A DNA stretch of 64,000 nt from Xiamenia xianingshaonis (GTDB taxonomy: Bacteria; Actinomycetota; Coriobacteriia; Coriobacteriales; Eggerthellaceae), in assembly GCF_017945865.1 (NCBI RefSeq), contig NZ_CP072829.1, forward strand, positions 248,001 through 312,000. The letters are read 5' to 3'. The notes beneath the pieces were generated by a model. The model saw only the letters and a list, made by a program, of their open reading frames with translations, did no database searches and was not told where the DNA came from. Each line of letters opens with the position of its first letter. Position 1 is the stretch's first letter. Below are positions 1-64,000 of this stretch, piece after piece. Made by a program: the position numbers and the translations under genes.

Positions 1-653
1 CTGACGACTTCCGCGACACGATGGACGACTTCCAGCGCATCCACGACGCCGGTCTGCAGGCTCGCGCCATCATCCAAAAGTACCAGGCCGCCATGCGCTT
101 GATGGAGGTCCGCTTCGAGATCCTCGACCGAGACCTCAACCTGAAAAAGCACCGCAACCCCATCCATTCCATCGAGTCGCGCATCAAAAAGCCCGCAAGC
201 ATTTTCGAAAAGTTGGAACGCTACGGCAAGGAGCCCACGCTCGAGAACATGGAGCGCTACATCATGGACATCGCCGGCGTGCGCGTGATCTGCTCCTACA
301 TCAGCGACGTGTACAGCCTGCTCGATCTGCTGTGCCGCCAAGACGACCTGGAAATCGTCGCGGTCAAAGACTACATCGAGAACCCGAAGCCCAACGGGTA
401 CCGGTCGCTGCACGTCATCGTGCGCATTCCGGTGTACTTCCTCGACCAGAAGGAAATGATACCTGTTGAGGTGCAATTACGCACGATCGCGATGGACTTC
501 TGGGCGTCGCTCGAACACGACCTGAAATACAAGTCGGTCAGCACGGTGCAAGGCATCGATTCCTACGACGAGCTGGCCGATTGCAGCCGCGTCATCAAGG
601 AGGTCGAAGCGCGCATGCAGGTGCTCGCCCGGGCGCTCGAAATGGACGAGTAG
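1..653 (+). CDS. Small alarmone synthetase (GTP pyrophosphokinase), 5' end missing
   Basis: RelA/SpoT synthetase-domain protein that transfers pyrophosphate from ATP to GTP or GDP to make (p)ppGpp in the cytoplasm. The visible part is about 217 residues with no HD hydrolase, TGS or ACT domain, so it is a single-domain synthetase of the RelQ/YjbM kind. Diagnostic motifs are KDYIENPKPNGYRSLH and EVQLRT followed by DFWASLEH, the (p)ppGpp synthetase and ATP/GTP-binding signatures. The frame is open from base 3. The first ATG at 21 has no ribosome site and the residues before it (DDFRDT) read naturally, so the true start probably lies upstream of the window. Family assignment is secure; which of the two common small-synthetase types it belongs to is inferred. 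Confidence 0.9.
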   Translation, partial: DDFRDTMDDFQRIHDAGLQARAIIQKYQAAMRLMEVRFEILDRDLNLKKHRNPIHSIESRIKKPASIFEKLERYGKEPTLENMERYIMDIAGVRVICSYISDVYSLLDLLCRQDDLEIVAVKDYIENPKPNGYRSLHVIVRIPVYFLDQKEMIPVEVQLRTIAMDFWASLEHDLKYKSVSTVQGIDSYDELADCSRVIKEVEARMQVLARALEMDE

Positions 654-1153
654 CAGCGGCAAGGGCAGTTGCGGCCTGAGCAAAGCGAAGGGCGGCGCCT
701 TGAGACGTCGCCATGAAAAGGGGACGGCCCGCGCAGAAAGGGGAGTTCCGCGCGGGCCACAAGGAGGGGATGGTGCAATGCCTTGGGAGCATCGCTCTGC
801 TTGGTAAGAGAAGCAGAAGCAAACGTTCAAGGAGGGGTTTCCGTTTGCTGACGCTCAGTATAATGGTTGACATTGCAGATGATATGTTCCGCGGATGCGC
901 GTTTTGTGAATCGGGCATTGGAAAACATGCTTCTGACGTGGGGATTGCCGGCGCATTCCACCCTTGGAACCGCATGCTGCCACCCCGTTGAACTGGGCCT
1001 ATTTGCCGCAGAAAGGCAGCCAGACGCTTCGAGGGCCGTGCCCGGTCGCCGCTGTGCGCCCGCTTGCCCCGCAGCAAAACCGGTGCGTTTTTGGTACAGG
1101 ATTTGTGGGCAGCGTCGTCTGGTATGATAGACGCTCGACGAAAGGATGATCTC
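654..1153. other. Intergenic region with hairpin
   Basis: No convincing gene in these 500 bases. A perfect 9-bp inverted repeat, GGCCCGCGC at 726-734 and GCGCGGGCC at 750-758, could end transcription of the alarmone synthetase gene, but it lacks a T-run. Promoter-like hexamers TATAAT (859-864), TTGACA (867-872) and TATGAT (1123-1128) occur. Only the last is placed sensibly for the next gene, about 26 bases upstream of its start, and its -35 partner is poor. Confidence 0.5.
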
Positions 1154-2071
1154 ATGCCCGATATTTCCTTGCGCTTCCATAAAGACATGCTCGTGCTTTC
1201 CTCGCCGATCGACGGGCTGCTGCGAGACCAGGGGTTCGACCTGGAACGAGACCTTGAATATGCCAGCACGCTCGAGCCTGAGTCGCTGCGCGACCAGCTG
1301 CGCTTGAACGCGATGGCCGGGGCTGCCGTGCTGGTGGCGCCGCTTGCGGGCCTGACGCCTGCCCGCCTTGCCCATCAGGGCTTCGAGGACCGTGCCGCCG
1401 ATGTGGCGGCGTCGGTGGCCAAGATCGCCAACGGCCTGCGCCCGCAGCACCTGCTGCTGGAGATCGGGCCGTGCGGGCTGCCGCTCGATCCGGCCAGCAA
1501 GGCGTCGCTGGACGAAAATCGCGACCAGTATGCGCGGGCGGCGCGGGCGTGCGCGGGGCTGACATTCGACGCGCTGTTCCTCAACGGGTTTGCGTCGGCG
1601 GTCGACCTGAAGTGCGCGCTCATGGGGGTTCGGCAGGCGTCCGACGCGCCGGTGTTCGCGTCGATCTCGGTCGATGCGGCGGGCGTGGCGCTCAAGGGGG
1701 GCACCCTGCTGGAAGACGCCGTCGCCATGATGGGCGAATACGGGGCCGCGGTCGCAGGATTCGCGACGAAGGCGGGTCCCGATGCGGCGCTGGCGCTGGC
1801 GAAGCGGGCGGTGGCGGCCACGCCGTTGCCGGTGCTGGTGGCGCTTGAGGCGGGCGAGGCGACGGACAGGCCGGGCATCGCCGGTCTGCGCGACGACCCG
1901 GAAAACCCTTACGCCAACCCCGACGCGCTCGTGGACGTGGCGGTGCGGCTGCGGGCGGCGGGCGTGCAGTTCCTGCGCTGCGAAGGCGCGGCCCGGCCGG
2001 CGCACGCCGGCGCGCTTGCGGTGGCCGTGAGCGGCCGCGACGTCGCACGCCCCGACATCGAGGAAGGGTAG
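1154..2071 (+). CDS. Homocysteine S-methyltransferase-like protein lacking zinc ligands
   Basis: A 305-residue protein with the layout of the zinc-dependent homocysteine methyltransferase TIM barrel (as in the MetH N-terminal module). DGLL near the N terminus corresponds to the DGAMGT region, LLEIGPCG to the GP(T/S)G strand, and the final GVQFLRCEGAARPAH to the family's G-x-GGCCGT-x-PEH motif. The three cysteines that hold zinc are absent: the central NCxGP position reads ATKAGP, and the C-terminal Cys-Cys pair is replaced. The start is the ATG after AAAGGATG (1141-1148). The next gene begins 4 bases after its stop. The fold match is recognised by eye. Methyltransferase activity is doubtful, and a role in corrinoid or methionine-synthase chemistry is only inference. 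Confidence 0.65.
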   Translation: MPDISLRFHKDMLVLSSPIDGLLRDQGFDLERDLEYASTLEPESLRDQLRLNAMAGAAVLVAPLAGLTPARLAHQGFEDRAADVAASVAKIANGLRPQHLLLEIGPCGLPLDPASKASLDENRDQYARAARACAGLTFDALFLNGFASAVDLKCALMGVRQASDAPVFASISVDAAGVALKGGTLLEDAVAMMGEYGAAVAGFATKAGPDAALALAKRAVAATPLPVLVALEAGEATDRPGIAGLRDDPENPYANPDALVDVAVRLRAAGVQFLRCEGAARPAHAGALAVAVSGRDVARPDIEEG

Positions 2072-2075
2072 GCGC

Positions 2076-2396
2076 ATGGCACGCGGTGCGGCGGGGTCGA
2101 ACCGGGAGCGCAGCCCGCACTACGGGGCGCTGCAAGACGTCGTGGATTCGGTGTTCGCGTCGGTCGCAGACGAGTCGGATCCGGCGGCTGCGGCGCTCGC
2201 TGCCGTCGGCATGGGGCCGAAGGTGCGCCGGCTGGACGTGGTGCTGGCGGCGGAAGCGGCCGATTTGCCCGACGATCTGCGCGAGATCGTGGAACTGCTG
2301 CCGCCGGGCAGCTACACGCGCCAGCGCCTGTGCCTGCAGATAAACTCCGCCATCGTCGGCCACGCATGGGGCCAGGTCTACGGAACGGTGAGCTGA
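2076..2396 (+). CDS. Hypothetical 106-residue protein coupled to the preceding gene
   Basis: Not recognised. The protein is soluble and acidic in the middle, with no signal peptide, membrane segment or cysteine cluster. Its most constrained-looking part is the C-terminal third, containing LLPPGSYTRQRL and INSAIVGHAWGQVYG, which reads like a folded helix-strand unit. It begins 4 bases after the stop of the methyltransferase-like gene, and its ribosome site GAGGAAGG sits inside the end of that gene, so the two are almost certainly translated from one message and may work together. A hairpin (GGGGCGA/TCGCCCC, 2460-2477) follows. Confidence 0.7.
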   Translation: MARGAAGSNRERSPHYGALQDVVDSVFASVADESDPAAAALAAVGMGPKVRRLDVVLAAEAADLPDDLREIVELLPPGSYTRQRLCLQINSAIVGHAWGQVYGTVS

Positions 2397-2673
2397 CCCG
2401 GCCGGGCTGCGGCCTCGGCAGGGCGCCGGTTGAAGGCGCGGCCGCGGTTCGGCTTCAGCGGGGCGATTGCTCGCCCCGCCCGCCTTTCCCCTTCGGCAAC
2501 CGTTCGCAGACGATTTCGCCGCGTCCCCGCTGCAACTTTTTGTTGCATCAATGTTTCGGCCGTGCGCGAGCGGCGCCGATCGCAAACGTGCCAAAAACAC
2601 ATATCCGCAGGATAGGCCCAAAGGTGCTTTTTGCTGTCCTGGGGGTTTCTTTTTCGGCCGTAAAATCAAGGGG
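2397..2673. other. Intergenic region with two hairpins
   Basis: No gene is visible. GGGGCGA (2460-2466) and TCGCCCC (2471-2477) form a 7-bp stem with a 4-base loop, a plausible transcription end for the upstream pair although its T-run is broken. A second palindrome, TGCAAC-TTTTT-GTTGCA, lies at 2531-2547. The rest of the stretch is unremarkable up to the nrdD promoter. Confidence 0.4.
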
Positions 2674-2702
2674 TTGAATGAAAAAAAATCCGCGAGTACT
2701 AT
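2674..2702 (+). promoter_or_regulatory. Promoter of nrdD
   Basis: TTGAAT at 2674-2679 and TACTAT at 2697-2702 are separated by 17 bases, the optimal sigma-70-type spacing. Transcription would start near 2709, leaving a leader of about 150 bases that carries two NrdR boxes. Confidence 0.65.
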
Positions 2703-2724
2703 AGCGACGCTCTTAACGATTCGG

Positions 2725-2740
2725 TCACTAGATGTAGTGG
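2725..2740 (+). promoter_or_regulatory. NrdR box 1
   Basis: The 16-base site reads TCACTAGATGTAGTGG and has perfect CACTA/TAGTG arms. By eye 12 of 16 positions agree with the NrdR-box consensus ACACTATATATAGTGT. NrdR represses ribonucleotide reductase genes when dATP is high. The site lies downstream of the predicted promoter, suitable for repression of nrdD. Confidence 0.75.
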
Positions 2741-2756
2741 CTTGTGAGCCATTCCG

Positions 2757-2772
2757 GTACTATGGAAAGTAT
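2757..2772 (+). promoter_or_regulatory. NrdR box 2 (weaker)
   Basis: GTACTATGGAAAGTAT keeps ACTAT in the left half and AGT in the right half and matches about 10 of 16 consensus positions. Its centre is 32 bases from box 1, three helical turns, which is the usual spacing of paired NrdR boxes. That spacing makes it more credible than its sequence alone. Confidence 0.6.
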
Positions 2773-2860
2773 CTGTTGATTGGCAATCTTCGCGGCGCGC
2801 GGGTCTTTCCGGGCGCCGCGTGCAATCAGGCACGACAACGATATGAGGACGGACGAACCT

Positions 2861-5224
2861 ATGGTAACGACCATTATCAAACGCGACGGGCGCACGGCGG
2901 AATTCCGCGTCGAAAAGATCGCCGAGGCGGTGGAAAAGGCCTTCGTCGCGTGCGGAACCATGCAGGATCGCACGGCCGCCGACGAGATTGCCGCGAAGGT
3001 GGTCGAGAAGCTCGAGGCGGGCGCCATCGAGGGCATTCCCACCGTCGAAGGCGTGCAGGACCTTGTGGAGGAAACGCTCATCGAGCAGGGCCACGTGCAG
3101 ACCGCGAAGTCCTACATTCTGTACCGGGCCGAGCGCAGCCGCGTGCGCGACGTGAACAGCCGCCTGATCCAGACGCTCAAAGACATCACGTTTTCCAAGG
3201 CCGCCGATTCGGACATGAAGCGCGAAAACGCCAACATCGACGCCGACACCGCCATGGGCACCATGCTGAAGTACGGCAGCGAATCGGCCAAGCAGTTCTA
3301 CGAGATGTGCGTCATCGACCCGAAGTTCGCCCGTGCGCATCGCGAAGGCGACATCCACATCCACGACATGGACTTCTACACGCTGACCACCACCTGCTGC
3401 CAGATCGAGCTGCGCAAGCTGTTCAAGGGCGGGTTCTCCACGGGGCACGGCGTGTTGCGCGAGCCGAACGACATCGCCTCGTATGCGGCGCTGGCCTGCA
3501 TCGCCATCCAGTCGAACCAAAACGACCAGCACGGCGGGCAGTCCATCTGCGATTTCGACTACGGCCTGGCCGAAGGCGTGAAGAAGACCTACCGGCGCCT
3601 GTTCAAGAAGCACGTCGCCGAAGCGCTCGATTTGCTCTCCGACGTGGAAGATCCGCGCGCGTTCACCGAAGCGACGCTGGCCGACATCGAAAAGACGCGC
3701 GGCTGGGCGTCGCTCGAGCTCGATGAGGGCTACGAGGCCGACCTGCGCGCGGCGTTGTCCGCCGCCGGCGCGTCCGACGACGCCGTCGACCGCACGATCG
3801 CCTATGCGCTGAAGAACGCCCAGGCCGACACCGACCGCACGACGTTCCAGGCCATGGAGGCGCTCGTCCACAACCTCAACACCATGCATTCCCGCGCTGG
3901 CGCGCAAACGCCGTTCTCGTCCATCAACTACGGCATGGACACCTCGCCGGAAGGCCGCATGGTCATCAAGAACATGCTGCTGGCCACCGAAGAAGGCCTG
4001 GGCTCGGGCGAGACGCCCATCTTCCCCGTGCAGATCTTCCGCGTGAAGGAAGGCGTGAACTACAACCCCGAAGATCCCAACTACGACCTGTTCAAGCTGG
4101 CCATGCGCTGCTCGGCCAAGCGCCTGTTCCCGAACTTCAGCTTCCTGGACGCGCCGTTCAACATCCAGTACTACAAAGGCACGCCGGAAACGGAGATCGC
4201 CTACATGGGTTGCCGCACGCGCGTCATGGGCAACGTGTTCGATCCCGGCCGCGAGGTCACGCCCGGCCGCGGCAACCTGTCGTTCACGTCCATCAACCTG
4301 CCGCGCCTGGCCATCCGCGCGAAGGGCGACATCGATCTGTTCTTCGACCTGCTGGACGCGAAGCTGGCGCTGGTGACCGGCCAGCTCGACGAGCGTTTCG
4401 AAATCCAGGCCCGCAAGCGCGTCTACAACGCTCCCTTCCTCATGGGCCAGGGCGTGTGGATCGACTCGGAGAAGCTGGAGCCTGCCGACGAGCAGCGCGA
4501 AGTCTTGAAGCACGGCACGCTGACCACGGGTTTCATCGGGCTGGCAGAATGCCTGGTGGCGCTGACCGGCAAGCATCACGGCGAGTCGAAGGCGTCGCAG
4601 AACCTGGGCCTGGAAATCGTCAGCCACATGCGCGCCTACACCGACCGCATCTCGCGCGAGCGCGGCATGAACTACACGCTCATCGCCACGCCGGCAGAAG
4701 GGCTGTCGGGCCGCTTCGTGCGCATGGACCGTGCGCGTTACGGGTCCATCCCCGGCGTGACCGACCGCGACTACTACACGAACGGCTTCCACGTGCCGGT
4801 GTATTACCCCATCAACGCGTTTGACAAGGTGGAGATCGAGGCGCCGTACCACGCGCTCACGAACGGCGGCCACATCAGCTACATCGAGCTGGACGGCGAC
4901 CCGACCGAAAACCTGGACGCGTTCGAGGCCGTCATCCGCCACATGAAGGACTGCGGCATGGGCTACGGTTCGGTGAATCATCCGGTCGACCGCGACCCGG
5001 TGTGCGGCTACAACGGCATCATCAACGACGTGTGCCCGAAGTGCGGCCGTCGCGAGGAAGAGCACGGCCAGGCCTTCGAGCGCATCCGCCGCATCACGGG
5101 GTACCTGGTAGGCACGCTTGACCGCTTCAACGACGCCAAGCGCGCCGAAGAGCATGACCGCGTGAAGCATGCGGTGCCGGCCAGCGCCATCGCTGAGGTG
5201 GATGGCAGAGGGGTGGCTGAATAA
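2861..5224 (+). CDS. nrdD: Anaerobic ribonucleoside-triphosphate reductase (class III)
   Basis: Oxygen-sensitive glycyl-radical enzyme that reduces ribonucleoside triphosphates to deoxyribonucleotides. It is 787 residues long. An N-terminal ATP-cone (TTIIKRDGRTAEFRVEKI, about residues 3-95) provides dATP/ATP allosteric control, followed by the ten-stranded reductase barrel. The C-terminal end has cysteines (CGYNG, CPKC) of the zinc site and the radical loop RRITGYLVGTLDRFNDAK, whose RITGYLVG glycine carries the radical. The ATG at 2861 is preceded by GAGGACGGA. An in-frame ATG at 2843 is the alternative. The activase gene nrdG is not adjacent but lies 15 kb away on the same strand. Control by NrdR is strongly suggested by the upstream boxes. 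Confidence 0.95.
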   Translation: MVTTIIKRDGRTAEFRVEKIAEAVEKAFVACGTMQDRTAADEIAAKVVEKLEAGAIEGIPTVEGVQDLVEETLIEQGHVQTAKSYILYRAERSRVRDVNSRLIQTLKDITFSKAADSDMKRENANIDADTAMGTMLKYGSESAKQFYEMCVIDPKFARAHREGDIHIHDMDFYTLTTTCCQIELRKLFKGGFSTGHGVLREPNDIASYAALACIAIQSNQNDQHGGQSICDFDYGLAEGVKKTYRRLFKKHVAEALDLLSDVEDPRAFTEATLADIEKTRGWASLELDEGYEADLRAALSAAGASDDAVDRTIAYALKNAQADTDRTTFQAMEALVHNLNTMHSRAGAQTPFSSINYGMDTSPEGRMVIKNMLLATEEGLGSGETPIFPVQIFRVKEGVNYNPEDPNYDLFKLAMRCSAKRLFPNFSFLDAPFNIQYYKGTPETEIAYMGCRTRVMGNVFDPGREVTPGRGNLSFTSINLPRLAIRAKGDIDLFFDLLDAKLALVTGQLDERFEIQARKRVYNAPFLMGQGVWIDSEKLEPADEQREVLKHGTLTTGFIGLAECLVALTGKHHGESKASQNLGLEIVSHMRAYTDRISRERGMNYTLIATPAEGLSGRFVRMDRARYGSIPGVTDRDYYTNGFHVPVYYPINAFDKVEIEAPYHALTNGGHISYIELDGDPTENLDAFEAVIRHMKDCGMGYGSVNHPVDRDPVCGYNGIINDVCPKCGRREEEHGQAFERIRRITGYLVGTLDRFNDAKRAEEHDRVKHAVPASAIAEVDGRGVAE

Positions 5225-5284
5225 CGGCTGCGCTGGTCCGTGAGGTGGCGATTGTGCTGCGACGGCTCCGCTGGCCTGTGGGAC

Positions 5285-5390
5285 GGCCGCTGCGCCGGCG
5301 GGGCTCCGCTTTGACGCGTCGTCGCGCCGAGCCAAGGTCTCGGCACTCCTTTGGCTGGGACCAAAGCTCCGCCCCGCCGGCGCAGCGGCC
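5285..5390. repeat. Large inverted repeat downstream of nrdD
   Basis: Arms at 5285-5312 and 5363-5390 are complementary at about 25 of 28 positions (GGCCGCTGCGCCGGCGGGGC against its complement). The loop contains a further CCGAG/CTCGG stem. It could be a transcription end or RNA-stabilising structure for nrdD, or a REP-like palindrome. The rest of the 5225-5513 gap holds no gene. Confidence 0.6.
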
Positions 5391-5513
5391 TGCCGTAGGG
5401 GCTCGGGGGCTGATAGAGAGCTGATCGCGGCACCAGGGGGACGCAGCGCCCCGTCGGGTGGAAAGCTCGGTGCTGTGCTACTATGGGTGCCACGCAGAGC
5501 CCGGGAGGTCCTT

Positions 5514-6140
5514 TTGGATTCGTACACCACCATCGACGGCACGGCGGTTGCCGAGATAGAAGAGAAGAAGAGCCGCTTCATCGCGAGTTTGGCCCATGTG
5601 GAGACGGAAGAAGAAGCGCTCGCGCATTTGGAAGCGGTGCGGGCCGCCAACCGCATGGCGCGGCACAACGTGTACGCCTATGTGCTGCGCGGCGCCGGGA
5701 CGGGGCGCGTGCGCTATTCCGACGACGGCGAGCCGCAGAAGACCGCCGGGCTGCCCACGCTCGAAGTGCTGCAGCATGCGGGGCTGACCGACGTGATCGC
5801 CGTGGTCACGCGCTATTTCGGGGGGACGCTGCTGGGAACGGGCGGGCTGGTGCGCGCCTACACGCAGGCGACGCAGGCCGCCGTGGACGCGGCGACGGTC
5901 GTGGAGGTGTCGGTGTGCGTGGACTTCACCGTGCGGATGGCGTATCCGGCATACGAGTCGTTCGTGCGGCTGGCGACCGACTGCGGCGGCAAGGTCCTCG
6001 ACACCCAGTTCACCGACGTGGTCACGGTGCGGCTGCGCATGATCGACGGCACGCAGGACCCGTTTTTGGCGAAGCTGACCGAGCTGATGCGCGGGCAGCA
6101 AGACGTGGCGGCGTCCGAGCCGTTCACGGCGCCGTTCTAA
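5514..6140 (+). CDS. YigZ/IMPACT family protein
   Basis: A 208-residue member of the UPF0029 family (bacterial YigZ/YvyE, eukaryotic IMPACT). The N-terminal domain contains RHNVYAY, the DDGEPQKTAGLPTLEVL signature and VTRYFGGTLLGTGGLVRAY, all hallmarks. The C-terminal part resembles the family's ferredoxin-like domain (DUF1949). The likely start is TTG at 5514, 5 bases after GGGAGG; upstream residues in frame do not resemble the family. The function is not firmly known, but nucleic-acid or ribosome-linked stress roles have been proposed for relatives. The downstream kinase gene starts 9 bases after its stop, so the two may be cotranscribed. Confidence 0.9.
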   Translation: MDSYTTIDGTAVAEIEEKKSRFIASLAHVETEEEALAHLEAVRAANRMARHNVYAYVLRGAGTGRVRYSDDGEPQKTAGLPTLEVLQHAGLTDVIAVVTRYFGGTLLGTGGLVRAYTQATQAAVDAATVVEVSVCVDFTVRMAYPAYESFVRLATDCGGKVLDTQFTDVVTVRLRMIDGTQDPFLAKLTELMRGQQDVAASEPFTAPF

Positions 6141-6149
6141 GGACGCGAC

Positions 6150-8396
6150 GTGGCTTCCGACGAGCTGATTCTTGGCCGCTACCAGCCCCTTTTTGAAGCG
6201 GGCGCCGGCGGATTTGCTACTGTTATAGTAGCATTTGACGTGCGCATCCAGCGCCAGGTGGCCATCAAGATCATCGAGCTGACCGATGCGCAGGAAGCTC
6301 GCGCCGCCCTGCCCGGTGCCAATGCGGTTTCTCGCGATCAGGACGACGGGCTGCCGGTGCGGGGAAACCACGTGCGAAGGGGCGGGGAAGCGGCCGGCCG
6401 CAAAACCGCCGTTTTGGCAACGGCCGCGCCCGAAGACGTGCCTCCCTGGGAGGACCTGCCCGCCGCCGTGCAGCCGACTGAGGAGATCCCCGTGGCAGGC
6501 CTGTCCGCCGCGGAGCGGCCGACCGAAGACATCCCCGCCGTGCAGCCGACCGAAGAAATACCCCCCGTGGAGGCGTCCCCGGCCGCCGTGATGTACACCG
6601 ACGACCCGGCTTCCACGATGTGCCTCTACCCTGCGCCTGTTGGCGAGCTGGTCCCCGCCGCCGGCGTCACGGAACGCCTTGCCTCTGAGCCTGCTGACGA
6701 CCCCTTTTCGCCTGCCGCCGACGTCGACCCGCTTTTGCAGGCGCCCCTCATGACGCGCCTGCCCGGCCTTGACGAGGCTCGCACGGCGGCCATGCTCGAC
6801 GATCCGTCGATCGTTACGGTGTACGACTTCGAGGTGCGCGACCACCGCGCCTACCTTATTATGGAGTACGTCGAAGGCCTCACGCTTGCCCAGTTTCTGG
6901 AGCGCTTCGACGACGATCTGACGCTGCCGATGATCGCGGCGGTGTTCCAAGGCGTTGCCCGCGCGCTCGAAGCGGCCCACGCACGCGGCGTGCTGCATTT
7001 GGACATCAAGCCCGACAACGTGCTCATCAACAAGAAAGGCCAGGTCAAAGTCAGCGATTTCGGTCTGGCGACCCTTGCCGACGCAAGCGGTCTGGCCGAC
7101 CCGGGCGGCGGCACCATCGGGTACATGCCGCTTGAGCAGATGCGCCAGCACTACGTCGACGCCCGCAGCGACCAGTGGTCGCTCGCCGCGCTGGCCTATG
7201 AGATGATCGCGGGGGAAAACCCGTTTGAAGCCGACGACCTTCGGACGGCCGAGGCGCGCATCGAGCAGGCGGAGCTGCTGCTGCCGTCGCTGTGCTGGGA
7301 GGACCTGCCGCCCGAGGCCGACGACGCGCTGTTCCGGGCCCTCAGCATTCCGCCTGAGGGCCGCTATGAGTCCGTCAATGCGTTCGCTGAAGATTTCTTG
7401 CCGCTGCTGGGAAGCGCGAAAACGGGGACGCGCCAAATAAAAGCCCTGATGGAGGAAGGGGACGAGCCCGTCGATGCGACCGAGCCGCTTTCGCCGGCCG
7501 AGCCGCGCCTGCCGCTGCGGCAGCGCGTGACGCCGCAGCATCGGCGGGCGGCGGCCCGCGTCGTCGGAGCGCTGGGGACGGGGCTGCTCGGCCTGGTTGC
7601 GAGCACGACGTTTGCCGGCGTGCTGGGGATGGCGTTCGACGGCGTGGCGGTGCAGGCCGCGGGCCTGCTGATCGGGCTGGCCGTGGGAGCGCTCACGCCG
7701 CGCGGGGGAGCGGCGGCCGGATACCTGGCGCTGAGCGTTGCGTTCATCGTGGCGGGAGCGCCGGCGGTCGGCTGCGTGCTGCTGGCGGTTGCCGCGGCGT
7801 GGTGGTGGTTCGTCGGTCGGGAAGACGACCCGAGCGCCAACGGCGGGCTCGCTGCGCCGCTCGCCGGCGCGTGCTGGCTCGCCCCGGTGGCGCCGCTTGC
7901 GGCCGGCATGATCGAGCGTCCGGCCCGCGCGGCGGCTACGGCGGCGTTCTCTCTGGTGGCAAGCGTGGCGTTGGGGTCATGCGCCCCGGGTGCGGCTGGC
8001 GGCGTCAGCGCGACGGGGGCGGAGGTGTTTGCGTGGCCGGTCGTCGAGCTGGCGTTGCACGGCGTGCCGGCGTCGGCGCAGGCGGGTGCGACGGCGCTCG
8101 TCACCACGCCGGCGCCCTGGATCCTCGGTGCGGGCTGGGTGGTCGCCGCCGGCCTGTTCGCCTTGCTGCGCAACCGCCCGACCAGGGGCTTTGCCATCTT
8201 CGGCGCCATTGCGGCCACGCTTGTGCTGCTGGGCGCCGTGGCGGCGTGCGCGGCGACGGCCGGCGTCAACGCCGCATCGGGAACCCTTGCCGCCCAAGTG
8301 GCAAGCACCGTGGCGTCCGGTGCGCTTGCGGTCGCCTTTGCCACGCTGGTGAACCCGGAAGCCCCGAACGCCGAGTACGAAATTAAAGCTGACTAA
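6150..8396 (+). CDS. Membrane serine/threonine protein kinase with inserted disordered segment
   Basis: Hanks-type kinase, 748 residues, GTG start. Glycine loop GAGGFATV is near residue 18 and the VAIK lysine near 40. The alpha-C glutamate region (LDEARTAAMLDDPSIV) comes only near residue 209, so about 150 extra residues sit between them; they are rich in Pro, Glu and Ala and contain three (Q/R)PTE(E/D)IP repeats. The catalytic loop reads HLDIKPDN (HRD variant with the Asp kept), then DFG (SDFGLA) and an APE-like PLEQM. After the kinase domain (to about 420) come several hydrophobic segments (about 475-735) instead of the single helix plus PASTA domains common in such kinases. Signal and substrates are unknown. 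The stop codon lies within a terminator stem. Confidence 0.88.
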   Translation: MASDELILGRYQPLFEAGAGGFATVIVAFDVRIQRQVAIKIIELTDAQEARAALPGANAVSRDQDDGLPVRGNHVRRGGEAAGRKTAVLATAAPEDVPPWEDLPAAVQPTEEIPVAGLSAAERPTEDIPAVQPTEEIPPVEASPAAVMYTDDPASTMCLYPAPVGELVPAAGVTERLASEPADDPFSPAADVDPLLQAPLMTRLPGLDEARTAAMLDDPSIVTVYDFEVRDHRAYLIMEYVEGLTLAQFLERFDDDLTLPMIAAVFQGVARALEAAHARGVLHLDIKPDNVLINKKGQVKVSDFGLATLADASGLADPGGGTIGYMPLEQMRQHYVDARSDQWSLAALAYEMIAGENPFEADDLRTAEARIEQAELLLPSLCWEDLPPEADDALFRALSIPPEGRYESVNAFAEDFLPLLGSAKTGTRQIKALMEEGDEPVDATEPLSPAEPRLPLRQRVTPQHRRAAARVVGALGTGLLGLVASTTFAGVLGMAFDGVAVQAAGLLIGLAVGALTPRGGAAAGYLALSVAFIVAGAPAVGCVLLAVAAAWWWFVGREDDPSANGGLAAPLAGACWLAPVAPLAAGMIERPARAAATAAFSLVASVALGSCAPGAAGGVSATGAEVFAWPVVELALHGVPASAQAGATALVTTPAPWILGAGWVVAAGLFALLRNRPTRGFAIFGAIAATLVLLGAVAACAATAGVNAASGTLAAQVASTVASGALAVAFATLVNPEAPNAEYEIKAD

Positions 8397-8411
8397 TTCA
8401 GTCAGCTTTAA
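8383..8411. terminator. Bidirectional terminator between kinase gene and pdxY
   Basis: A perfect 12-bp inverted repeat: TTAAAGCTGACT at 8383-8394 and AGTCAGCTTTAA at 8400-8411, loop AATTC. The A/T-rich outer ends give a T-run in both directions, suiting the two convergent genes. The kinase stop codon TAA (8394-8396) lies in the loop edge. Confidence 0.85.
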
Positions 8412-8471
8412 GTCCCCCCAACGGTGTTGATGTTCCACAGCGGCGCTGCCAGTCAGCGCCTCGGCCTCTTG

Positions 8472-9383
8472 CTACCGCAAAAGCTTCGTCACGCGGCCGA
8501 GCAGCGATTCGAAGTTCACGCCGCGGTCGCGGAAATCGGGCTGCTGGGCCGACACCTCCATGGACGCCAGCACGAATTCGCCGGCAAACTGGGCCGCGTC
8601 CGCGATGCCCTGCCCGGCCATGACGGCCGCCAGCAAACACGACGCGTACACGTCACCGGTGCCGTGCAGCATGTAGTCCACGTAGTCGTTGTGCACTTCC
8701 ACGATGGGCAGCTCGCGTCCGCCCACGAAATTCCTGATCACGCCGTCGCCGCGCTGCACGCCCTTCAGCACGACGTGCTTGGCGCCCCGCTCAAGCAGCG
8801 CGTTCACCATCCGATGCGCTTCGGCGTCGTCGATGTTCACGCCGCCCCACGACTCCCCGATGGGCTCGCCCAAAATGATGGCGGCCTCGGTCAGGTTCGG
8901 CGTCAGGATGTCGGCGCTGCAGGCCAGGTGCGCCATCGCGTCGCACAGCTCGGGCGTGTAGGTGGGGTAGATCTTCCCGTGGTCGGCCATGACGGGGTCC
9001 ACCACGCGCAGTGCGTCAGGGTACGTTTCGTACAGGTTCAAAATGACGTCGACCTGCTCGGGGGCGCCCAAAAAGCCCGAATACACGGCGTCGATGTCCA
9101 CGCCGATGCCCCGCCAGGCGTCGAGATAGTCGCGCAACATGGCGGTGGTATCGTGCATGTACCAGCCCGGAAACGCGGTATGCGACGAGAAAAGACCCGT
9201 CGGAACAGGACAAACGTCGCATCCGGCCGCAGAGAGCACCGGAATGGCCACGCCGAGGGAACACTTGCCGTAGCCGCACAGGTCATGCACGGCGGCCACG
9301 CGCGGAATGTAGGCGCCTGCCCGGTCGTACAGCTTCACGTTCGCAAGCTCGCGTTCGTTCTCGGCGGTTTCGTTCGATGCCAT
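8472..9383 (-). CDS. pdxY: Pyridoxal/pyridoxamine kinase
   Basis: PfkB/ribokinase-superfamily kinase that phosphorylates pyridoxal-type vitamers in B6 salvage. It is 303 residues, close to the usual 285-300. Family signs are the early HDLCGYGKCSL segment that binds the vitamer, PVPTGLFSSHTAF, the DPVMADHGK segment, and near the C terminus HGTGDVYAS, the anion-hole and catalytic-Asp motif (usually GTGDLF). The ATG at 9383 has AAGGAGG 6 bases upstream. It stands alone, convergent with the kinase gene. PdxY versus PdxK cannot be separated by eye, but the architecture fits PdxY. Confidence 0.88.
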   Translation of the reverse strand: MASNETAENERELANVKLYDRAGAYIPRVAAVHDLCGYGKCSLGVAIPVLSAAGCDVCPVPTGLFSSHTAFPGWYMHDTTAMLRDYLDAWRGIGVDIDAVYSGFLGAPEQVDVILNLYETYPDALRVVDPVMADHGKIYPTYTPELCDAMAHLACSADILTPNLTEAAIILGEPIGESWGGVNIDDAEAHRMVNALLERGAKHVVLKGVQRGDGVIRNFVGGRELPIVEVHNDYVDYMLHGTGDVYASCLLAAVMAGQGIADAAQFAGEFVLASMEVSAQQPDFRDRGVNFESLLGRVTKLLR

Positions 9384-9449
9384 GAAGGCCTCCTTGGGGT
9401 TGGGATGGGTGTTTGCGTCTGAGGCCGAGCCAGGTGCTTCGGGGCGGCG

Positions 9450-9695
9450 CTATTTCTTTCCTTGTGCCGACGCGGCCTTCTTCGGGGCCTTCGGGGCCGG
9501 CTGCTCTTCTTCCTCCTCATCGTCGTCGAACAGCGACCAGTCGTCTTTGCTCGGCTCGCGATCGACGAACGTCTTGCGGGTGCGGCGTTCCATGATCACG
9601 CTTGCGATGAGCGAAATGACCAGGCCGGCGCCGATAAGCACGCCGATGCCCTCATAGGTTTCAAAAAGGAAATGGTAGAGCTGGGCTGCGTCCAT
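9450..9695 (-). CDS. Small single-pass membrane protein, unknown function
   Basis: An 81-residue protein not assignable to a family. Residues about 15-36 (YEGIGVLIGAGLVISLIASVIM) form one membrane helix. After a basic ERRTRK stop-transfer stretch comes an acidic run (DDDEEEEEQ) and a Lys/Ala-rich tail, expected to lie in the cytoplasm. It is transcribed toward pdxY, divergent from the histidine kinase gene. The overall composition, positional spacing and plausible start make it likely real. Confidence 0.65.
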   Translation of the reverse strand: MDAAQLYHFLFETYEGIGVLIGAGLVISLIASVIMERRTRKTFVDREPSKDDWSLFDDDEEEEEQPAPKAPKKAASAQGKK

Positions 9696-9884
9696 GGTTC
9701 GCGCTCCTCAAAAACGATCGACGGGAGATGCAACGTTTGGTTTCATTGTCGTCTCGAAGGTACTTGTTCGGCAAAGCACAGAGTATACTATGAAGCCAAA
9801 TTACAGCTTATAAACGGTTTTTATTTTTTTGGAGAGACGAAATAATAGCCGGTGACATGCCCTCCGCTCGGGAAAGGCACGTGG

Positions 9885-10343
9885 GTGAATGCGGCGAAAA
9901 CCAAAGACGAGAAACAGCAGAATTTCCGGCTCATAACAGTGCTCGTGCTTGCGATCCTCGTCGTGCTCGCCGCCGTGTACGCCGTCGCGTGTCTGGTGGA
10001 CGACCGGCTCACCGAAAGCGCCGAGCAGCAGGTCATCACGTACACCGAGCAGGCGGCCTTCACCGTGAGCGGTCAGCTGGCGCTCGTGCAGGCGGCGGTC
10101 GACGCCTTTGCGGTCGAAAGCGGCGACGCGGAGTCCGTCCAGCCGCTGCTGAACGCGTTCTGCGAGGCGTACGGCTTTTCAAACGCGTACTTCCTCGACA
10201 TGGACGGCTCGGGCTGCGACGCGGCCGGCAATCCGTTTTCGATCGAAAACCTGCCCGTCATCGAAACGGCGCTGACCCGTGCGACGTACTCGTTTTCGGA
10301 CAGCTATGCGAACGCCAACGGCCAATGGGTGCGCATGGGGTAA
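9885..10343 (+). pseudogene. 5' fragment of a hybrid histidine kinase, ended by in-frame TAA
   Basis: Encodes 152 residues: a basic N terminus, one membrane helix (RLITVLVLAILVVLAAVYAV) and the first part of an extracellular Cache-like sensor domain. It stops at TAA 10341-10343. Reading through that codon, the same frame continues as KPLFVKGVQVGALYVEVP, exactly what should complete the sensor domain, so a single codon separates the halves. A GAA-to-TAA change would explain it. The TAA sits in the palindrome GGGGT-AAAA-ACCCC. The start is GTG at 9885, 7 bases after GGAAAGG. A TATACT -10-like hexamer lies at 9784-9789. Confidence 0.75.
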
Positions 10344-10355
10344 AAACCCCTGTTC

Positions 10356-12620
10356 GTGAAAGGGGTGCAGGTTGGCGCGCTGTACGTCGAGGTGCCCATG
10401 AGCCTGTTCACCATGCCCGAAGAGTTGGCGATCTTTGGACATGGCGGCTACTTCATCCTGTTCGAGGGCCGCACCGGCGAGGTGATCGGCCTTCCGAACC
10501 AGGCCCTGAAAACGCCGGTCGCCCCGGGGGATTCGGTTTTCGACTTTTTCGAGCGCGCGCAGATCGCCGACGTGGAGCAGGCCGATGCCGCCGGCAGCCT
10601 GTTCGCTTCGCTTCGCATCGGCGAGACGCCTGCTCCCAGCTGCTACGACGAGGTTCGCGCCTGGGCGGCCGATCGGGAGGTCGGCGCCGTGGGCACGGTC
10701 ATGGACGGCGTTCCCTGCTACGTGTCGGTGGCTCCTGTGCCGGGGTCCACCTGGACGGCGTGCAGCGTCATTCCCATCGCCAGCGTGCGCACCGAAGAGC
10801 CCGTCATAAACGTCATGTACGGCCTGGTCCTGCTCATCGTGGTGTTCAGCCTGGTGGCGGCCGGCGTGCTCACGTACATGCTTTTCCAGCGGCGCCTGCG
10901 CGCCAGCCACATAGCCATGGAGGAAAGCCTGTATGCGGCGCTGTCCGAATCCATCGACATGGCGGTCAACCTGTACTGCCCGGCCGACGGCACGACCACG
11001 CCCATCGTGGCGAAGGCGTCTGCCATCCTCGGGCATCCGCTGCAGGCGTTCATGGACGACCCGCGGCTTGCGCGCGCCGTCGACCTTTCTTCCGAGGGCC
11101 GCCTTATGCTGCAGCACATGCGCGAAGGCTCCATCAGCCAGCTCAACAAGGGCGAGTTTTCGCTGCGCAGCCCCGAAACCGGCCTGACCCGATGGGTCGT
11201 CTACACCGTCGAGCCGCTGAGCTTCGACGGGAAAGACCAGCTCATGCTGGTGATCCAGGACGTCACGACCGAACGCACCGTCCGCGAGTGCATGCGCGAG
11301 GCCATGGACGCCGCCGACGCCGCCAGCAACGCGAAGTCCGACTTCCTCTCGCGCATGAGCCACGACATCCGCACGCCCATGAACGTCATCATCGGCATGG
11401 TGCAGATCGCGCAAAACCCCTCAAGCGACGAGGCGAAGATGCGCGTGTGCCTGCAAAAGATCGGCATCGCGTCGAACCAGCTGCTCAACCTCATCAACGA
11501 GGTGCTCGATTTCTCGAAGATCGAAAGCGGGAAGATGGTGCTGGCCAGCAGCCCGTTTTCGCTGCGCGACATCGTGGACGGCGTGGCCAACGTCACGCGC
11601 ATCCAATGCGAGCAGAAGCGCCTGACGTTCCAGCTGACGTGCGAATACGACGGCATTGCGGCGTTCGAGGGGGACGCGGTGCGCGTGGAGCAAATGTTGA
11701 CTAATTTACTCACCAATGCGGTGAAGTACACCGACGAAGGAGGCCGGGTGTCGCTGTCGGTGCGCGTGCTGCCTGAAAAGGTCGCCGGGTACCGTCCGGT
11801 CGAGTTCGTGGTGGCGGACAACGGCATCGGCATGTCCGAGGAATTCCAGAAAAACCTGTTCGAGCCGTTTTCCATGGAGGGGCGGTCCCGCTCGCAGGGG
11901 ACGGGGCTGGGCATGTCCATCGTGAAGTCGGTGATCGTGCTGATGGGGGGCCTGATCACGGTCGACTCCAAAGAGAACGTGGGCTCGACGTTCCGCGTGC
12001 TCGTGAACATCCGCGTGGCGCCTTCCTCCGCGCTGCCTGCCAGCCCGGCGGACGATCTTGCCGCGCTGCGGCCGGTCGTGCTGCAGCCCTCGGAAGAAGC
12101 GCCTGCGGCAAAGGCCGAAGCGCCGAGCCCGGCCCTGCCGAAGCGTGCGGGGTCCGCTTCTGCGGCCGCCGCGTTGGAAGGGGGTGCCGCTGCGAAGCCT
12201 CCGGCGGACAAGGCGGCCGCCCGCCCGGGCGAGGGCATCCACGTGCTGGTCGTGGAAGACAGCGAGCTGAGCGCCGACATCGCCTGCGAGCTGCTGTCCA
12301 TGAAGGGCTTCACGTACGACTGCGCGCGCCAAGGCCAGGAGGCGGTCGACAAGTTCTGCTCCGCGCCGGAAGGCACCTACGACGTCATTCTCATGGACGT
12401 GCACATGCCGGTCGTGAACGGCTATGAAGCCACGCGGGCCATCCGCGCGTCGGGCCGGGGCGATGCGGAAAGCGTCGTCATCGTCGCCATGTCGGCCAAC
12501 GCGTTTACCGATGACGTGGCCGCCTCGCTCGAAAGCGGCATGGACGCGCACCTGTGCAAGCCCATGCGCATCGACAACGTCGTGAGCGTTGTGATCGAGC
12601 AGCTGGCGCTCAAAGGGTGA
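10356..12620 (+). CDS. Hybrid sensor histidine kinase, 3' part of split gene
   Basis: Continues the frame of the 5' fragment after the TAA codon: the rest of the Cache-like sensor, a second membrane helix (VMYGLVLLIVVFSLVAAGV), a PAS-like region, HisKA with phospho-His in MSHDIRTPMN, and an HATPase with N box NLLTNAVKY, G1 DNGIGMS and G2 GTGLGMS. A Pro/Ala linker leads to a C-terminal receiver with VVEDSE, the phospho-Asp in LMDVHMP and the Lys in CKPM. Translation might restart at GTG 10356 or ATG 10398, but the protein would then lack the first helix, so proper sensing is doubtful. The intact gene would encode about 911 residues. Confidence 0.8.
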   Translation: MKGVQVGALYVEVPMSLFTMPEELAIFGHGGYFILFEGRTGEVIGLPNQALKTPVAPGDSVFDFFERAQIADVEQADAAGSLFASLRIGETPAPSCYDEVRAWAADREVGAVGTVMDGVPCYVSVAPVPGSTWTACSVIPIASVRTEEPVINVMYGLVLLIVVFSLVAAGVLTYMLFQRRLRASHIAMEESLYAALSESIDMAVNLYCPADGTTTPIVAKASAILGHPLQAFMDDPRLARAVDLSSEGRLMLQHMREGSISQLNKGEFSLRSPETGLTRWVVYTVEPLSFDGKDQLMLVIQDVTTERTVRECMREAMDAADAASNAKSDFLSRMSHDIRTPMNVIIGMVQIAQNPSSDEAKMRVCLQKIGIASNQLLNLINEVLDFSKIESGKMVLASSPFSLRDIVDGVANVTRIQCEQKRLTFQLTCEYDGIAAFEGDAVRVEQMLTNLLTNAVKYTDEGGRVSLSVRVLPEKVAGYRPVEFVVADNGIGMSEEFQKNLFEPFSMEGRSRSQGTGLGMSIVKSVIVLMGGLITVDSKENVGSTFRVLVNIRVAPSSALPASPADDLAALRPVVLQPSEEAPAAKAEAPSPALPKRAGSASAAAALEGGAAAKPPADKAAARPGEGIHVLVVEDSELSADIACELLSMKGFTYDCARQGQEAVDKFCSAPEGTYDVILMDVHMPVVNGYEATRAIRASGRGDAESVVIVAMSANAFTDDVAASLESGMDAHLCKPMRIDNVVSVVIEQLALKG

Positions 12621-12624
12621 GGGG

Positions 12625-12641
12625 AGGGGCTGCCAGCCCCT
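12625..12641 (+). terminator. Possible terminator of the histidine kinase gene
   Basis: AGGGGC-TGCCA-GCCCCT forms a 6-bp stem, 4 bases after the stop codon, followed by the short pyrimidine run TCT. The T-run is weak, so this is a candidate only. Confidence 0.45.
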
Positions 12642-12853
12642 TCTGGTGGTCGCCCGTGAACAGTCCGTGCGGGTGACGTGGCTGTTTTATGGTGGGGGTT
12701 TCTTTGATGGTACAATTTAGTGTCGTTATATATGCAGTTTTGACGATATGGCGAAAACGCCGTCTTGAGGAGGACGAACGCTCGCCGTACCTTTTCCCCG
12801 ATCATGGGCCGGTTTAGCAAAGTGGGGAGCGCGGCTGGCCTTTAGGAGACTTT

Positions 12854-14482
12854 ATGACGCCAAAGAACTCTCGCTCTGGTCGCGTGGCGCGTTCGTCGCA
12901 CCAGTCGCAATCAGCGCGGGCCTCTCGCGTGGCCCAAGCTGCCCAGGCGGTGGACAATGGTTTCGAACAAGAAGCCCACCATGCGCGTCAGGCGGCGGCC
13001 AGCGCGAACAGCGAAAAGGCCCCCGTCGGCGCTTACACTCCTGTCTATCAGCCGGGAACCCAGAAGAGCGCTGCTGCAAACAAGGCTTTCGAGCGGCAGT
13101 CGGCCGTTTCCCAGTATTCTCGCAGCAATCCCGCCTATTCGCATCGCAAGACGTCGAAGGGGCGCAAGGTGCTCATCGGGCTGCTCATTGCCATAGTCGT
13201 GCTCGGCGTGGGCGCCACCGCGGCGTTCGCGCTCACGAATGCGTATCTGAACAGCATCAATGACAAGCTGAACACCGGCACGAAGTCGGCGGACGAAGTC
13301 CAGAAGATCATCGACACGCTCAAGCCGGCGCCGTCCGGCTTCGACGAGCCGTTCTACATGATTCTCATCGGGTCCGACGAACGCGAAGAAGACGCGTCCA
13401 TGGGCCAGCGCTCCGACACGAACATCGTCGTGCGGGTCGACGCGCCGAACAGCCAGCTGACGCTCGTGTCCATCCCGCGCGACACGAAGATCGAAATCGA
13501 CGGCTACGGCACGAACAAGTTCAACGCGGCGTACAGCTACGACGGAACGGCAGGGGTCATCAGGGAGGCCAGCCAGCTTCTGGGCGTCGACATCTCCCAC
13601 TACGCCGAGGTCGATTTCAGCCAGCTCGTCGACTTGGTGGACGCGGTCGGCGGCGTGGACGTGTACGTCGAAGAGCGCATTGACGACCCGGACGCCGACG
13701 GCACGTCCGCCAATCCCGATTGGGACCGCATCATTTTGGAGGTCGGCGAACACCACCTCAACGGCGATCAGGCCCTGTGCTTCGCTCGCAGCCGCGCCTT
13801 CGTCGACGGCGACTTCACGCGCACGAACAACCAACGCCAGCTCATCGAGGCCATCGTGGAAAAAGTGCTCGCCATGCCCGTGACCGAACTGCCCGGCGTC
13901 ATCGACAAGGCTGCCGCCTGCGTGTCGACCGACCTGACGGTCCAGGACATCATCACGCTTGCGCAGTACTTCTCCGAAGGCGACCTGACGATGTATTCGG
14001 CCATGGTGCCGTCATACACCCAGATGATCGGCGACGTTTCCTACGTCATCAACGACGAGGAGAAGACGAAGGAAATGATGGAGGTCGTCGATGCAGGCGG
14101 CGACCCGTCGGAGATCGTGTCCACCAAGACGGCGGACGATGCGGAAGAGGAGATCGATCCGCAGGCGTTCGAGGAATACGACGAGACGGCCTATAGCGAA
14201 ACGTACGATACGAGCAGCTACGCGACGGACGGGGGCTATACGGAGCCGTACGTCGATCCTTACGCGGGCGGCGGCTATGACACGGGCTATGTCGAGCCTG
14301 CCTATGTGCCGGAAGAGCCGGCGCCCTATGCGGACGGAGGAACTGGCGGCGCGGACGGCGGGTACGTCGATGCGGGCGCCGGCGCCGATGCAGGCGCTGC
14401 GGCTCCCGCTTCTGATACCGGAGCAGGTACCGATACCGGTGCGACCGGTGCCACCGGCGAGGCGCTTCCCGAGGCGGCATAA
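12854..14482 (+). CDS. LytR-CpsA-Psr (LCP) family cell-wall polymer ligase
   Basis: LCP proteins attach undecaprenyl-linked glycopolymers to peptidoglycan on the outside of the membrane. This one has 542 residues: a cytoplasmic Ser/Arg/Ala-rich tail of about 105 residues, one membrane helix (about 106-127), then the LCP domain (about 165-335) with ILIGSDERE, RSDTNIVVRV, the pyrophosphate-binding SIPRDTKIEI arginine motif, KFNAAYSY, and FARSR near the end. Residues about 400-542 are a Gly/Ala/Tyr/Asp-rich disordered extracellular tail that is unusually long. The ATG follows TTTAGGAGAC. It stands alone between terminators. The substrate polymer cannot be read from sequence. Confidence 0.92.
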   Translation: MTPKNSRSGRVARSSHQSQSARASRVAQAAQAVDNGFEQEAHHARQAAASANSEKAPVGAYTPVYQPGTQKSAAANKAFERQSAVSQYSRSNPAYSHRKTSKGRKVLIGLLIAIVVLGVGATAAFALTNAYLNSINDKLNTGTKSADEVQKIIDTLKPAPSGFDEPFYMILIGSDEREEDASMGQRSDTNIVVRVDAPNSQLTLVSIPRDTKIEIDGYGTNKFNAAYSYDGTAGVIREASQLLGVDISHYAEVDFSQLVDLVDAVGGVDVYVEERIDDPDADGTSANPDWDRIILEVGEHHLNGDQALCFARSRAFVDGDFTRTNNQRQLIEAIVEKVLAMPVTELPGVIDKAAACVSTDLTVQDIITLAQYFSEGDLTMYSAMVPSYTQMIGDVSYVINDEEKTKEMMEVVDAGGDPSEIVSTKTADDAEEEIDPQAFEEYDETAYSETYDTSSYATDGGYTEPYVDPYAGGGYDTGYVEPAYVPEEPAPYADGGTGGADGGYVDAGAGADAGAAAPASDTGAGTDTGATGATGEALPEAA

Positions 14483-14488
14483 CAGCTG

Positions 14489-14541
14489 GGGAAACGCTGG
14501 TCGCTTGGGCCAGCCCTGCGCAGGCAGGCTGGCGCTTGGGC
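14489..14541 (+). repeat. Copy A of dispersed GGGAAACGCTG element (partial)
   Basis: Begins GGGAAACGCTG (14489-14499), continues GGCCAGCCCTGCGC as in the complete copy at 45104, and forms a stem GCCAGCC/GGCTGGC (14509-14515, 14527-14533). The right terminal repeat is missing. A CGCTTGGGC direct repeat (14502-14510, 14533-14541) flanks the stem. Confidence 0.55.
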
Positions 14542-14553
14542 GCATCTCTTCTG

Positions 14554-14607
14554 CGGGCCTTCCGGTCGTTGAGGCAAGCTGCTTCGATGGCCGGAAGGCC
14601 CGTTTTT
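14554..14607 (+). terminator. Terminator downstream of the LCP gene
   Basis: CGGGCCTTCCGG (14554-14565) and CCGGAAGGCCCG (14591-14602) form a perfect 12-bp stem with a 25-base loop, followed directly by TTTTT. Confidence 0.85.
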
Positions 14608-14608
14608 G

Positions 14609-14869
14609 TGTGCGTCCGACAGCGCCCGCACCTTTCGCGGGATCTTCGTATGTCGTGGAACATGCCTGGTCAGAGGCTTCGCAACTGGTGGTTGTCGTAC
14701 TATTTTCAACAATTGCAATCTTGTGGTGGTGGTCTTGCGCGGCGGGCGGCCCTAAGCTTGGCACCGCTGATTGCGACGGCCATGCTCTTGCGTGCGAGGC
14801 GGCCGGGCGCAAACGGCATTGAAAGGCGTATCCATGTCTATGACAACGGTGAAAAGAAGGAGCGTATCG
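14609..14869. other. Leader region of the XRE/DUF4097 operon
   Basis: No gene is apparent. An AT-richer patch around 14690-14720 contains TACTAT (14698-14703), a possible -10 without a good -35 partner. Nothing else stands out. Confidence 0.35.
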
Positions 14870-15568
14870 ATGAACGAAGCTTTGGCCGACCGCCTCGCTC
14901 GAATGCGGCGCGACCAAGGGATGAGCCAGGAAGAGCTGGCGAATTCGTTGGGCGTGTCGCGGCAGGCCGTCTCGAAATGGGAGCGGGGCGAATCGTCGCC
15001 CGACACGGGAAACCTTATCGCGCTGTCCGACTTGTTCGATGTGACGATTGACGAATTGGTGCGCGGCTCGTCTGACGAGCCAGGCGCTGCGACAGATGCC
15101 GGAAGTACCGCCGAGCCTGCCGCGGCGGACGCGGCCGACGGCGTGGCAAAGGCCGAGGCCGTCGCGACCACGCTTCCGCTGGACGTCGTGCCCGCCGCGG
15201 CGCTGGCCGCCCCAGCCAACGAGGCCGCTTCGCAAGACGTCCCGGCCCCGGCGCCTGCGACCGCTCCGGCCGCTGCTGCATCCTATCCGCCGCCGACGGC
15301 CGCCCCCTTCCCGTATGCCGCGCCGGCGGACGGCGCGCCCGCTGCTCCCGCAGGCTCTTCTTCTGCCGAGCCGCGCCGCAAAGGCCCGCCCTCGACGTTT
15401 CCCTACCCGGTGTTCGTTGCCATTCTCTACCTCTGCCTGGGCTTTCTGTTCGGCCTGTGGCATCCGGGCTGGCTTTTGTTCCTGACCATTCCGCTGTATT
15501 ACTGGGCCGCCAAGACCATCGAGGCCGATCCTGTCTACCGCGACAACCACCGTTCCGAGGAGTGGTAG
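14870..15568 (+). CDS. XRE-family regulator with C-terminal membrane segment
   Basis: 232 residues. The N terminus is a helix-turn-helix of the Cro/C1/Xre type (about 5-62), with MSQEELANSLGVSRQAVSKWERG and LSDLFDVTIDELV. A Pro/Ala-rich linker of about 100 residues follows, then a hydrophobic hairpin (FVAILYLCLGFLFGLWHPGWLLFLTIPLYYW) that should insert in the membrane, and a short charged tail. The start is the ATG at 14870, 7 bases after AAGGAG. Earlier in-frame ATGs lack a site. The next gene begins 2 bases after its stop. A membrane-tethered regulator controlling its own operon is an inference from this layout. Confidence 0.85.
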   Translation: MNEALADRLARMRRDQGMSQEELANSLGVSRQAVSKWERGESSPDTGNLIALSDLFDVTIDELVRGSSDEPGAATDAGSTAEPAAADAADGVAKAEAVATTLPLDVVPAAALAAPANEAASQDVPAPAPATAPAAAASYPPPTAAPFPYAAPADGAPAAPAGSSSAEPRRKGPPSTFPYPVFVAILYLCLGFLFGLWHPGWLLFLTIPLYYWAAKTIEADPVYRDNHRSEEW

Positions 15569-15570
15569 CC

Positions 15571-16641
15571 ATGAAAGCTGCAAACGGACCGCGCCTGACG
15601 CGCGAAACGTACGTGAAGCTGGGGATCGTTTTGGGCGTGTCGCTCGTCGTGCTGGTCAACGCCTGGTCGTGCCTGTCGTTTGCCCCGGTGCTGCACCGCA
15701 TCGGCGATGCGGCAGAGCTCGCCGAGCCGCCTGCGGCTCCCGAGGCCCCCGAGGCGCCAGAGCTCGACGCGGCCTCCGAGGCGACCGCTTCCGATGCCGA
15801 CGCTGCCAGCAAGGCCGACAAGGCTGCCGAGGCGAAAAGCGCCCGGTCGGGCGCCGATGCAGGTTCGGACGTATCGACGCTCGCCGCCGCCTATCCCATG
15901 AAGGCGAACGGCGACGGCGCGCTTTCGCACGTCGCGATGGACCCGTCCGAGGTGACCAGCATGGAAATAGACTGGCCGGCGGGCAGGCTTGACATTCATG
16001 CCGTGCCCGACGACGACTGCGACGGCAAGATCCAGGTCATCGAAACGACCGATCGTCGGGGCGCCGAGCCTTTGAACGTCGAGCTTGTCGGGGGCACGCT
16101 GCGGGTGAGCGCCAATCCGGTCTTCGGCCTGATAGGATGTTCGACTTGGGCGAACATGACGAAACGCACGCTTGAGATCGGCGTCCCCGAAAGCGTTGCG
16201 GCCGACATGCGAAATCTGTCTCTGGAGAGCGCCTCAGGCGAGGTGACCGTGTCCGGCCTGGGATTTCGTTCGATCGAAACCGACGTGGCGAGCGGCCGGT
16301 GCACGCTTGACGGCGTCGATGCGCAGGATCTGACAATCTCGCTTGCCAGCGGCGCGACGTCGATGGACGGCCGGGTCGACAGGCAGCTGCGCGTCGACAT
16401 CGCCAGCGGAAACGTGGACGTCAGCAGCCGGACGACGCCGTCTTCGACCGAATTGTCCCTCGCAAGCGGCACGGTCGAGCTGGGGCTTCCTTCGGACGTC
16501 GGCTTCACGATGGAGACGGACAAGGTGTCTGGTACCTTCACGTGCGACTTCCCGGCAACGGGATCGGTCGTCGGCGACGGCAAGGCCCGCCTCTACACCG
16601 AAATGGCCAGCGGAAACGTGACCATCCGTCCGATCGGCTAG
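15571..16641 (+). CDS. DUF4097-family beta-repeat membrane protein
   Basis: 356 residues. One membrane helix near the N terminus (about 15-40), an Ala/Glu/Asp-rich linker to about 110, then repeated beta strands with the recurring pattern (I/L/S)-(A/V)SG-x-(V/T/C) (ESASGEVTV, DVASGRCTL, SLASGATSM, DIASGNVDV, SLASGTVEL, EMASGNVTI), typical of DUF4097 right-handed beta folds. The repeats should be outside the cell. It is translated right after the XRE gene (ribosome site GAGGAG inside that gene's end). DUF4097 proteins beside XRE-membrane proteins are common and are often linked to envelope stress; the exact role is unknown. Confidence 0.85.
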   Translation: MKAANGPRLTRETYVKLGIVLGVSLVVLVNAWSCLSFAPVLHRIGDAAELAEPPAAPEAPEAPELDAASEATASDADAASKADKAAEAKSARSGADAGSDVSTLAAAYPMKANGDGALSHVAMDPSEVTSMEIDWPAGRLDIHAVPDDDCDGKIQVIETTDRRGAEPLNVELVGGTLRVSANPVFGLIGCSTWANMTKRTLEIGVPESVAADMRNLSLESASGEVTVSGLGFRSIETDVASGRCTLDGVDAQDLTISLASGATSMDGRVDRQLRVDIASGNVDVSSRTTPSSTELSLASGTVELGLPSDVGFTMETDKVSGTFTCDFPATGSVVGDGKARLYTEMASGNVTIRPIG

Positions 16642-16707
16642 AAACGCCGAACGCCTGCCGCAGCAAACGGCCGTGGGACGAAGCGCTGCTCCGTTCCGCG
16701 GCCGTTC

Positions 16708-16742
16708 AAAAAGCCCTGACGCTTCCGTGGCCAGGGCTTTTT
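16708..16742. terminator. Bidirectional terminator between DUF4097 gene and galE
   Basis: AAAAAGCCCTG (16708-16718) and CAGGGCTTTTT (16732-16742) make an 11-bp stem with A- and T-runs on either side, serving both convergent genes. Confidence 0.88.
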
Positions 16743-16773
16743 GTCTATCAGAGGACCGTTTTTCTTGTGCGCG

Positions 16774-17907
16774 CTACGCTTTGTAGCCGTTCGGGTTGTT
16801 CGACTGCCAGCGCCAGCCGTCGGCGCACATCCGCGCCAAGTCGTACTCTGCGACCCAGCCCAGCTCTTCGCGGGCCTTGTCGCAGGCCGCATAGTTCGTC
16901 GCGATGTCGCCCGCGCGGCGCGGCTTCACCTTGTAGGGGATTTCGTGGCCGCAGGCGGCTTCGAACGCATGGATGACGTCGAGCACGCTCGATCCCGTGC
17001 CCGTGCCCAGGTTGAAGATGCCCACGCCGCGGCGCGTGCCGTCCGCGTCCGGCTCGCCTGCGATAGAGCCCAGGCCGCGAGCCTTGCCGTCGCCGACGCG
17101 CCCGCCCATCCAGTCGAGCGCCGCCACGTGCCCGCGGGCCAGGTCGACGACGTGGATGTAGTCGCGCACGCCCGTGCCGTCTGGCGTGTCGTAATCGTCG
17201 CCGAACACGCCGACCGCAGGAAGTTTCCCTACGGCAACTTGTGCGACGTAGGGCAGCAGGTTGTTCGGGATGCCCTTCGGATCTTCGCCGATGAGGCCGC
17301 TTTCATGTGCGCCGATGGGGTTGAAATAGCGCAGCAGCACAATGTTCCACTCGTTGTCGCCCACGTACAGGTCGGTCAGAATCTGCTCGAGCATCGACTT
17401 CGTCCAGCCGTAGGGGTTCGTGGCGTCGTGCTTCGGGCAGTCCTCGGTGATGGGGATGAACTCGGGCTCGCCGTAGACGGTGGCGCTCGACGAGAACACG
17501 AGGTTCTTCACGCCATGGCTGCGTGCGACGTCGGCCAGCACAAGCGTGCCGCCGATGTTGTTCGCGTAGTATTCGAGCGGCTTTTGCACGCTTTCGCCGA
17601 CGGCTTTGAAGCCGGCGAAGTGGATGACGGCGTCTACGTCATGCGCGTCGAAGATGGCTCCGAGCGCCGCGCGGTCGTTGATGTCGGCCTGGTAGAACAC
17701 CAGGCGCGGGTCGTCTGCGCTCAGGTCTGCGATGGTGCGCACGCGGTCGACCGCCTTTTCGCTCGAATTGCTCAGGTCGTCGACGATGACGACCGAATAG
17801 CCGCGCCCCAGCAGCTCGACGACGGTGTGGCTGCCGATGAACCCGGCTCCTCCCGTCACGAGAATGCTCAGGTCGTCAGCGTTTTTCGCAAGGCTTTTGT
17901 TGGCCAT
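16774..17907 (-). CDS. galE: UDP-glucose 4-epimerase
   Basis: NAD-dependent short-chain dehydrogenase-type epimerase interconverting UDP-glucose and UDP-galactose for sugar use and wall polymers. It has 377 residues, slightly over the usual 330-340. Rossmann motif VTGGAGFIGSHTVVELL lies near the N terminus, then VDDLSNSS, HFAGFKAVGESV, SSSATVYGEP and the catalytic YGWTK (YxxxK), with LRYFNPIGAHESG downstream. The ATG at 17907 has GAAGGAG upstream; the open frame before it is not family-like. Insertions around residues 240-300 account for the extra length. It is divergent from the broken nuclease gene and near the phosphohexomutase gene, which would feed the same UDP-sugar route. Confidence 0.93.
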   Translation of the reverse strand: MANKSLAKNADDLSILVTGGAGFIGSHTVVELLGRGYSVVIVDDLSNSSEKAVDRVRTIADLSADDPRLVFYQADINDRAALGAIFDAHDVDAVIHFAGFKAVGESVQKPLEYYANNIGGTLVLADVARSHGVKNLVFSSSATVYGEPEFIPITEDCPKHDATNPYGWTKSMLEQILTDLYVGDNEWNIVLLRYFNPIGAHESGLIGEDPKGIPNNLLPYVAQVAVGKLPAVGVFGDDYDTPDGTGVRDYIHVVDLARGHVAALDWMGGRVGDGKARGLGSIAGEPDADGTRRGVGIFNLGTGTGSSVLDVIHAFEAACGHEIPYKVKPRRAGDIATNYAACDKAREELGWVAEYDLARMCADGWRWQSNNPNGYKA

Positions 17908-18246
17908 GGCAGCTCCTTCGTCGCACCCGTCAAACAGCTGCAAGCATACCAGAACCTTCCCCGTCCCGCCCTCGTCCATCGGGAATGCGAAAGGAAAGCA
18001 CGGAACGGCAGGAAAGCCGCCTCGATTCCCGCCCAAGGCGGGCAAGGTTTTGGCGAGAAGCCGCCTGCAATTGCATGAAAAGCGATGCGAGACACGGCGC
18101 AAAGCAACGTGCGAACTTGCAAGATTCCACGGTCAGATCGACAAGAAATGCGTGAGATCCGATGTCGCGCTTTGCAAGATCTGCGTCAAAGACCGGCAAG
18201 GTTTTCTTGCTAGCATGGGGCAAACGAGCTGGGGAAGGGGTTTGAC
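17908..18246. other. Intergenic region upstream of galE
   Basis: No gene is visible. It contains the small hairpin CCCGCC-CAA-GGCGGG followed by CAAGGTTTT, and two copies of GGCAAGGTTTT (18041-18051, 18195-18205) that recur after leuB. The galE promoter must lie here on the minus strand, but I cannot point to a good one. Confidence 0.35.
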
Positions 18247-19053
18247 GTGGACGCCAGGCATCCGTCAGGGCGCAGCATGATCACGAATTGTTTTGCCTTC
18301 GCAACGATCATGGCGGAAAACGAGGATTTGTGTCGCGGACTGATCGAGCGCGTGCTTGGCATTGAAATCGAGTGTCTGGATGTTGTCGCGGTCGAGGCCG
18401 ATGTGCCGCAGATCACGCGTCGCGCCGTGAGCTGCGACGTGTTGGCGCGAGGTGCAAAAACGGCTTTCGAGGTGGAAATGCAAGTCGGAACCGTGAAAGA
18501 CCTGCCGCGACGGGCACGCTATATCGCAAGCCTTGTCGATGCGAGAGTGCTTGCGAAGGGGGAGCCGACGCATCGGCTTCCCGATCTGTTCGTCATTTTC
18601 ATCTGCATGTATGATCCGTTCGAACGGGGGCTTCCGCGTTATACGACGCGCAGATGCATGGCGGAGGACGCTGCGGTCGCATGTGCGAACGGCGTGACCG
18701 AGGTGTATGTCAACGCGACGGGCGACCTGTGAAAAGCTTCGCCTGAGCTGGCTGCGCTTTGCCGCTATTTCGTCACGTGCGACACGTCGAGCGGCGACCC
18801 GTTCGTTGCGCAGATGGATGGTATACTTGAGCGGCGGCTGGAAGACGAAGAATGGAGGTCCGAAGTGCTTACGCTTGATCAGTACCTGGCCCTCGAACGT
18901 GGAGAAGGCATCGCGATAGGCGAAGAGCGCGGCATGACGTCGACGCTTGAGCGTTTGGTCGAAGCCGGCTTGCTGACGCCCGCGCAGGCACAGGAGTTCC
19001 GTGCGTCGCAGGCGTGCGACAACGGCGTTTGCGCAGAACGGCGCGGCGTCTGA
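18247..19053 (+). pseudogene. Rpn/PD-(D/E)XK family nuclease gene broken by in-frame TGA
   Basis: The first 161 residues match the PDDEXK_2 (Rpn-like, 'transposase'-labelled) nuclease family: SCDVLARGAKTAFEVEMQV supplies the Asp and the E-x-E of the catalytic core, and RYIASLVDARVL and YVNATGDL are typical of the family. TGA at 18730-18732 stops translation. The same frame then continues KASPELAALCRYF, a linker with EDEEWRSEV, and a C-terminal helix with GEGIAIGEERG, all normal for the family. A CGA-to-TGA transition is the simplest cause. GTG 18247 is 6 bases after GGAAGGGG. These nucleases belong to multi-copy, horizontally moving families that often decay. Confidence 0.72.
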
Positions 19054-19166
19054 GCATGGCAAGGCGGCTTCGTCGGTGTTTCCCTAGGCGAAAAGCCGGG
19101 AAGCGGGTATACTGGTTTGTATAGGTGACCTGCGGCGTTTTTGCGCCCCTGATGAAAGGACCTGCC

Positions 19167-20597
19167 ATGTCCGATACTGTTTCCAACGTTGTTTTCGGCA
19201 CTGATGGATGGCGTGCCATCATCGGCGAGGGCTTCACGGCCGACAACCTGGTGCGCGTGGCCGACGCTGCGGCCCGCGTGTTCAAGGAAGACGCCTGTGC
19301 CGCAGGTCGCAGCCTTGATGCGCCGGGCGTGCTGTATGTGGGCCATGACTGCCGTCAAGACGCGCACGCTTATGCCGAGCTTGCGGCCGAGGTCGCGGCG
19401 TCGCACGGCTTCGACGTGAAGCTGACGGAGGCCTATTGCCCCACGCCGACGCTGTGCTGGTCGGTCGCGCAAGACGACGAGGCGGTCGGCGGCATCATTT
19501 TGACGAGCAGCCACAATCCGGCGGAATACCTGGGCGTGAAGCTGCGCATGGCCGACGGCGGCGCGTCGAGCAAGGCGTTCACCGACTGCGTGGAGGCGGT
19601 GCTCGCCGAAACCCCGCAGCCGACCGACGCGCGCGGAACCTACGAAACGGTCGACCTCATGACGCCGTATCTGCAGACGCTCAAGAACCGCGTGGACGCC
19701 GAAGCCATCAAGGGCGCCGGCCTGCGCGTGGTCATCGATCCGCTCTACGGCGCCGGCCGCATCTATTTGGCCGGCTTGCTGACTGATCTGGGCGTGGAGG
19801 TCGTTGAAATCCACAACGCCGAAGATCCCACCTTCGACGGGCTGCACCCCGAGCCTATCCAGCCGTGGATCGACGGCTGCTTGGCGAAGGTGCCCGAAAT
19901 CGGCTTCGACGCCGGCTTCATCAACGACGGAGACGCCGACCGCATCGGCGCGGTGGACGAGCACGGCAACTTCGTGAACCCGCACCGCATCATCACGCTC
20001 GTGACGGAGCACTTGGCGCAGGACAAGGGCATGACCGGCCGCGTGGTGTCCACGCTGACGGCATCGGCCCTGCTCAAGCGCTTGTGTGACAAGCTCGGCC
20101 TGGAATTCACCGCCACGCCGGTCGGCTTCAAGTGGATCTACGGCGAAATGCAGAAGGGCGACGTGCTGCTCGGCGGCGAAGAGTCCGGCGGCATCGGCAT
20201 TCCGGGGCACGTGATGGAGCGCGACGGCCTGCTCATGGCGTTGCTGCTGTGCGAGATGATGGCCGAGCGCGGCAAGAGCCTCGGCGAGCTGGTGGCCGAC
20301 ATGCAGAACGACCTGGGCGTCATGGAATTCGAGCGCCGCGGGCTGTCGATCACCGAAGAGCAGATGGATCGCTTTAAGAACCAGGTTCTGAAAGAGTACG
20401 CACCGGAATCGGTTGCGGGCAAAGACGTGGTCGAGGTCGACCGTCGCGACGGCGTGAAAGTCGTTTTCGGCGACGATTCCTGGCTGATGATGCGTCCGTC
20501 CGGCACCGAGCCGCTCGTGCGCATTTATGCCGAAGCTCCCACGAAAGGGGAGGTCAATGCGCTGCTCGAGGCGGCGGCTGCCGTGGTGACGGCATAG
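19167..20597 (+). CDS. Phosphoglucomutase/phosphomannomutase family protein
   Basis: Alpha-D-phosphohexomutase moving phosphate between C1 and C6 of a hexose phosphate through a phosphoserine. It has 476 residues and all four signatures: FGTDGWRA at the N terminus, catalytic TSSHNPAEY, the magnesium loop NDGDADRIGAVDE, sugar-binding GGEESGGIG, and phosphate-binding RPSGTEPLVRIY near the C terminus. The ATG at 19167 lies 6 bases after AAAGGA. Glucose, mannose or glucosamine preference cannot be decided from motifs, but with galE nearby a glucose-1-phosphate supply role is plausible. nrdG starts 37 bases downstream and may share the transcript. Confidence 0.92.
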   Translation: MSDTVSNVVFGTDGWRAIIGEGFTADNLVRVADAAARVFKEDACAAGRSLDAPGVLYVGHDCRQDAHAYAELAAEVAASHGFDVKLTEAYCPTPTLCWSVAQDDEAVGGIILTSSHNPAEYLGVKLRMADGGASSKAFTDCVEAVLAETPQPTDARGTYETVDLMTPYLQTLKNRVDAEAIKGAGLRVVIDPLYGAGRIYLAGLLTDLGVEVVEIHNAEDPTFDGLHPEPIQPWIDGCLAKVPEIGFDAGFINDGDADRIGAVDEHGNFVNPHRIITLVTEHLAQDKGMTGRVVSTLTASALLKRLCDKLGLEFTATPVGFKWIYGEMQKGDVLLGGEESGGIGIPGHVMERDGLLMALLLCEMMAERGKSLGELVADMQNDLGVMEFERRGLSITEEQMDRFKNQVLKEYAPESVAGKDVVEVDRRDGVKVVFGDDSWLMMRPSGTEPLVRIYAEAPTKGEVNALLEAAAAVVTA

Positions 20598-20634
20598 CAA
20601 GAGCTGCGTCGGCGCACAGGCGAAAGGCGGGGCG

Positions 20635-21213
20635 ATGTCGCTTCCACTGCGGATTTTCGGTTTGGCTCCGGACTCGATCGTCGACGGTCCGGGGCTGCGT
20701 TTCGGCGTGTTCGTGCAGGGCTGCTCGCATGCGTGCCCTGGCTGTCACAACCCCGAAAGCCACGACCCGGCGGCAGGAACTGCGACGACCGTCGACGCCG
20801 TCATGGAAGCGATTCTGGCAAATCGGCTCGTCACGGGCGTGACGCTTTCTGGGGGCGAGCCGTTTGAGCAGGCGGCGGCCTGCGCAGAGGTCGGCCGACG
20901 TTGTCGCGAGGCAGGCTTGGACGTGTGGACCTACACGGGGTATCCGTACGAAAAGCTGCTCGAGGCGGCGGCCGACCCCGCCGCCGCGTCTGTGCGCTGC
21001 CCCCAGCTTGACCCGGCAGGGGTGCGCGATCTGCTGGCGGTCACCGACGTGCTGGTGGACGGCCCCTTCGTGGAATCCCTCAAAGCGCTCGGGCTGTCCT
21101 GGCGCGGCTCGTCGAACCAGCGGCTCATCGACCTGGCCGCCACGCGCGCATCCGGCCAGGTGACGTTCTGGTCTCACCACGAGGACTTCCCCGAAAAGCC
21201 CTCCAACTGGTAG
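20635..21213 (+). CDS. nrdG: Anaerobic ribonucleotide reductase activating protein
   Basis: Radical SAM enzyme that generates the glycyl radical on NrdD. It has 192 residues. The N-terminal IDGPGLRFGVFVQGCSHACPGCHNPE contains the Cx3Cx2C cluster motif. TLSGGEPF is the SAM-binding GGE motif, and VWTYTGYPYE and LVDGPFVE are family signatures. The ATG follows AAAGGCGGGGCG. It is separated from nrdD (2861-5224), although the two are usually adjacent. No NrdR box was seen just upstream, so expression may follow the phosphohexomutase gene. Confidence 0.94.
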   Translation: MSLPLRIFGLAPDSIVDGPGLRFGVFVQGCSHACPGCHNPESHDPAAGTATTVDAVMEAILANRLVTGVTLSGGEPFEQAAACAEVGRRCREAGLDVWTYTGYPYEKLLEAAADPAAASVRCPQLDPAGVRDLLAVTDVLVDGPFVESLKALGLSWRGSSNQRLIDLAATRASGQVTFWSHHEDFPEKPSNW

Positions 21214-21327
21214 GCTGTCCGCTGGTGCGGCTTCCGCTGGCGCTACGCCTGCCGGTGCTGCCGTAACCGCTCTCTGACGATCCGGCGAACTTTTTCGCGT
21301 TGCGGTCTGGCGTGGTAGCATAGGCCT

Positions 21328-22419
21328 ATGAACGATTTCTGGACAGATCTCACTGCCCTCGTGCGCAGCGACCGGCTCGCGTTCGTTGTTGCGGTCGTGG
21401 TCATCGTTGCGGTCACGGCCATCGTGTCGCGCCTGGTCACGCGCTTTTTGCGCAAGATGCTGCACTACAACAAGGAAAACAACCTGCCGTCGTCGTCCAT
21501 TTTCGTGAACATCGCGCGCGCGGGCATCTGGATCGTCGGGCTGTGCGTGCTGCTGTCGACCTGCTTCAACGTCAACGTTAGCGCCATGATCGCAGCCCTC
21601 GGCGTCGGCGGCATTGCGGTGTCGCTCGGCTTTCAGACCACACTTTCCAACCTCATCGCCGGCTTGCAGATCTCGCTCATGCGCATCGTCAAGCCTGGCG
21701 ACAACATCACCGTGTCGAACAACACCGGCGTCGTCAAAGACGTGAACTGGTGGAACACGACCATCGTCAACCCTGGCGGCAACAGGATCCTGGTGCCGAA
21801 CTCCAGCATCGTGTCGTCGGTGCTCGTGCATCGGGCGTCGGCCAACCACGGCAGCGTGGACGTGGTCGTGACGGCGGGCGGCAGCGAGATCGAGCGGGTG
21901 TCGCGCAGCATCGAGGACGCGGCGGCGTCTGCGGCGGCGCTCGTGGGGCCGGTCGAGAAGGCGCCGACCATCAGCTATTCGGCGATCGTGGCCGACGGGC
22001 TGAAGGGCTCCATCGTGTTTGCGATGGAACAGGCGAGCGACGTGCCGGCGGCGATCGACGCGATCATCCGGGCGGTGTCGCCCTTGGTGCGCGCGGAAAG
22101 CCCCGACGAGGTCGAACGCGTGTTGGAAGAGTCGTCCCAGATCATCGGGCAGCTGGAAGACCAGGCGACCGACGCGGCCGCAGCGAAGGCCGCCGAAGGC
22201 GGGCAGGAGGCGCTTGCGGCGTCCGAGCCGCTGGCAGATGCGGGCGGCTCGGTGGTCGACCGGGCGGCCGCCGCCACGGCTTCGACGCTGGAAGCGGCGC
22301 TGCTTGGAAAGCAGACGGCCAAGCGCCGCATCGCCGCCGTGCTGAACACCTGGCGCAAGGGGCGCCACCACGGCACGCCGCATCCTCAGGGGAAGGGGCC
22401 GAAGAAGGGGGTAAAGTAA
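21328..22419 (+). CDS. mscS: Small-conductance mechanosensitive channel (MscS family)
   Basis: Stretch-gated channel releasing solutes on hypo-osmotic shock. It has 363 residues. TM1 (about 17-38) and TM2 (about 63-82) precede the pore helix TM3, ALGVGGIAVSLGFQTTLSNLIAGL, with the Gly/Ala packing and kink typical of MscS. The beta domain follows with VKPGDNITVSN, WWNTTI and RILVPNSSI (family LVPNS motif). Residues about 270-363 are an Ala-rich extension ending in basic HGTPHPQGKGPKKGVK, absent from E. coli MscS. The gene begins with ATG and its stop is 8 bases from the end of the convergent AEC gene. Confidence 0.92.
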   Translation: MNDFWTDLTALVRSDRLAFVVAVVVIVAVTAIVSRLVTRFLRKMLHYNKENNLPSSSIFVNIARAGIWIVGLCVLLSTCFNVNVSAMIAALGVGGIAVSLGFQTTLSNLIAGLQISLMRIVKPGDNITVSNNTGVVKDVNWWNTTIVNPGGNRILVPNSSIVSSVLVHRASANHGSVDVVVTAGGSEIERVSRSIEDAAASAAALVGPVEKAPTISYSAIVADGLKGSIVFAMEQASDVPAAIDAIIRAVSPLVRAESPDEVERVLEESSQIIGQLEDQATDAAAAKAAEGGQEALAASEPLADAGGSVVDRAAAATASTLEAALLGKQTAKRRIAAVLNTWRKGRHHGTPHPQGKGPKKGVK

Positions 22420-22427
22420 GCCTCGTC

Positions 22428-23369
22428 TTACATTACGGCGCCCAGGAAGGACACGAGCAGCGGGATGGACGCAAGCGATCCGATGGTCGTCACGAACGTC
22501 CCCTGCGCCATTACTTTCGCGTTGCCGCCGTACTGGTAGCACAGCATGGTGCCGTTCGTGGCGACCGGCATGCCGGAGATGACCACGATCACGCCGAGCA
22601 GCAGTTGGTTGTCCACGAGTGGATGAAAGATCGCCCACATGACCAGCGGCGCTGCGACGAGCCTCGTCAGCGCCACGACCCACAGCCGCGGCGTGCCCAC
22701 CAGCTCGCGGGCCGGCAGGTTCGCAAGCGACGAGCCGACGATCAGCAGCGACGCCGGCGTCGTGAGCGATCCCAGCGTGGCGCACGCGTCTCCCAGCACC
22801 GGCACCTGGTGTATGCCGGCAAGCGTCAGCACGATGGCCGCCACGCACGCCCCGATGGTCGGCGACACGAAGGTGCGCCAGGTTACGACCACTTTCTTCC
22901 CCTCGTCGCCGTCTTGGGTCAAAAACCATGCGCCCACCGTGAACACTAGCAGGTTGAACGGCAGGTTGAACACCGTCGCGTAAATGAGCGCTTCAGGGCC
23001 GAAGATGGCCAGCAGCACCGGGAAGCCGATGAAGCCCACGTTGCCGAAGCACACCATGAACTTGAACACGCCCCTCCGGCCTGCGGGCGTGCGCAATGCG
23101 CCTGTGACCAGGTACGCAAGCGCTATGATGACCACGTAGCTGGCGCACGACACCCCGAACGTCACCAGGATGTCGCGCAATGAAGGCAGGTGTTCGGCCG
23201 TCAGTACCGACCCGACGAGCAGCGCCGGCAGCGCGATCATCAAGATGAGCTTCGACAGCATCCGGTCGAACTCGGGCGTCATGAAGCGGCGCGTCTTCGC
23301 CCAATAGCCGACTCCGATGATGGAGAACAGCGTGACCATCTGGCCGAATATGCTGAAAAGGCCTTCCAT
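22428..23369 (-). CDS. AEC (auxin efflux carrier) family transporter
   Basis: 313 residues with about ten hydrophobic segments in the two five-helix halves typical of AEC permeases, for example FGQMVTLFSIIGVGYWAKTR at the N terminus, CFGNVGFIGFPVLLAIFG around the first crossing, and GMPVATNGTMLCYQYGG in the second half. These proteins move small carboxylates or amino-acid-like anions (malate and others) across the inner membrane. The substrate cannot be told from sequence. Gene order and a 24-base gap to dapL on the same strand (dapL upstream) suggest cotranscription. Confidence 0.88.
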   Translation of the reverse strand: MEGLFSIFGQMVTLFSIIGVGYWAKTRRFMTPEFDRMLSKLILMIALPALLVGSVLTAEHLPSLRDILVTFGVSCASYVVIIALAYLVTGALRTPAGRRGVFKFMVCFGNVGFIGFPVLLAIFGPEALIYATVFNLPFNLLVFTVGAWFLTQDGDEGKKVVVTWRTFVSPTIGACVAAIVLTLAGIHQVPVLGDACATLGSLTTPASLLIVGSSLANLPARELVGTPRLWVVALTRLVAAPLVMWAIFHPLVDNQLLLGVIVVISGMPVATNGTMLCYQYGGNAKVMAQGTFVTTIGSLASIPLLVSFLGAVM

Positions 23370-23393
23370 GCGGCAGCGTGGGCGCTTGCGTTC

Positions 23394-24614
23394 TTACGCC
23401 TTGAGCGCTTGCACGCGTTTCATGGCCTCTTTCGTGGCCTCGGCGTTGCCGAACGCGGTGAAGCGGATGTATCCCTCGCCGGCCGGACCGAAGCCTGCGC
23501 CTGGCGTGGTGATGATGTTCGCCTCTTCAAGCAGCTTGTTGAAGAAGTCCCAGCTGCCCATGCCGCCTGGCGTCTTGCACCAGATGTAGGGGCTGTTCAC
23601 GCCGCCGAACACCTCGAAGCCCGCCTCGGTCAGCCCCTCGCGGATCACGCGGGCGTTCTCGCGGTAGTGCGCGATGGCCTCGTCGATCTGGCGGGCGCCT
23701 TCCGGCGTGTACACGGCCGCCGCACCCTTCTGGATGACGTAGCTGGCGCCGTTGAACTTCGTCGTCTGCCGGCGGTTCCACAGGCCGTTGAGGCTTGCGC
23801 CGTCGCGCACGAGCGCCTTGGGGACCACGGTGTAGCCGCAGCGCGCGCCCGTGAAGCCGGCGGTCTTGCTGAACGACCGGAACTCGATGGCGCACGTCTT
23901 CGCGCCGGGGATCTCGTAGATGGAGTGCGGCACGTCGTCTTGCGTGATGAAGCGCTCGTAGGCGGCGTCGAACATGATGATGGCGTCGTGGTCGTTGGCG
24001 TAGTCGACCCATGCTTTCAGCTGGCCGAACGTCAGCGCCGTGCCGGTGGGGTTGTTCGGCGAGCACAGATAGATCACGTCGACGTCTTCCTCGGGCAGCG
24101 CGGGGCAGAAGTCGTTTTCGGCGGTCGTGGGCATGTAGACGATGTTCGTCCAGCCCTGCGCGTCCTCGTCGTAGTCGCCCGCGCGTCCGGCCATGGCGTT
24201 CGTGTCTACGTACACCGGGTACACCGGGTCGCACACGGCGACGCGGCTGTCGAGGGACAGGATGTCGCCGATGTTGCCGCAGTCGCTCTTGGCGCCGTCG
24301 GACACGAAGATCTCGTCATCGTCGATTTCGACCCCGCGTGCGCGGAAGTCGGCCTCAGCGATGGCCGTGCGCAGAAAGTCGTAGCCCTGTTCGGGTCCGT
24401 AGCCGTGGAACGTCTCGGCGGCGGCCAGGTCGTCCACGCCTTCGTGCATGGCGGCGACAACGGCGGGAGCCAGCGGCAGCGTCACGTCGCCGATGCCCAT
24501 CTTGATGAGCTTGGCCTCGGGGTGCGCTTCTTGGTACGCAGCGGTGCGGCGGCCGATTTCGGAGAACAGGTAGCTGCCGGGCAGTTTCGTGAAGTTGTCG
24601 TTGATGTGCGCCAT
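23394..24614 (-). CDS. dapL: LL-diaminopimelate aminotransferase
   Basis: PLP enzyme converting tetrahydrodipicolinate straight to LL-diaminopimelate with glutamate as amino donor, bypassing the acylated intermediates of lysine and peptidoglycan synthesis. It has 406 residues (family about 400-410). It begins [17 protein letters not shown], a DapL hallmark, followed by [33 protein letters not shown], and the PLP lysine in [18 protein letters not shown]. The ATG at 24614 is preceded by AAAGGAG; the long open frame upstream runs through the tRNA and is not coding. Upstream on the same strand is tRNA-Val with its own terminator. Confidence 0.94.
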
Positions 24615-24736
24615 GAAAACTCCTTTGCGAGATAGAACAAAACAGCATCTCGCCATGATACGAGGTCGGCGCACCGGTCGTGTTGCCAGCCGGTGAAATG
24701 ACGAAGGAACGCCAAAAAACCGTCTCCGAAAAGCAA

Positions 24737-24769
24737 GCAGGCCGCCGCTGAAAACCAGCGACGGCCTGC
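24737..24769 (-). terminator. Terminator of tRNA-Val
   Basis: On the minus strand the arms at 24769-24756 and 24750-24737 pair over 14 positions with one mismatch, followed by TTGCTTTTC. It lies 10 bases beyond the tRNA end. Confidence 0.8.
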
Positions 24770-24778
24770 GATTCTGCA

Positions 24779-24853
24779 TGGTGGTCGGTACAGGATTTGA
24801 ACCTGTGACCTTGTGCTTGTAAGGCACCTGCGCTCCCGCTGCGCCAACCGACC
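24779..24853 (-). tRNA. tRNA-Val (anticodon TAC)
   Basis: 75 bases including an encoded CCA. The acceptor GGTCGGT pairs with ACCGACC and the discriminator is A. The D stem is GCGC/GCGC, the anticodon loop CTTACAA (anticodon TAC), and the T arm has TTCAAAT between ACAGG and CCTGT. Close to the standard bacterial tRNA-Val. The outermost anticodon-stem pair is a G-A mismatch. Confidence 0.95.
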
Positions 24854-25098
24854 GGTTCTGTTGCCCGAGGCAACGTCTACGCATTGTCCCACAGAGGCGG
24901 CGCCGGCGCAAGGATCGCTCGCCCAAACGCCATACGGCGGCGTCAGCGGGCACGGCACGTGGCAAGGCCTTTGGAAGCGCCGGCCGATTCGGCCTTGTCG
25001 CGCCGGGGCAGGCCGTTTGCACCGGCGCCCCGCGAAGGCTCGCAGTACGCAGTGGAGGTTTCGTGAAGAAAAAGTTACCCTTGGCTGCCATCTTTGGG
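24854..25098. other. Intergenic region between divergent tRNA-Val and feo operon
   Basis: No gene seen. It must contain the tRNA promoter (minus strand) and the feo promoter (plus strand, near the operator pair at 25099). GC-rich until about 25060, then AT-richer. Confidence 0.35.
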
Positions 25099-25117
25099 AG
25101 TTAGCTTAGGATAACTG
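25099..25117 (+). promoter_or_regulatory. DtxR/IdeR-like iron box upstream of feoA
   Basis: AGTTAGCTTAGGATAACTG. Its core TTAGCTTAGGATAAC matches the IdeR/DtxR consensus TTAGGTTAGGCTAACCTAA at 13 of the first 15 positions. The reverse complement of the site before feoB (25919-25937) differs from it only in the centre, which supports a real operator for iron-dependent repression. Confidence 0.72.
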
Positions 25118-25118
25118 T

Positions 25119-25137
25119 TTGTTAGAAGGAGCTAACT
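25119..25137 (-). promoter_or_regulatory. Second, weaker DtxR/IdeR-like site
   Basis: TTGTTAGAAGGAGCTAACT. On the minus strand it begins AGTTAGCT like the other two sites and agrees with the first at 12 of 19 positions. Arms GTTAG/CTAAC. It lies one base after site 1, in the leader of feoA. Confidence 0.5.
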
Positions 25138-25184
25138 ATTCCGCCCAAAAGCGGATGCGTGGCGTTTGTCGAAGGAGAAGACGG

Positions 25185-25472
25185 ATGGAAGCGACAGCGA
25201 CGGGGACAGCCATGGTTGCGAAAGACTCATCGGTCGGCGCATCGATGCCGCAGGTTCCGCTTGCCTTTTTGGAAAGCGGCCGGCGCGGCGTCGTCGTGAA
25301 GGTGCGCGGGCGCGACGAGCAGCGCCGTCATCTGGAAAACCTCGGCTTTGTGGCAGGAGCGCCGGTCGGGGTGGCGTCGCACGTCGCCGGCGACCTTATC
25401 GTGGAAGTGAAAGGCACGCGCGTGGCGCTTTCCCGCGAAGCCGCCCTGAAGGTCGTCGTGGCCGCAGGATAG
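25185..25472 (+). CDS. feoA: FeoA-domain protein (first copy)
   Basis: 95-residue SH3-like FeoA protein, a small cytoplasmic partner of the ferrous iron pump FeoB. The N-terminal 25 residues are poorly conserved. The domain itself contains VVKVRGRDEQRRHLENLGFVAGAPVGV and ends with ALSREAALKVVV, matching the family pattern (H/L)..LGF..G..V and the final lysine/valine strand. The ATG at 25185 follows GAAGGAGAAG. It is the first gene of the feo operon and lies behind two iron-box-like sites. It is more divergent than the second FeoA, so the copies may have distinct jobs. Confidence 0.85.
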   Translation: MEATATGTAMVAKDSSVGASMPQVPLAFLESGRRGVVVKVRGRDEQRRHLENLGFVAGAPVGVASHVAGDLIVEVKGTRVALSREAALKVVVAAG

Positions 25473-25517
25473 GCGCGCCTTGCATCCGTCGCAGTCCAAC
25501 CTAGAAAGGAGCAGCTG

Positions 25518-25760
25518 ATGCCAACAGACCGATCCGCCGAAAAAACCCTGCGCGACGTGGGCATAGGGCAGACCGCCACAGTCCGCCGCCTTGCCGGCGC
25601 GGGCGCCCTCAAGCGCCATCTCATGGACATGGGCATCACGAAAGGCACCGAAGTGTTCGTGCGCAAGGTGGCGCCGCTGGGCGATCCCCTTGAGGTCACC
25701 GTGCGCGGCTACGAGCTGAGCCTGCGCAAGGAAGAAGCGGCGTCGGTGCTCGTGTCGTAA
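25518..25760 (+). CDS. feoA: FeoA-domain protein (second copy)
   Basis: 80 residues, the canonical FeoA length. It contains LRDVGIGQTATVRRLAG, LKRHLMDMGITKGTEVFV, and the C-terminal strand GYELSLRKEEAASVLV, the classic SH3-like FeoA pattern. The ATG has AAAGGAG 6 bases upstream and starts 45 bases after the first feoA. It acts with FeoB at the inner membrane face in Fe(II) uptake. Confidence 0.92.
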   Translation: MPTDRSAEKTLRDVGIGQTATVRRLAGAGALKRHLMDMGITKGTEVFVRKVAPLGDPLEVTVRGYELSLRKEEAASVLVS

Positions 25761-25918
25761 GCGCGGGCCCCGAGGCGCCGTTCGTGCCGTGCGCCTCGGC
25801 CAGGCCGCCGGCCGGCGCCCGACGTCGGTCCGCCAAGTCCGCTTCGGGCGGCTTCCGCCTTCGTCCCGATTGCGGCGTCGCTCGCATCTGCGCCTTGAGG
25901 CGCATTCTTTTCGCAAGG

Positions 25919-25937
25919 CAGTTATCTTCAGCTAACT
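25919..25937 (-). promoter_or_regulatory. DtxR/IdeR-like iron box upstream of feoB
   Basis: On the minus strand AGTTAGCTGAAGATAACTG, identical to the site before feoA except at three central bases. It sits 115 bases upstream of feoB in the 291-base gap after the second feoA, implying that feoB has its own iron-controlled promoter. Confidence 0.7.
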
Positions 25938-26051
25938 TTCTCGAGAGAAGAAACGCCCCAGGCCGCACGTGAAAACGAACGAAGCGCCCCACGCAAAAGC
26001 AAGCAAACCCAGGCTGCGCCATCGCAGCCGCCCTATGAGAGAGGAAGTGTC

Positions 26052-28370
26052 ATGGGGGCACGCATCGCCCTTGCCGGCAACCCGAATTGCGGCAAGACCA
26101 CCCTGTTCAACCAGCTGACCGGCGCGAACCAATACGTCGGCAACTGGCCCGGCGTCACGGTCGAGAAGAAGGAAGGCGCCTACAAGGCTGCGCCGGACGT
26201 GACGGTCACCGACCTGCCGGGCGTCTATTCGCTGTCGCCCTATTCGCCCGAAGAGGTCGTCACGCGCGACTATCTGCTTGAAGGCGGCCCCGACGTGGTC
26301 ATCAGCATCGTCGACGCCACGAACCTCGAGCGCAACCTGTATCTGACGACGCAAATCCTCGAGCTGGGCGTTCCGGTCGTCGTCGCGCTCAACATGATGG
26401 ACGCCGTGAGCAAAAGCGGCGACAAGATCGACGCGACCCGCCTGTCGCGCGACCTGGGCTGCCCCGTCGTGGAGATGAGCGCCTTGAAGGGCAGCGGCGT
26501 GGACGAGGCCATGAACGCGGCTTTGCGCCTGGCCGACGCGCCGAAGGCCCCGAAGCCGACGTATCGCTTCGACGCGGCCGTGGAAGACGCGCTCGGCGAG
26601 ATCGGGCGCATCGTTTCCGCCGACGCGCCCGAAAGCGTCAGCCGCTGGCACGCCATCAAGCTCTTCGAAGGCGAAGCCCGCGCGATCTCGACGCTGAAGC
26701 TCGGCAAACAAACGCTTGACCAGGTGAAAGCCGTCCGCGAACGCGTGGAGGAAGATTGGGACGACGACGCCGAGTCCATCGTCGTCGGCGAGCGCTACGA
26801 CGCCATCGCGCACCTTGTGGACGCGTGTGCCACCCGGTCGGCGCGCGGCATGACGCCCACGCAGAAGATCGACCGCGTGGTCACGAGCCGCGTGCTGGGC
26901 ATCCCCATCTTCATCGCCGTCATGTTCGTGGTGTACTGGCTTGCGGTGTCGATCGGCGGATCGATCGTGACCGACTGGGCCAACGACGGCATCTCTGGCG
27001 ACGGCTGGCTCTACACCGGAGGCGCCGCCTACGAGCAAGCCGTGGCCGACTGGGAGGAAACCGGCGAGGCTGCCGGCCTGCCCGAGCCCGATCCTGCCGA
27101 ATACGGCCTGTTCATCCCTGGCCTGACGCCCGTCGTCACCGGCGCTTTGGAATCCATTGGGGCGGCCCCGTGGGTGATCAGCCTGTGCGTTGACGGCATC
27201 GTGGCCGGCGTCGGCGCGGTCATCGGCTTCATTCCGCAGCTCATCATCCTCTTCTTGCTGCTCGGCTTCTTGGAAGGCTGCGGCTACCTTGCGCGCGTCG
27301 CCTTTATCATGGACCGCGTTTTCCGCCGCTTCGGGCTGTCGGGCAAAAGCTTCATTCCCATGCTCATCGCCAGCGGCTGCGGCGTGCCGGCGGTCATGGC
27401 CACCAAAACCATCGAGAACGAGCGCGACCGCCGCATGACCATCATGACCACCACGATGATTCCCTGCGGCGCGAAGCTGCCCATCATCGCGCTCGTCTTC
27501 GGCGCGCTGGCCGGCGGCGACTACGAGTCGACCTGGTGGGTTGCGCCGGTCTTCTACTTCTTGGGCCTGGCCGCCATCATCGTGTCGTGCATCATGCTCA
27601 AGAAGTTCCGCGCGTTTGCAGGCGATGCGACGCCGTTCGTCATGGAACTGCCGGCCTATCACCTTCCCACGGTCAAAAACGTGCTCTTGTCCATGTGGGA
27701 GCGCGTGAAGAGCTACGTCGTGAAAGCCGGCACCATCATCTTCCTGTCATCGATGGTCATTTGGTTCCTCATGAACTTCGGCATGGTTGACGGGTCGTTC
27801 GGCCTGCTTGACACCGAAGTGGACGGGTACATCGACAACAGCCTGATGGCGGGCCTTGGCAGCGGCTTGGCGTGGATCTTCGCGCCGCTGGGCTTCGGCA
27901 GCTGGGAAAGCGCCGTCACGAGCATCACCGGCCTGGTCGCGAAGGAGAACGTCGTTGCGACCGTGGGCATTCTGACGAGCCTCGGCGAGGCGGGCGAGAC
28001 GGATCCGACGCTGTGGTCCGCGTTCGCCGCGATGCTCGGCGGCTCTTCGGCGGCGATCATGGCGTTTTGCGCCTTCAACCTTCTGTGTGCGCCGTGCTTT
28101 GCGGCCATCGGCACCATCCGCCGTCAGATGGCCAGCGCGAAGTGGACGTGGGCGGCCATCGGGTATATGTGCGCGTTCGCGTGGTGCGTCGCGCTCGTGA
28201 TCTACCAGATCGGCGGGCTGATCGCCGGGGAGACAGCCTTCGGCCTGTGGACGGTCGTCGCCTTCCTCGTGCTTGCCGGCATGCTGTTTCTGCTGCTGCG
28301 TCCCGCCTCGAAGGCCCGCGCCGACGAGAGCGTCCCGTCGCATCTGGAGCTTGACCGCGCGTCCGCCTAG
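26052..28370 (+). CDS. feoB: Ferrous iron transport protein B
   Basis: GTPase-coupled Fe(II) transporter of the inner membrane, 772 residues. The N-terminal G domain has G1 GNPNCGKTT, G2 around NWPGVTVEKKEG, G3 DLPGVYSL, G4 NMMD and G5 SALKG. A helical switch domain follows, then a polytopic membrane domain with the two Gate repeats (LLGFLEGCGYLARVAFIMDR; CGVPAVMATKTIENERDR; PCGAKLPI) and transport cysteines. The ATG follows GAGAGGAAGTGTC. The large soluble stretch around residues 310-360 (about 50 residues, acidic) is a modest insertion. It is the main Fe(II) importer under anaerobic conditions and is flanked by its FeoA and Cys-rich partners. Confidence 0.96.
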   Translation: MGARIALAGNPNCGKTTLFNQLTGANQYVGNWPGVTVEKKEGAYKAAPDVTVTDLPGVYSLSPYSPEEVVTRDYLLEGGPDVVISIVDATNLERNLYLTTQILELGVPVVVALNMMDAVSKSGDKIDATRLSRDLGCPVVEMSALKGSGVDEAMNAALRLADAPKAPKPTYRFDAAVEDALGEIGRIVSADAPESVSRWHAIKLFEGEARAISTLKLGKQTLDQVKAVRERVEEDWDDDAESIVVGERYDAIAHLVDACATRSARGMTPTQKIDRVVTSRVLGIPIFIAVMFVVYWLAVSIGGSIVTDWANDGISGDGWLYTGGAAYEQAVADWEETGEAAGLPEPDPAEYGLFIPGLTPVVTGALESIGAAPWVISLCVDGIVAGVGAVIGFIPQLIILFLLLGFLEGCGYLARVAFIMDRVFRRFGLSGKSFIPMLIASGCGVPAVMATKTIENERDRRMTIMTTTMIPCGAKLPIIALVFGALAGGDYESTWWVAPVFYFLGLAAIIVSCIMLKKFRAFAGDATPFVMELPAYHLPTVKNVLLSMWERVKSYVVKAGTIIFLSSMVIWFLMNFGMVDGSFGLLDTEVDGYIDNSLMAGLGSGLAWIFAPLGFGSWESAVTSITGLVAKENVVATVGILTSLGEAGETDPTLWSAFAAMLGGSSAAIMAFCAFNLLCAPCFAAIGTIRRQMASAKWTWAAIGYMCAFAWCVALVIYQIGGLIAGETAFGLWTVVAFLVLAGMLFLLLRPASKARADESVPSHLELDRASA

Positions 28371-28471
28371 CCCGACCTGCCGCCGGGCCCGGCGCCGCGT
28401 CGGGCCCGGCCCTTCAATGCGGCACCGCGAACGTGCTATGCTTTTCGCCTTACCTATTTATAAGGAGTCCT

Positions 28472-28711
28472 ATGATCCCCTTTGATGTGACCCCCGGCAC
28501 CGTCGTTGTCTTGCTCGTGCTGGCCGTGCTCGTGGTTTTGGCGGTGCGCCGCCTGACGAGCAACGGTTTGTGCGACTGCCACAAAGGCGACGGCCGCACG
28601 GCGGGCGGCGCGCCCGGCGGCTGTGCCGGATGCGCCGGCTGCGCCGCATCGGGAGGCTGCTCTGCCTGCAGTGTCGCAGCCGACCTGGCCCAAAACGCCG
28701 ATCGCCGGTAA
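28472..28711 (+). CDS. FeoB-associated Cys-rich membrane protein
   Basis: 79 residues: one N-terminal membrane helix (VVVLLVLAVLVVLAV) and a cytoplasmic tail with CDCHKGDG and a cluster CAGCAGCAASGGCSAC, eight cysteines in all. This is the pattern of the small 'FeoB-associated Cys-rich membrane protein' family found after feoB in anaerobes, possibly an iron or electron carrier. AAGGAG lies 5 bases before the ATG at 28472. Last gene of the feo cluster. Confidence 0.88.
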   Translation: MIPFDVTPGTVVVLLVLAVLVVLAVRRLTSNGLCDCHKGDGRTAGGAPGGCAGCAGCAASGGCSACSVAADLAQNADRR

Positions 28712-28715
28712 AACA

Positions 28716-28760
28716 AGCAAATCCGTTCGCCAAAGGCTTCTGTCGGTGAACGGATTTGCT
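28716..28760 (+). terminator. Putative terminator at end of feo cluster
   Basis: AGCAAATCCGTTC (28716-28728) and GAACGGATTTGCT (28748-28760) form a perfect 13-bp stem with a 19-base loop; only a weak T-run follows. Its right arm overlaps the -35 of the next promoter. Confidence 0.6.
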
Positions 28761-28783
28761 CTTGCGACTTGATTGGCTATAAT
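28755..28783 (+). promoter_or_regulatory. Promoter of the HPt/HD-GYP/kinase operon
   Basis: TTTGCT (28755-28760), 17 bases, then a perfect TATAAT (28778-28783). Transcription would start about 45 bases before the HPt start codon. Confidence 0.7.
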
Positions 28784-28834
28784 CGTACCAATACCGAATC
28801 AAACAGTTTTCGTGATTGGTCGGAGACCGTACTC

Positions 28835-29188
28835 ATGGACATGCAGGCTTTCTATCAATCCGTGCAAGCGGATCTCAACGACGTTCTGGCGCTCTACAAA
28901 ACGCCGGAGCGGGTGCACAAATACGTTCGGTCTGCGCTGCACGACAAGGCCTTCAGGCTGCTCGACGATGCCATGGCCCGCAAAGACTGGGTCGCCGGCT
29001 TCAAGCAGGCGCACACCGTCAAAGGCATGTGCCAGAATTTGTGTTTGGGTATTTTTACCGAAAAGGTCATCGATCTGGTAGAATGCCTGCGAGGAGGAAA
29101 CCCTGACGAAGAAGAAGCCTTACGCGCTTACGACCGCGTAAGGCAAGAGCATCTTCGCCTTCTTGACCTTGAGGAGGCCTTGTCGTGA
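28835..29188 (+). CDS. HPt (histidine phosphotransfer) domain protein
   Basis: 117-residue all-helical protein with FKQAHTVKGMCQNL, the HPt signature HxxKG in which His60 accepts phosphate. It has no other domain, so it is a free phosphotransfer shuttle. Start: ATG 28835 after CGGAGACC. Its stop overlaps the start of the response regulator gene by four bases (GTGA), so the two are translationally coupled. It probably relays phosphate between the hybrid kinase two genes downstream and the HD-GYP regulator. Confidence 0.88.
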   Translation: MDMQAFYQSVQADLNDVLALYKTPERVHKYVRSALHDKAFRLLDDAMARKDWVAGFKQAHTVKGMCQNLCLGIFTEKVIDLVECLRGGNPDEEEALRAYDRVRQEHLRLLDLEEALS

Positions 29189-30759
29189 GTACTGAGAGTT
29201 CTGAAGCGTTCACTCTGGATGACGATGCCATCGTCTTAAAGAGACGCCCGCAGATCCTCATCGTTGACGATACCGACGTCAACCGAGACATTTTGTCAGA
29301 CATTCTCGAACAGGACTACGACGTCCTGGAAGCGAGCAGCGGCCTTGAGGCCATCGAGGTGCTTCGGTGCCACGAAGGCACGCTGTCGCTCATTCTGCTT
29401 GACATCGTCATGCCCGACATGGACGGCTTCGAAGTATTGGCGTATTTGCGCAAGAACCGTTGGGCAGAAGACGTCCCCGTCATCGTCATTTCGTCCGAAA
29501 CGTCGCCGGGCTACGTGAAAAAGGGTTTTGAGCTGGGCGTGAACGACTATGTCAGCCGCCCGTTCGACCCTGAGATCATCTCGCGTCGCGTCGCGAACGT
29601 CATCAGGCTGTTCGCCAAGCAGGAACGTTTGAAAGACCTCGTCGTCCATTCCATGGAGGAGCAGGAAAAGCGCGACACGCTGATGGTGGACATCCTGTCG
29701 TCCATCGTGGAATTTCGCAACGGCGAATCGGGTCTGCACGTCATGCGCATCCGCATCATCTCCGAAATCCTGCTGGAAGCCGTGTCGCGTCGTTTTCCGC
29801 AGTACGGCCTTACGTCGTCGCGCATCGCCCTCATCTCCACGGCGGCGGCCCTGCACGACATCGGCAAGATCACGCTGCCGGGCGCCATTCTCAACAAGCC
29901 GGGGAAGCTGACGGCCGAAGAATACGAGATCATGAAGACCCACACCGTCATCGGCGACGAAATGCTGCGCGGGCTGCAGCATGGGGCCGACATCGACCTG
30001 GTCAAATGTGCTCGCAGCATCTGCCGCTGGCACCATGAGCGCTGGGACGGCAACGGGTATCCCGACGGGCTGACAGGCGACGCCATTCCCATCGAGGCCC
30101 AAGTCGTGGCGCTGGCCGACGTGTACGACGCCTTGGTGAGCGAGCGCGTGTACAAGCCCGCCTACACGCATGACGAGGCCGTGGACATTATCTTGAACGG
30201 CGGGTGCGGCGCGTTCAACCCGGCGCTGCTCGCCTGCTTCGAACACGAGTCGTTGCGGCTCGAAGAGATGCTGTGCTTGCGCAGCGACGAATCGTACGAG
30301 CGCAGCAACGTCGGCATCCGCGTCCAGGAAAGCCTGGAAGGCTTGGGGCCCGGCATTGCGGGCCGCACGGCGCTTTTGCTCAACAGCGAACGTGAAAAGC
30401 TGGCGTATTTGGCGTCAAGCTCGTCAGGGCTCGTGTTCGACTTCGACGCCGATTCCGACACGGTCGAGCTGTACGGCGCCCTGCGCGAAACGCTCGGGCT
30501 GCCGCGCACGATCGCCAACACCGTCGAAACCATGGCCCGCCGTGCCGAAACCCTGCCGGCGCTGCAGCGGCTGAGCCGACTTTTCGCCGAGGCTCGGGCG
30601 GTCGGGTCTGACGTTTCGTGCGACACGGTGCTGCCGCTGTCTGACGGCGGCGAGCTGCCGTGCCGCTTCGAGTCGCATCTGATCTGGATCGACAGTGCTT
30701 TGGGGCCGCGTTGCATGGGGGCCATCGGCTCTGTGTTTCCGCAAAAGGCGCTTGCGTGA
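29185..30759 (+). CDS. Response regulator with HD-GYP domain
   Basis: 524 residues. N-terminal receiver (about 22-140) with LIVDDTD, the phospho-acceptor Asp73 in LLDIVMPDMDG, Ser/Thr in VISSET and a KP-like SRPFDP. A helical linker leads to the HD-GYP phosphodiesterase (about 170-345) with LHDIGKI, a downstream HH in CRWHHERWDGNGYPDGL, and the GYP triplet, so cyclic-di-GMP hydrolysis is expected. The C-terminal 180 residues include FDFDADSDTVELYGALRETLG, a PAS-like region. GTG start overlapping the HPt stop; its own stop overlaps the kinase start by GTGA. Activity is inferred from intact motifs. Confidence 0.9.
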   Translation: MSTESSEAFTLDDDAIVLKRRPQILIVDDTDVNRDILSDILEQDYDVLEASSGLEAIEVLRCHEGTLSLILLDIVMPDMDGFEVLAYLRKNRWAEDVPVIVISSETSPGYVKKGFELGVNDYVSRPFDPEIISRRVANVIRLFAKQERLKDLVVHSMEEQEKRDTLMVDILSSIVEFRNGESGLHVMRIRIISEILLEAVSRRFPQYGLTSSRIALISTAAALHDIGKITLPGAILNKPGKLTAEEYEIMKTHTVIGDEMLRGLQHGADIDLVKCARSICRWHHERWDGNGYPDGLTGDAIPIEAQVVALADVYDALVSERVYKPAYTHDEAVDIILNGGCGAFNPALLACFEHESLRLEEMLCLRSDESYERSNVGIRVQESLEGLGPGIAGRTALLLNSEREKLAYLASSSSGLVFDFDADSDTVELYGALRETLGLPRTIANTVETMARRAETLPALQRLSRLFAEARAVGSDVSCDTVLPLSDGGELPCRFESHLIWIDSALGPRCMGAIGSVFPQKALA

Positions 30760-32912
30760 AAACCCTTGAAAAACTTGCCGCGTGCGTGAAACGGCGTCGC
30801 AAGGTAGCGCTGCCCTATGTCGGCGTCATTGCGGTCGCCTTGGTCGTGCTCGTGGGCGGCTACGGGCTGTACCGCGCAAGCGTCGTCGGCACCGTCGACC
30901 AGACCACCACGTCGTTCATGGACCAAACGGCCGACCACGACTCGCAGGCCTTCCACAACGCGCTTGCCCGCAAGTGGGGGATGCTGGAATCGTTCGCCGA
31001 ACGGCTGCGCATCACCGGCGCCGACGACCGCGAGGTGCTCCGCTCGCTCATCGAGGTGGAAAACCAGGCCACTGCGTTCGAGAACATCGAGTTGGTAGGT
31101 ACGAACGGCACGGTGTTTACCGGCGACGGCGAATTGAGCGCCATCGAGGACATGCCTTGGCATGCCTCGTATGAAGAGGCCGACAGCCGGTTCGTCATGC
31201 GCTGCGACGCGTCTCCCGACGGCGGTTCCGACGATCAGGGCGTCTACATCGTCTACGGCGTGAAGCTGTCGACCCCGCTTTATCTGGGCGGCTATTCCGT
31301 CGGCGGCGTGGTCGGTTTCATTCCGGTTGACGACATTGCCGAAACCATGCGCTTCGAAAGCTTCGACGAGCGCGGCGTTGCGCTCGTGGTGCAGCCTGAC
31401 GGTGCCATCGTCACAGCGGGCGGCTTGTACGACGGTGACGAGTCGAGCATTCTTGAAAGGCTGGCTCGCGCGCGTTTTTCGCTCGGTTCGTACGACGCGT
31501 GCGAGCGGGCGCTTGCCGAAGACGGCTCTGCCTTTGCGTCGTATTCGCTTGACGGTGAGAACTTCTATGCCGCCATCAAGCCTATTGAGGACACCGATTG
31601 GCACCTGGTCGTGCGCGTGCACGGCACCGTGACCTCGGACGTCGTCGACATTCTGCTGACGCGTTCCGGCCTGTTCTTCGCCGCGCTCGGCGTGATCGTC
31701 GTCCTCGTCGCGGTGACCATCTACCGATCGGTCCGTTCGGCCCGCATCGCGCGCGAGTCCGAACGCGCCAAAACGGCGTTTCTGTCCACCATGAGCCACG
31801 AGATCCGCACGCCACTCAACGGCATCGTCGGCATCCTGTACCTCATGAGACAGAATGTGGACAATCCGGAAAAGCTGCAGTCCTACCTCGACCAGGCGAA
31901 CGTTTCCGCGAACTTCCTCAAAAGCGTCATTTCCGACGTGCTCGACATGTCCAAGATCGAGAGCGGATCGGTGGACGTGCGCATCGAGCCGTTCGACCTG
32001 CGCGTCATGCTCCAAGAACTCGAGGTCATCGCAAGCGTGCAGGCCGCCGGCCGCCTGGATGTGACGGTGCGCTCCGTCGACGTGGGCGATCCGTTCGTGC
32101 GCGGCGACGCGGTGCGCTTGAAGCAGGCGCTCGTGAACCTGCTGGGCAACGCCGTGAAATTCACGCCCGACGGGGGAGAGGTTTCCCTGGCGCTGACGGA
32201 AGAGACGCTCGACGATGTGGCCCACCTTGTGTTCGTCGTGCGCGACACGGGCTGCGGCATGTCGGACGACTTCCTGAAAAACCGGCTGTGGTCTCCCTTT
32301 GAGCAGGAGCTTCGCGTTGCGTCCCAAAGCGGCACGGGGCTGGGCGCGCCGCTGGCGAAGGCCATCGTGGAGGCTATGGGGGGTACCGTCGACGTGCGGT
32401 CCGAAGTGGGCGTCGGTTCTGAGTTCACCGTGCGGGTGTCGCTGCCCTTGGCGTCGAAGGAAGAGGCGGCGGAGCTTGACGGGCGCCGCACGGACACGCC
32501 GGCCTACACGCTTGCCGGGTCGACCGTGCTCGTGGCCGAGGACAACGACGTGAACCGCATGATCGTCGAGGACATTCTGGCCGACGAAGGCGTTTCGGTC
32601 ATCAGCGTTGAAAACGGCTTGGAAGCGGTCGAGAGGTTCGCGAACTCGGCGCCGGGAGAAATCGACATCGTGCTGATGGACGTGCAGATGCCGCTGATGG
32701 ACGGCTACGGGGCGGCTCGCGGCATCCGTGGCCTGTCTCGCCCCGACGCGCGCACGGTCCCCATTCTCGCCCTGACGGCCAACGCGTTTCGCGAAAACGT
32801 GGAACAGGCCCTGGCCAGCGGCATGGACGACGTCATCGTGAAGCCCTTGAACGTCGCGCTGCTGCTCGAAAAGCTGCGCGACTGCGATTCGCGGCGGTCC
32901 TCTGATTCGTAG
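30756..32912 (+). CDS. Hybrid sensor histidine kinase
   Basis: 718 residues, GTG start overlapping the regulator stop. TM1 (about 18-37), an extracellular sensor (about 40-300, Cache-like), TM2 (about 300-322), HisKA with phospho-His in MSHEIRTPLNG, and HATPase with N box NLLGNAVKF, G1 DTGCGMS and G2 GTGLGAPLAK. The C-terminal receiver has AEDNDVN, phospho-Asp LMDVQMPLMDG and VKPL. Its architecture implies a His-Asp-His-Asp relay through the separate HPt protein to the HD-GYP regulator, all in one coupled operon. The stimulus is unknown; the adjacent feo genes do not prove an iron signal. Confidence 0.92.
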   Translation: MKTLEKLAACVKRRRKVALPYVGVIAVALVVLVGGYGLYRASVVGTVDQTTTSFMDQTADHDSQAFHNALARKWGMLESFAERLRITGADDREVLRSLIEVENQATAFENIELVGTNGTVFTGDGELSAIEDMPWHASYEEADSRFVMRCDASPDGGSDDQGVYIVYGVKLSTPLYLGGYSVGGVVGFIPVDDIAETMRFESFDERGVALVVQPDGAIVTAGGLYDGDESSILERLARARFSLGSYDACERALAEDGSAFASYSLDGENFYAAIKPIEDTDWHLVVRVHGTVTSDVVDILLTRSGLFFAALGVIVVLVAVTIYRSVRSARIARESERAKTAFLSTMSHEIRTPLNGIVGILYLMRQNVDNPEKLQSYLDQANVSANFLKSVISDVLDMSKIESGSVDVRIEPFDLRVMLQELEVIASVQAAGRLDVTVRSVDVGDPFVRGDAVRLKQALVNLLGNAVKFTPDGGEVSLALTEETLDDVAHLVFVVRDTGCGMSDDFLKNRLWSPFEQELRVASQSGTGLGAPLAKAIVEAMGGTVDVRSEVGVGSEFTVRVSLPLASKEEAAELDGRRTDTPAYTLAGSTVLVAEDNDVNRMIVEDILADEGVSVISVENGLEAVERFANSAPGEIDIVLMDVQMPLMDGYGAARGIRGLSRPDARTVPILALTANAFRENVEQALASGMDDVIVKPLNVALLLEKLRDCDSRRSSDS

Positions 32913-33076
32913 AGAGACGCTGGCCGATTCCACCGGCCCGGCCCGAACGAACCGGCTGCAACGAACGTTTCCCCGCGCCTCTGTCCTTCTCGTGCTGCGG
33001 CGGGTCTGCGGCGGCGGCGTTGGGCGGAAGCCTGTCGGGGTGTGCTACCATGGGACGCAGCGCAAAGGAGGATCCG

Positions 33077-33457
33077 GTGGACAAACTCTCAAAATCCCAT
33101 GAAGACTACCTTGAGGCCATCGTCATGCTCGGGGGGACGACGGAACGGTCGGTGCGGTCGGTCGACATCGCCACGAAGCTGGGCGTGTCCAAGGCGTCCG
33201 TGAGCAAGGCCCTTACGTTTTTGAAGGAAAACGGCTTCGTTGACCAGCCGTATTACGGCGACATCACCCTGACCGAGGCTGGTTTTTCCTACGGCGCCTC
33301 GGTGCTCGACCGCCATCAGATGCTCACCGAGTTTCTGTCGAAGGTCATCGGCATCGACGAGGACCAGGCCGAGAAGGAGGCGTGCATCATGGAGCATGCC
33401 ATCAGCGACGAGTCGTTTGAAAAGTGGGAGGCCTACATCCGCACGTTGAATCTGTAA
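33077..33457 (+). CDS. DtxR-family metal-dependent regulator
   Basis: 126 residues. The winged helix SHEDYLEAIVMLGG...VRSVDIATKLGVSKASVSKALTFLKENGFV is typical of DtxR/MntR, followed by the dimer and metal-binding domain DRHQMLTEFL and EKEACIMEHAISDE, which supplies His, Glu and Cys/His ligand positions. It lacks the C-terminal SH3 domain of DtxR/IdeR, so by length it resembles MntR. The GTG at 33077 has AAAGGAGG 5 bases before it. It lies 4.4 kb downstream of the feo cluster and is the obvious candidate to bind the iron boxes there. Iron versus manganese preference is not decidable by eye. Confidence 0.9.
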   Translation: MDKLSKSHEDYLEAIVMLGGTTERSVRSVDIATKLGVSKASVSKALTFLKENGFVDQPYYGDITLTEAGFSYGASVLDRHQMLTEFLSKVIGIDEDQAEKEACIMEHAISDESFEKWEAYIRTLNL

Positions 33458-33654
33458 GGGCGCGCGAAGCGTCAGTTCGGCGGACACGTTTTTTGCGGCT
33501 GCCCACACGGGCGGCGGCCGTTTCGGCGCCGCCTTTGCAGCGATTTGCGGCTGTTGCCCATTTGCCTGCGCGGCGGTGCGGCGAGTGTGGTATTCTGTCT
33601 GGCGCTGTATGACACGCACATAAATCGCTCTCTCATACATGAAAGGTTTGTCTT

Positions 33655-34869
33655 TTGGCGCGAAACGCGAACAGATCGCGGGATTCCCTGTCTTCCCGTT
33701 CTCGCTTGTCGCAGGATCGTCTGTCGTATCGGACGGGCACCTACGACTCCGAGGATATTCCGGAATTTACGAGCGCCTTCCGCTCCGGCGGAAACGCTTC
33801 TCGCCGCTCTGCCGAAGGGCGGCCCTACTACGCTTCTGCATCGCGTCCTTCCGCCGTGCGCACCGACGGGCGGCGGTCCCGCTCTTCGTACGGCGCCGCT
33901 TCTGACGAGACCGACTACCGGCGCCGGGCCTACGGCGCTCTTCCTTTGCAAGATCGCACCGACGTGCCGCGGGTGCACGCCGAGGCGTACCAGCCCATGG
34001 GGTCGCATTCCTATGCGCGGACGTCGTCGGTGTACCGCCCGCCGCGGGGCAGCAGCTTGACCGACGGGTTTGGCGAGCGTCGGAGCTCGCGGGGCTCGGC
34101 TTCGGCAGCAGGTCGCTGGGAAGCCGACTTTGACGAGCAGGAGACGGAGCGCGGCAGTGCCGAGCGGGGCCGCAGCGTCGGCCAGGGCCGCGGGCGCGCC
34201 GATTCTCGGGGCCGCGGGTCGCACCGCAAGATGGACGAGCGCGAAGAGCGCCGTCGCGCCCGGGCGAAGGCCAAGGCCGAGAAGAAGTATGAGCGCCAGT
34301 TCGGCAGATCGTCGGCGCCGGCGGCAGACGCCGGTCCGCGGGCTGCCGTGTACAAGGGGTCCATGGGGTCGAAGCACCGTCAGGCGGCTCGCATGCAGCA
34401 GGGCAAGATTTTCCAGGCGTCGCCTTTGGGGGCGGTCGTCGGTTTCATCAGCAGCTTGTTCTCGACGGTGGCCGGGGTGTTTCGGTGCTGGCACACGCTG
34501 AAAAAGACGACGTGCGTGCTGCTCATCGTGGTTGCGACCTGCGTGTTTCTCTATTCGCCGGCCCAGCAGTACTACAAGACGCTGCGCACGAACGATCAGC
34601 TGCGGGCCGAATACGCCGCGCTTGAAGCCCGCAATTCGGCTTTGGGGCGCGATGTGGCGGCGCTGCAGACCGACGAAGGCATCAAGGCGCGGGCACACGA
34701 CCAGCTGGGCTGGGTGAACGCCGGCGAGGAGACCGCCAACGTGCATGGGCTGGACATCGCCTACGACCGCAGCGAATCCATCCGCGCGAACATTCCCGCC
34801 GGCAGCGTGAAAGCGCCCGACACCGCCTGGTACACGCCCGTCCTAGATGCCGTGTTCGGCGTCGAATGA
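33655..34869 (+). CDS. FtsB/DivIC-like septum formation protein with long basic N terminus
   Basis: 404 residues, TTG start after GAAAGG. Residues 1-255 are disordered, rich in Arg, Ser and Gly, with a charged helix MDEREERRRARAKAKAEKKYERQF (about 193-217). One membrane helix follows (about 285-302), then a coiled coil with the heptad-like NDQLRAEYAALEARNSALGRDVAALQ and an IKARAHDQLGWVN segment, the DivIC/FtsB pattern (in which family members read ARE.LGYV). Such proteins link FtsL and FtsQ/DivIB in the divisome. The cytoplasmic tail is far longer than in E. coli FtsB (103 residues total) and may be an actinobacterial adaptation. Confidence 0.82.
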   Translation: MARNANRSRDSLSSRSRLSQDRLSYRTGTYDSEDIPEFTSAFRSGGNASRRSAEGRPYYASASRPSAVRTDGRRSRSSYGAASDETDYRRRAYGALPLQDRTDVPRVHAEAYQPMGSHSYARTSSVYRPPRGSSLTDGFGERRSSRGSASAAGRWEADFDEQETERGSAERGRSVGQGRGRADSRGRGSHRKMDEREERRRARAKAKAEKKYERQFGRSSAPAADAGPRAAVYKGSMGSKHRQAARMQQGKIFQASPLGAVVGFISSLFSTVAGVFRCWHTLKKTTCVLLIVVATCVFLYSPAQQYYKTLRTNDQLRAEYAALEARNSALGRDVAALQTDEGIKARAHDQLGWVNAGEETANVHGLDIAYDRSESIRANIPAGSVKAPDTAWYTPVLDAVFGVE

Positions 34870-34880
34870 GGGTGCTTCCT

Positions 34881-34945
34881 GGGAAAACGCCGATAAAAGC
34901 CGTCCTGTGTGCATAAAAGCTGACGGAATTGATCAGCATTTCCCC
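34881..34945 (-). repeat. Copy B of dispersed GGGAAACGCTGA element (complete)
   Basis: About 65 bases. Terminal repeats GGGAAAACGCCGAT and ATCAGCATTTCCCC. Read on the minus strand it aligns end to end with copy C (45104-45170): both have GGGAAA-Y-GCTGA, AATTCCG-Y-CAGC and GACGGCTTT-Y-ATC-R-GCGTTT. The centre differs. Confidence 0.7.
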
Positions 34946-35071
34946 AAGGTTTCGCCCGCTGCTTGGCCGCTTGCAAGCGCTGCTCGCCTGGGCACGACAA
35001 CGGCGCGTCAGCGGTTTGCAGTCCGGGCGCATGCGGCCGGCATACGTGCTCCGAAAAGAAAGGAACTGGCC

Positions 35072-36064
35072 ATGACCGTGAATCCCGCTTCTGCTGCAAG
35101 CGCTTCTTCCCGTCCGCCGTACCGGGCCGGGCGCTATGCCGCCATCGACATCGGCACCGTGACCTGCCGCATGCTCGTGGCCGACGTGTCGGCCGACGGG
35201 TCCATCTGCGAGCTCGACCGCGAATACCAGATCACGAACCTCGGCGAGGGGGTCGACGCAAGCGGCGTTCTGCTCGATGCGGCCATGGAGCGCGTTGCGA
35301 CGGCGGTGCGCGGCTTCCAATCCGTGCGCAAGGGCTTCGAAGACCCGGCGCGCGCCCCCATCAAGGTGACGACGATGGCGACGTCGGCCTCGCGCGACGC
35401 GGCGAATGCGGCCGATTTCGAACGCCTGCTCGCCAAAGAGGGGATCGCGCTGTCGGTCATCGAAGGGGCGAAGGAGGCGTCGCTTTCCTTTCGCGGCGTG
35501 ACGAGCGACTTTGGCGACGAATGCCTCATGGTCGTCGACATCGGCGGCGGCTCGACCGAGATCGTCGGCGGCTTTGGCGGTTCGGAGCCTGCGTTCGCGC
35601 ATTCGTTCAACATCGGATGCCGGCGCGTGACGGAGAAGTTCCTGCATGCCGACCCGCCTGACTCTGCAGAGATAGCGGCCGCCCGGGCGTGGATTCGCGC
35701 CGAGATGAAACCGTTCTTTGACGAGATCGCTCGGCTGCCGATGGACGTCCGGCGCTTGGTAGCCGTGGCCGGCACGGCGACGACGGTCGTGTCGGTGGCC
35801 GAGGCCATGGAGCGCTACGACACGAAGCGCGTGCACCGCTATGTGGTGACGCGCCCGGCGCTTGACGAGGTGTATGAGCGTTTCGTGGCCGTGCCGCAAG
35901 AGCAGCGCGCGAAGATCGTCGGGCTCGACCCGGGCCGTGCGCCGGTCATCGTCGCCGGCATGGTCATCCTGCAAGAAGTGCTCGACCTGGCAGGGTTCGA
36001 CTCGTTCACCGTGAGTGAGTCCGACATTCTGCACGGCATCGTTTTGGAGGCCGCCCAACAATGA
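35072..36064 (+). CDS. ppx: Exopolyphosphatase / guanosine pentaphosphate phosphohydrolase family
   Basis: 330 residues, the short actin-fold form without the C-terminal HD domain of E. coli Ppx. AAIDIGTVTCRMLVADV is the first phosphate loop, TMATSASRDAANAADF the conserved TSA(T/S)RDA motif, VVDIGGGSTEIVGG the second phosphate loop, and AGTATTVVSVAE the third. These enzymes release phosphate from polyphosphate and/or convert pppGpp to ppGpp. ATG 35072 follows AAAGGAA; codons upstream in frame include the repeat element and are not family-like. Polyphosphatase versus pentaphosphatase preference is not resolved by motifs. Confidence 0.9.
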   Translation: MTVNPASAASASSRPPYRAGRYAAIDIGTVTCRMLVADVSADGSICELDREYQITNLGEGVDASGVLLDAAMERVATAVRGFQSVRKGFEDPARAPIKVTTMATSASRDAANAADFERLLAKEGIALSVIEGAKEASLSFRGVTSDFGDECLMVVDIGGGSTEIVGGFGGSEPAFAHSFNIGCRRVTEKFLHADPPDSAEIAAARAWIRAEMKPFFDEIARLPMDVRRLVAVAGTATTVVSVAEAMERYDTKRVHRYVVTRPALDEVYERFVAVPQEQRAKIVGLDPGRAPVIVAGMVILQEVLDLAGFDSFTVSESDILHGIVLEAAQQ

Positions 36065-36123
36065 CCGCCTGGGCCTGGGCGGGGAAGTCTGCTATCATAG
36101 CAGCCGTTGCAAAGGGCCTTTGT

Positions 36124-36208
<85 letters not shown>

Positions 36209-36398
36209 ACATGATTGCCGCAGAGCTGACGGAGGCTGCTGACCCGAGCGCCTCGAAACAATTCGGCGGTTTCGCGGCTTTGTGCTGCGCCTTCTCGATC
36301 TTGCCTTGAAAATCGTAACGCTCCCATGGAAGCGACGCGCGGGGGAAAGCGGATGTGATACCATAAAAACACTGCTGTTTTGCGTCGAGAAGGAGCTC

Positions 36399-37451
36399 AT
36401 GGAAACCATTAACGACATCATCGGGGACATTCCTTCCGCATTCACGTTCGACGACTTCCTTTCCGCCTACGCGAGGCGCGTGGGCGATCTGGTCAACGTC
36501 TACATTCCGCGCGGCGCCCACCCTGACATGGACCGGTACCTGTACGATCCGCTGAAGGACTTCAGCAAAAACGGAGGCAAGCGCCACCGTCCGCTCATCT
36601 GCTTTGCGGCATGCAAGGCGGTCGGCGGCGACATGGCCCTGGCCACGAGCGCGGCCGCCGCCATCGAGCATTTTCACACGGCCGCCCTCATCCACGACGA
36701 CATCGCCGACGAAGGCGAGCTGCGTCGCGGCAAGCCGTGCATGCACCTGACCGAGGGCGTGGGCCTTGCCATCAACGTCGGCGACCTGGCGCTTTCCACG
36801 GTCAACGGCACGGTGGTGGACGACCCGGCGCTGTCCGACGCCACGAAGGTGCGCGTCATTTCCGAGCTCATCGCCATGACGCGGCGCACCATCGAAGGCC
36901 AGGCGCTCGACATCGGCTGGGCCCGCGACGGCCGCTACGACGTGACGCCGGAAGACTACCTGGCCATGGCCACCCACAAGACGGCGCACTATTCGGGCGC
37001 CACGCCGCTGGCCGTCGGCGCCATCATCGGCGGCGGCACCGACGAGCAGGTGGAGGCTCTGCGGACCTACGGGCTGGCGACGGGGCTTGCCTTCCAGATT
37101 CAAGACGACCTGCTGAACCTCATCGGCATGGAAGAAAGCACGAAGAAGGACTTCCGCAACGACATCACCGAGGGCAAGCGAACGCTCGTGGTGGTGCACG
37201 CGCTGGCGAACGGCTCTGAGGCGCAGCGCGCGCGGCTGGTGGAAATCCTGTCTGCCCGCACGAAGGACGCGGCGCAGCTGTCTGAAGCGGTCGACATCAT
37301 GGAAGCGGTCGGCAGCATCGAATATGCACGAGGCTATGCGCAGCAGTTGACCGACGACGCGAAAGCGCAGCTCGTTGCGGCGCTCGATCCGTCGCCGGCG
37401 CGCGACGTGCTGCTGTCCATGGCCGATTGGTTCGTTACGAGGTTGCGCTGA
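36399..37451 (+). CDS. Polyprenyl diphosphate synthase
   Basis: Trans-isoprenyl diphosphate synthase, 350 residues, building isoprenoid chains from IPP. The first Asp-rich motif is HDDIADEGELRRGKP (DDxxD), the second FQIQDDLLNL; GGKRHRP near residue 65 binds diphosphate, and MATHKTAHYS is the KT motif. Residues before the first DDxxD are Ala and small, so a longer product (quinone side chain or similar) is allowed, but chain length cannot be fixed. GAAGGAG precedes the ATG at 36399. The next gene starts 2 bases after its stop. Confidence 0.92.
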   Translation: METINDIIGDIPSAFTFDDFLSAYARRVGDLVNVYIPRGAHPDMDRYLYDPLKDFSKNGGKRHRPLICFAACKAVGGDMALATSAAAAIEHFHTAALIHDDIADEGELRRGKPCMHLTEGVGLAINVGDLALSTVNGTVVDDPALSDATKVRVISELIAMTRRTIEGQALDIGWARDGRYDVTPEDYLAMATHKTAHYSGATPLAVGAIIGGGTDEQVEALRTYGLATGLAFQIQDDLLNLIGMEESTKKDFRNDITEGKRTLVVVHALANGSEAQRARLVEILSARTKDAAQLSEAVDIMEAVGSIEYARGYAQQLTDDAKAQLVAALDPSPARDVLLSMADWFVTRLR

Positions 37452-37453
37452 TC

Positions 37454-38350
37454 ATGGAAACCATCAAACCAAACGACACCGGCGCCGCCGTCGAGGACGT
37501 GCAGCAGCGCCTTTGCACCGTCGGGCTGCTCGACGAATCCGCCGTCACCGGCACCTTCGACGCCGCCACTCAGGACGCCGTGCGCGCCTTCCGCATGCAA
37601 AACGGCTTTGAGCCGGGCGAGGAAGTCACCGAGAAGGTGTGGTCGGCGCTCGTGGACGCGAGCTACCACCTGGGCGACCGCACGCTGTATCTGCGCATGC
37701 CGTATTTCCACGGGCAGGACGTGCTGGATCTGCAGCACGCGCTGGGAGCGCTCGGCTTCGGCTGCGGCGCGTCCGACGGCATCTTCGGCGCCTTCACCGA
37801 GCTGGCGCTGCGCAAGTTCCAGATGAACCTGGGCCTGCCGTCCGACGGCATCGCGGGTGCCTACACGTATGCGGCCATTCGCAACCTGCACCATTCATGG
37901 GAAGGGAAGGAGGCCGTGCCGCCGTCGAGCCATCTGGGTTTTGCGCGAGCGGCCGACGTGCTTGAAGCGAACGCGCTGTGCTTGTTCGGCACGGCGGAGT
38001 TCACGCGGTCGGTGGCGTCGCGCATGTCGAACCTGGCGCTGGCGACCAACCCGGCGTCCAAGATCATGAGCGCCGATTCGCTGCTGGTGGCGCCTGACGC
38101 CGACATGCTGCTGGTGCACATCGTGCTGCCGGAAAGCGAAACGGGCGCTGCGGTTCCGCGCGTGACGTTTGAAGACGAGCAGTCGCTGGCGGTGCGCTTG
38201 CGCTCGGCCGTCAACGCGGCCCAGGCCGTGCGCCCCTCGCGCGTTGCGGTGGAGCTTCCGGGCGTCACCTGGGAAGACGCTGGCGAAGGCCGCAGCGCCC
38301 AGCACTATGCCATTTCGCTGCTCGACGCCTTGTGCGCCGCGCTTTCGTAA
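37454..38350 (+). CDS. Cytoplasmic protein with two peptidoglycan-binding domains
   Basis: 298 residues with no signal peptide or membrane helix. Two PG_binding_1 repeats, about 7-60 (DVQQRLCTVGLLDE..GTFDAATQDAVRAFRMQNGF) and about 76-135 (DLQHALGALGFGCGASDGIFGAFTELALRKFQMNLGLPSDG). The C-terminal 150 residues (about 150-298) are a mixed alpha/beta domain I do not recognise; it might be a degenerate amidase-type fold. Two such repeats in a cytoplasmic protein recall mycobacterial CwlM, a regulator of wall precursor synthesis, but this is only an analogy. It starts 2 bases after the prenyl synthase stop and has a weak ribosome site, so it depends on coupling. Confidence 0.82.
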   Translation: METIKPNDTGAAVEDVQQRLCTVGLLDESAVTGTFDAATQDAVRAFRMQNGFEPGEEVTEKVWSALVDASYHLGDRTLYLRMPYFHGQDVLDLQHALGALGFGCGASDGIFGAFTELALRKFQMNLGLPSDGIAGAYTYAAIRNLHHSWEGKEAVPPSSHLGFARAADVLEANALCLFGTAEFTRSVASRMSNLALATNPASKIMSADSLLVAPDADMLLVHIVLPESETGAAVPRVTFEDEQSLAVRLRSAVNAAQAVRPSRVAVELPGVTWEDAGEGRSAQHYAISLLDALCAALS

Positions 38351-38380
38351 GAGGGTTTTCGAAAAAAAACCAGCCGACCG

Positions 38381-38412
38381 CGCCCCGGCGCCGATTGCGA
38401 GGCGCCGGGGCG
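38381..38412. repeat. Strong GC hairpin after the peptidoglycan-binding gene
   Basis: CGCCCCGGCGCC (38381-38392) and GGCGCCGGGGCG (38401-38412) form a perfect 12-bp stem with an 8-base loop, without a T-run on the plus strand. It may slow or end transcription of the upstream pair. Confidence 0.6.
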
Positions 38413-38541
38413 CTGCTGCGTCTGCGTGCGGCCGGTGGCAAATTCTAAAGGATAAGTAAACGTTTGATGCCGGGATGAAGAAGTGCGTTAGGATGGGGTT
38501 GCTTGAGAAACCGCTTCGTCGTCTATAGAAAGAAGGCCCTT

Positions 38542-38973
38542 ATGGCAGAGTACGACACCACTGATTTTGGGACGTCCGTCCCGCCCGCGCCGGCGACTCC
38601 GACCGCCGCTCCCGCCGCTGAACCGGCATCCTCGCCCTATGCCGCAGCCGTCGACCAGGCGCAGTCCTATGCCGCGCCGCAGCCTTCGGGGCAGCCGATG
38701 TACGGCTATCCTGCGCCGGCGCCGCTCATGCAGCTGACCGGCGGCATGAAGTTCGGCTGGTGCGCCGTCGGCTTCCTGTTGGGCCTGACGGGCATCCTGC
38801 TTGCCTGGCTGGTCAACGTCGACAAGGCTCCGCAGGTCAAAAGCGACGCCATCAAGTTCTCGGTCATCGGCCTGGTGGTCCAGATCGGCATCTGCATCTT
38901 GATCTGCCTGATCTTCGGCGGCATGCTTGCCATGGCCGCGGCAGGCGTGGCCAGCATGGCGGAATACTACTAG
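38542..38973 (+). CDS. Small proline-rich membrane protein
   Basis: 143 residues. The first 75 are Pro/Ala/Tyr-rich (PPAPATPTAAPAAEP, QPMYGYPAPAP) and probably disordered. Two membrane helices follow (about 83-101, GWCAVGFLLGLTGILLAWLV; about 113-140, FSVIGLVVQIGICILICLIFGGMLAMA) joined by a short charged loop NVDKAPQVKSD. Layout resembles the many small 'DUF4190-like' actinobacterial membrane proteins, but I cannot assign a family. The ATG at 38542 follows GAAAGAAGG. A terminator ends it, so it is a monocistronic gene. Confidence 0.78.
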   Translation: MAEYDTTDFGTSVPPAPATPTAAPAAEPASSPYAAAVDQAQSYAAPQPSGQPMYGYPAPAPLMQLTGGMKFGWCAVGFLLGLTGILLAWLVNVDKAPQVKSDAIKFSVIGLVVQIGICILICLIFGGMLAMAAAGVASMAEYY

Positions 38974-39035
38974 GCCGTTCCGCTGCCGGCGCGTTCGCTT
39001 TAACGCCGTCCCCTTCGGGGCAAAACCGGATTTTT

Positions 39036-39060
39036 AAGGGGCTCCTGCGGGAGCCCTTTT
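39036..39060 (+). terminator. Terminator of the small membrane protein gene
   Basis: AAGGGGCTCC (39036-39045) pairs with GGAGCCCTTT (39050-39059) over 10 positions including a G-T pair, with loop TGCG and a final T-run. Confidence 0.85.
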
Positions 39061-39144
39061 CTGTGTCTCTTCGGCCCGTGGTACAATAAAAGGATTCGAC
39101 GCAACATGCGATCGCAGCGTGACGAGACCGGAGAAGGAGACAAC

Positions 39145-40443
39145 ATGGCGCGACCCATGACCATGGCGGAGAAAATACTCGCCGCCCATGCCGGCCTTGA
39201 CGAAGTTGAGCCGGGACAGCTGATCGAATGCGATCTGGACCTGGTGCTGGCCAACGACGTCACGGCCCCCATTGCCATCAAGGAATTCAACAAGATCGGG
39301 GTGGAGCGCGTGTTCGACCCCGAAAAAATCGCGCTGGTGCCCGACCATTACGTGCCGAACAAAGACATCAAAAGCGCTGAACAGGCGAAAATCGTGCGCG
39401 ATTTCGCCCGGGCGCAGGGCATTGGGCACTACTACGAAGTGGGCTGCATGGGCGTTGAGCATGCGCTGCTGCCCGAGCAGGGCGTCGTGGGCGCGGGCGA
39501 TCTGGTCATCGGCGCCGACAGCCACACGTGCACCTACGGGGCGCTCGGCGCGTTTACCACGGGCGTGGGATCGACCGATGCGGGCGTGGGCATGGCCACC
39601 GGCAAGGCGTGGTTCAAGGTGCCCGAGTCGCTGCTGTTCAAGATCGACGGCGAGCTTGCCCCCGGCGTGACTGGCAAGGACGTCATTTTGCACATCATCG
39701 GGCTTATCGGCGTGGACGGCGCGCTGTACCAGGCCATGGAGTTCACGGGCAGCGCCATTGCGAACATGGGTATGGACGAGCGCATGTCCATTTCCAACAT
39801 GGCCATCGAAGCGGGCGGCAAGGCGGGCCTCATTCCCGTCGACGACGTGACCCGCGCTTACCTGGACGGCCGCACCGAGCGCCCCTACACCGAATACCAT
39901 TCCGATCCGGACGCCGTCTATGCGAAGGTGTACGAGATCGACGCCGCCGACATCCGGCCGACGGTGGCCTTCCCGCACCTGCCGTCGAACACGCGCCCGG
40001 CCGCCGAGGCCCACGACGTGACCATCGACCAGGCCGTCATCGGCAGCTGCACGAACGGCCGCATTACCGACATGCGCCAGGCGGCAGACGTGCTGCGCGG
40101 GCGCAAGGTGGCCGATTCGGTGCGCTGCATCGTTATTCCGGCCACGCAGCTCGTGTATCGCCAGTGCATGGAAGAGGGCCTGATGGAAGTGTTCCTCGAC
40201 GCGAACTGCGCCGTGTCCACGCCCACCTGCGGCCCGTGCCTGGGCGGCTACATGGGCATTCTGGCCGCCGGCGAGCGCGCCATCGCCACGACGAACCGCA
40301 ACTTCGTCGGGCGCATGGGCGATCCCACGTCCGAAGTGTATCTGGCGTCTCCCGCCGTCGCCGCAGCCAGCGCTGTGCTCGGCTACATCGGCACGCCGGA
40401 CGATTTGGAACCCGTCGCGGCCGGCGCCGCCGACGCCGAATAG
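39145..40443 (+). CDS. leuC: 3-isopropylmalate dehydratase, large subunit
   Basis: Aconitase-family large subunit, 432 residues, the shorter archaeal-type LeuC length. It isomerises 2- to 3-isopropylmalate in leucine synthesis. The [4Fe-4S] cluster ligands are the Cys of [12 protein letters not shown] and the two of [27 protein letters not shown] is the other aconitase signature, and [18 protein letters not shown] is also typical. The ATG at 39145 follows GAAGGAGACAAC. leuD starts 9 bases downstream. Archaeal-type proteins can act on citramalate or homoaconitate series, but the leuB gene nearby favours leucine. Confidence 0.92.
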
Positions 40444-40452
40444 GAGGACCCC

Positions 40453-40944
40453 ATGGAATTCAAAGGCACTGCCCATCGCTACGGGCGCGACATCGACACC
40501 GACGTCATCATCCCGGCGCGTTACCTGAATACGTCAGACCCGGCTGAGCTGGCAAAACACTGCCTGGAGGACTTGGACGTCACGTTCATCGAGCGCGTGG
40601 CGCCTGGCGACATCATCGTGGCGGAGGAAAACTTCGGCTGCGGCAGCTCGCGCGAGCACGCGCCCATCGCCATCAAGGCCGCCGGCGTGCCGGTGATCAT
40701 CGCGAAGAGCTTCGCGCGCATCTTCTACCGCAACTCCATCAACACGGGGCTTGCCATCATGGAATGCCCCGAGGCGGTCGACGCCATCAGCCAGGGTGAC
40801 GTGGTGAGCGTGGACGCCGACGCCGGCGTCATCGTGGACGAAACGACGGGCCAGACCTTTCAGGCCCAGCCGTTTCCACCGTTCATCCGCGAGATCATTG
40901 AGGCCGGCGGCCTGATCAACCGCACGAAGGAGCGCATGGCGTAA
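40453..40944 (+). CDS. leuD: 3-isopropylmalate dehydratase, small subunit
   Basis: 163-residue swivel subunit pairing with LeuC. DIDTDVIIPARYLNT at the N terminus and ENFGCGSSREHAPIAIK are the substrate-binding signatures, followed by KSFARIFYRNSINTGL. The length is that of the archaeal-type enzyme. AGGAGG lies 4 bases before the ATG. A 13-bp tandem repeat and a terminator follow, so leuC-leuD forms a unit apart from leuB, which is 2.5 kb away beyond an oppositely oriented gene. Confidence 0.94.
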   Translation: MEFKGTAHRYGRDIDTDVIIPARYLNTSDPAELAKHCLEDLDVTFIERVAPGDIIVAEENFGCGSSREHAPIAIKAAGVPVIIAKSFARIFYRNSINTGLAIMECPEAVDAISQGDVVSVDADAGVIVDETTGQTFQAQPFPPFIREIIEAGGLINRTKERMA

Positions 40945-40967
40945 CGGCGCGGCCGGCATGCTGCGAG

Positions 40968-41019
40968 GCAAAGCCGAGGGGCGAAGCCGAGGGGCAAAGC
41001 CGAGGGGCGAAGCCGAGCG
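40968..41019. repeat. Four tandem 13-bp repeats after leuD
   Basis: Units GC(A/G)AAGCCGAGGG at 40968, 40981, 40994 and 41007, alternating A and G at the third base; the last ends CG. A perfect 13-base periodicity in untranslated sequence. Confidence 0.85.
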
Positions 41020-41049
41020 GTTTCGCCGTCGCAAAGAAGCGTTTGGGGA

Positions 41050-41077
41050 AGCGGTCGTCTGCGGGCGGCCGCTTTTT
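41050..41077 (+). terminator. Terminator of leuC-leuD
   Basis: AGCGGTCG (41050-41057) and CGGCCGCT (41066-41073) form an 8-bp stem with one G-T pair, followed by TTTT. Confidence 0.8.
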
Positions 41078-41101
41078 CTATGCTGGAAGGTCAGCGTTTA
41101 C

Positions 41102-43237
41102 CTAGCCGGCCGCTTCGATTTCGTAGAGGTGCATGTCGCCTTCGCTCATCAGCAGCTTGAAGCCGGGCGTTTCTTCGGTGACGCCTTCGATGCCGGCCCA
41201 GTTTTCAGGCGTGTAGCGCTTGTCGGTGACGGTGCGGTCGGTGCCGGACGCCTCGTCGAGCAGCAGCACGTAGCGGATGCCGTAGTCGCGCACGGCCGCT
41301 TGCACGGCGGGATCGGTCGCCGCCTTGTCAAGGCGCGTGCGAATCAGCTCGTTCGTTTCAGGCGGCAGGTCATTGCTGCCGTTGTCGGCGCAGCGGCGGA
41401 ACAGCACGTCGATGCCGTCGGTGCCGTACGCCCAGGCGCTGCCGTCCTGCGGCACGTTGGCGACGAGGGACTCGCCGTCGATGCGCGCAAGCGCTTCTTG
41501 CACGAAGGCCTGCTCGTCGGCGGTGTAGATGTCGTCCCAGCTGTAGAGCGCCTTCAGGCTTGCGGCGATGCGCGGCAGCCCCATGCTGATCATCTGGTCC
41601 GAGACGGGGATGGAGCCCGGCAGGAACTGCACGACGCCGAACAGGCACAACGTTGCCAGGCACCCGGCGATGCGGCATCCTTTCGAGGCGCGTGCGCCGC
41701 CGCGACCTTCCGCCGCGCCATCCGTCTCGCCGCTTTCGCCGCCGTGCCGCTGCGCGTCTGCGTCGTTGTCGGGCGCCGCCTTCTGCGTCTGCAGGCGCCG
41801 CTGTGCCTTTTGGGCGAGCGACGTGAAGAACGCCGCCAGGCAAGAGGTGCCCAAAGCTGCCAGCGGAATCGCGAACAGAGCCGTCATGGCGCCGGTGCGG
41901 TAATGATCGGTGTACCAAAAACCAGACAGTATGTGGCGCACCTCTCCACTCAGCGCGGCGCTTGCCACATAGATTCCCAAGGCCGCCGCAAACGAGATGG
42001 AAAGCCAGCGCAGCCGGCGTTTGCGCACCGTGTCGATGATGCCGATCAGCACGACGACCGACAAGAACGGCTGCAGGCCGCCCCATTTCGCGAACATGAA
42101 CGACAGCCCGCCCAGGATGGCGCGCGGCAGCGTCAAAACGTTTTCTTGCTCGTAGCCGACGACCCCCTGGAAGAAGGGAAGCCGGTAGCAGACGTACCAC
42201 AGCGCGCAGGCGCCGACGATGAGGCAGGCCGCAAGCGCCCACCGGCGCGGCTTCGAACGCAGCGCGGGCGCTTGCGAGCAGAGCACCGCCGAAGCCAGGA
42301 AGGCGACGGCCCAAATGCCCAGCGCAAAGACGCCGTTGGGGTGGCACAAGGCGATGGCGACCACGCCGGCAAACGTGAGCAAGGCCAGTTCGGCCTTGCC
42401 TTCCCCCCGCCTCGTTTTGACGGATGAGACCAGGAGAAACATCGTGGCCGGAATCAACGAGAACGAAAGCAGGTTGGGCAGAAGCTGGCCTTTGACCAGA
42501 AAAGACCAGGGAAAGGCCGAGAAGGCCACGGCCACAAGGGCACCCCAGGCAAGCGTTCGGCGGTCGTGGTCGAACAGGGCGGCGTGCAGCAGGCACAGGC
42601 CCCAGGGCAGGACGGCTGCGATGCAGACGACGGCCAGCGCGTTGGTGGCCAGCGCGACGTTGTTGGAAAGCAGCGACGCCGTGACGGCGGTCACGACGTG
42701 CCAGGCGGCGGGGTAGTAGCCGCCGGGCGATCCCGCATCCAAAAAGGACGAGGCGCTCAGCGTAGAGAACCGGCCGGTGTCGAGGAAGGCGCGAACGTAG
42801 GACAAGTGCACGGTCGAATCGTCCCGGCGAGCGAACGAGCTGGCGCCGTCAAGGTTGACCAGCAGGACGACCGTTGTGACGACCAGGGCGGCCAGCGCAT
42901 ACAGCGCAAGAAATTTTCCCAGGTCAGGGGGGAGGTTGAGCGCAGCAGGCGAAAAGCGCGGGCGTGCGTGGGCGCCTCGGGCCCGCCAGGAAAGCTGGCC
43001 TGCGGCGCCCAGGCCGACGCCGGCCAGCAGGGCCGCGCCGAACAGGGCCGCGCCGGGCAAGGACGCGCCGGCGGCGTCGAACGCCACGCCAAGCAGCGTG
43101 AGCAGCGGCAGCGTGACGAGCGGGGCGCACGCGAAAGCGACGTCGTGGCGGCGCAGCAGCCCCTGCAGGCAGAGGTATCCCGGTGCGAACACGACGACGA
43201 AGCAGACCAGGACGGCTGCAATGAGAACGGGTTCCAT
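41102..43237 (-). CDS. Polytopic membrane protein (DUF6541-like)
   Basis: 711 residues with about a dozen membrane segments in the first 480 residues and a soluble C-terminal part of about 190 residues. The loop RRDDSTVHLSYVRAFLDTG and the GSPGGYYPAAWHVVTAV motif early in the protein resemble the acidic first loop of GT-C type glycosyltransferases and the actinobacterial DUF6541 family, so a lipid-linked sugar transfer role is possible but unproven. A charged, disordered loop (AQRRLQTQKAAPDNDADAQR...) splits the membrane region. AAGGAG lies before the ATG at 43237. It faces leuC-leuD and is divergent from leuB. Confidence 0.75.
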   Translation of the reverse strand: MEPVLIAAVLVCFVVVFAPGYLCLQGLLRRHDVAFACAPLVTLPLLTLLGVAFDAAGASLPGAALFGAALLAGVGLGAAGQLSWRARGAHARPRFSPAALNLPPDLGKFLALYALAALVVTTVVLLVNLDGASSFARRDDSTVHLSYVRAFLDTGRFSTLSASSFLDAGSPGGYYPAAWHVVTAVTASLLSNNVALATNALAVVCIAAVLPWGLCLLHAALFDHDRRTLAWGALVAVAFSAFPWSFLVKGQLLPNLLSFSLIPATMFLLVSSVKTRRGEGKAELALLTFAGVVAIALCHPNGVFALGIWAVAFLASAVLCSQAPALRSKPRRWALAACLIVGACALWYVCYRLPFFQGVVGYEQENVLTLPRAILGGLSFMFAKWGGLQPFLSVVVLIGIIDTVRKRRLRWLSISFAAALGIYVASAALSGEVRHILSGFWYTDHYRTGAMTALFAIPLAALGTSCLAAFFTSLAQKAQRRLQTQKAAPDNDADAQRHGGESGETDGAAEGRGGARASKGCRIAGCLATLCLFGVVQFLPGSIPVSDQMISMGLPRIAASLKALYSWDDIYTADEQAFVQEALARIDGESLVANVPQDGSAWAYGTDGIDVLFRRCADNGSNDLPPETNELIRTRLDKAATDPAVQAAVRDYGIRYVLLLDEASGTDRTVTDKRYTPENWAGIEGVTEETPGFKLLMSEGDMHLYEIEAAG

Positions 43238-43439
43238 GAGACTCCTTCGCGGCGCAGCGCGGCGCCGGGCGGGTCGGCAGTTTTCGCCGATTATACCGCG
43301 CGGCTTTCGCGCGTCCGCCGCAGATGGGCGTGCGGCGTCGAATGGCCATGCTTTTCCCGCGACGCTTGGTTGCATCTTCGCGGCGGGTACAGGATTCTGC
43401 GGTAAGATGAAAGTCTCTCGTTGATTGGAAGGATGCGAC

Positions 43440-44549
43440 ATGACCACGAACTACCAGATCTGCCTGCTTCCGGGCGACGGCATCGGCCCGGAAATCATCG
43501 CCGAGGGCGTGAAAGTGCTCGACGCGGTAGGGGAGAAATACGGCGTCGGCTTCACGTATGACGAAGCGCTCATCGGCGGGTGCGCCATCGACGCGACGGG
43601 CACGGCGCTGCCGGCTGAGACGATTCAGGCGGCCAAGGCGTCCGACGCCGTGTTGCTGGCAGCGGTGGGAGGTCCGAAATGGGACACGACCGATCCGGAG
43701 AAACCGCGCCCTGAGCAGGGACTTCTTGGTATTCGCAAAGAACTGGGCTTGTATTGCAACCTGCGCCCCGTGCAGATCTTCGACGTGCTGGCGGGCGCTT
43801 CCACGCTTCGGCCCGAAGTGGTCGCGGGCGTCGATCTTATGATCGTGCGCGAGCTGACGGGCGGCTTGTACTTCGGCAAGCGCGAGCGCGTCTTCGACAA
43901 GGATGGCGCCGGCGTCGGCGGTGCGGCCGGCCAGTACGCCTACGACACGCTGGAATACAGCGAGTTCGAGATCGAGCGCATCGCGCGGCAGGCCTTCGAG
44001 ATCGCCCGCAAGCGCCGCAGCAAGGTGACGAGCGTCGACAAGGCCAACGTGCTCGAGACGAGCCGGATGTGGCGCGAGGTGGTGCATCGCATCCACGACG
44101 CCGACTACGCGGACGTGGAGCTTGAAGACCTGCTCGTGGACAACACGGCCATGCAGCTCATCAACCGCCCGGCCGACTTCGACGTGGTGGTGACCGAAAA
44201 CATGTTCGGCGACATCCTGTCCGACGAAGCGGCCCAGATCACCGGCTCGCTCGGGATGCTGGCGAGCGCGAGTCTGGGCGACGGCGTGGCGCTGTACGAG
44301 CCGAGCCACGGCAGCGCGCCCGACATTGCGGGACGCGGCATCGCCAACCCGATCGCGCAGATCCTGTCGGTGGAAATGATGCTGCGCTACAGCCTGAACA
44401 TGCCCGAGGCGGCCGACGACGTGCGTCGCGCCGTGACCGACGTGCTCGACGCAGGCTTCCGCACCGGTGACATCAAGGACGCTGACACGCCCGAGGACAA
44501 GGTGGTCGGCACCGAGGCGATGGGCACGCTCGTGGCCGAGCGCATCTAA
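43440..44549 (+). CDS. leuB: 3-isopropylmalate dehydrogenase
   Basis: 369 residues, NAD-dependent beta-decarboxylating dehydrogenase of leucine synthesis. [19 protein letters not shown] opens the protein. [12 protein letters not shown] has the Tyr and Arg contacts, [16 protein letters not shown] carries the catalytic Lys, and [27 protein letters not shown] is the metal and substrate signature; [18 protein letters not shown] binds NAD. The ATG at 43440 follows GGAAGGA. Although it belongs to the leuCD pathway it has its own promoter region. A GGCAAGGTTTT motif and GC hairpin follow it. Confidence 0.96.
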
Positions 44550-44653
44550 TCGCCCGACACGCCCGAGCGGCAAGGTTTTGGCCGGGCGACAGGCCGGAAG
44601 AAGGACTGAACGAAGCAAGCCGAGGGCGTCTGCCTCGGAGAAAGAAGCAAGCC

Positions 44654-45082
44654 ATGACTGAGACGAACGAGACTCCTGACGTTTTGGAAGCGCCGGAAGG
44701 CGACGGCCCGACCATGCTGCTGGCCGTGCCCACGATGGGCGCGGCGGGCATGGAAGCCCAGCGTGCGGGCCATTTTGGGCACTGCGACTGCTTTACGGTC
44801 GTCGACATTGCAAACGGTCAGCCGCAGGGCGTGCGCGAAGTGGCGAATCCGCCGCACGAGGAAGGCGGCTGCCTGCGCCCGGTGAAGCTGCTCGCCGACG
44901 AGGGCGTCAACGCCATCGTGGCCGCCGGCATGGGAATGCGTCCGCTCATGGGCTTCCAGCAGGCGGGCATCACGGTGTACTTCGACAACCAGCATCCCGT
45001 CGTGGGCGATGCGGTGAGCGCCGTCATTTCCGGTGAAGCTCCCGTCATGGGTTCTGACCAGGCCTGCAATCACCATCACTGA
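44654..45082 (+). CDS. NifX/NifB-type dinitrogenase iron-molybdenum cofactor domain protein
   Basis: 142 residues of the NifX/NafY-like (PF02579) fold: LLAVPTMGAAGMEAQRAGHFGHCDCFTVVDI at the N terminus has the H-F-G-x-(C) pattern, followed by the helix-loop VNAIVAAGMGMRPLMGFQQAGI and YFDNQHPVVGDAV. It ends CNHHH, a possible metal ligand. Such small proteins occur in many anaerobes without nitrogenase and are thought to bind Fe-S or other metal clusters. No nif gene is in the window, so its partner is unknown. It lies 104 bases after leuB and is followed by repeat copy C. Confidence 0.88.
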   Translation: MTETNETPDVLEAPEGDGPTMLLAVPTMGAAGMEAQRAGHFGHCDCFTVVDIANGQPQGVREVANPPHEEGGCLRPVKLLADEGVNAIVAAGMGMRPLMGFQQAGITVYFDNQHPVVGDAVSAVISGEAPVMGSDQACNHHH

Positions 45083-45103
45083 GAATAGGGGAACTATATG
45101 CCA

Positions 45104-45170
45104 GGGAAACGCTGACGAATTCCGCCAGCCCTGCGCTTGCAGGGCAAGACGGCTTTCATCAGCGTTTCCC
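45104..45170 (+). repeat. Copy C of dispersed GGGAAACGCTGA element (complete)
   Basis: 67 bases bounded by perfect 12-bp terminal inverted repeats GGGAAACGCTGA (45104-45115) and TCAGCGTTTCCC (45159-45170), with an inner hairpin GCCCTGC-GCTT-GCAGGGC (45128-45145). It resembles a small non-autonomous element or REP-like palindrome. No clear target-site duplication is seen. Confidence 0.8.
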
Positions 45171-45299
45171 TCGATGTGCGCACCCGCATCGTTGCAGGGC
45201 GCACCATGCCGCGGCGGCGGGGCGTCGCCTTGCGCCGCGGTGCGGCAGAAAGTGAATACTGGGTCGAAAACGGTACAGAAGCAGCGAAGGACGGGTGCG

Positions 45300-48023
45300 G
45301 TGAGGGAAGAACATGACAGGCAGGCGTATGCCCTCGGTTCGGGAGGCTTTTTTCTCGGCGTGAAGAAGTGCGTCCTTGACGAGGCGCTTCTTCCCGTTTC
45401 GGGGCAGCTTGGCGAGCCGGGCCGTTCGTTTGGCTGGGTGAGCCGCGGCCTGCCTCTGCCGCCGACGGGCGGGTCGTACGCGGTGGAGTTCGTCGACAAG
45501 TCGCACGTTTTCATCCTTGCCTACATCGATCCGTACGGCCGCGCCTTTTCGACGGAAAAGCCGCTGACCATTCCACCTGCCCGCGAGCCTGACCTGCTGT
45601 TTTCCAAGGATACGGCCGCCTCTCTCACCGGGCGGTCCAACGGCTTCGTGCGCATTCGCGAACAGCTTGGCGAAACGCGCGACGTGGCGCGGTTCTCCTG
45701 CGCGTCCAACGCCTACGAGCTGCTCGACAGTTGGTACGATTTCGGACGATACCGCGCCGGCCTGTCATACGAAGACGCGATGACCAGGGCTTACCTTGCC
45801 TTCGTGCATCGTCCGTCGCTCGGCTCCGTGCCGGTGCCGTCGGTCGGGCTGACCGAGGTGTATCGCTGCCTTGACAACGCGAGCTTCCTCGCAAGCGCCA
45901 AGAAGCTTCGCGACCTGTTCGACCGCGTGGGCGTCGATGCGGCGCTCGAGCCGCCGGCGCTTGCGGAAAGCCTCATGCGCTGGCTTGACGAAGCCGGCCT
46001 TCCCGGCGTGCTGGAGCTTGGCGCTTCGGACGCCGCGATCCGCCTGGTGCGCACGATGCGCTATGCGGGCACATTCTACCTGTCGCTCGAAGAAGACATC
46101 GGCGTGTCGCGCAAGACGATCTGGGCTTTGGAAGGCGCCCTCAACCGGTTTCTGCTGGCATGCGAGCGGCTGGACGCGCTGGCGACCCGGGCTGCCCGCG
46201 CGACGAAAGAGGAGATTTCCGCGTGCGACGAGGAACTGTTCGAAACGGCGGCCATCCAGTCTATTGCTGAGTTAAAAGCTCATGATTTCCCCGAGGCGAC
46301 GCCAGGCGGGGAGTGGGACGTGCGCTCCAAGCTGGGGCGGGCGGCAGAGCTGCTGCGGCTGCCGGTGCGCGTCGATGCGAAGTTTCGCTGCGACGTGGCA
46401 TCGGGCTTGGTGGCGCTTGACCTGACCGCGCCGGGGGCCGACCTGATGCCGGCGACGACGTGGATGTCGGACGACGACGGCGCGGCGGGCGGGCACGGCC
46501 TGTGGATGCCGGTTTCAACCGTCGCCCGCGAGGCGCAGGCGGAGCGCTACGCTTTTCACCTGGGCCTTTTGCTTGCAGCGAAGGCATTCGAGGCGTCGCC
46601 GTCCATTGACCGGGTCGAACTGGCGGTGCGCTTCCTCGGCGAAGAGGACAGCGACTTGCACGACGGCGGGCTGCTGAGCGCGCCGATGTTTCCCGCGTAC
46701 GCTACGGTCGGCCTTTCGCGCGCGGCCTTCGAGGAAACCGACGGCTTCGCTTTCGCGCGGGCAAGCGACCCGCAGTCTTTTTTCCGGGAGGCCGGCGCCC
46801 GGCACTTCCCCGACGCCATCGGCTCGTTCGTGTCGGTTCTGGTCCTGCCGAGCGCCAAGCTGCGCAGAGAGCTGCCCGAAATCGGCAAAGTACCGCTGTC
46901 GGGATTCGCGGCGCAAGCCCTTGGCGTGGACGATTCGACCGGCATGCGCATCAACTTCGACGCGGCGCTGCGCCGGCGCGGCGAGGACATCGCCGACGGC
47001 GTGGCGCAAACGACGAGCGCGTCTGCGGCCATTCGCGTGGTGCGCCAGGCGCAGGACGCGGCGCAGGCCGACTTTGACGAGCGGGCGATAAACGGATGCA
47101 CGCGCCTTATGGCCGCGCTTGCGGAAGGCAAGATAGACTGCGAAGACCAAAACGCCGTCGTCAGCTGCTTTTTGGGGGCGGACCGCTGCCTCACGGCGCT
47201 GGGACGTGCGAAAACGTTCGCTGAAAACGATGACGTCTCCCAGGCGGTGGCCGTCTTGCAGGAGGCCATCGCCGAGGCCGAAGCGCTCGAAGGCTTCGTC
47301 GACACGTCGTTGAACGCCCGCCGTGCGTTCGATTCGTATTCGTCGCGCGTCATTTACAACCTGGCGCGTCGCGGGGACCTTCCCGACCCGCAGGCGGTCC
47401 GAAACGACCAGTCCAAGTACGTCGAGCTGGTGCCCGATTCGTTCTATCTGTGCCATTTGGAAGTGGTGCGGATGCTCGAGCATTCTTTCGAGCGGTCGGA
47501 AGAGGCGGTCGAGTACGGCCGGCGCAGCATTGCGATAGCCCCTACGGCCGGCGCGGGGTACCGGCAGCTCGGACGCGCCTACATGCTGATGGGCGACATG
47601 GAAAACGCCGCGCAGGTGCTGGAGGAATGCTTGCGCATCGCCGTGCAGCCCAACGACATCGCGATGGCGTACTACCAGCTGGCCTACGTGCTGTGGAAGC
47701 TGGGTCGGGCCGAGGCAGGCGCGGCGTGCTATGCGAAATCGCTGGCGACGGCGCCGGTCATGGCCATGCAGGCGACGATCGAGCTGCACGAGCTGGTCGA
47801 AGAAACGGGGCTGCCGCTGCCCGACCAGGACAAGGTGGACGACACCCTCGTGCGTCTTGGCGTGCCGCTCGCCCCGTCGAAGGCCGTGCTCGATGCGCTT
47901 GAGCGGGCCTGCGTCGCCGCCGTGGATGCGGGGCTGTTCCCCGTCGCACAGAGCATTCTGGCGACTCGGCTGCGCTACCGGCCCGACGACGCTTTGGTGA
48001 ACGTGCTGCGGTCGCTGGATTAG
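45300..48023 (+). CDS. Large TPR-repeat protein of unknown function
   Basis: 907 residues, GTG start 8 bases after AAGGA. Not recognised beyond its C-terminal tetratricopeptide repeats (about 700-905): YRQLGRAYMLMGDMENAAQVLEECLRIA and AMAYYQLAYVLWKLGRAEAGAACYAKSLATAP are clear TPRs. The first 250 residues are a separate mixed alpha/beta region (RSFGWVSRGLPLPPTGGSYAVEFVDKSHVFI), and the middle is helical with no motif I know. No signal peptide, so cytoplasmic. It lies between repeat copies C and D and carries no neighbours of known function. A scaffold or assembly role is only a guess. Confidence 0.7.
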   Translation: MREEHDRQAYALGSGGFFLGVKKCVLDEALLPVSGQLGEPGRSFGWVSRGLPLPPTGGSYAVEFVDKSHVFILAYIDPYGRAFSTEKPLTIPPAREPDLLFSKDTAASLTGRSNGFVRIREQLGETRDVARFSCASNAYELLDSWYDFGRYRAGLSYEDAMTRAYLAFVHRPSLGSVPVPSVGLTEVYRCLDNASFLASAKKLRDLFDRVGVDAALEPPALAESLMRWLDEAGLPGVLELGASDAAIRLVRTMRYAGTFYLSLEEDIGVSRKTIWALEGALNRFLLACERLDALATRAARATKEEISACDEELFETAAIQSIAELKAHDFPEATPGGEWDVRSKLGRAAELLRLPVRVDAKFRCDVASGLVALDLTAPGADLMPATTWMSDDDGAAGGHGLWMPVSTVAREAQAERYAFHLGLLLAAKAFEASPSIDRVELAVRFLGEEDSDLHDGGLLSAPMFPAYATVGLSRAAFEETDGFAFARASDPQSFFREAGARHFPDAIGSFVSVLVLPSAKLRRELPEIGKVPLSGFAAQALGVDDSTGMRINFDAALRRRGEDIADGVAQTTSASAAIRVVRQAQDAAQADFDERAINGCTRLMAALAEGKIDCEDQNAVVSCFLGADRCLTALGRAKTFAENDDVSQAVAVLQEAIAEAEALEGFVDTSLNARRAFDSYSSRVIYNLARRGDLPDPQAVRNDQSKYVELVPDSFYLCHLEVVRMLEHSFERSEEAVEYGRRSIAIAPTAGAGYRQLGRAYMLMGDMENAAQVLEECLRIAVQPNDIAMAYYQLAYVLWKLGRAEAGAACYAKSLATAPVMAMQATIELHELVEETGLPLPDQDKVDDTLVRLGVPLAPSKAVLDALERACVAAVDAGLFPVAQSILATRLRYRPDDALVNVLRSLD

Positions 48024-48068
48024 GGAAACGCTGATTAAGTCCGTCTTGCCCTGCGCAGGCGAGGCGGA
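48023..48068 (+). repeat. Copy D of dispersed GGGAAACGCTGA element (left half)
   Basis: Begins GGGAAACGCTGA directly after the TPR stop codon, sharing its last base, then CCGTCTTGCCCTGC and GCGGA as in the reverse complement of copy C. The right terminal repeat is lost. It runs into a larger inverted repeat. Confidence 0.6.
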
Positions 48069-48160
48069 TGCCTGGGGGCTGAAGATCGAGAGAGCGCACT
48101 GACGTGCGTAAACGAGATCTGAAGCCGCCAGGCGCCGGCTCGCCTGCGCAGGGCCGGCAA
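48046..48160. repeat. Long imperfect inverted repeat
   Basis: The arm at 48046-48087 (TTGCCCTGCGCAGGCGAGGC... to GATC) is complementary, with some mismatches, to 48116-48160 (GATC... TCGCCTGCGCAGGG...), loop about 28 bases. Probably a strong hairpin between the convergent TPR and radical SAM genes. No gene in the 48024-48242 gap. Confidence 0.6.
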
Positions 48161-48242
48161 AGCGGCGGTTTTCGGCCCCGCTGAGGGGCTTGGACCGGCC
48201 TGCCAGGCCTTCGCGCAGGGCTGTGCTTCTTTTTTGCCCTTG

Positions 48243-49121
48243 TTACATCGGAGCCATGTCCAGGCGCAATCTGGCGTGCCTGTCGTCGTCGGTGTTCTCG
48301 GCGCGCCACCTGAGCATGGCCGCCAGGTCCTTCCCGTCGCGGGGAAGCACCCCTTCTATCCTGAAGAGGTTCGTGTCGTGCCCGGAAACCACGACGGTCT
48401 CGCAGCGCAGGTTCTCTACGAACGTCGCCGCTTCGTTGATGATCTCCGATTCGGGCGCGAGCTCAAACGAGCCGTCCAAGACTTCTTCCCGCAGCTTCGT
48501 GCCGGGGAAAGGCGTCATCGTGGTGATGAAGATCTTGGCCGGATGCAGCTTGCTGAAGACCTCTGCGGAACGAAGCGCGTTTTCGTGGCACTTGCCTTTT
48601 CCGGCCATGCCGCAGAGATAGAACAGGACGTATGTGATGCCGGCCTTTTCCAGCCGTGGAAGGTTGTCCAGGAGGTCTTGGGTCGTGTGGTCCTTTTCCA
48701 TGCGCTCAAGCGCCTCGTCCCAGCCGCTCTCGGCTCCGATGGTTGCCTTGAGCGGTCCGTACTGCGCCATTTCCCGCAGGTCTTCGTCGCTTTTCCGCTT
48801 CACGCTGGCGGTGGTCATGAAGCCCGATATTCCCTTGGCGGTCGGAAGCTTCTCCCTGATGAGCTTCAAGATCGGTATCAGCTTGCTGTTGGGCAGCCCC
48901 ATCGGGTCCTCGGAAAGGAGCATCACCGACTTCGGGTTTCGCACCGTGGCGGCTATCTCTTCGATGTCTTCGACGACGTGCTCCATCGGCACGGCCTGGA
49001 ACTGGGCGTTTCCGTGCAGGCTGCAGAAATGGCACTTCCCGTAGGAGCATCCGACGGTTATTTGCAGCAGCTCCGCAGCCATTCCGTCAGGACCTCTCCT
49101 CGCGATTTGCGGCGTGTGCAT
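48243..49121 (-). CDS. Radical SAM protein of unknown substrate
   Basis: 292 residues. The cluster motif CSYGKCHFC (Cx3Cx2C) lies near residue 28, followed by VMLLSEDPMG, IGAESGWDEALERM and YVLFYLCGMAGKGKCHENA, a pattern of Elp3/MiaB-like anaerobic radical SAM proteins of the 'B12-independent' group. No auxiliary cluster is obvious at the C terminus. The ATG at 49121 follows AGAAGGAGG. Its start region faces the palindrome at 49143-49159. It lies beside the AAA/methyltransferase operon on the same strand, 81 bases downstream of it. Reaction and substrate are unknown. Confidence 0.85.
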   Translation of the reverse strand: MHTPQIARRGPDGMAAELLQITVGCSYGKCHFCSLHGNAQFQAVPMEHVVEDIEEIAATVRNPKSVMLLSEDPMGLPNSKLIPILKLIREKLPTAKGISGFMTTASVKRKSDEDLREMAQYGPLKATIGAESGWDEALERMEKDHTTQDLLDNLPRLEKAGITYVLFYLCGMAGKGKCHENALRSAEVFSKLHPAKIFITTMTPFPGTKLREEVLDGSFELAPESEIINEAATFVENLRCETVVVSGHDTNLFRIEGVLPRDGKDLAAMLRWRAENTDDDRHARLRLDMAPM

Positions 49122-49142
49122 GACCGGCCTCCTTCTGAATAG

Positions 49143-49159
49143 ATGAGCATTTTGCTCAT
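49143..49159. promoter_or_regulatory. Palindromic operator candidate before the radical SAM gene
   Basis: ATGAGCA-TTT-TGCTCAT, a perfect 7-bp palindrome 22 bases upstream of the start codon, next to a TTATTAT stretch (minus strand) that could be a -10. Confidence 0.5.
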
Positions 49160-49202
49160 AATAAGCGTTCTGCCGATTGGGACGACGGCGCCGCCCCACA
49201 GG

Positions 49203-51515
49203 CTATTTCTTGCGGACGTAGAGGCTGACGGCCTTGTATGCGACGTCCTCGACGTCGGGCACCGCCTCCACCGTTTCCCCGGCCTTGTAGCCAAGGTTGG
49301 CCGCCACCTCGTATTCGTCGACCACGGTCGGAGCGTCGAATCCCGCGGCTTCAAGCCAGGCCAGGTTCTCGTCTTCGGTCCTGGCGGCCTGGATGCTGTT
49401 GCCGATCTCGCGCGCGGCCTCGACCACCGCGTCGTCGCGCTCGCGGTCGGCGAAGACCGTCTCCAGGATCAGGAGGCCTCCGGACTTCAGCACCCGTCCG
49501 AATTCGCGGAGGGCGGCTTGCTGGTCGTAGAACAGCGTGACGACGTTGTTCACGTACAGGACGTCCATCGTCGAGGTGCCGATGCCGGCGGAGATCAGGT
49601 CCTCGGGATAGGCGACGTGGAACTCCATGTTGTTGCCCTTCAAGCCGCTGTCGTGCCACGCGCGGCTGATCCCTTCTGCGGCCTCTTGGACGTACGAGGG
49701 GCTCCAGTCGATGCCGATGGCGCGGCCGTCGTTGCCCACCATGCTGCTTATCTTGTAGACGCCGCGGCCCCTTCTGCTTCCCACGTCCAGCACCTTTTTC
49801 CCTTTGAGGTCGCTTGCCGGCAGAAGCATCTTGCAGACCGAGGCGAACCCGTATTCGAACTGCTTGTTCGCATAGTGGTCGGCGAGCGCTTGGCTGTCGA
49901 GAGCGGGGCCGGCCGAGACGGGCCGACCTGCGCCTCTCGCTTTGAGGCCGACCGCCTGCGACACGTCGACGGACGGCCCTTCGAGCACGTCGGGGACGTC
50001 GTCGTCCAGCGAGGACAGCTTCTCGGCGCGCTCGTCGAGGTTCGCGCGCGCCTGGTCGACCTTGAGGGTCTCGTTGTGCTGGTAGTAGCTCTCGTTTCCG
50101 TAGTGGGAGACGAACTGGGTCGTCGCGTTGCGCGTCGTGAGCTCGGCCATGAAGACGAGCATTTCCCGCTGTCCCATCGTCTCGTCCACGAAGCGGAAGG
50201 CGGCGTCCATCTTCGCGCTGGCGGCGCTGGCCTTCGGCCGGATGGCGCCCACTTCCTTTTGGTAGGCCGACCGGATGGTTTCGAAGGCGGGCTCGCCTGC
50301 CGGCATGTCCTGCAGCGTGCATTCGGCAAGGAACGTCCGCAGAAGCTGGATCAACGTCCGCTCGCGGCGGATCTTTGCCGTGGGCGTCGTGCCGGCCTCT
50401 ATCTTGCGTGCGAGGTCTTCTTCGCGCCTTTCGATCTGCGCTCCAAGCACCGCATCGGCGAAGGCGCCTGCAAGCAGCTCTTCTTTGGCCGAGCGCAGCA
50501 CGTCCCTCAGCTCAAGGCAGATCTTTTCGATCCTGAGCACCTCGGCGCACTCGTTTCCGAGCGCGTCCAGCAAAAGCCCGAGCAGCGCCACCCGCTCGTC
50601 GAAGGCGGCCTCGACCGCCCGCTGCTTGATGGCGTCGCTCGCCTGGCCGGCCAAGATGGCGTCGACCTGGTAGTCGCTGCGGTACTTCTGGAACAGCGTG
50701 TAATAGACGCTGAACTGGTCGCAGATGTCGTCGTCTCGCAGGAACTGCGCGAACAGGTCGCGGTCGGCCGGCACTTCCATCCGCTCGTAGAGCGCAAGCA
50801 GCTCGGACAGGTCTTCCCAGCCGCGCGCGGTCACGAACGACTTGCCGCCGCCCGGCTTGCCCTCCACCTTGTAGAAGCAGTCCTTCTTGGCGTCCAAAAA
50901 CGTGACGACGGCGGGGTGCAGGCCCTTTTCGAGGGCGTAGGCGTGCCAGGAGGCGTAGTCGGGCACGACGTCGATCTCGCGCAGCCGGTCGAGCGTGACG
51001 ATGTCGAACTCGTGGACGCTGCGGTTGTATTCCAGCGGGTTGCCGGCGCACACGACGACCCACCCGGCAGGCACCTTGTGCTTGCCGAACGTCTTGTACT
51101 GCAGGAACTGCAGCATGCTCGGGTACAGCGTTTCGCTCACGCAGTTGATCTCGTCGAGGAACAGGATCCCGTCGCGCAGCCCCGTGCGCTCCCGGTAGTC
51201 GTAGATCGCGGCGATGATCTCGCTCATCGTGTACTCCGAGATCTCGACGTCCAGCCCGTCGAACGAGCGCTGCTCGATGCGCGGCAGGCCGAGGGCGCTT
51301 TGCCGCGTGTGGTGCGTCATGGAATAGGACACCAGCCCGATGCCCAGCTCCGATGCGATCTGCTCCATGATCGCCGTCTTGCCGATGCCGGGCGCCCCCA
51401 TGAGGAACACGGGGCGCTGGTGCACGGGGTCTATCGCGTACAGGCCGGTCTCGTCGCGCATGAGATACGCCCGCACGGTATCGGTGATCTGCTGTTTTGC
51501 CTGGGTAATGTTCAT
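49203..51515 (-). CDS. MoxR-type AAA+ ATPase fused to a SAM methyltransferase domain
   Basis: 770 residues. N-terminal AAA+ module: Walker A GAPGIGKT (40-47), Walker B ILFLDE (117-122), sensor 1 CAGNP (157-161) and LDRLREI, the MoxR/RavA-like pattern. A helical region follows, about 190-520. Residues about 530-770 are a class I methyltransferase: motif I VLDVGSRRGRGVYK (about 575), GIDWSPSYV, and FGRVLKSGGLLILE. It is closest in look to arsenite-methyltransferase-type domains, but the SNCVINL-position cysteine reads NNVVTL, so arsenic chemistry is unlikely. The ATG at 51515 overlaps the VWA stop (ATGA). ATPase-methyltransferase fusion is unusual for MoxR proteins. Confidence 0.85.
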   Translation of the reverse strand: MNITQAKQQITDTVRAYLMRDETGLYAIDPVHQRPVFLMGAPGIGKTAIMEQIASELGIGLVSYSMTHHTRQSALGLPRIEQRSFDGLDVEISEYTMSEIIAAIYDYRERTGLRDGILFLDEINCVSETLYPSMLQFLQYKTFGKHKVPAGWVVVCAGNPLEYNRSVHEFDIVTLDRLREIDVVPDYASWHAYALEKGLHPAVVTFLDAKKDCFYKVEGKPGGGKSFVTARGWEDLSELLALYERMEVPADRDLFAQFLRDDDICDQFSVYYTLFQKYRSDYQVDAILAGQASDAIKQRAVEAAFDERVALLGLLLDALGNECAEVLRIEKICLELRDVLRSAKEELLAGAFADAVLGAQIERREEDLARKIEAGTTPTAKIRRERTLIQLLRTFLAECTLQDMPAGEPAFETIRSAYQKEVGAIRPKASAASAKMDAAFRFVDETMGQREMLVFMAELTTRNATTQFVSHYGNESYYQHNETLKVDQARANLDERAEKLSSLDDDVPDVLEGPSVDVSQAVGLKARGAGRPVSAGPALDSQALADHYANKQFEYGFASVCKMLLPASDLKGKKVLDVGSRRGRGVYKISSMVGNDGRAIGIDWSPSYVQEAAEGISRAWHDSGLKGNNMEFHVAYPEDLISAGIGTSTMDVLYVNNVVTLFYDQQAALREFGRVLKSGGLLILETVFADRERDDAVVEAAREIGNSIQAARTEDENLAWLEAAGFDAPTVVDEYEVAANLGYKAGETVEAVPDVEDVAYKAVSLYVRKK

Positions 51516-53152
51516 GCTCGTCCTTTCAATGACGTCTCGTCGATGATCAGCTTTGTCGCCCACGGAGGCACCGAGGGCACGTCGCGGGACTCGTCGTTCA
51601 GGAACACGAACGCCGCGTCGAACCTCGGCGCGCTTTCCGGGAAGGTCCCCAGCCCGTCGGTGAAGTACACGAGGCCCTTCAGGTCGGCCAGCCTTCCGTC
51701 TTCCACCATGGCTCCCACGTGGTCGAAGACGGGGCGGAAGTCCGTGCCGCCGAATCCGCGGATCTGCAGGCGCTCCATGAAGGCATCGACGTCCTTGAGG
51801 TCTTTGATGACCATCTCTTGCTGTATGCGGTTGTCCGCTTGGATCACGTGGATGTTCACCCGGCTCGCGAATTCGCTGGACTCCTTCAAAATGTCGAAGG
51901 TGTGCTCGATGAAGCGGCGCACGAGCTCGCCTTTGACGCTTTCGGACGTGTCGATCGCGATGACGAAGTCGCGCACGCGGTCGGTTTCTTTGTATTCCAA
52001 CGGCTCTATCAGCGGCGTTTTGCCGTAAAGCTCCATCCCGTAGGAATAGAAGGCGTAGTCGAACTCTTCGGGATTGACGAGGATTTCTTCGCTTTGCACG
52101 GCGAAGCTGCGCAGGAACTCGGAATAGTCGTAGCGCTTGCGGTTCGCCAAAGCCAGGATGCCGATGAAGCTGGACGTTCCGTCGCCCCATTCGTTGCCGA
52201 AGGCGCTCAGCTCCATCTCGATCTGCTTGGAGACGTCCTCCCAGTCCCGCTCGTCCTGCTCTGCTTGGGCGGACTGTTTGAAGTTGGTCAGCGGGTCGTC
52301 CGCCTGCGCCTGCTCGGCCCCGGAGGCTTCTTGCTCCCCGTCGGTTCCGGCCGTCTCTTCAAGGCTGCCTGCGCTGCTGTCGGCGCCTTCTTGTTCACGC
52401 TCGTCGCCGGAGAGGTCCCGCCCGTCGTCAAGCCCTTCGACCGAGGGCTGCGGATCGTCGCCCGAGGCTTCGAGGCCGCTTGGCGGATCGTCGGGGTCTT
52501 CGTCGTCTTGAGAGGTCCCGTTGCTGAGCCCTTCGTCGGACGGGCTTCCCTGGCTGTTCATCGAAGGCCATGCGGCGTGTTCGTCGCGCTCGAACAGGGC
52601 GTGCCAGTCGGCGAGCACTTCGCGCCGAAGGCCGCGGTATGCCCGCCCGTCCGGGCATTCCACGAGGTTGTGGACAAGCTCGTAAACCTTCGAAGGCAGC
52701 AGGTCGCCCACCATCATGCGGATCGTGTCGAGCTGGCCTCGCCGTTCTGTGTCGTCGGCGCTCGGGAACCTTCTTGAGCACAGGTCCATCGCCACGCTTT
52801 CGGCCATTACGTCGCAGGTCAGGCTCCACGCTTCGAAGTCGTCGTGGTCGCGGTCGTAGGGGTGCTTGAACAGGCAGTGCAAGGTCATGTGGAGGTAGTC
52901 CCGGATGCTCTCGTTGAAGTCCTGCCGGTATCGGGCGACGACGCGGGGCGGGTCGTAGGCGATGCCCGACCCGTTCGTGGCGAGGGGATACCGCGCCCCG
53001 GACCTCAGAGGAACGAGCTCCATGCGCCAAAGCGCGAGATCGAGAAAGCGGAACTTGAGCATAAGTTGTGCGCGGCACTCATCGATGATGTCTTTGCCCA
53101 ACGAATCTTCTTCGAGCCTGCGCCTGAGCTTTTCGTCCATTGCTTTTTGCAT
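51512..53152 (-). CDS. DUF2201/VWA-domain protein, partner of the MoxR ATPase
   Basis: 546 residues. The N-terminal half is the putative metallopeptidase-like domain (DUF2201) with LHMTLHCLFKHP, a degenerate H-x3-H motif. An acidic, disordered stretch (about 200-300: DDEDPDDPPSGLEASGDDP...) follows, then a VWA domain with the complete MIDAS: IDTSESVKG (DxSxS), GGTDFRPVF (Thr) and YFTDGLG (Asp). MoxR ATPases usually act with VWA proteins in assembling or inserting metal cofactors into target complexes. AGGAGG overlaps the end of the LRR gene, whose stop is 8 bases upstream; its own stop overlaps the ATPase start. Confidence 0.88.
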   Translation of the reverse strand: MQKAMDEKLRRRLEEDSLGKDIIDECRAQLMLKFRFLDLALWRMELVPLRSGARYPLATNGSGIAYDPPRVVARYRQDFNESIRDYLHMTLHCLFKHPYDRDHDDFEAWSLTCDVMAESVAMDLCSRRFPSADDTERRGQLDTIRMMVGDLLPSKVYELVHNLVECPDGRAYRGLRREVLADWHALFERDEHAAWPSMNSQGSPSDEGLSNGTSQDDEDPDDPPSGLEASGDDPQPSVEGLDDGRDLSGDEREQEGADSSAGSLEETAGTDGEQEASGAEQAQADDPLTNFKQSAQAEQDERDWEDVSKQIEMELSAFGNEWGDGTSSFIGILALANRKRYDYSEFLRSFAVQSEEILVNPEEFDYAFYSYGMELYGKTPLIEPLEYKETDRVRDFVIAIDTSESVKGELVRRFIEHTFDILKESSEFASRVNIHVIQADNRIQQEMVIKDLKDVDAFMERLQIRGFGGTDFRPVFDHVGAMVEDGRLADLKGLVYFTDGLGTFPESAPRFDAAFVFLNDESRDVPSVPPWATKLIIDETSLKGRA

Positions 53153-53160
53153 GGGGCCTC

Positions 53161-55455
53161 CTATAGGCTGAAGTCCAGCGCTTCGTCGCATTGCCCGAAC
53201 CAGCGGCGGCGCATTTCAAGCAGGTGCGCCGTCATCGCGGCGTCTCTGACTGAGGCGATCCTGTCAATGACCGAGGCGATGTTCTCTTCGGTCAGAAAGC
53301 CGAGGTTTGCCAGGTCGTCCAAGGCGAGGCGGTCGCCGCAGCTTGACAAGGCTTTGCATATGTCCACAAGGTGGTCCTCGATCGCGCGCGTGATCATCTG
53401 GCGGTTCGCCGGGGTCATGAAAAGCGGGTCTTTGAGCCGGTCCATCATGAGCTTCGCCTGCTCGTACAGGCCCATGCCCTCATCTTTCAACGCGAGGTTG
53501 AAGGAGCTGGCGTTCATGATGGCGGCGTCGTAGTTTTCAAAGAGGTTGGGAAGCTCGAGCCCCGCCGCCGAGGTGAACGCGACGTATTGCTGGTGCCTGC
53601 CCCGGTCGGTGTCGGGGAAGCGTATGGTGAAATGGTCGTGGCCGCCGATCGGCTCGACCAGGTCGATGCGAATCGTCTCTATCAGCCCCTCGACGGAGAA
53701 AGCCCTGATGCCGACGTCGCTTATTCCGTTCAAGACCCGAAGCCGGCGCATTGCGCGAGAGCTGGCGAACGCGTACGGCGCGATCGATTTCACGGCGTCA
53801 GGAATGTAGACGTCCTCTTCGGTGTCGGTGAAGGCGATGACGGCGAGGCTTCCGTCGTTTTTGCGTTCAAGCAGCATCCCGCTTTCCACGGAGAAGCGCC
53901 GGTTGTCCTTTGACACCTCGACGTCTCTGAGCGACTGCGCGGCGCGTCCGCTGTGGACCCCTTGCGTGACCAGCGCCATCGATCCGATGTGCGCGAGGCT
54001 TGCAGGCAGGTGCAGCGCCTCGATGTTCGAGTCAAGAAACGCTTCCTCGCCGATGGAGACGAGGCCTTCCGGCAGATTGACGCTCCTGAGGCTCTTGCAC
54101 CCTTTGAACGCCGCTTCGCCGATGGAGGCAAGGCCGGCGGGAAGGACGACGGTCTCGAGGCAGCGGTGGTTGAACGCGGCCTGCGGCTCGATGGCAACCG
54201 TGCCGCAGGCTACGACGAGCGTCGTCGCGTCGGGGTCCATGACGCGCTCGAGGTGGAGCCCGTCGGCGCACCTGCGGTAGAGCCCGCCGTGCGCGTCAAG
54301 GCTCAGCACGCCGCCCTCTTCGATGGAAATAGCCTGGTCAGACGCAGTAAAGCGGATGTTTGTGCCCTCTGCGACGGGGTGGTTCATGGCCTTGAGGCTT
54401 GCGGGGAAGCGAAGATGCGCCAGCGCCGTGTCCGAGAAGGCGTTCGCCCCCACGTATTCCAAGCCATCGCCCAAAAGCACGCGCTCGAGCTTTCTGCAGT
54501 TGAAGAAGGCTCGCTCCCGGACGTCTCTCAGCTGCGCCGGCGCCGTGAACTCGCGGATGGCCGTATGGGCGAACGCGTAGCTTCCGATCGACGCTATCGA
54601 ATCGGGCAGGTCGACGCGTGCAAGGGTGCTGTGCCGGTTGAACGCTTTTGAGCAGATGATCCTGCAGCCAGGGGCTATGCGGTATTCGTCCTGATGCACC
54701 GCAAGCCCGACCAGGGCTTTCCGCCCTTTCGTGTACAAGGCCAGCCCGTCCGTTTCGAGGAAGGCGTTTTCAGGGTCGACCGAGAGCGCTTCAAGGCGGC
54801 TTTTGCCGAACGCGCCCGGAGCCGCACAGGTCGTGCCGGCGCCAACGACCAGGGTCTTCAGGGAAGGGGCCTCGAAAACGGAGGGGGTTATTTCTTCAAG
54901 CAGGCCGGGAAGCGTCAGTTCCTCCAGGTGCGAGCAGCCGCGAAACCAGCCGGGGTCGAAGCTTGCCATGCGGGAAGGCAGCGCGACGCGGCGCAGGTTC
55001 GAGCAGTTGTAAAAGACGCCGCTTCCGAGGGAAAGGACGGAATCCGGCAGGACGGCCGCGCGCGCTTCGCGAAGCCCGCTGCAGGCCCTGTTCGCCAAAG
55101 CGACGACGGGCTTTCCTTCGACGGCGGAAGGAACGAGCAGGTCGGCCGCCGTCGAATCGCACGCCAGAAGGCGGACCGCGCACTCGTCGAGGACCGTGTA
55201 GCGCCAGACGCTCCCCGTCCCGTCGGCCCACTCGCGCTCTTCCGATTCGCGGGCGGCGTCGAACGACTGGGCGCGGTCGCGGACCGCGTCTCGCTCGCGA
55301 TCGATTTTGTGCAGGTGCTCAATTTGGGCGGCTGACCATAGGCCGCCTTTTGCCTGGTCGGCGTGGTCGGAATGTTCTGACTTGTCCGGCGAATACCATT
55401 TGCCGAATTCGTGGGCCAGCTCGTTGTTGGAGGCGAGTTGCAGAAGTTCTTTCAT
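53161..55455 (-). CDS. Cytoplasmic BspA-type leucine-rich-repeat protein
   Basis: 764 residues and no signal peptide. About a dozen LRR_5 (BspA-like) repeats between residues about 100 and 560, with the pattern L..V.LP..L..IG..AF..C..L (VALPSRMASFDPGWFRGCSHLEELTLP; VVLPAGLASIGEAAFKGCKSLRSVNLPEGLVSIGEEAF). An N-terminal 80-residue helical, charged part and a C-terminal helical part of about 150 residues (AAMTAHLLEMRRRWFG...) frame the repeats. LRR_5 proteins are mostly secreted adhesins, so a cytoplasmic one in an operon with a VWA/MoxR pair is suggestive of a recognition role. First gene of the operon. The ribosome site is weak. Confidence 0.85.
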   Translation of the reverse strand: MKELLQLASNNELAHEFGKWYSPDKSEHSDHADQAKGGLWSAAQIEHLHKIDRERDAVRDRAQSFDAARESEEREWADGTGSVWRYTVLDECAVRLLACDSTAADLLVPSAVEGKPVVALANRACSGLREARAAVLPDSVLSLGSGVFYNCSNLRRVALPSRMASFDPGWFRGCSHLEELTLPGLLEEITPSVFEAPSLKTLVVGAGTTCAAPGAFGKSRLEALSVDPENAFLETDGLALYTKGRKALVGLAVHQDEYRIAPGCRIICSKAFNRHSTLARVDLPDSIASIGSYAFAHTAIREFTAPAQLRDVRERAFFNCRKLERVLLGDGLEYVGANAFSDTALAHLRFPASLKAMNHPVAEGTNIRFTASDQAISIEEGGVLSLDAHGGLYRRCADGLHLERVMDPDATTLVVACGTVAIEPQAAFNHRCLETVVLPAGLASIGEAAFKGCKSLRSVNLPEGLVSIGEEAFLDSNIEALHLPASLAHIGSMALVTQGVHSGRAAQSLRDVEVSKDNRRFSVESGMLLERKNDGSLAVIAFTDTEEDVYIPDAVKSIAPYAFASSRAMRRLRVLNGISDVGIRAFSVEGLIETIRIDLVEPIGGHDHFTIRFPDTDRGRHQQYVAFTSAAGLELPNLFENYDAAIMNASSFNLALKDEGMGLYEQAKLMMDRLKDPLFMTPANRQMITRAIEDHLVDICKALSSCGDRLALDDLANLGFLTEENIASVIDRIASVRDAAMTAHLLEMRRRWFGQCDEALDFSL

Positions 55456-55853
55456 CGCGGTCAGATCCCGTCAGCGCAGCATGCTTGCGGTCGAAGCCGC
55501 ATCAAAGCGCTGCGGCCGGCGCACCGTTTGGCGCGGGCGCGTTTTTCTCCGGAGTCCCTGCAAGGTTTGGTCGACGTCCGCAGGGCGGTTCGTCAGCGAC
55601 CGTGATGCAGCAGCGCAATCCCTTCAAGGCGGCATCCCCTCCATCGTTGCCGGCAGTTCGATCGTGGTCCCATGATCGTCTCTGTGCCATCATAAATCAT
55701 TTGCACAAGACACGCTATTGCCACGTTCCTTCGAATTTGCGGGGCGGGCAGCGCCGGCGTTCTGCTGGGCGAGGGGAATGCTGATCAAACCAGTCAGCAA
55801 ATGGCCGGCGGGGCGGGCGGCGCTTCTGGCGTCTTTGGCGGTCTTTTGGTTCG
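55456..55853. other. Gap between the LRR operon and hisS
   Basis: No gene. It holds an 18-base imperfect palindrome GATCGTGG-TC-CCATGATC (55660-55677) about 205 bases upstream of the LRR start, a possible operator, and an AT-rich patch (55684-55710) with TATGAT on the minus strand. Near the end lies repeat copy E (55773-55798), and the strand to 55853 is the hisS 3' side. Confidence 0.45.
55773..55798 (+). repeat. Copy E of dispersed element (short, partial)
   Basis: GGGGAATGCTGATCAA then CCAGTCAGC resembles the left end of copy B read on the minus strand (GGGGAAATGCTGATCAA, TCCGTCAGC). Arms GCTGA/TCAGC form a small stem. Only the left end is present. Confidence 0.5.
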
Positions 55854-57167
55854 CTATGCCTGCGGCTTGGCGAGAACTTGGGCCAGGGCATCGAGCGGCA
55901 CGGGGCGTTCTTCGTGGGTCGCCATGTCGCGCACCGTTGCCACGCCTTGGGCGGTTTCGTCGGGGCCGAAGACGACCACGCGGGCAGCGCCGAGCTTGTT
56001 TGCCAGCTTGAACTGGCTTTTCAGGCTGCGGTGCTGGTGGTCGAGCTCGGCGACGAGGCCGGCGTCGCGCAGCTCGCACGCGAGCGCGAACGCTTGGGCG
56101 CGAGCTTCGTCGTCCACACAGGCGCAGAACACGTCAACGCCCGGAAGGGCGGGGAATGCGACGCCGGCGGCTTCCAAGGCCAGCACGCAACGCTCGTATC
56201 CCAGCGCGAAGCCGAAGCCCGGCGTGGGGCGGCCGCCCACCTCTTCAGCCAGCTTGTCATAACGCCCGCCGCCGCCGATGGCGTTTTGGCTGCCCATGCC
56301 TTCGGTCACCTGCACTTCGAACACCGTGCGGGTGTAATAGTCCAGCCCGCGCACGAGCGTGGGGTCTTCGACGTAGGCCACGCTGGCGGCATCCAGGTAG
56401 GACTTGACCGTTTCGTAGTGCTCGCGGCAGTCGTCGCACAAATGGTCGGTGATTTTGGGGGCCTGCTCCATGACGGCGGCGCACTGCTCGTTTTTGCAGT
56501 CGAAGGCGCGCAGCGGGTTCAGCTCGGCGCGGCGGTTGCATTCTTCGCACATGTCGGCGGCGTGGGCGCAGATGAAGTCGCGCACGGCTTCGCGGTAGGC
56601 GGGACGGCATTTCTCGCAGCCCATGGAGTTCACGAGCAGCCGCATGGACGCGCGCGGGATGCCCACGGCCTCGTAGAAGCGCATGAGCATGATGATGCCC
56701 TCGGCGTCCACGCTGGGCTCTTCTGCGCCCAGGCATTCGATGCCCACCTGGTTGAACTGGCGCTGGCGGCCTTTTTGCGGACGCTCGGCGCGAAACATGG
56801 GGCCGGCGTACATGAGCTTCGCCGGAGCTGCGCCTTGGGGCACCAGGTCGTGTTGCACGACGGCCCGCACGACGCCGGCCGTGCCTTCCGGGCGCAGCGA
56901 CAGGCGGCTTTTCGCCTTGACGGTGCCGCCGCTGACAAGGGTTTTCAGGTTTTCGCCCGAGATGGTGGTGAACATCTCCTTCGACACCACGTCGGTGGCC
57001 TCGCCGATGCCGCGCACGAACAGCTCGGTCTGCTCGAAGACGGGCGTCTCGATCAGCTGGTAGCCGCAGCGTCCGAACACGTCTTGCGCCGTGGCTTTGA
57101 ACCGGGTCCAAAACGCCGCCTCGGCAGGCAGCAGGTCGCGGGTTCCTTCGGGTGCGTTGATGGCCAT
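55854..57167 (-). CDS. hisS: Histidyl-tRNA synthetase
   Basis: 437-residue class II synthetase. The start APEGTRDLLP is typical; motif 2 FRAERPQKGRQRQFNQVGIE, the histidine-specific LVRGLDYYTRTVFE, and GGRYDKLAEEVGG (motif 3 region) are intact. A Cys-containing insertion (GCEKC, CEEC, CDDC) of the usual kind lies in the middle. The C-terminal anticodon domain (about 340-437) has SLKSQFKLANKLGA and VVFGPDE. The ATG at 57167 follows TAAGGACGG. A TACAAT -10 (57218-57213, minus strand) suggests its own promoter in the gap after trpA. Confidence 0.96.
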   Translation of the reverse strand: MAINAPEGTRDLLPAEAAFWTRFKATAQDVFGRCGYQLIETPVFEQTELFVRGIGEATDVVSKEMFTTISGENLKTLVSGGTVKAKSRLSLRPEGTAGVVRAVVQHDLVPQGAAPAKLMYAGPMFRAERPQKGRQRQFNQVGIECLGAEEPSVDAEGIIMLMRFYEAVGIPRASMRLLVNSMGCEKCRPAYREAVRDFICAHAADMCEECNRRAELNPLRAFDCKNEQCAAVMEQAPKITDHLCDDCREHYETVKSYLDAASVAYVEDPTLVRGLDYYTRTVFEVQVTEGMGSQNAIGGGGRYDKLAEEVGGRPTPGFGFALGYERCVLALEAAGVAFPALPGVDVFCACVDDEARAQAFALACELRDAGLVAELDHQHRSLKSQFKLANKLGAARVVVFGPDETAQGVATVRDMATHEERPVPLDALAQVLAKPQA

Positions 57168-57324
57168 GGTCGTCCGTCCTTACGTCGAGCTTTCGTGCGA
57201 AATCGTCTCGCCATTGTAGCGCACCGGCCGCAGCGCTCTCGCGAAAGCAGGGAATCTGTGGAATGCGGGCGCCTGCTGCCGGCGCCGCCCGGCGAAGCGC
57301 GGCCCGTTCGTCCTTCGGCCCGCT
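57168..57324. promoter_or_regulatory. trpA-hisS intergenic region with hisS promoter
   Basis: 157 bases. On the minus strand a GC hairpin (GCGGGCC/GGGCCGC around 57296-57324) follows the trpA stop without a clear T-run, and GCTACAAT (57220-57213) looks like an extended -10 for hisS. Confidence 0.45.
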
Positions 57325-58143
57325 CTACCGCACGGCCTCTACCATCGCTTTCGCGTAGGCTCCGAGCGTGTTGGCTGCCTGGGCGGGGCTGGCGGCTTCG
57401 GCGGCCTGCGCGACGATGGCCGACCCCACGATCACGCCGTCGGCTTTTGCTGCCATGGTCCGTGCCTGGTCAGGCGTGGAAATGCCGAACCCGATGGCTA
57501 TGGGTACGTCGGTGACCTCGCGGATCTGTGCGACGATGGCGTCGAGGTCGGTCGCGAACGTGTCGCGCATGCCGGTGGTGCCCAGGGAGCTGACCAGGTA
57601 GACGAAGCCTTCCGCTTCGCGTGCGATGGCCTGGATGCGGCCGGCGGACGTGGGCGCCACGAGCGAGATGAACGCCAGGTCGTGCTGGGCGCACACGCTT
57701 GCGAACTCGTCTTTTTCCTCCAGGGGCACTTCTGGCAGGATGAGGCCGTCCACGCCGACTTCGACCATGCGCTGGCAGAAGCGCTCGATGCCGTAGTGAA
57801 ACACCACGTTGGCATAGGTCATGAACACGAGCGGCGTCGTGACGGGCGCCGCGGCGAAGGTGCCGCCCGTGCCGGGGCGACCGGCGCGCACGTCGCGCAC
57901 CAGGTCGAACACCGTGTCGGTGGTGGTGCCGCCGGCTAGCGCCCGCACGTTGGCGTTCTGGATGACCGGCCCTTCGGCGGTGGGGTCTGAAAACGGGATG
58001 CCCAGCTCGATGATGGCCGCACCTGCTTCGGCCAGCGCCCGCACGACGGCAGCCGTCGTTTCGATGTTGGGATCGCCGCAGGTCACGAACGGGATGAACG
58101 CCTTGCCGCCTGCGAAGGCGCGCGTGATGTCGGTCTTACTCAT
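57325..58143 (-). CDS. trpA: Tryptophan synthase alpha chain
   Basis: 272 residues, TIM barrel cleaving indole-3-glycerol phosphate to indole and glyceraldehyde 3-phosphate. [19 protein letters not shown] holds the catalytic Glu and Asp, followed by [31 protein letters not shown] and [23 protein letters not shown] and IVGSAIV complete the phosphate-binding end. The ATG overlaps the end of trpB by 8 bases (ATGAGTAA), so translation is coupled, matching the alpha-beta complex. Last gene of the trp operon. Confidence 0.96.
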
Positions 58144-59326
58144 GAAGGTCCTCCCCCCGGTAGCGGGCGATGGCCGCCACGTCTTTGTCGCCGCGCCCCG
58201 AAAGCGTGACGACCACGATGTCGCTCTTGTCCATGTCCGGCACGATCTTCATCGCGTGCGCCAGCGCGTGCGAGCTTTCGATGGCCGGAATGATGCCTTC
58301 CGTGCGGCTGAGGTACTCGAAGGCGTCGACGGCCTCGTCGTCGGTGACCGGCACGTATTCCGCCCGCCCGATGTCGTGCAGCCATGCGTGCTCGGGGCCG
58401 ACGCCGGGGTAGTCCAGCCCTGCCGAAATGGAGTACACGGGCGCGATCTGGCCGTATTCGTCCTGGCAGAAGTAGCTTTTCATGCCGTGGAAGATGCCGA
58501 GCGAGCCGGTGTTGACCGTTGCCGCCGTTTCGAGCGTGTCGATGCCGCGCCCGGCCGCCTCGCACCCGATGAGCCGCACGTCTTCATCGCCGATGAAGTG
58601 GTAGAACGTGCCGATGGCGTTCGATCCGCCGCCCACGCAGGCAAGCACGGCGTTCGGCAGCCGCCCTTCGCGCTCAAGCATCTGGCTTTTGATCTCCTGC
58701 GAAATGACCGCCTGAAAGTCGCGCACGATGGTGGGGAAGGGGTGCGGGCCCATGACCGATCCCAGGCAGTAGTGCGTGTCGGCCACGCGGTTGGTCCATT
58801 CGCGCATCGTTTCGCTCACGGCGTCTTTCAGCGTGGCCGTGCCGGAGTCGACCGGGTGCACCTTCGCGCCCAAAAGCCGCATGCGGTACACGTTGAGCGC
58901 TTGGCGTTCGGTGTCTTTGCGACCCATGAACACCTCGCATTCCATGTCGAGTAAGGCGGCCGCCGTGGCTGTGGCGACGCCGTGCTGGCCGGCTCCCGTT
59001 TCGGCGATCAGGCGTTTTTTGCCCATCTTCTTTGCGAGCAGCGCTTGTCCGAGCACGTTGTTGATCTTATGGGCGCCCGTGTGGTTGAGGTCTTCGCGCT
59101 TCAGGTACACCTTTGCGCCGCCCAGGTCGCGTGTCATGCGTTCGGCGAAATACAGCAGCGACGGCCGGCCCGCGTAGTTGTTGAGCAGGTCTTGCAGTTC
59201 GGCCTGGAATGCCGGATCGTTTTTGTAGAAGGCGTAGGCCTCGTCAAGTTCGTTGACGGCGTTCATCAGCGTTTCGGGGACATACTGGCCTCCGTGGACG
59301 CCGAACCGTCCTTCGGGATTGGTCAT
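58136..59326 (-). CDS. trpB: Tryptophan synthase beta chain
   Basis: 396 residues, PLP enzyme joining indole and serine. [16 protein letters not shown] opens the protein. [15 protein letters not shown] has the PLP lysine, [18 protein letters not shown] forms the substrate loop, and [15 protein letters not shown] binds the phosphate; [16 protein letters not shown] completes the signatures. TrpB1-type sequence (the normal partner of TrpA). GAAAGG precedes the ATG. It lies 97 bases after the trpC-trpF fusion gene and overlaps trpA. Confidence 0.97.
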
Positions 59327-59423
59327 GGGTTGTGCCTTTCTTGGAGTGCGCCGACCGGCGGGGCGGCGGGCGACGAGGCGGGTTGCCAGGTGCGTGCCGC
59401 GGCGCCGGTCGGCGAAGGTGATG

Positions 59424-61175
59424 CTAGTAGGGCCGCCTGGCCAGGTCTTTGAAGCGGAGCATGGCGTCGCGGTCTTTGACGGGACGGCCGTGCGGGCCGA
59501 GCTCGGCCGCTTCCACGCCGGTGCTCGCGTCCACCAAAACGGGGTGGACGGCGGTCATGGCGTCGGCAATGTTGTCGGGCGAGAGGCCGCCGGCAAGGCC
59601 GAAGGGGCGCTCGACGTCGGCGAGCAGGCTCCAGTCGAAGGTCTCGCCTGAACCTGCGCCTGCGTCGAACAGCACGAAGTCGGCCGGCGATTGTTCGCCG
59701 CGGCGAACATCTTCGGGGCCTGTGACCTGCACCGCTTGCCAAATGACGAGCTCGGAAGGTGCAAGGGCGCGGAGGCGCTTGATGTAGGCGGCGTCTTCGG
59801 AGCCGTGCAGCTGGGCGATGGAGATGATGCCGCACGCCGCGATGAAGGCGATTTCGGCCGGATCGGCGTCGACGAACACGCCGACCGTGGAAACGTAGTC
59901 GTCCAGGCGCAGGCGCAAGGCGTTAGCTTCGTCGCGCGTCACGCAGCGCTTCGACGCGGGAGCGAAGACGAAGCCGGCGTAGTCGACGCACACCTCGTTG
60001 ACGCTTTCGGCGTCCTCGTCGCAGGTGATGCCGCAGAACTTCACGGCCGGGGCCGGATGCGGAACGCGGGCGACGCCTTCGGGCCACCAGGGATCTCCCG
60101 CAGGCGGGCCGACCGGCTCGGGCTCTGCGGCGGGCGCAGGCTCTGGGGTCGGCTCAGGTTCTGGGGCGGCTGCGGCCGTCGGGGAAGGGGAGGGAGAAGG
60201 TGCTGTAACAGAATCAGGTTCCGATTCAGGAATTGCCTCGCCAGCAGGCGTCGGCGCTTCCGCTCCAGGCGCCGCTTCGTCCGCCGGCTCTTCCGTCCCC
60301 GGTCCGTCGGCTTCCTCGTCGCCCAGCGCTGCTTCCGCGGCGTCCAGCAGCTCGCCCAGCGCGGCGCGACGGTCGTCCGCCCGCATGAGCGCTTCTCCCA
60401 CCAGCACGGCGTCGGCGCCGATGGACACCAGCTTCGCCACGTCCTCGGGCCCTTTCAGCCCCGATTCCACGACGAACAGCACGTCTTCGGGCACGAGCGG
60501 GCGCAGGCGCGCGGCGTGGCCGAAGTCCACCGAAAAGTCGTCGAGGTTGCGGTTGTTCACGCCGATGATGCTCGCCCCGGCGGCAAGTGCGCGGCTGATC
60601 TCTTCTTCGTTGCGCGCTTCCACGAGCGCGTCCATGCCCAAAATGCGGGCCCGCTCGATGCAAGACGCCAGCGTGTCGTCGTCAAGCAGGCTCGTGATGA
60701 GCAGCACGGCATAGGCGCCGAGCGCACGGGCCTGGTCGACCATGTACGGATCGACAACGAAGTCCTTTCGCAGTACCGGCACCGCCACCGTGTCGGCGAT
60801 TTCGAACAGCTGCTCATCGGATCCTTGGAACCACGTCGGCTCGGTCAAACACGACACGGCCGCCGCTCCGCTGGCCGAGTAGTCCACCGCGATGTCCAAA
60901 AACGGGAAGTCCTCGGCGATGACGCCGGCCGACGGGCTTGCCTTCTTCACTTCGCAGATGAAGCTCAAGCCCGGGCACGAGAGGTGCTCGTAAAACGGAT
61001 AGCGAAACGTCGGAGCGCCCTCGGGGTCGACGATGCCGCGCTCGGCGTTTTCTTCCAGTTCTTCAACGGCGGCCTCCTCGGCGCGACGGGCCATCTCTTC
61101 GGGAGACGTCTCAAGCTTTTGGGCGGCGATGCGCTCTTTGGTTGCAGCGGCAATGGTTGCAAGAATGTTTTCCAT
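59424..61175 (-). CDS. trpCF: Fused indole-3-glycerol phosphate synthase / phosphoribosylanthranilate isomerase
   Basis: 583 residues. TrpC domain (about 1-285): [15 protein letters not shown] with the catalytic lysine, [29 protein letters not shown] and VGEALMR. TrpF domain (about 378-583): VKFCGIT with its catalytic Cys, QLHGSED and [10 protein letters not shown] with the catalytic Asp. The domains are joined by a linker of about 95 residues, rich in Glu, Pro and Ala ([21 protein letters not shown]). Fusion is known (E. coli TrpC), but there the linker is short. Starts 9 bases after trpD ends, with the ribosome site over the trpD stop codon. Confidence 0.95.
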
Positions 61176-61184
61176 AGGGTCGGT

Positions 61185-62219
61185 TTACCTTTCTGAAAGC
61201 GGCTCGTTGGAGGCTTTGACGTAGGCTTCAAGCTTACGGCTGGCAGCCCCCGAGTCAATGAGCGCACCTGCCATGCGCACACCATCCACAAACGACGGCG
61301 CCGCTCCGGCCACATACAGCCCCGCTCCGGCGTTGAGGCGCACCGTGTCGCGCATGGGGCCTTGCACGCTGCCGTCCAGAATGCCGCGCAGGATGGTCGC
61401 GTTCTCCTGCGCCGTGCCGCCCGCCAAGTCGGCCTTCGAACAGGGCCGAAACCCGAAATCGACCGGGTCGAACGTGCGCATCTCGTAGCTGCCGTCGGAA
61501 AACTCGCTGATGAGGGTGGGGCATGCCGTCGACAGCTCGTCAAGTCCTGCCTCGCCGTACACGACCATGCCGCGCTTCACGCCCAGGCTCATGAGCACGT
61601 GGGTGAGCGGCTCCACGAGCGCGGCGCTGTAGACGCCCAGCACGAAGAAATCGGGGTTGGCGGGGTTGGTGAGCGGCCCCAAAATGTTGAAGACGGTGCG
61701 AATGCCCAGCTCCTTGCGGATGGGGCCGACGTGCTTCATGGCCGCGTGGTAGTCCTGCGCGAAGAAGAACGTCATTCCCACGTCGTCAAGCATCTGGCAC
61801 GCCTTCGCGGGGTCCTGGTGGATGTTTGCGCCCAGCGCCTCTTGTACGTCGGCCGTCCCCGACTTGCTCGACGCCGCGCGGTTGCCGTGCTTGGACACCT
61901 TCACGCCGCCGGCCGCAATGACGAAGGCCGCCGTGGTGGAGATGTTGAACGTGTTGGCTTTGTCGCCGCCGGTGCCGACGATTTCAAGCGTGGGCCCGTC
62001 GTAGCGAACGGGCGTGGCGAGCGCGCGCATGGCCGCCGCGCAGCCGGCTATTTCGTCGATGGTCTCGGTGGTGGCGGACTTCGTCGACAGCGCCGACAAA
62101 AACGCTGCCGTTTGGATCTGCGACGTTTCGCCGCGCATGACCTCGGTGATGACCTGGTACGCCTCGTCGTAGGTGAGGTCTTGCTTGTCGACGAGCTTGA
62201 AAATGGCTTCTTTGATCAT
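61185..62219 (-). CDS. trpD: Anthranilate phosphoribosyltransferase
   Basis: 344 residues, transfers phosphoribosyl from PRPP to anthranilate. [15 protein letters not shown] is the PRPP-binding GTGGD motif, [23 protein letters not shown] the KHGNR/SGSAD motif, and [11 protein letters not shown] and GEAGLDELS follow. The gene is a separate trpD, not fused to trpG as in E. coli. ATG preceded by GAAAGGAA. It follows trpG after 39 bases. Confidence 0.97.
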
Positions 62220-62258
62220 GACGTTCCTTTCAAGAGGGAAAAACGGGCGAGGGAAGAG

Positions 62259-62948
62259 CTAGACCAGGGCCGGAGAGGATGCGGGGCCGCGTGGCGGGGA
62301 GGCGGAAGGGGGCGCTTCTGCGAGTGTGGCGGCGTCTGCCTGGGTCGGCGCCGCCACGGTGCGCGCCGGGCGCCATCGCCGTGCCGCGTCGAGGAAGTTT
62401 TCAAGCATGGCGGGTCCTGTCGGCGTGAGGATGGATTCGGGGTGGAACTGCATGCCGAACACGGGAAGGTCGCGGTGCTCGACGGCCATCACTTCGCCGT
62501 CGGGGGTGCGGGCGGTCACGGTAAGGCAGGCGGGAAGCGCAGCTTCGTCGGCGGCGAGCGAGTGGTAGCGGCCGACGAGAAGGGGTTGTCCAAGGCCGGC
62601 GAACAGTGCGCTTTCTCCTTCTGTGACCAGGGGAGACGTTTTGCCGTGCATGAGCGTTTTCGCGTAGCCCACACGCCCGCCAAACGCTTCGACGATGGCC
62701 TGGTGGCCCAGACACACGCCCAAGATCGGCACGTCGCCGGCCAGTTCGCGCACGGTCTGTTCGCAGATGCCGGCGTCGGCTGGACGTCCCGGCCCGGGGG
62801 ACAGCACGACGGCTTCGGGCGCCAAGGCGCGGATGTCGGCCACCGTCACGGCGTCGTTGCGCGCGACGGCCACGTCGGTATCGATCGTGCCGATCAGCTG
62901 GTAGAGGTTGTAGACGAAGCTGTCGTAGTTGTCTATGAGCAGGATCAT
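62259..62948 (-). CDS. trpG: Anthranilate synthase glutamine amidotransferase subunit
   Basis: 229 residues. LIDNYDSFVYNLYQ opens the protein, SPGPGRPADAG binds the glutamine site, GVCLGHQAI has the catalytic Cys, and MQFHPESILTP the His and Glu of the triad. The last 40 residues (RTVAAPTQADAATLAEAPPSA...) are a Pro/Ala-rich tail beyond the usual 190. The ATG overlaps the trpE stop by four bases (ATGA), fitting the TrpE-TrpG complex. It supplies ammonia for anthranilate formation, though PabA-type dual use cannot be excluded. Confidence 0.95.
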   Translation of the reverse strand: MILLIDNYDSFVYNLYQLIGTIDTDVAVARNDAVTVADIRALAPEAVVLSPGPGRPADAGICEQTVRELAGDVPILGVCLGHQAIVEAFGGRVGYAKTLMHGKTSPLVTEGESALFAGLGQPLLVGRYHSLAADEAALPACLTVTARTPDGEVMAVEHRDLPVFGMQFHPESILTPTGPAMLENFLDAARRWRPARTVAAPTQADAATLAEAPPSASPPRGPASSPALV

Positions 62949-64000
62949 GCGAGTCCTCCTTCGGCGGTCTGCAGGGCGTCCACGACGGCGCGAGCCTTGT
63001 TCGCGCATTCGTGCCATTCGTTTTCGGCTACGGAATCGGCCACGATGCCGGCGCCGGACTGCACGCGCACGACGCCGGCTTTCTGATAGGCCAGCCGAAT
63101 GGCGATGCACAAGTCCATGTTGCCGGAAAAATCGAGGTAGCCCACAGCCCCGCCGTAGATGCCGCGCGGCGCTCCTTCCAGCTCTTGGATGATCTGGCAG
63201 GCCCGCAGCTTGGGAGCGCCGGACAGCGTGCCCGCCGGCAGCACGGCGTCTATCGCGTCGAGGGCGTCTTTGTCTGGGTCGATGTCAGACGCGACGGTGG
63301 ACCCCAGGTGCATGACGCGCGAGAACCGCAGCACGTCGAGGTAGCGCTCAACCTGCACGCTGCCAAGGACGCTGACGCGCCCCAGGTCGTTGCGCCCCAG
63401 ATCGACCAGCATGTTGTGCTCGGCCAGCTCCTTTTCGTCGGCCAGCAGGTCCGCTTCGGCAGCTGCGTCTTGGGCGGGCGTGGCGCCGCGCGGGCGCGTG
63501 CCGGCCAGCGGGTAGGTTTCCAGGCGGCCGTGCTGCAGTCGCACGAGCGTTTCGGGCGACGCGCCGGCGATTTCGACATCGTCGGATGTGAAGTAGAACA
63601 AGTAGGGCGAGGGGTTCTCGCAGCGCAACACGCGGTATGCGTCGAACAGGCTGCCTTCGGCCGGGGCGGAAAGCGGGTTTGACAGCACGACCTGGAAGAT
63701 GTCGCCTTCGCGGATGCGGGTCTTGGCGGCCTCGATCATGGCGGCATATTCTGATTTCGAGCAGCGCGGCGTCAGGGGCGAGGCCAGGTGCAGCGGCGGG
63801 AAGTCGTGGGCGGGGCCGTTTTTGAGCAAGTGCTCAAAAACATCGAGCCGCGCGCTGGCCGCTTCGTAGCTTGCGCGGACGGCGTCGCTGTCGAGCGGGT
63901 CGTCCGCATTGCCGTAAACGCCTGTGACCAGGATGATCTTTTGCTTGAAGGAGTCGAAGACGACGACGGAGTCGAACAGCATGAGGTCCGCGTCGAGAAA
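62945..64000 (-). CDS. trpE: Anthranilate synthase component I, 5' end beyond window
   Basis: At least 351 residues of the chorismate-binding enzyme; the frame is open at the window end (preceding residues FLDADL read naturally before MLFDSVVVFDS). ASPETLVRLQ, PLAGTRPRGATPAQD, ELAEHNMLVDLGRNDLGRV, VMHLGSTVASDI, LPAGTLSGAPKLRACQII and GIYGGAVGYLDFSGNMDL are the full set of TrpE active-site signatures. The N-terminal regulatory region with the tryptophan-binding LLES motif is outside the window. First gene of the operon seen here; any leader or attenuator lies beyond 64000. Confidence 0.95.
   Translation of the reverse strand, partial: FLDADLMLFDSVVVFDSFKQKIILVTGVYGNADDPLDSDAVRASYEAASARLDVFEHLLKNGPAHDFPPLHLASPLTPRCSKSEYAAMIEAAKTRIREGDIFQVVLSNPLSAPAEGSLFDAYRVLRCENPSPYLFYFTSDDVEIAGASPETLVRLQHGRLETYPLAGTRPRGATPAQDAAAEADLLADEKELAEHNMLVDLGRNDLGRVSVLGSVQVERYLDVLRFSRVMHLGSTVASDIDPDKDALDAIDAVLPAGTLSGAPKLRACQIIQELEGAPRGIYGGAVGYLDFSGNMDLCIAIRLAYQKAGVVRVQSGAGIVADSVAENEWHECANKARAVVDALQTAEGGLA

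Follow-up and report, generated by a model that had tools for sequence, protein, structure and literature searches.

Gene Organization of the Locus

The window analyzed here, i.e., the whole stretch of DNA under study, spans 64,000 nucleotides of Xiamenia xianingshaonis, a member of the family Eggerthellaceae with a genome of 2.26 Mb. Three genes lie together on its minus strand, and a check of their ORFs, gaps and start codons reproduced the layout given in the preliminary description. The first gene (53161..55455) encodes a BspA-type leucine-rich repeat (LRR) protein of 764 aa (Pfam LRR_5, E 1.1e-55), the second (51512..53152) a VWA/DUF2201 protein of 546 aa (Pfam DUF2201 VWA-like, E 4e-13) and the third (49203..51515) a single polypeptide of 770 aa, hereafter MoxR-MT, matching both AAA_5 (E 6e-7) and Methyltransf_31 (E 3e-15). 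The MoxR-type AAA+ ATPase domain covers aa 1-500 of this protein (50016..51515, minus strand) and a methyltransferase-like (MT) domain forms its C terminus from about aa 541 (49203..49895, minus strand). The LRR and VWA genes are spaced by 8 bases, and the VWA stop codon and the MoxR start share 4 bases (ATGA).

A radical SAM gene (48243..49121, minus strand, ATG at 49121; Pfam Radical_SAM, E 6.7e-17) follows MoxR-MT, as also noted earlier, after a gap of about 80 bases and with its own AGGAGG-like ribosome site, and is likely the last gene of the operon. Its relatives adjoin the MT-fused trio in both copies carried by genome G136, and are found near the trio in G066 and G068. A promoter scan of the locus found no sigma-70-like site and terminators did not exceed those of shuffled sequences, so that gene spacing is the sole argument for an operon.

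Within the window, the neighbors of the trio are amino-acid biosynthesis genes. An 887-aa TPR protein is encoded at 45360-48023, convergent with the radical SAM gene, and the same position is kept in G136. Near the trio, on the opposite strand, positions 44654-45082 encode a small Nitro_FeMo-Co domain protein (E 1.3e-18), for which a metal-cofactor link is possible and whose proximity may also be due to chance.

Conserved Features of the Three Proteins

The VWA domain lies in the C-terminal part of the second protein and carries the MIDAS segments DTSES, GGTDF and YFTDG; each of the D, S, S, T and D residues is invariant in 79/79 relatives, which bears out the intact MIDAS first read from the single sequence. 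The N-terminal half had been called metallopeptidase-like, and this does not hold for an active enzyme: the DUF2201_N match is below the Pfam threshold (E 0.0024), the HExxH motif is changed to HxxxH, and the catalytic Glu occupies position 2 in none of the 77 readable relatives, making this half a pseudo-metallopeptidase at best. Three His (HxxxHCxFxHP) and a downstream D...E are retained. The nearest named relative is that of Slackia sp. ZJ119 (90% identical); a contig scan with the single VWA protein as query recovered one Slackia relative, and a structure prediction from two sequences reached a mean pLDDT of 43. As for the LRR protein, a family alignment (n=56) showed that its C-terminal helical part (about aa 640-764) is conserved alongside the LRR block. 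Its designation as cytoplasmic is based on a signal sequence not being evident by eye. We propose this protein as the client-recognition subunit.

The ATPase of the window has intact Walker A (GAPGIGKTA), Walker B (LFLDEIN), sensor 1 and Arg finger motifs. Among 82 relatives, Walker A GAPGIGKTA is found in 75, Walker B LFLDEIN/VN in 81, sensor 1 GNP in 81 and the Arg finger DR[LMVI] in all.

The fusion of MoxR and a methyltransferase in one polypeptide was confirmed, while the description of the fused part as a plain methyltransferase was not. In the arsenite methyltransferases ArsM, three Cys bind arsenite. Among solved structures, these enzymes are closest to the MT domain (PDB 8xt7, 4kw7, 5evj; E 2e-15 to 3e-13), and MT differs from them by its RRGKG loop and by the loss of two Cys: the first of the arsenite-binding positions is retained in 31/46 members, and the other two are substituted in nearly all. 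With two of the three positions missing, an arsenic-related function was discarded. In place of GxGxG, all 46 readable members have an RRG[KRM]G-like motif I (longer pattern, [CG][CS]RRG[KR]G) in which Arg replaces one Gly, and all of them retain an acidic residue after strand 2 (D in 44, E in 2). As the SAM loop is rewritten to RRGKG, methyl transfer by the MT domain can be regarded as no more than putative.

Distribution of the Trio and Its Link to a Molybdopterin Enzyme Cassette

The LRR-VWA-MoxR trio recurs across the Eggerthellaceae, so that the three genes do co-occur in other genomes, and it exists both with and, often, without the MT domain. The open-licence papers searched contained no earlier account of an LRR-VWA-MoxR(-MT) trio. 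The MoxR domain is present in 102 of the 138 family genomes and, in a search of 246 genomes across the phylum, strong MoxR matches were confined to the Eggerthellaceae; the VWA protein is also present in other families of the order (Coriobacteriales).

A codon-based script was used to call genes in about 140 loci; these calls are uncurated, and many of the assemblies are draft. Recurrent upstream of the MT-fused trio is a cassette comprising Mop, a molybdopterin enzyme of about 770 aa, and three small proteins, c4 (119 aa), c5 (about 91 aa) and c6 (about 111 aa), around which genes for trigger factor (TF), FKBP and trigger-factor-C are frequent. Of the MT-fused loci, 32 have a contig reaching at least about 5 kb upstream, and in 27 of these one or more of c4, c5 and c6 are found upstream of LRR, c6 mostly at about 4.1 kb from the MoxR start; those without them are the window, its orthologue in G136, L060, L072 and L153. 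The MT-fused trio (39 genomes) and c4 (38 genomes) occur together in 31 of 138 genomes (Fisher p 6.6e-17) and, at the genus level, are shared by 13 genera, of 14 and 16 (p 3.7e-8), both p values ignoring shared descent. Eight genomes have the fused trio with no c4 match, most of them likely owing to fragmented assemblies, and G041 is divergent. Seven genomes (G058, G061, G067, G069, G076, G086, G087) carry c4/Mop and no fused trio, which implies that the trio is not strictly required or that a paralogous trio substitutes for it.

The same parts are also found in other arrangements. In G058, which has no trio, a free MT gene stands in the series Mop-c4-c5-c6-MT-FKBP; G066, G069 and G086 show the arrangement Mop-Fd, regulator, LRR-VWA-MoxR-TF-MT, with an unfused MT and another Mop. 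G304, a genome from a different family within the order, has its fused trio beside Mop, Fd and FKBP genes, and the Fe-S cysteines are present there. This recurrence of the same parts around Mop enzymes, fused or unfused, is the main argument for a functional link. For the MT-less trios of the other main MoxR clade, a Mop gene was found within 8 kb in only 4/42 loci; the idea that every LRR-VWA-MoxR trio serves Mop enzymes was therefore dropped, and the trio appears to be a platform more general than its Mop client.

In a quick MoxR tree, in which two divergent fused rows were left unplaced, 37 of the 39 MT-fused MoxR proteins fall within one clade of 44. Of the seven rows in it that show MoxR alone, two are cut at a contig or locus end and the other five form one sub-clade (L075-L079) in which MT is gone and the trio retained, a topology that fits about one fusion event and about one loss of MT. 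The neighbors of the fused clade are unfused Mop-linked trios (e.g., G066, G069, G086), and the window copy groups within the Mop-linked clade. Most family genomes also carry MT-less trio paralogues beside recN, mfd (both named by eye) and other non-Mop genes; the second trio of the window genome (L003 6620-12332, G000:C1 about 2.218-2.224 Mb) is MT-less, with a divergent LRR gene, and trios of this type are often found next to recN- or mfd-like genes in other genomes. Two further loci are of note by eye. A divergent MT-fused trio (L072 14273-19632, in G091) adjoins HypD/HypF-like hydrogenase maturation genes, possibly pointing to another metalloenzyme client. The MT-less trio of the fused clade at L076 15008-19806 (G125) adjoins a radical SAM gene as well as the gene for a large protein similar to a 2-hydroxyacyl-CoA dehydratase activator.

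The window genome encodes its own cassette (Mop, c4, c5, c6, FKBP and TF) at G000:C1 about 1.99-2.00 Mb, 1.7 Mb from the trio; within L123 (G000:C1 1987000-2006900), Mop occupies 11963-14245 and c4 11583-11942, both on the minus strand. Two MT-fused loci occur in G136: one is orthologous to that of the window, and the other (76% identical), apparently partly decayed, retains c6 upstream and the radical SAM gene downstream, which links the window type to the Mop type. Together with the distant cassette, this makes the window trio look like a copy that moved off a cassette. Three TF genes are present in the window genome (G000:C1 905903, 1995761 and 1559868), two of which match above the family cut-off and one of which is inside the Mop cassette, so that the cassette TF is an extra paralogue. 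A transporter of the aromatic-acid/H+ symport type is encoded near this cassette.

The Presumed Client Mop

The N-terminal Cys of Mop are replaced (PPGSHPVGYGV...RVNAMNLA vs. PPGCHPVGCGL...RLCVRCIA in the paralogues), and c4, a ferredoxin-like subunit, is left with 2 cysteines vs. 8-10 in ferredoxin-type homologues. Retained in Mop are the MGD domain and the Cys of the SG[WY][SA]CY region, which aligns with the tungsten-ligand Cys region of acetylene hydratase. In acetylene hydratase, the Cys of that region is the tungsten ligand. This enzyme is the nearest solved structure to Mop (PDB 2e7z, E 3e-68) and has also been reported as a relative of the catechol dehydroxylases (PMC7028382). Mop shares with both the metal-ligand-region Cys and the MGD domain, and differs from them in that Mop and its ferredoxin-like subunit lack the Fe-S cysteines, a loss which suggests non-redox chemistry. 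The Mop of the window genome was identified at 92% identity, and the 78-98% identity of orthologues between genera indicates strong selection on this protein.

Discussion

We consider it probable, judging from the sequences and their conserved neighborhoods, that the trio works as a MoxR-VWA chaperone dedicated to maturing or activating a metalloenzyme, and that the client of its MT-fused form is the cluster-free Mop with c4-c6. Gene order, the ATPase and MIDAS motifs, the Mop-c4-c5-c6/TF/FKBP linkage, the co-occurrence and the mostly single fusion clade come from sequence; that Mop would be the client in the window genome as well is inferred from sequence and gene context.

Related machines have been characterized. 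CoxD (MoxR-type) and CoxE (VWA) mature the molybdoenzyme CO dehydrogenase (PMC4240915); like the trio, they pair an AAA+ MoxR-type chaperone with a VWA protein for a molybdoenzyme, but their client is of the xanthine-oxidase type (Mo-Cu), whereas the presumed client of the trio is of the bis-MGD type, and neither an LRR protein nor an MT domain is present there. In the NorQ/NorD system, NO reductase receives its iron through NorQD, with NorQ exerting a twist on the linker of NorD (PMC13036017). The trio resembles it in having adjacent genes for a MoxR-type ATPase and a MIDAS VWA protein, with relatives linked to a presumed client metalloenzyme (PMC9976466, PMC13036017), and differs in adding an LRR protein, a DUF2201-type VWA with a pseudo-metallopeptidase half and an MT-like fusion, and in its client.

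By analogy with these two systems, a mechanism in four steps can be envisaged. The cassette TF paralogue and the FKBP isomerase would help apo-Mop to fold. Apo-Mop would then be recognized by the LRR protein and docked onto the VWA protein, whose MIDAS would grip a client peptide, while the His-rich pseudo-metallopeptidase half may serve as a holding site for metal or cofactor. ATP hydrolysis by a MoxR hexamer would twist or pull the VWA linker and open the client, allowing the Mo/W-bis-MGD center to be inserted or its ligand sphere to be finished. In the weakest step, the MT-like domain tethered to the motor may act on, or bind, the client or cofactor at this opening.

The trio could alternatively be a general remodeling platform for many clients, whose window copy now serves another metalloenzyme or a radical SAM-dependent modification. 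The MT-less paralogues beside recN, mfd and non-Mop genes in most family genomes speak for this reading, as does the window copy itself, with its adjacent radical SAM gene and its distance from Mop. We nevertheless regard it as the less likely explanation, since most genera show linkage of the MT-fused clade to the Mop cassette, and the window genome still encodes the cassette, with a highly similar Mop, while its trio copy groups inside the Mop-linked clade. The trio had originally been suggested to be a machine that recognizes, remodels and methylates a target. Recognition and remodeling fit the conserved trio; methylation is called into question by the altered SAM loop. Such a machine, in which MoxR-VWA would expose a residue or cofactor group for the fused domain to methylate with SAM, agrees with the recognizable class I methyltransferase domain closest to arsenite methyltransferases, with the acidic residue kept after strand 2 in 46/46 members and with the conservation of MT in 37 members of one fused clade. 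The RRGKG-like loop in every readable member, the replacement of two of the three arsenite-binding Cys and the absence of MT from a sub-clade that retains the trio make it doubtful.

Of the three options initially left open (cofactor maturation, protein modification or defense), the genome context favors metalloenzyme or cofactor maturation and disfavors defense. MoxR-vWA cores do serve in biological-conflict systems, where vWA-MoxR ternary systems share with the trio a three-component core (PMC7159879), LRR proteins could act as sensors, and a weak bpMoxR match was obtained (E 1e-4, 21.9 bits vs. the 27-bit cut-off). An anti-phage or conflict role of this ternary kind is nonetheless very improbable: the third component of the trio is outside the four known for those systems, effectors are lacking and the context is metabolic. 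PADLOC gave 0 matches for the VWA, LRR and radical SAM proteins and only weak generic methyltransferase/AAA matches for MoxR-MT, a Pfam scan of the trio and the neighborhoods detected no VMAP, iSTAND, FtsH or beta-propeller partner, and no effector turnover was seen, the window neighbors being biosynthetic and the relatives being located in a metabolic cassette.

Returning to the dedicated Mop chaperone, we can speculate, with little confidence, that MT, rather than being a methyltransferase, is a fold put to new use: its RRGKG loop would bind bis-MGD, a phosphate-rich pterin cofactor, or a different nucleotide. Motor, LRR recognition and cofactor delivery would then be united in one complex loading an Fe-S-stripped, probably non-redox Mo/W enzyme. 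Such an arrangement, if true, would define a new class of AAA+ machines for cofactor handling.

The clients of MoxR-VWA systems are known in few cases, and a motor, co-chaperone and recognition subunit together with a presumed client offer a concrete, testable pair. The presumed client is itself an odd one: the molybdopterin enzyme is strongly conserved, yet neither it nor its ferredoxin-like subunit has the Fe-S cysteines. For the gut Eggerthellaceae, a group that includes catechol-transforming enzymes, little is known about how bis-MGD enzymes are assembled, and it is to this process that the trio would probably belong.
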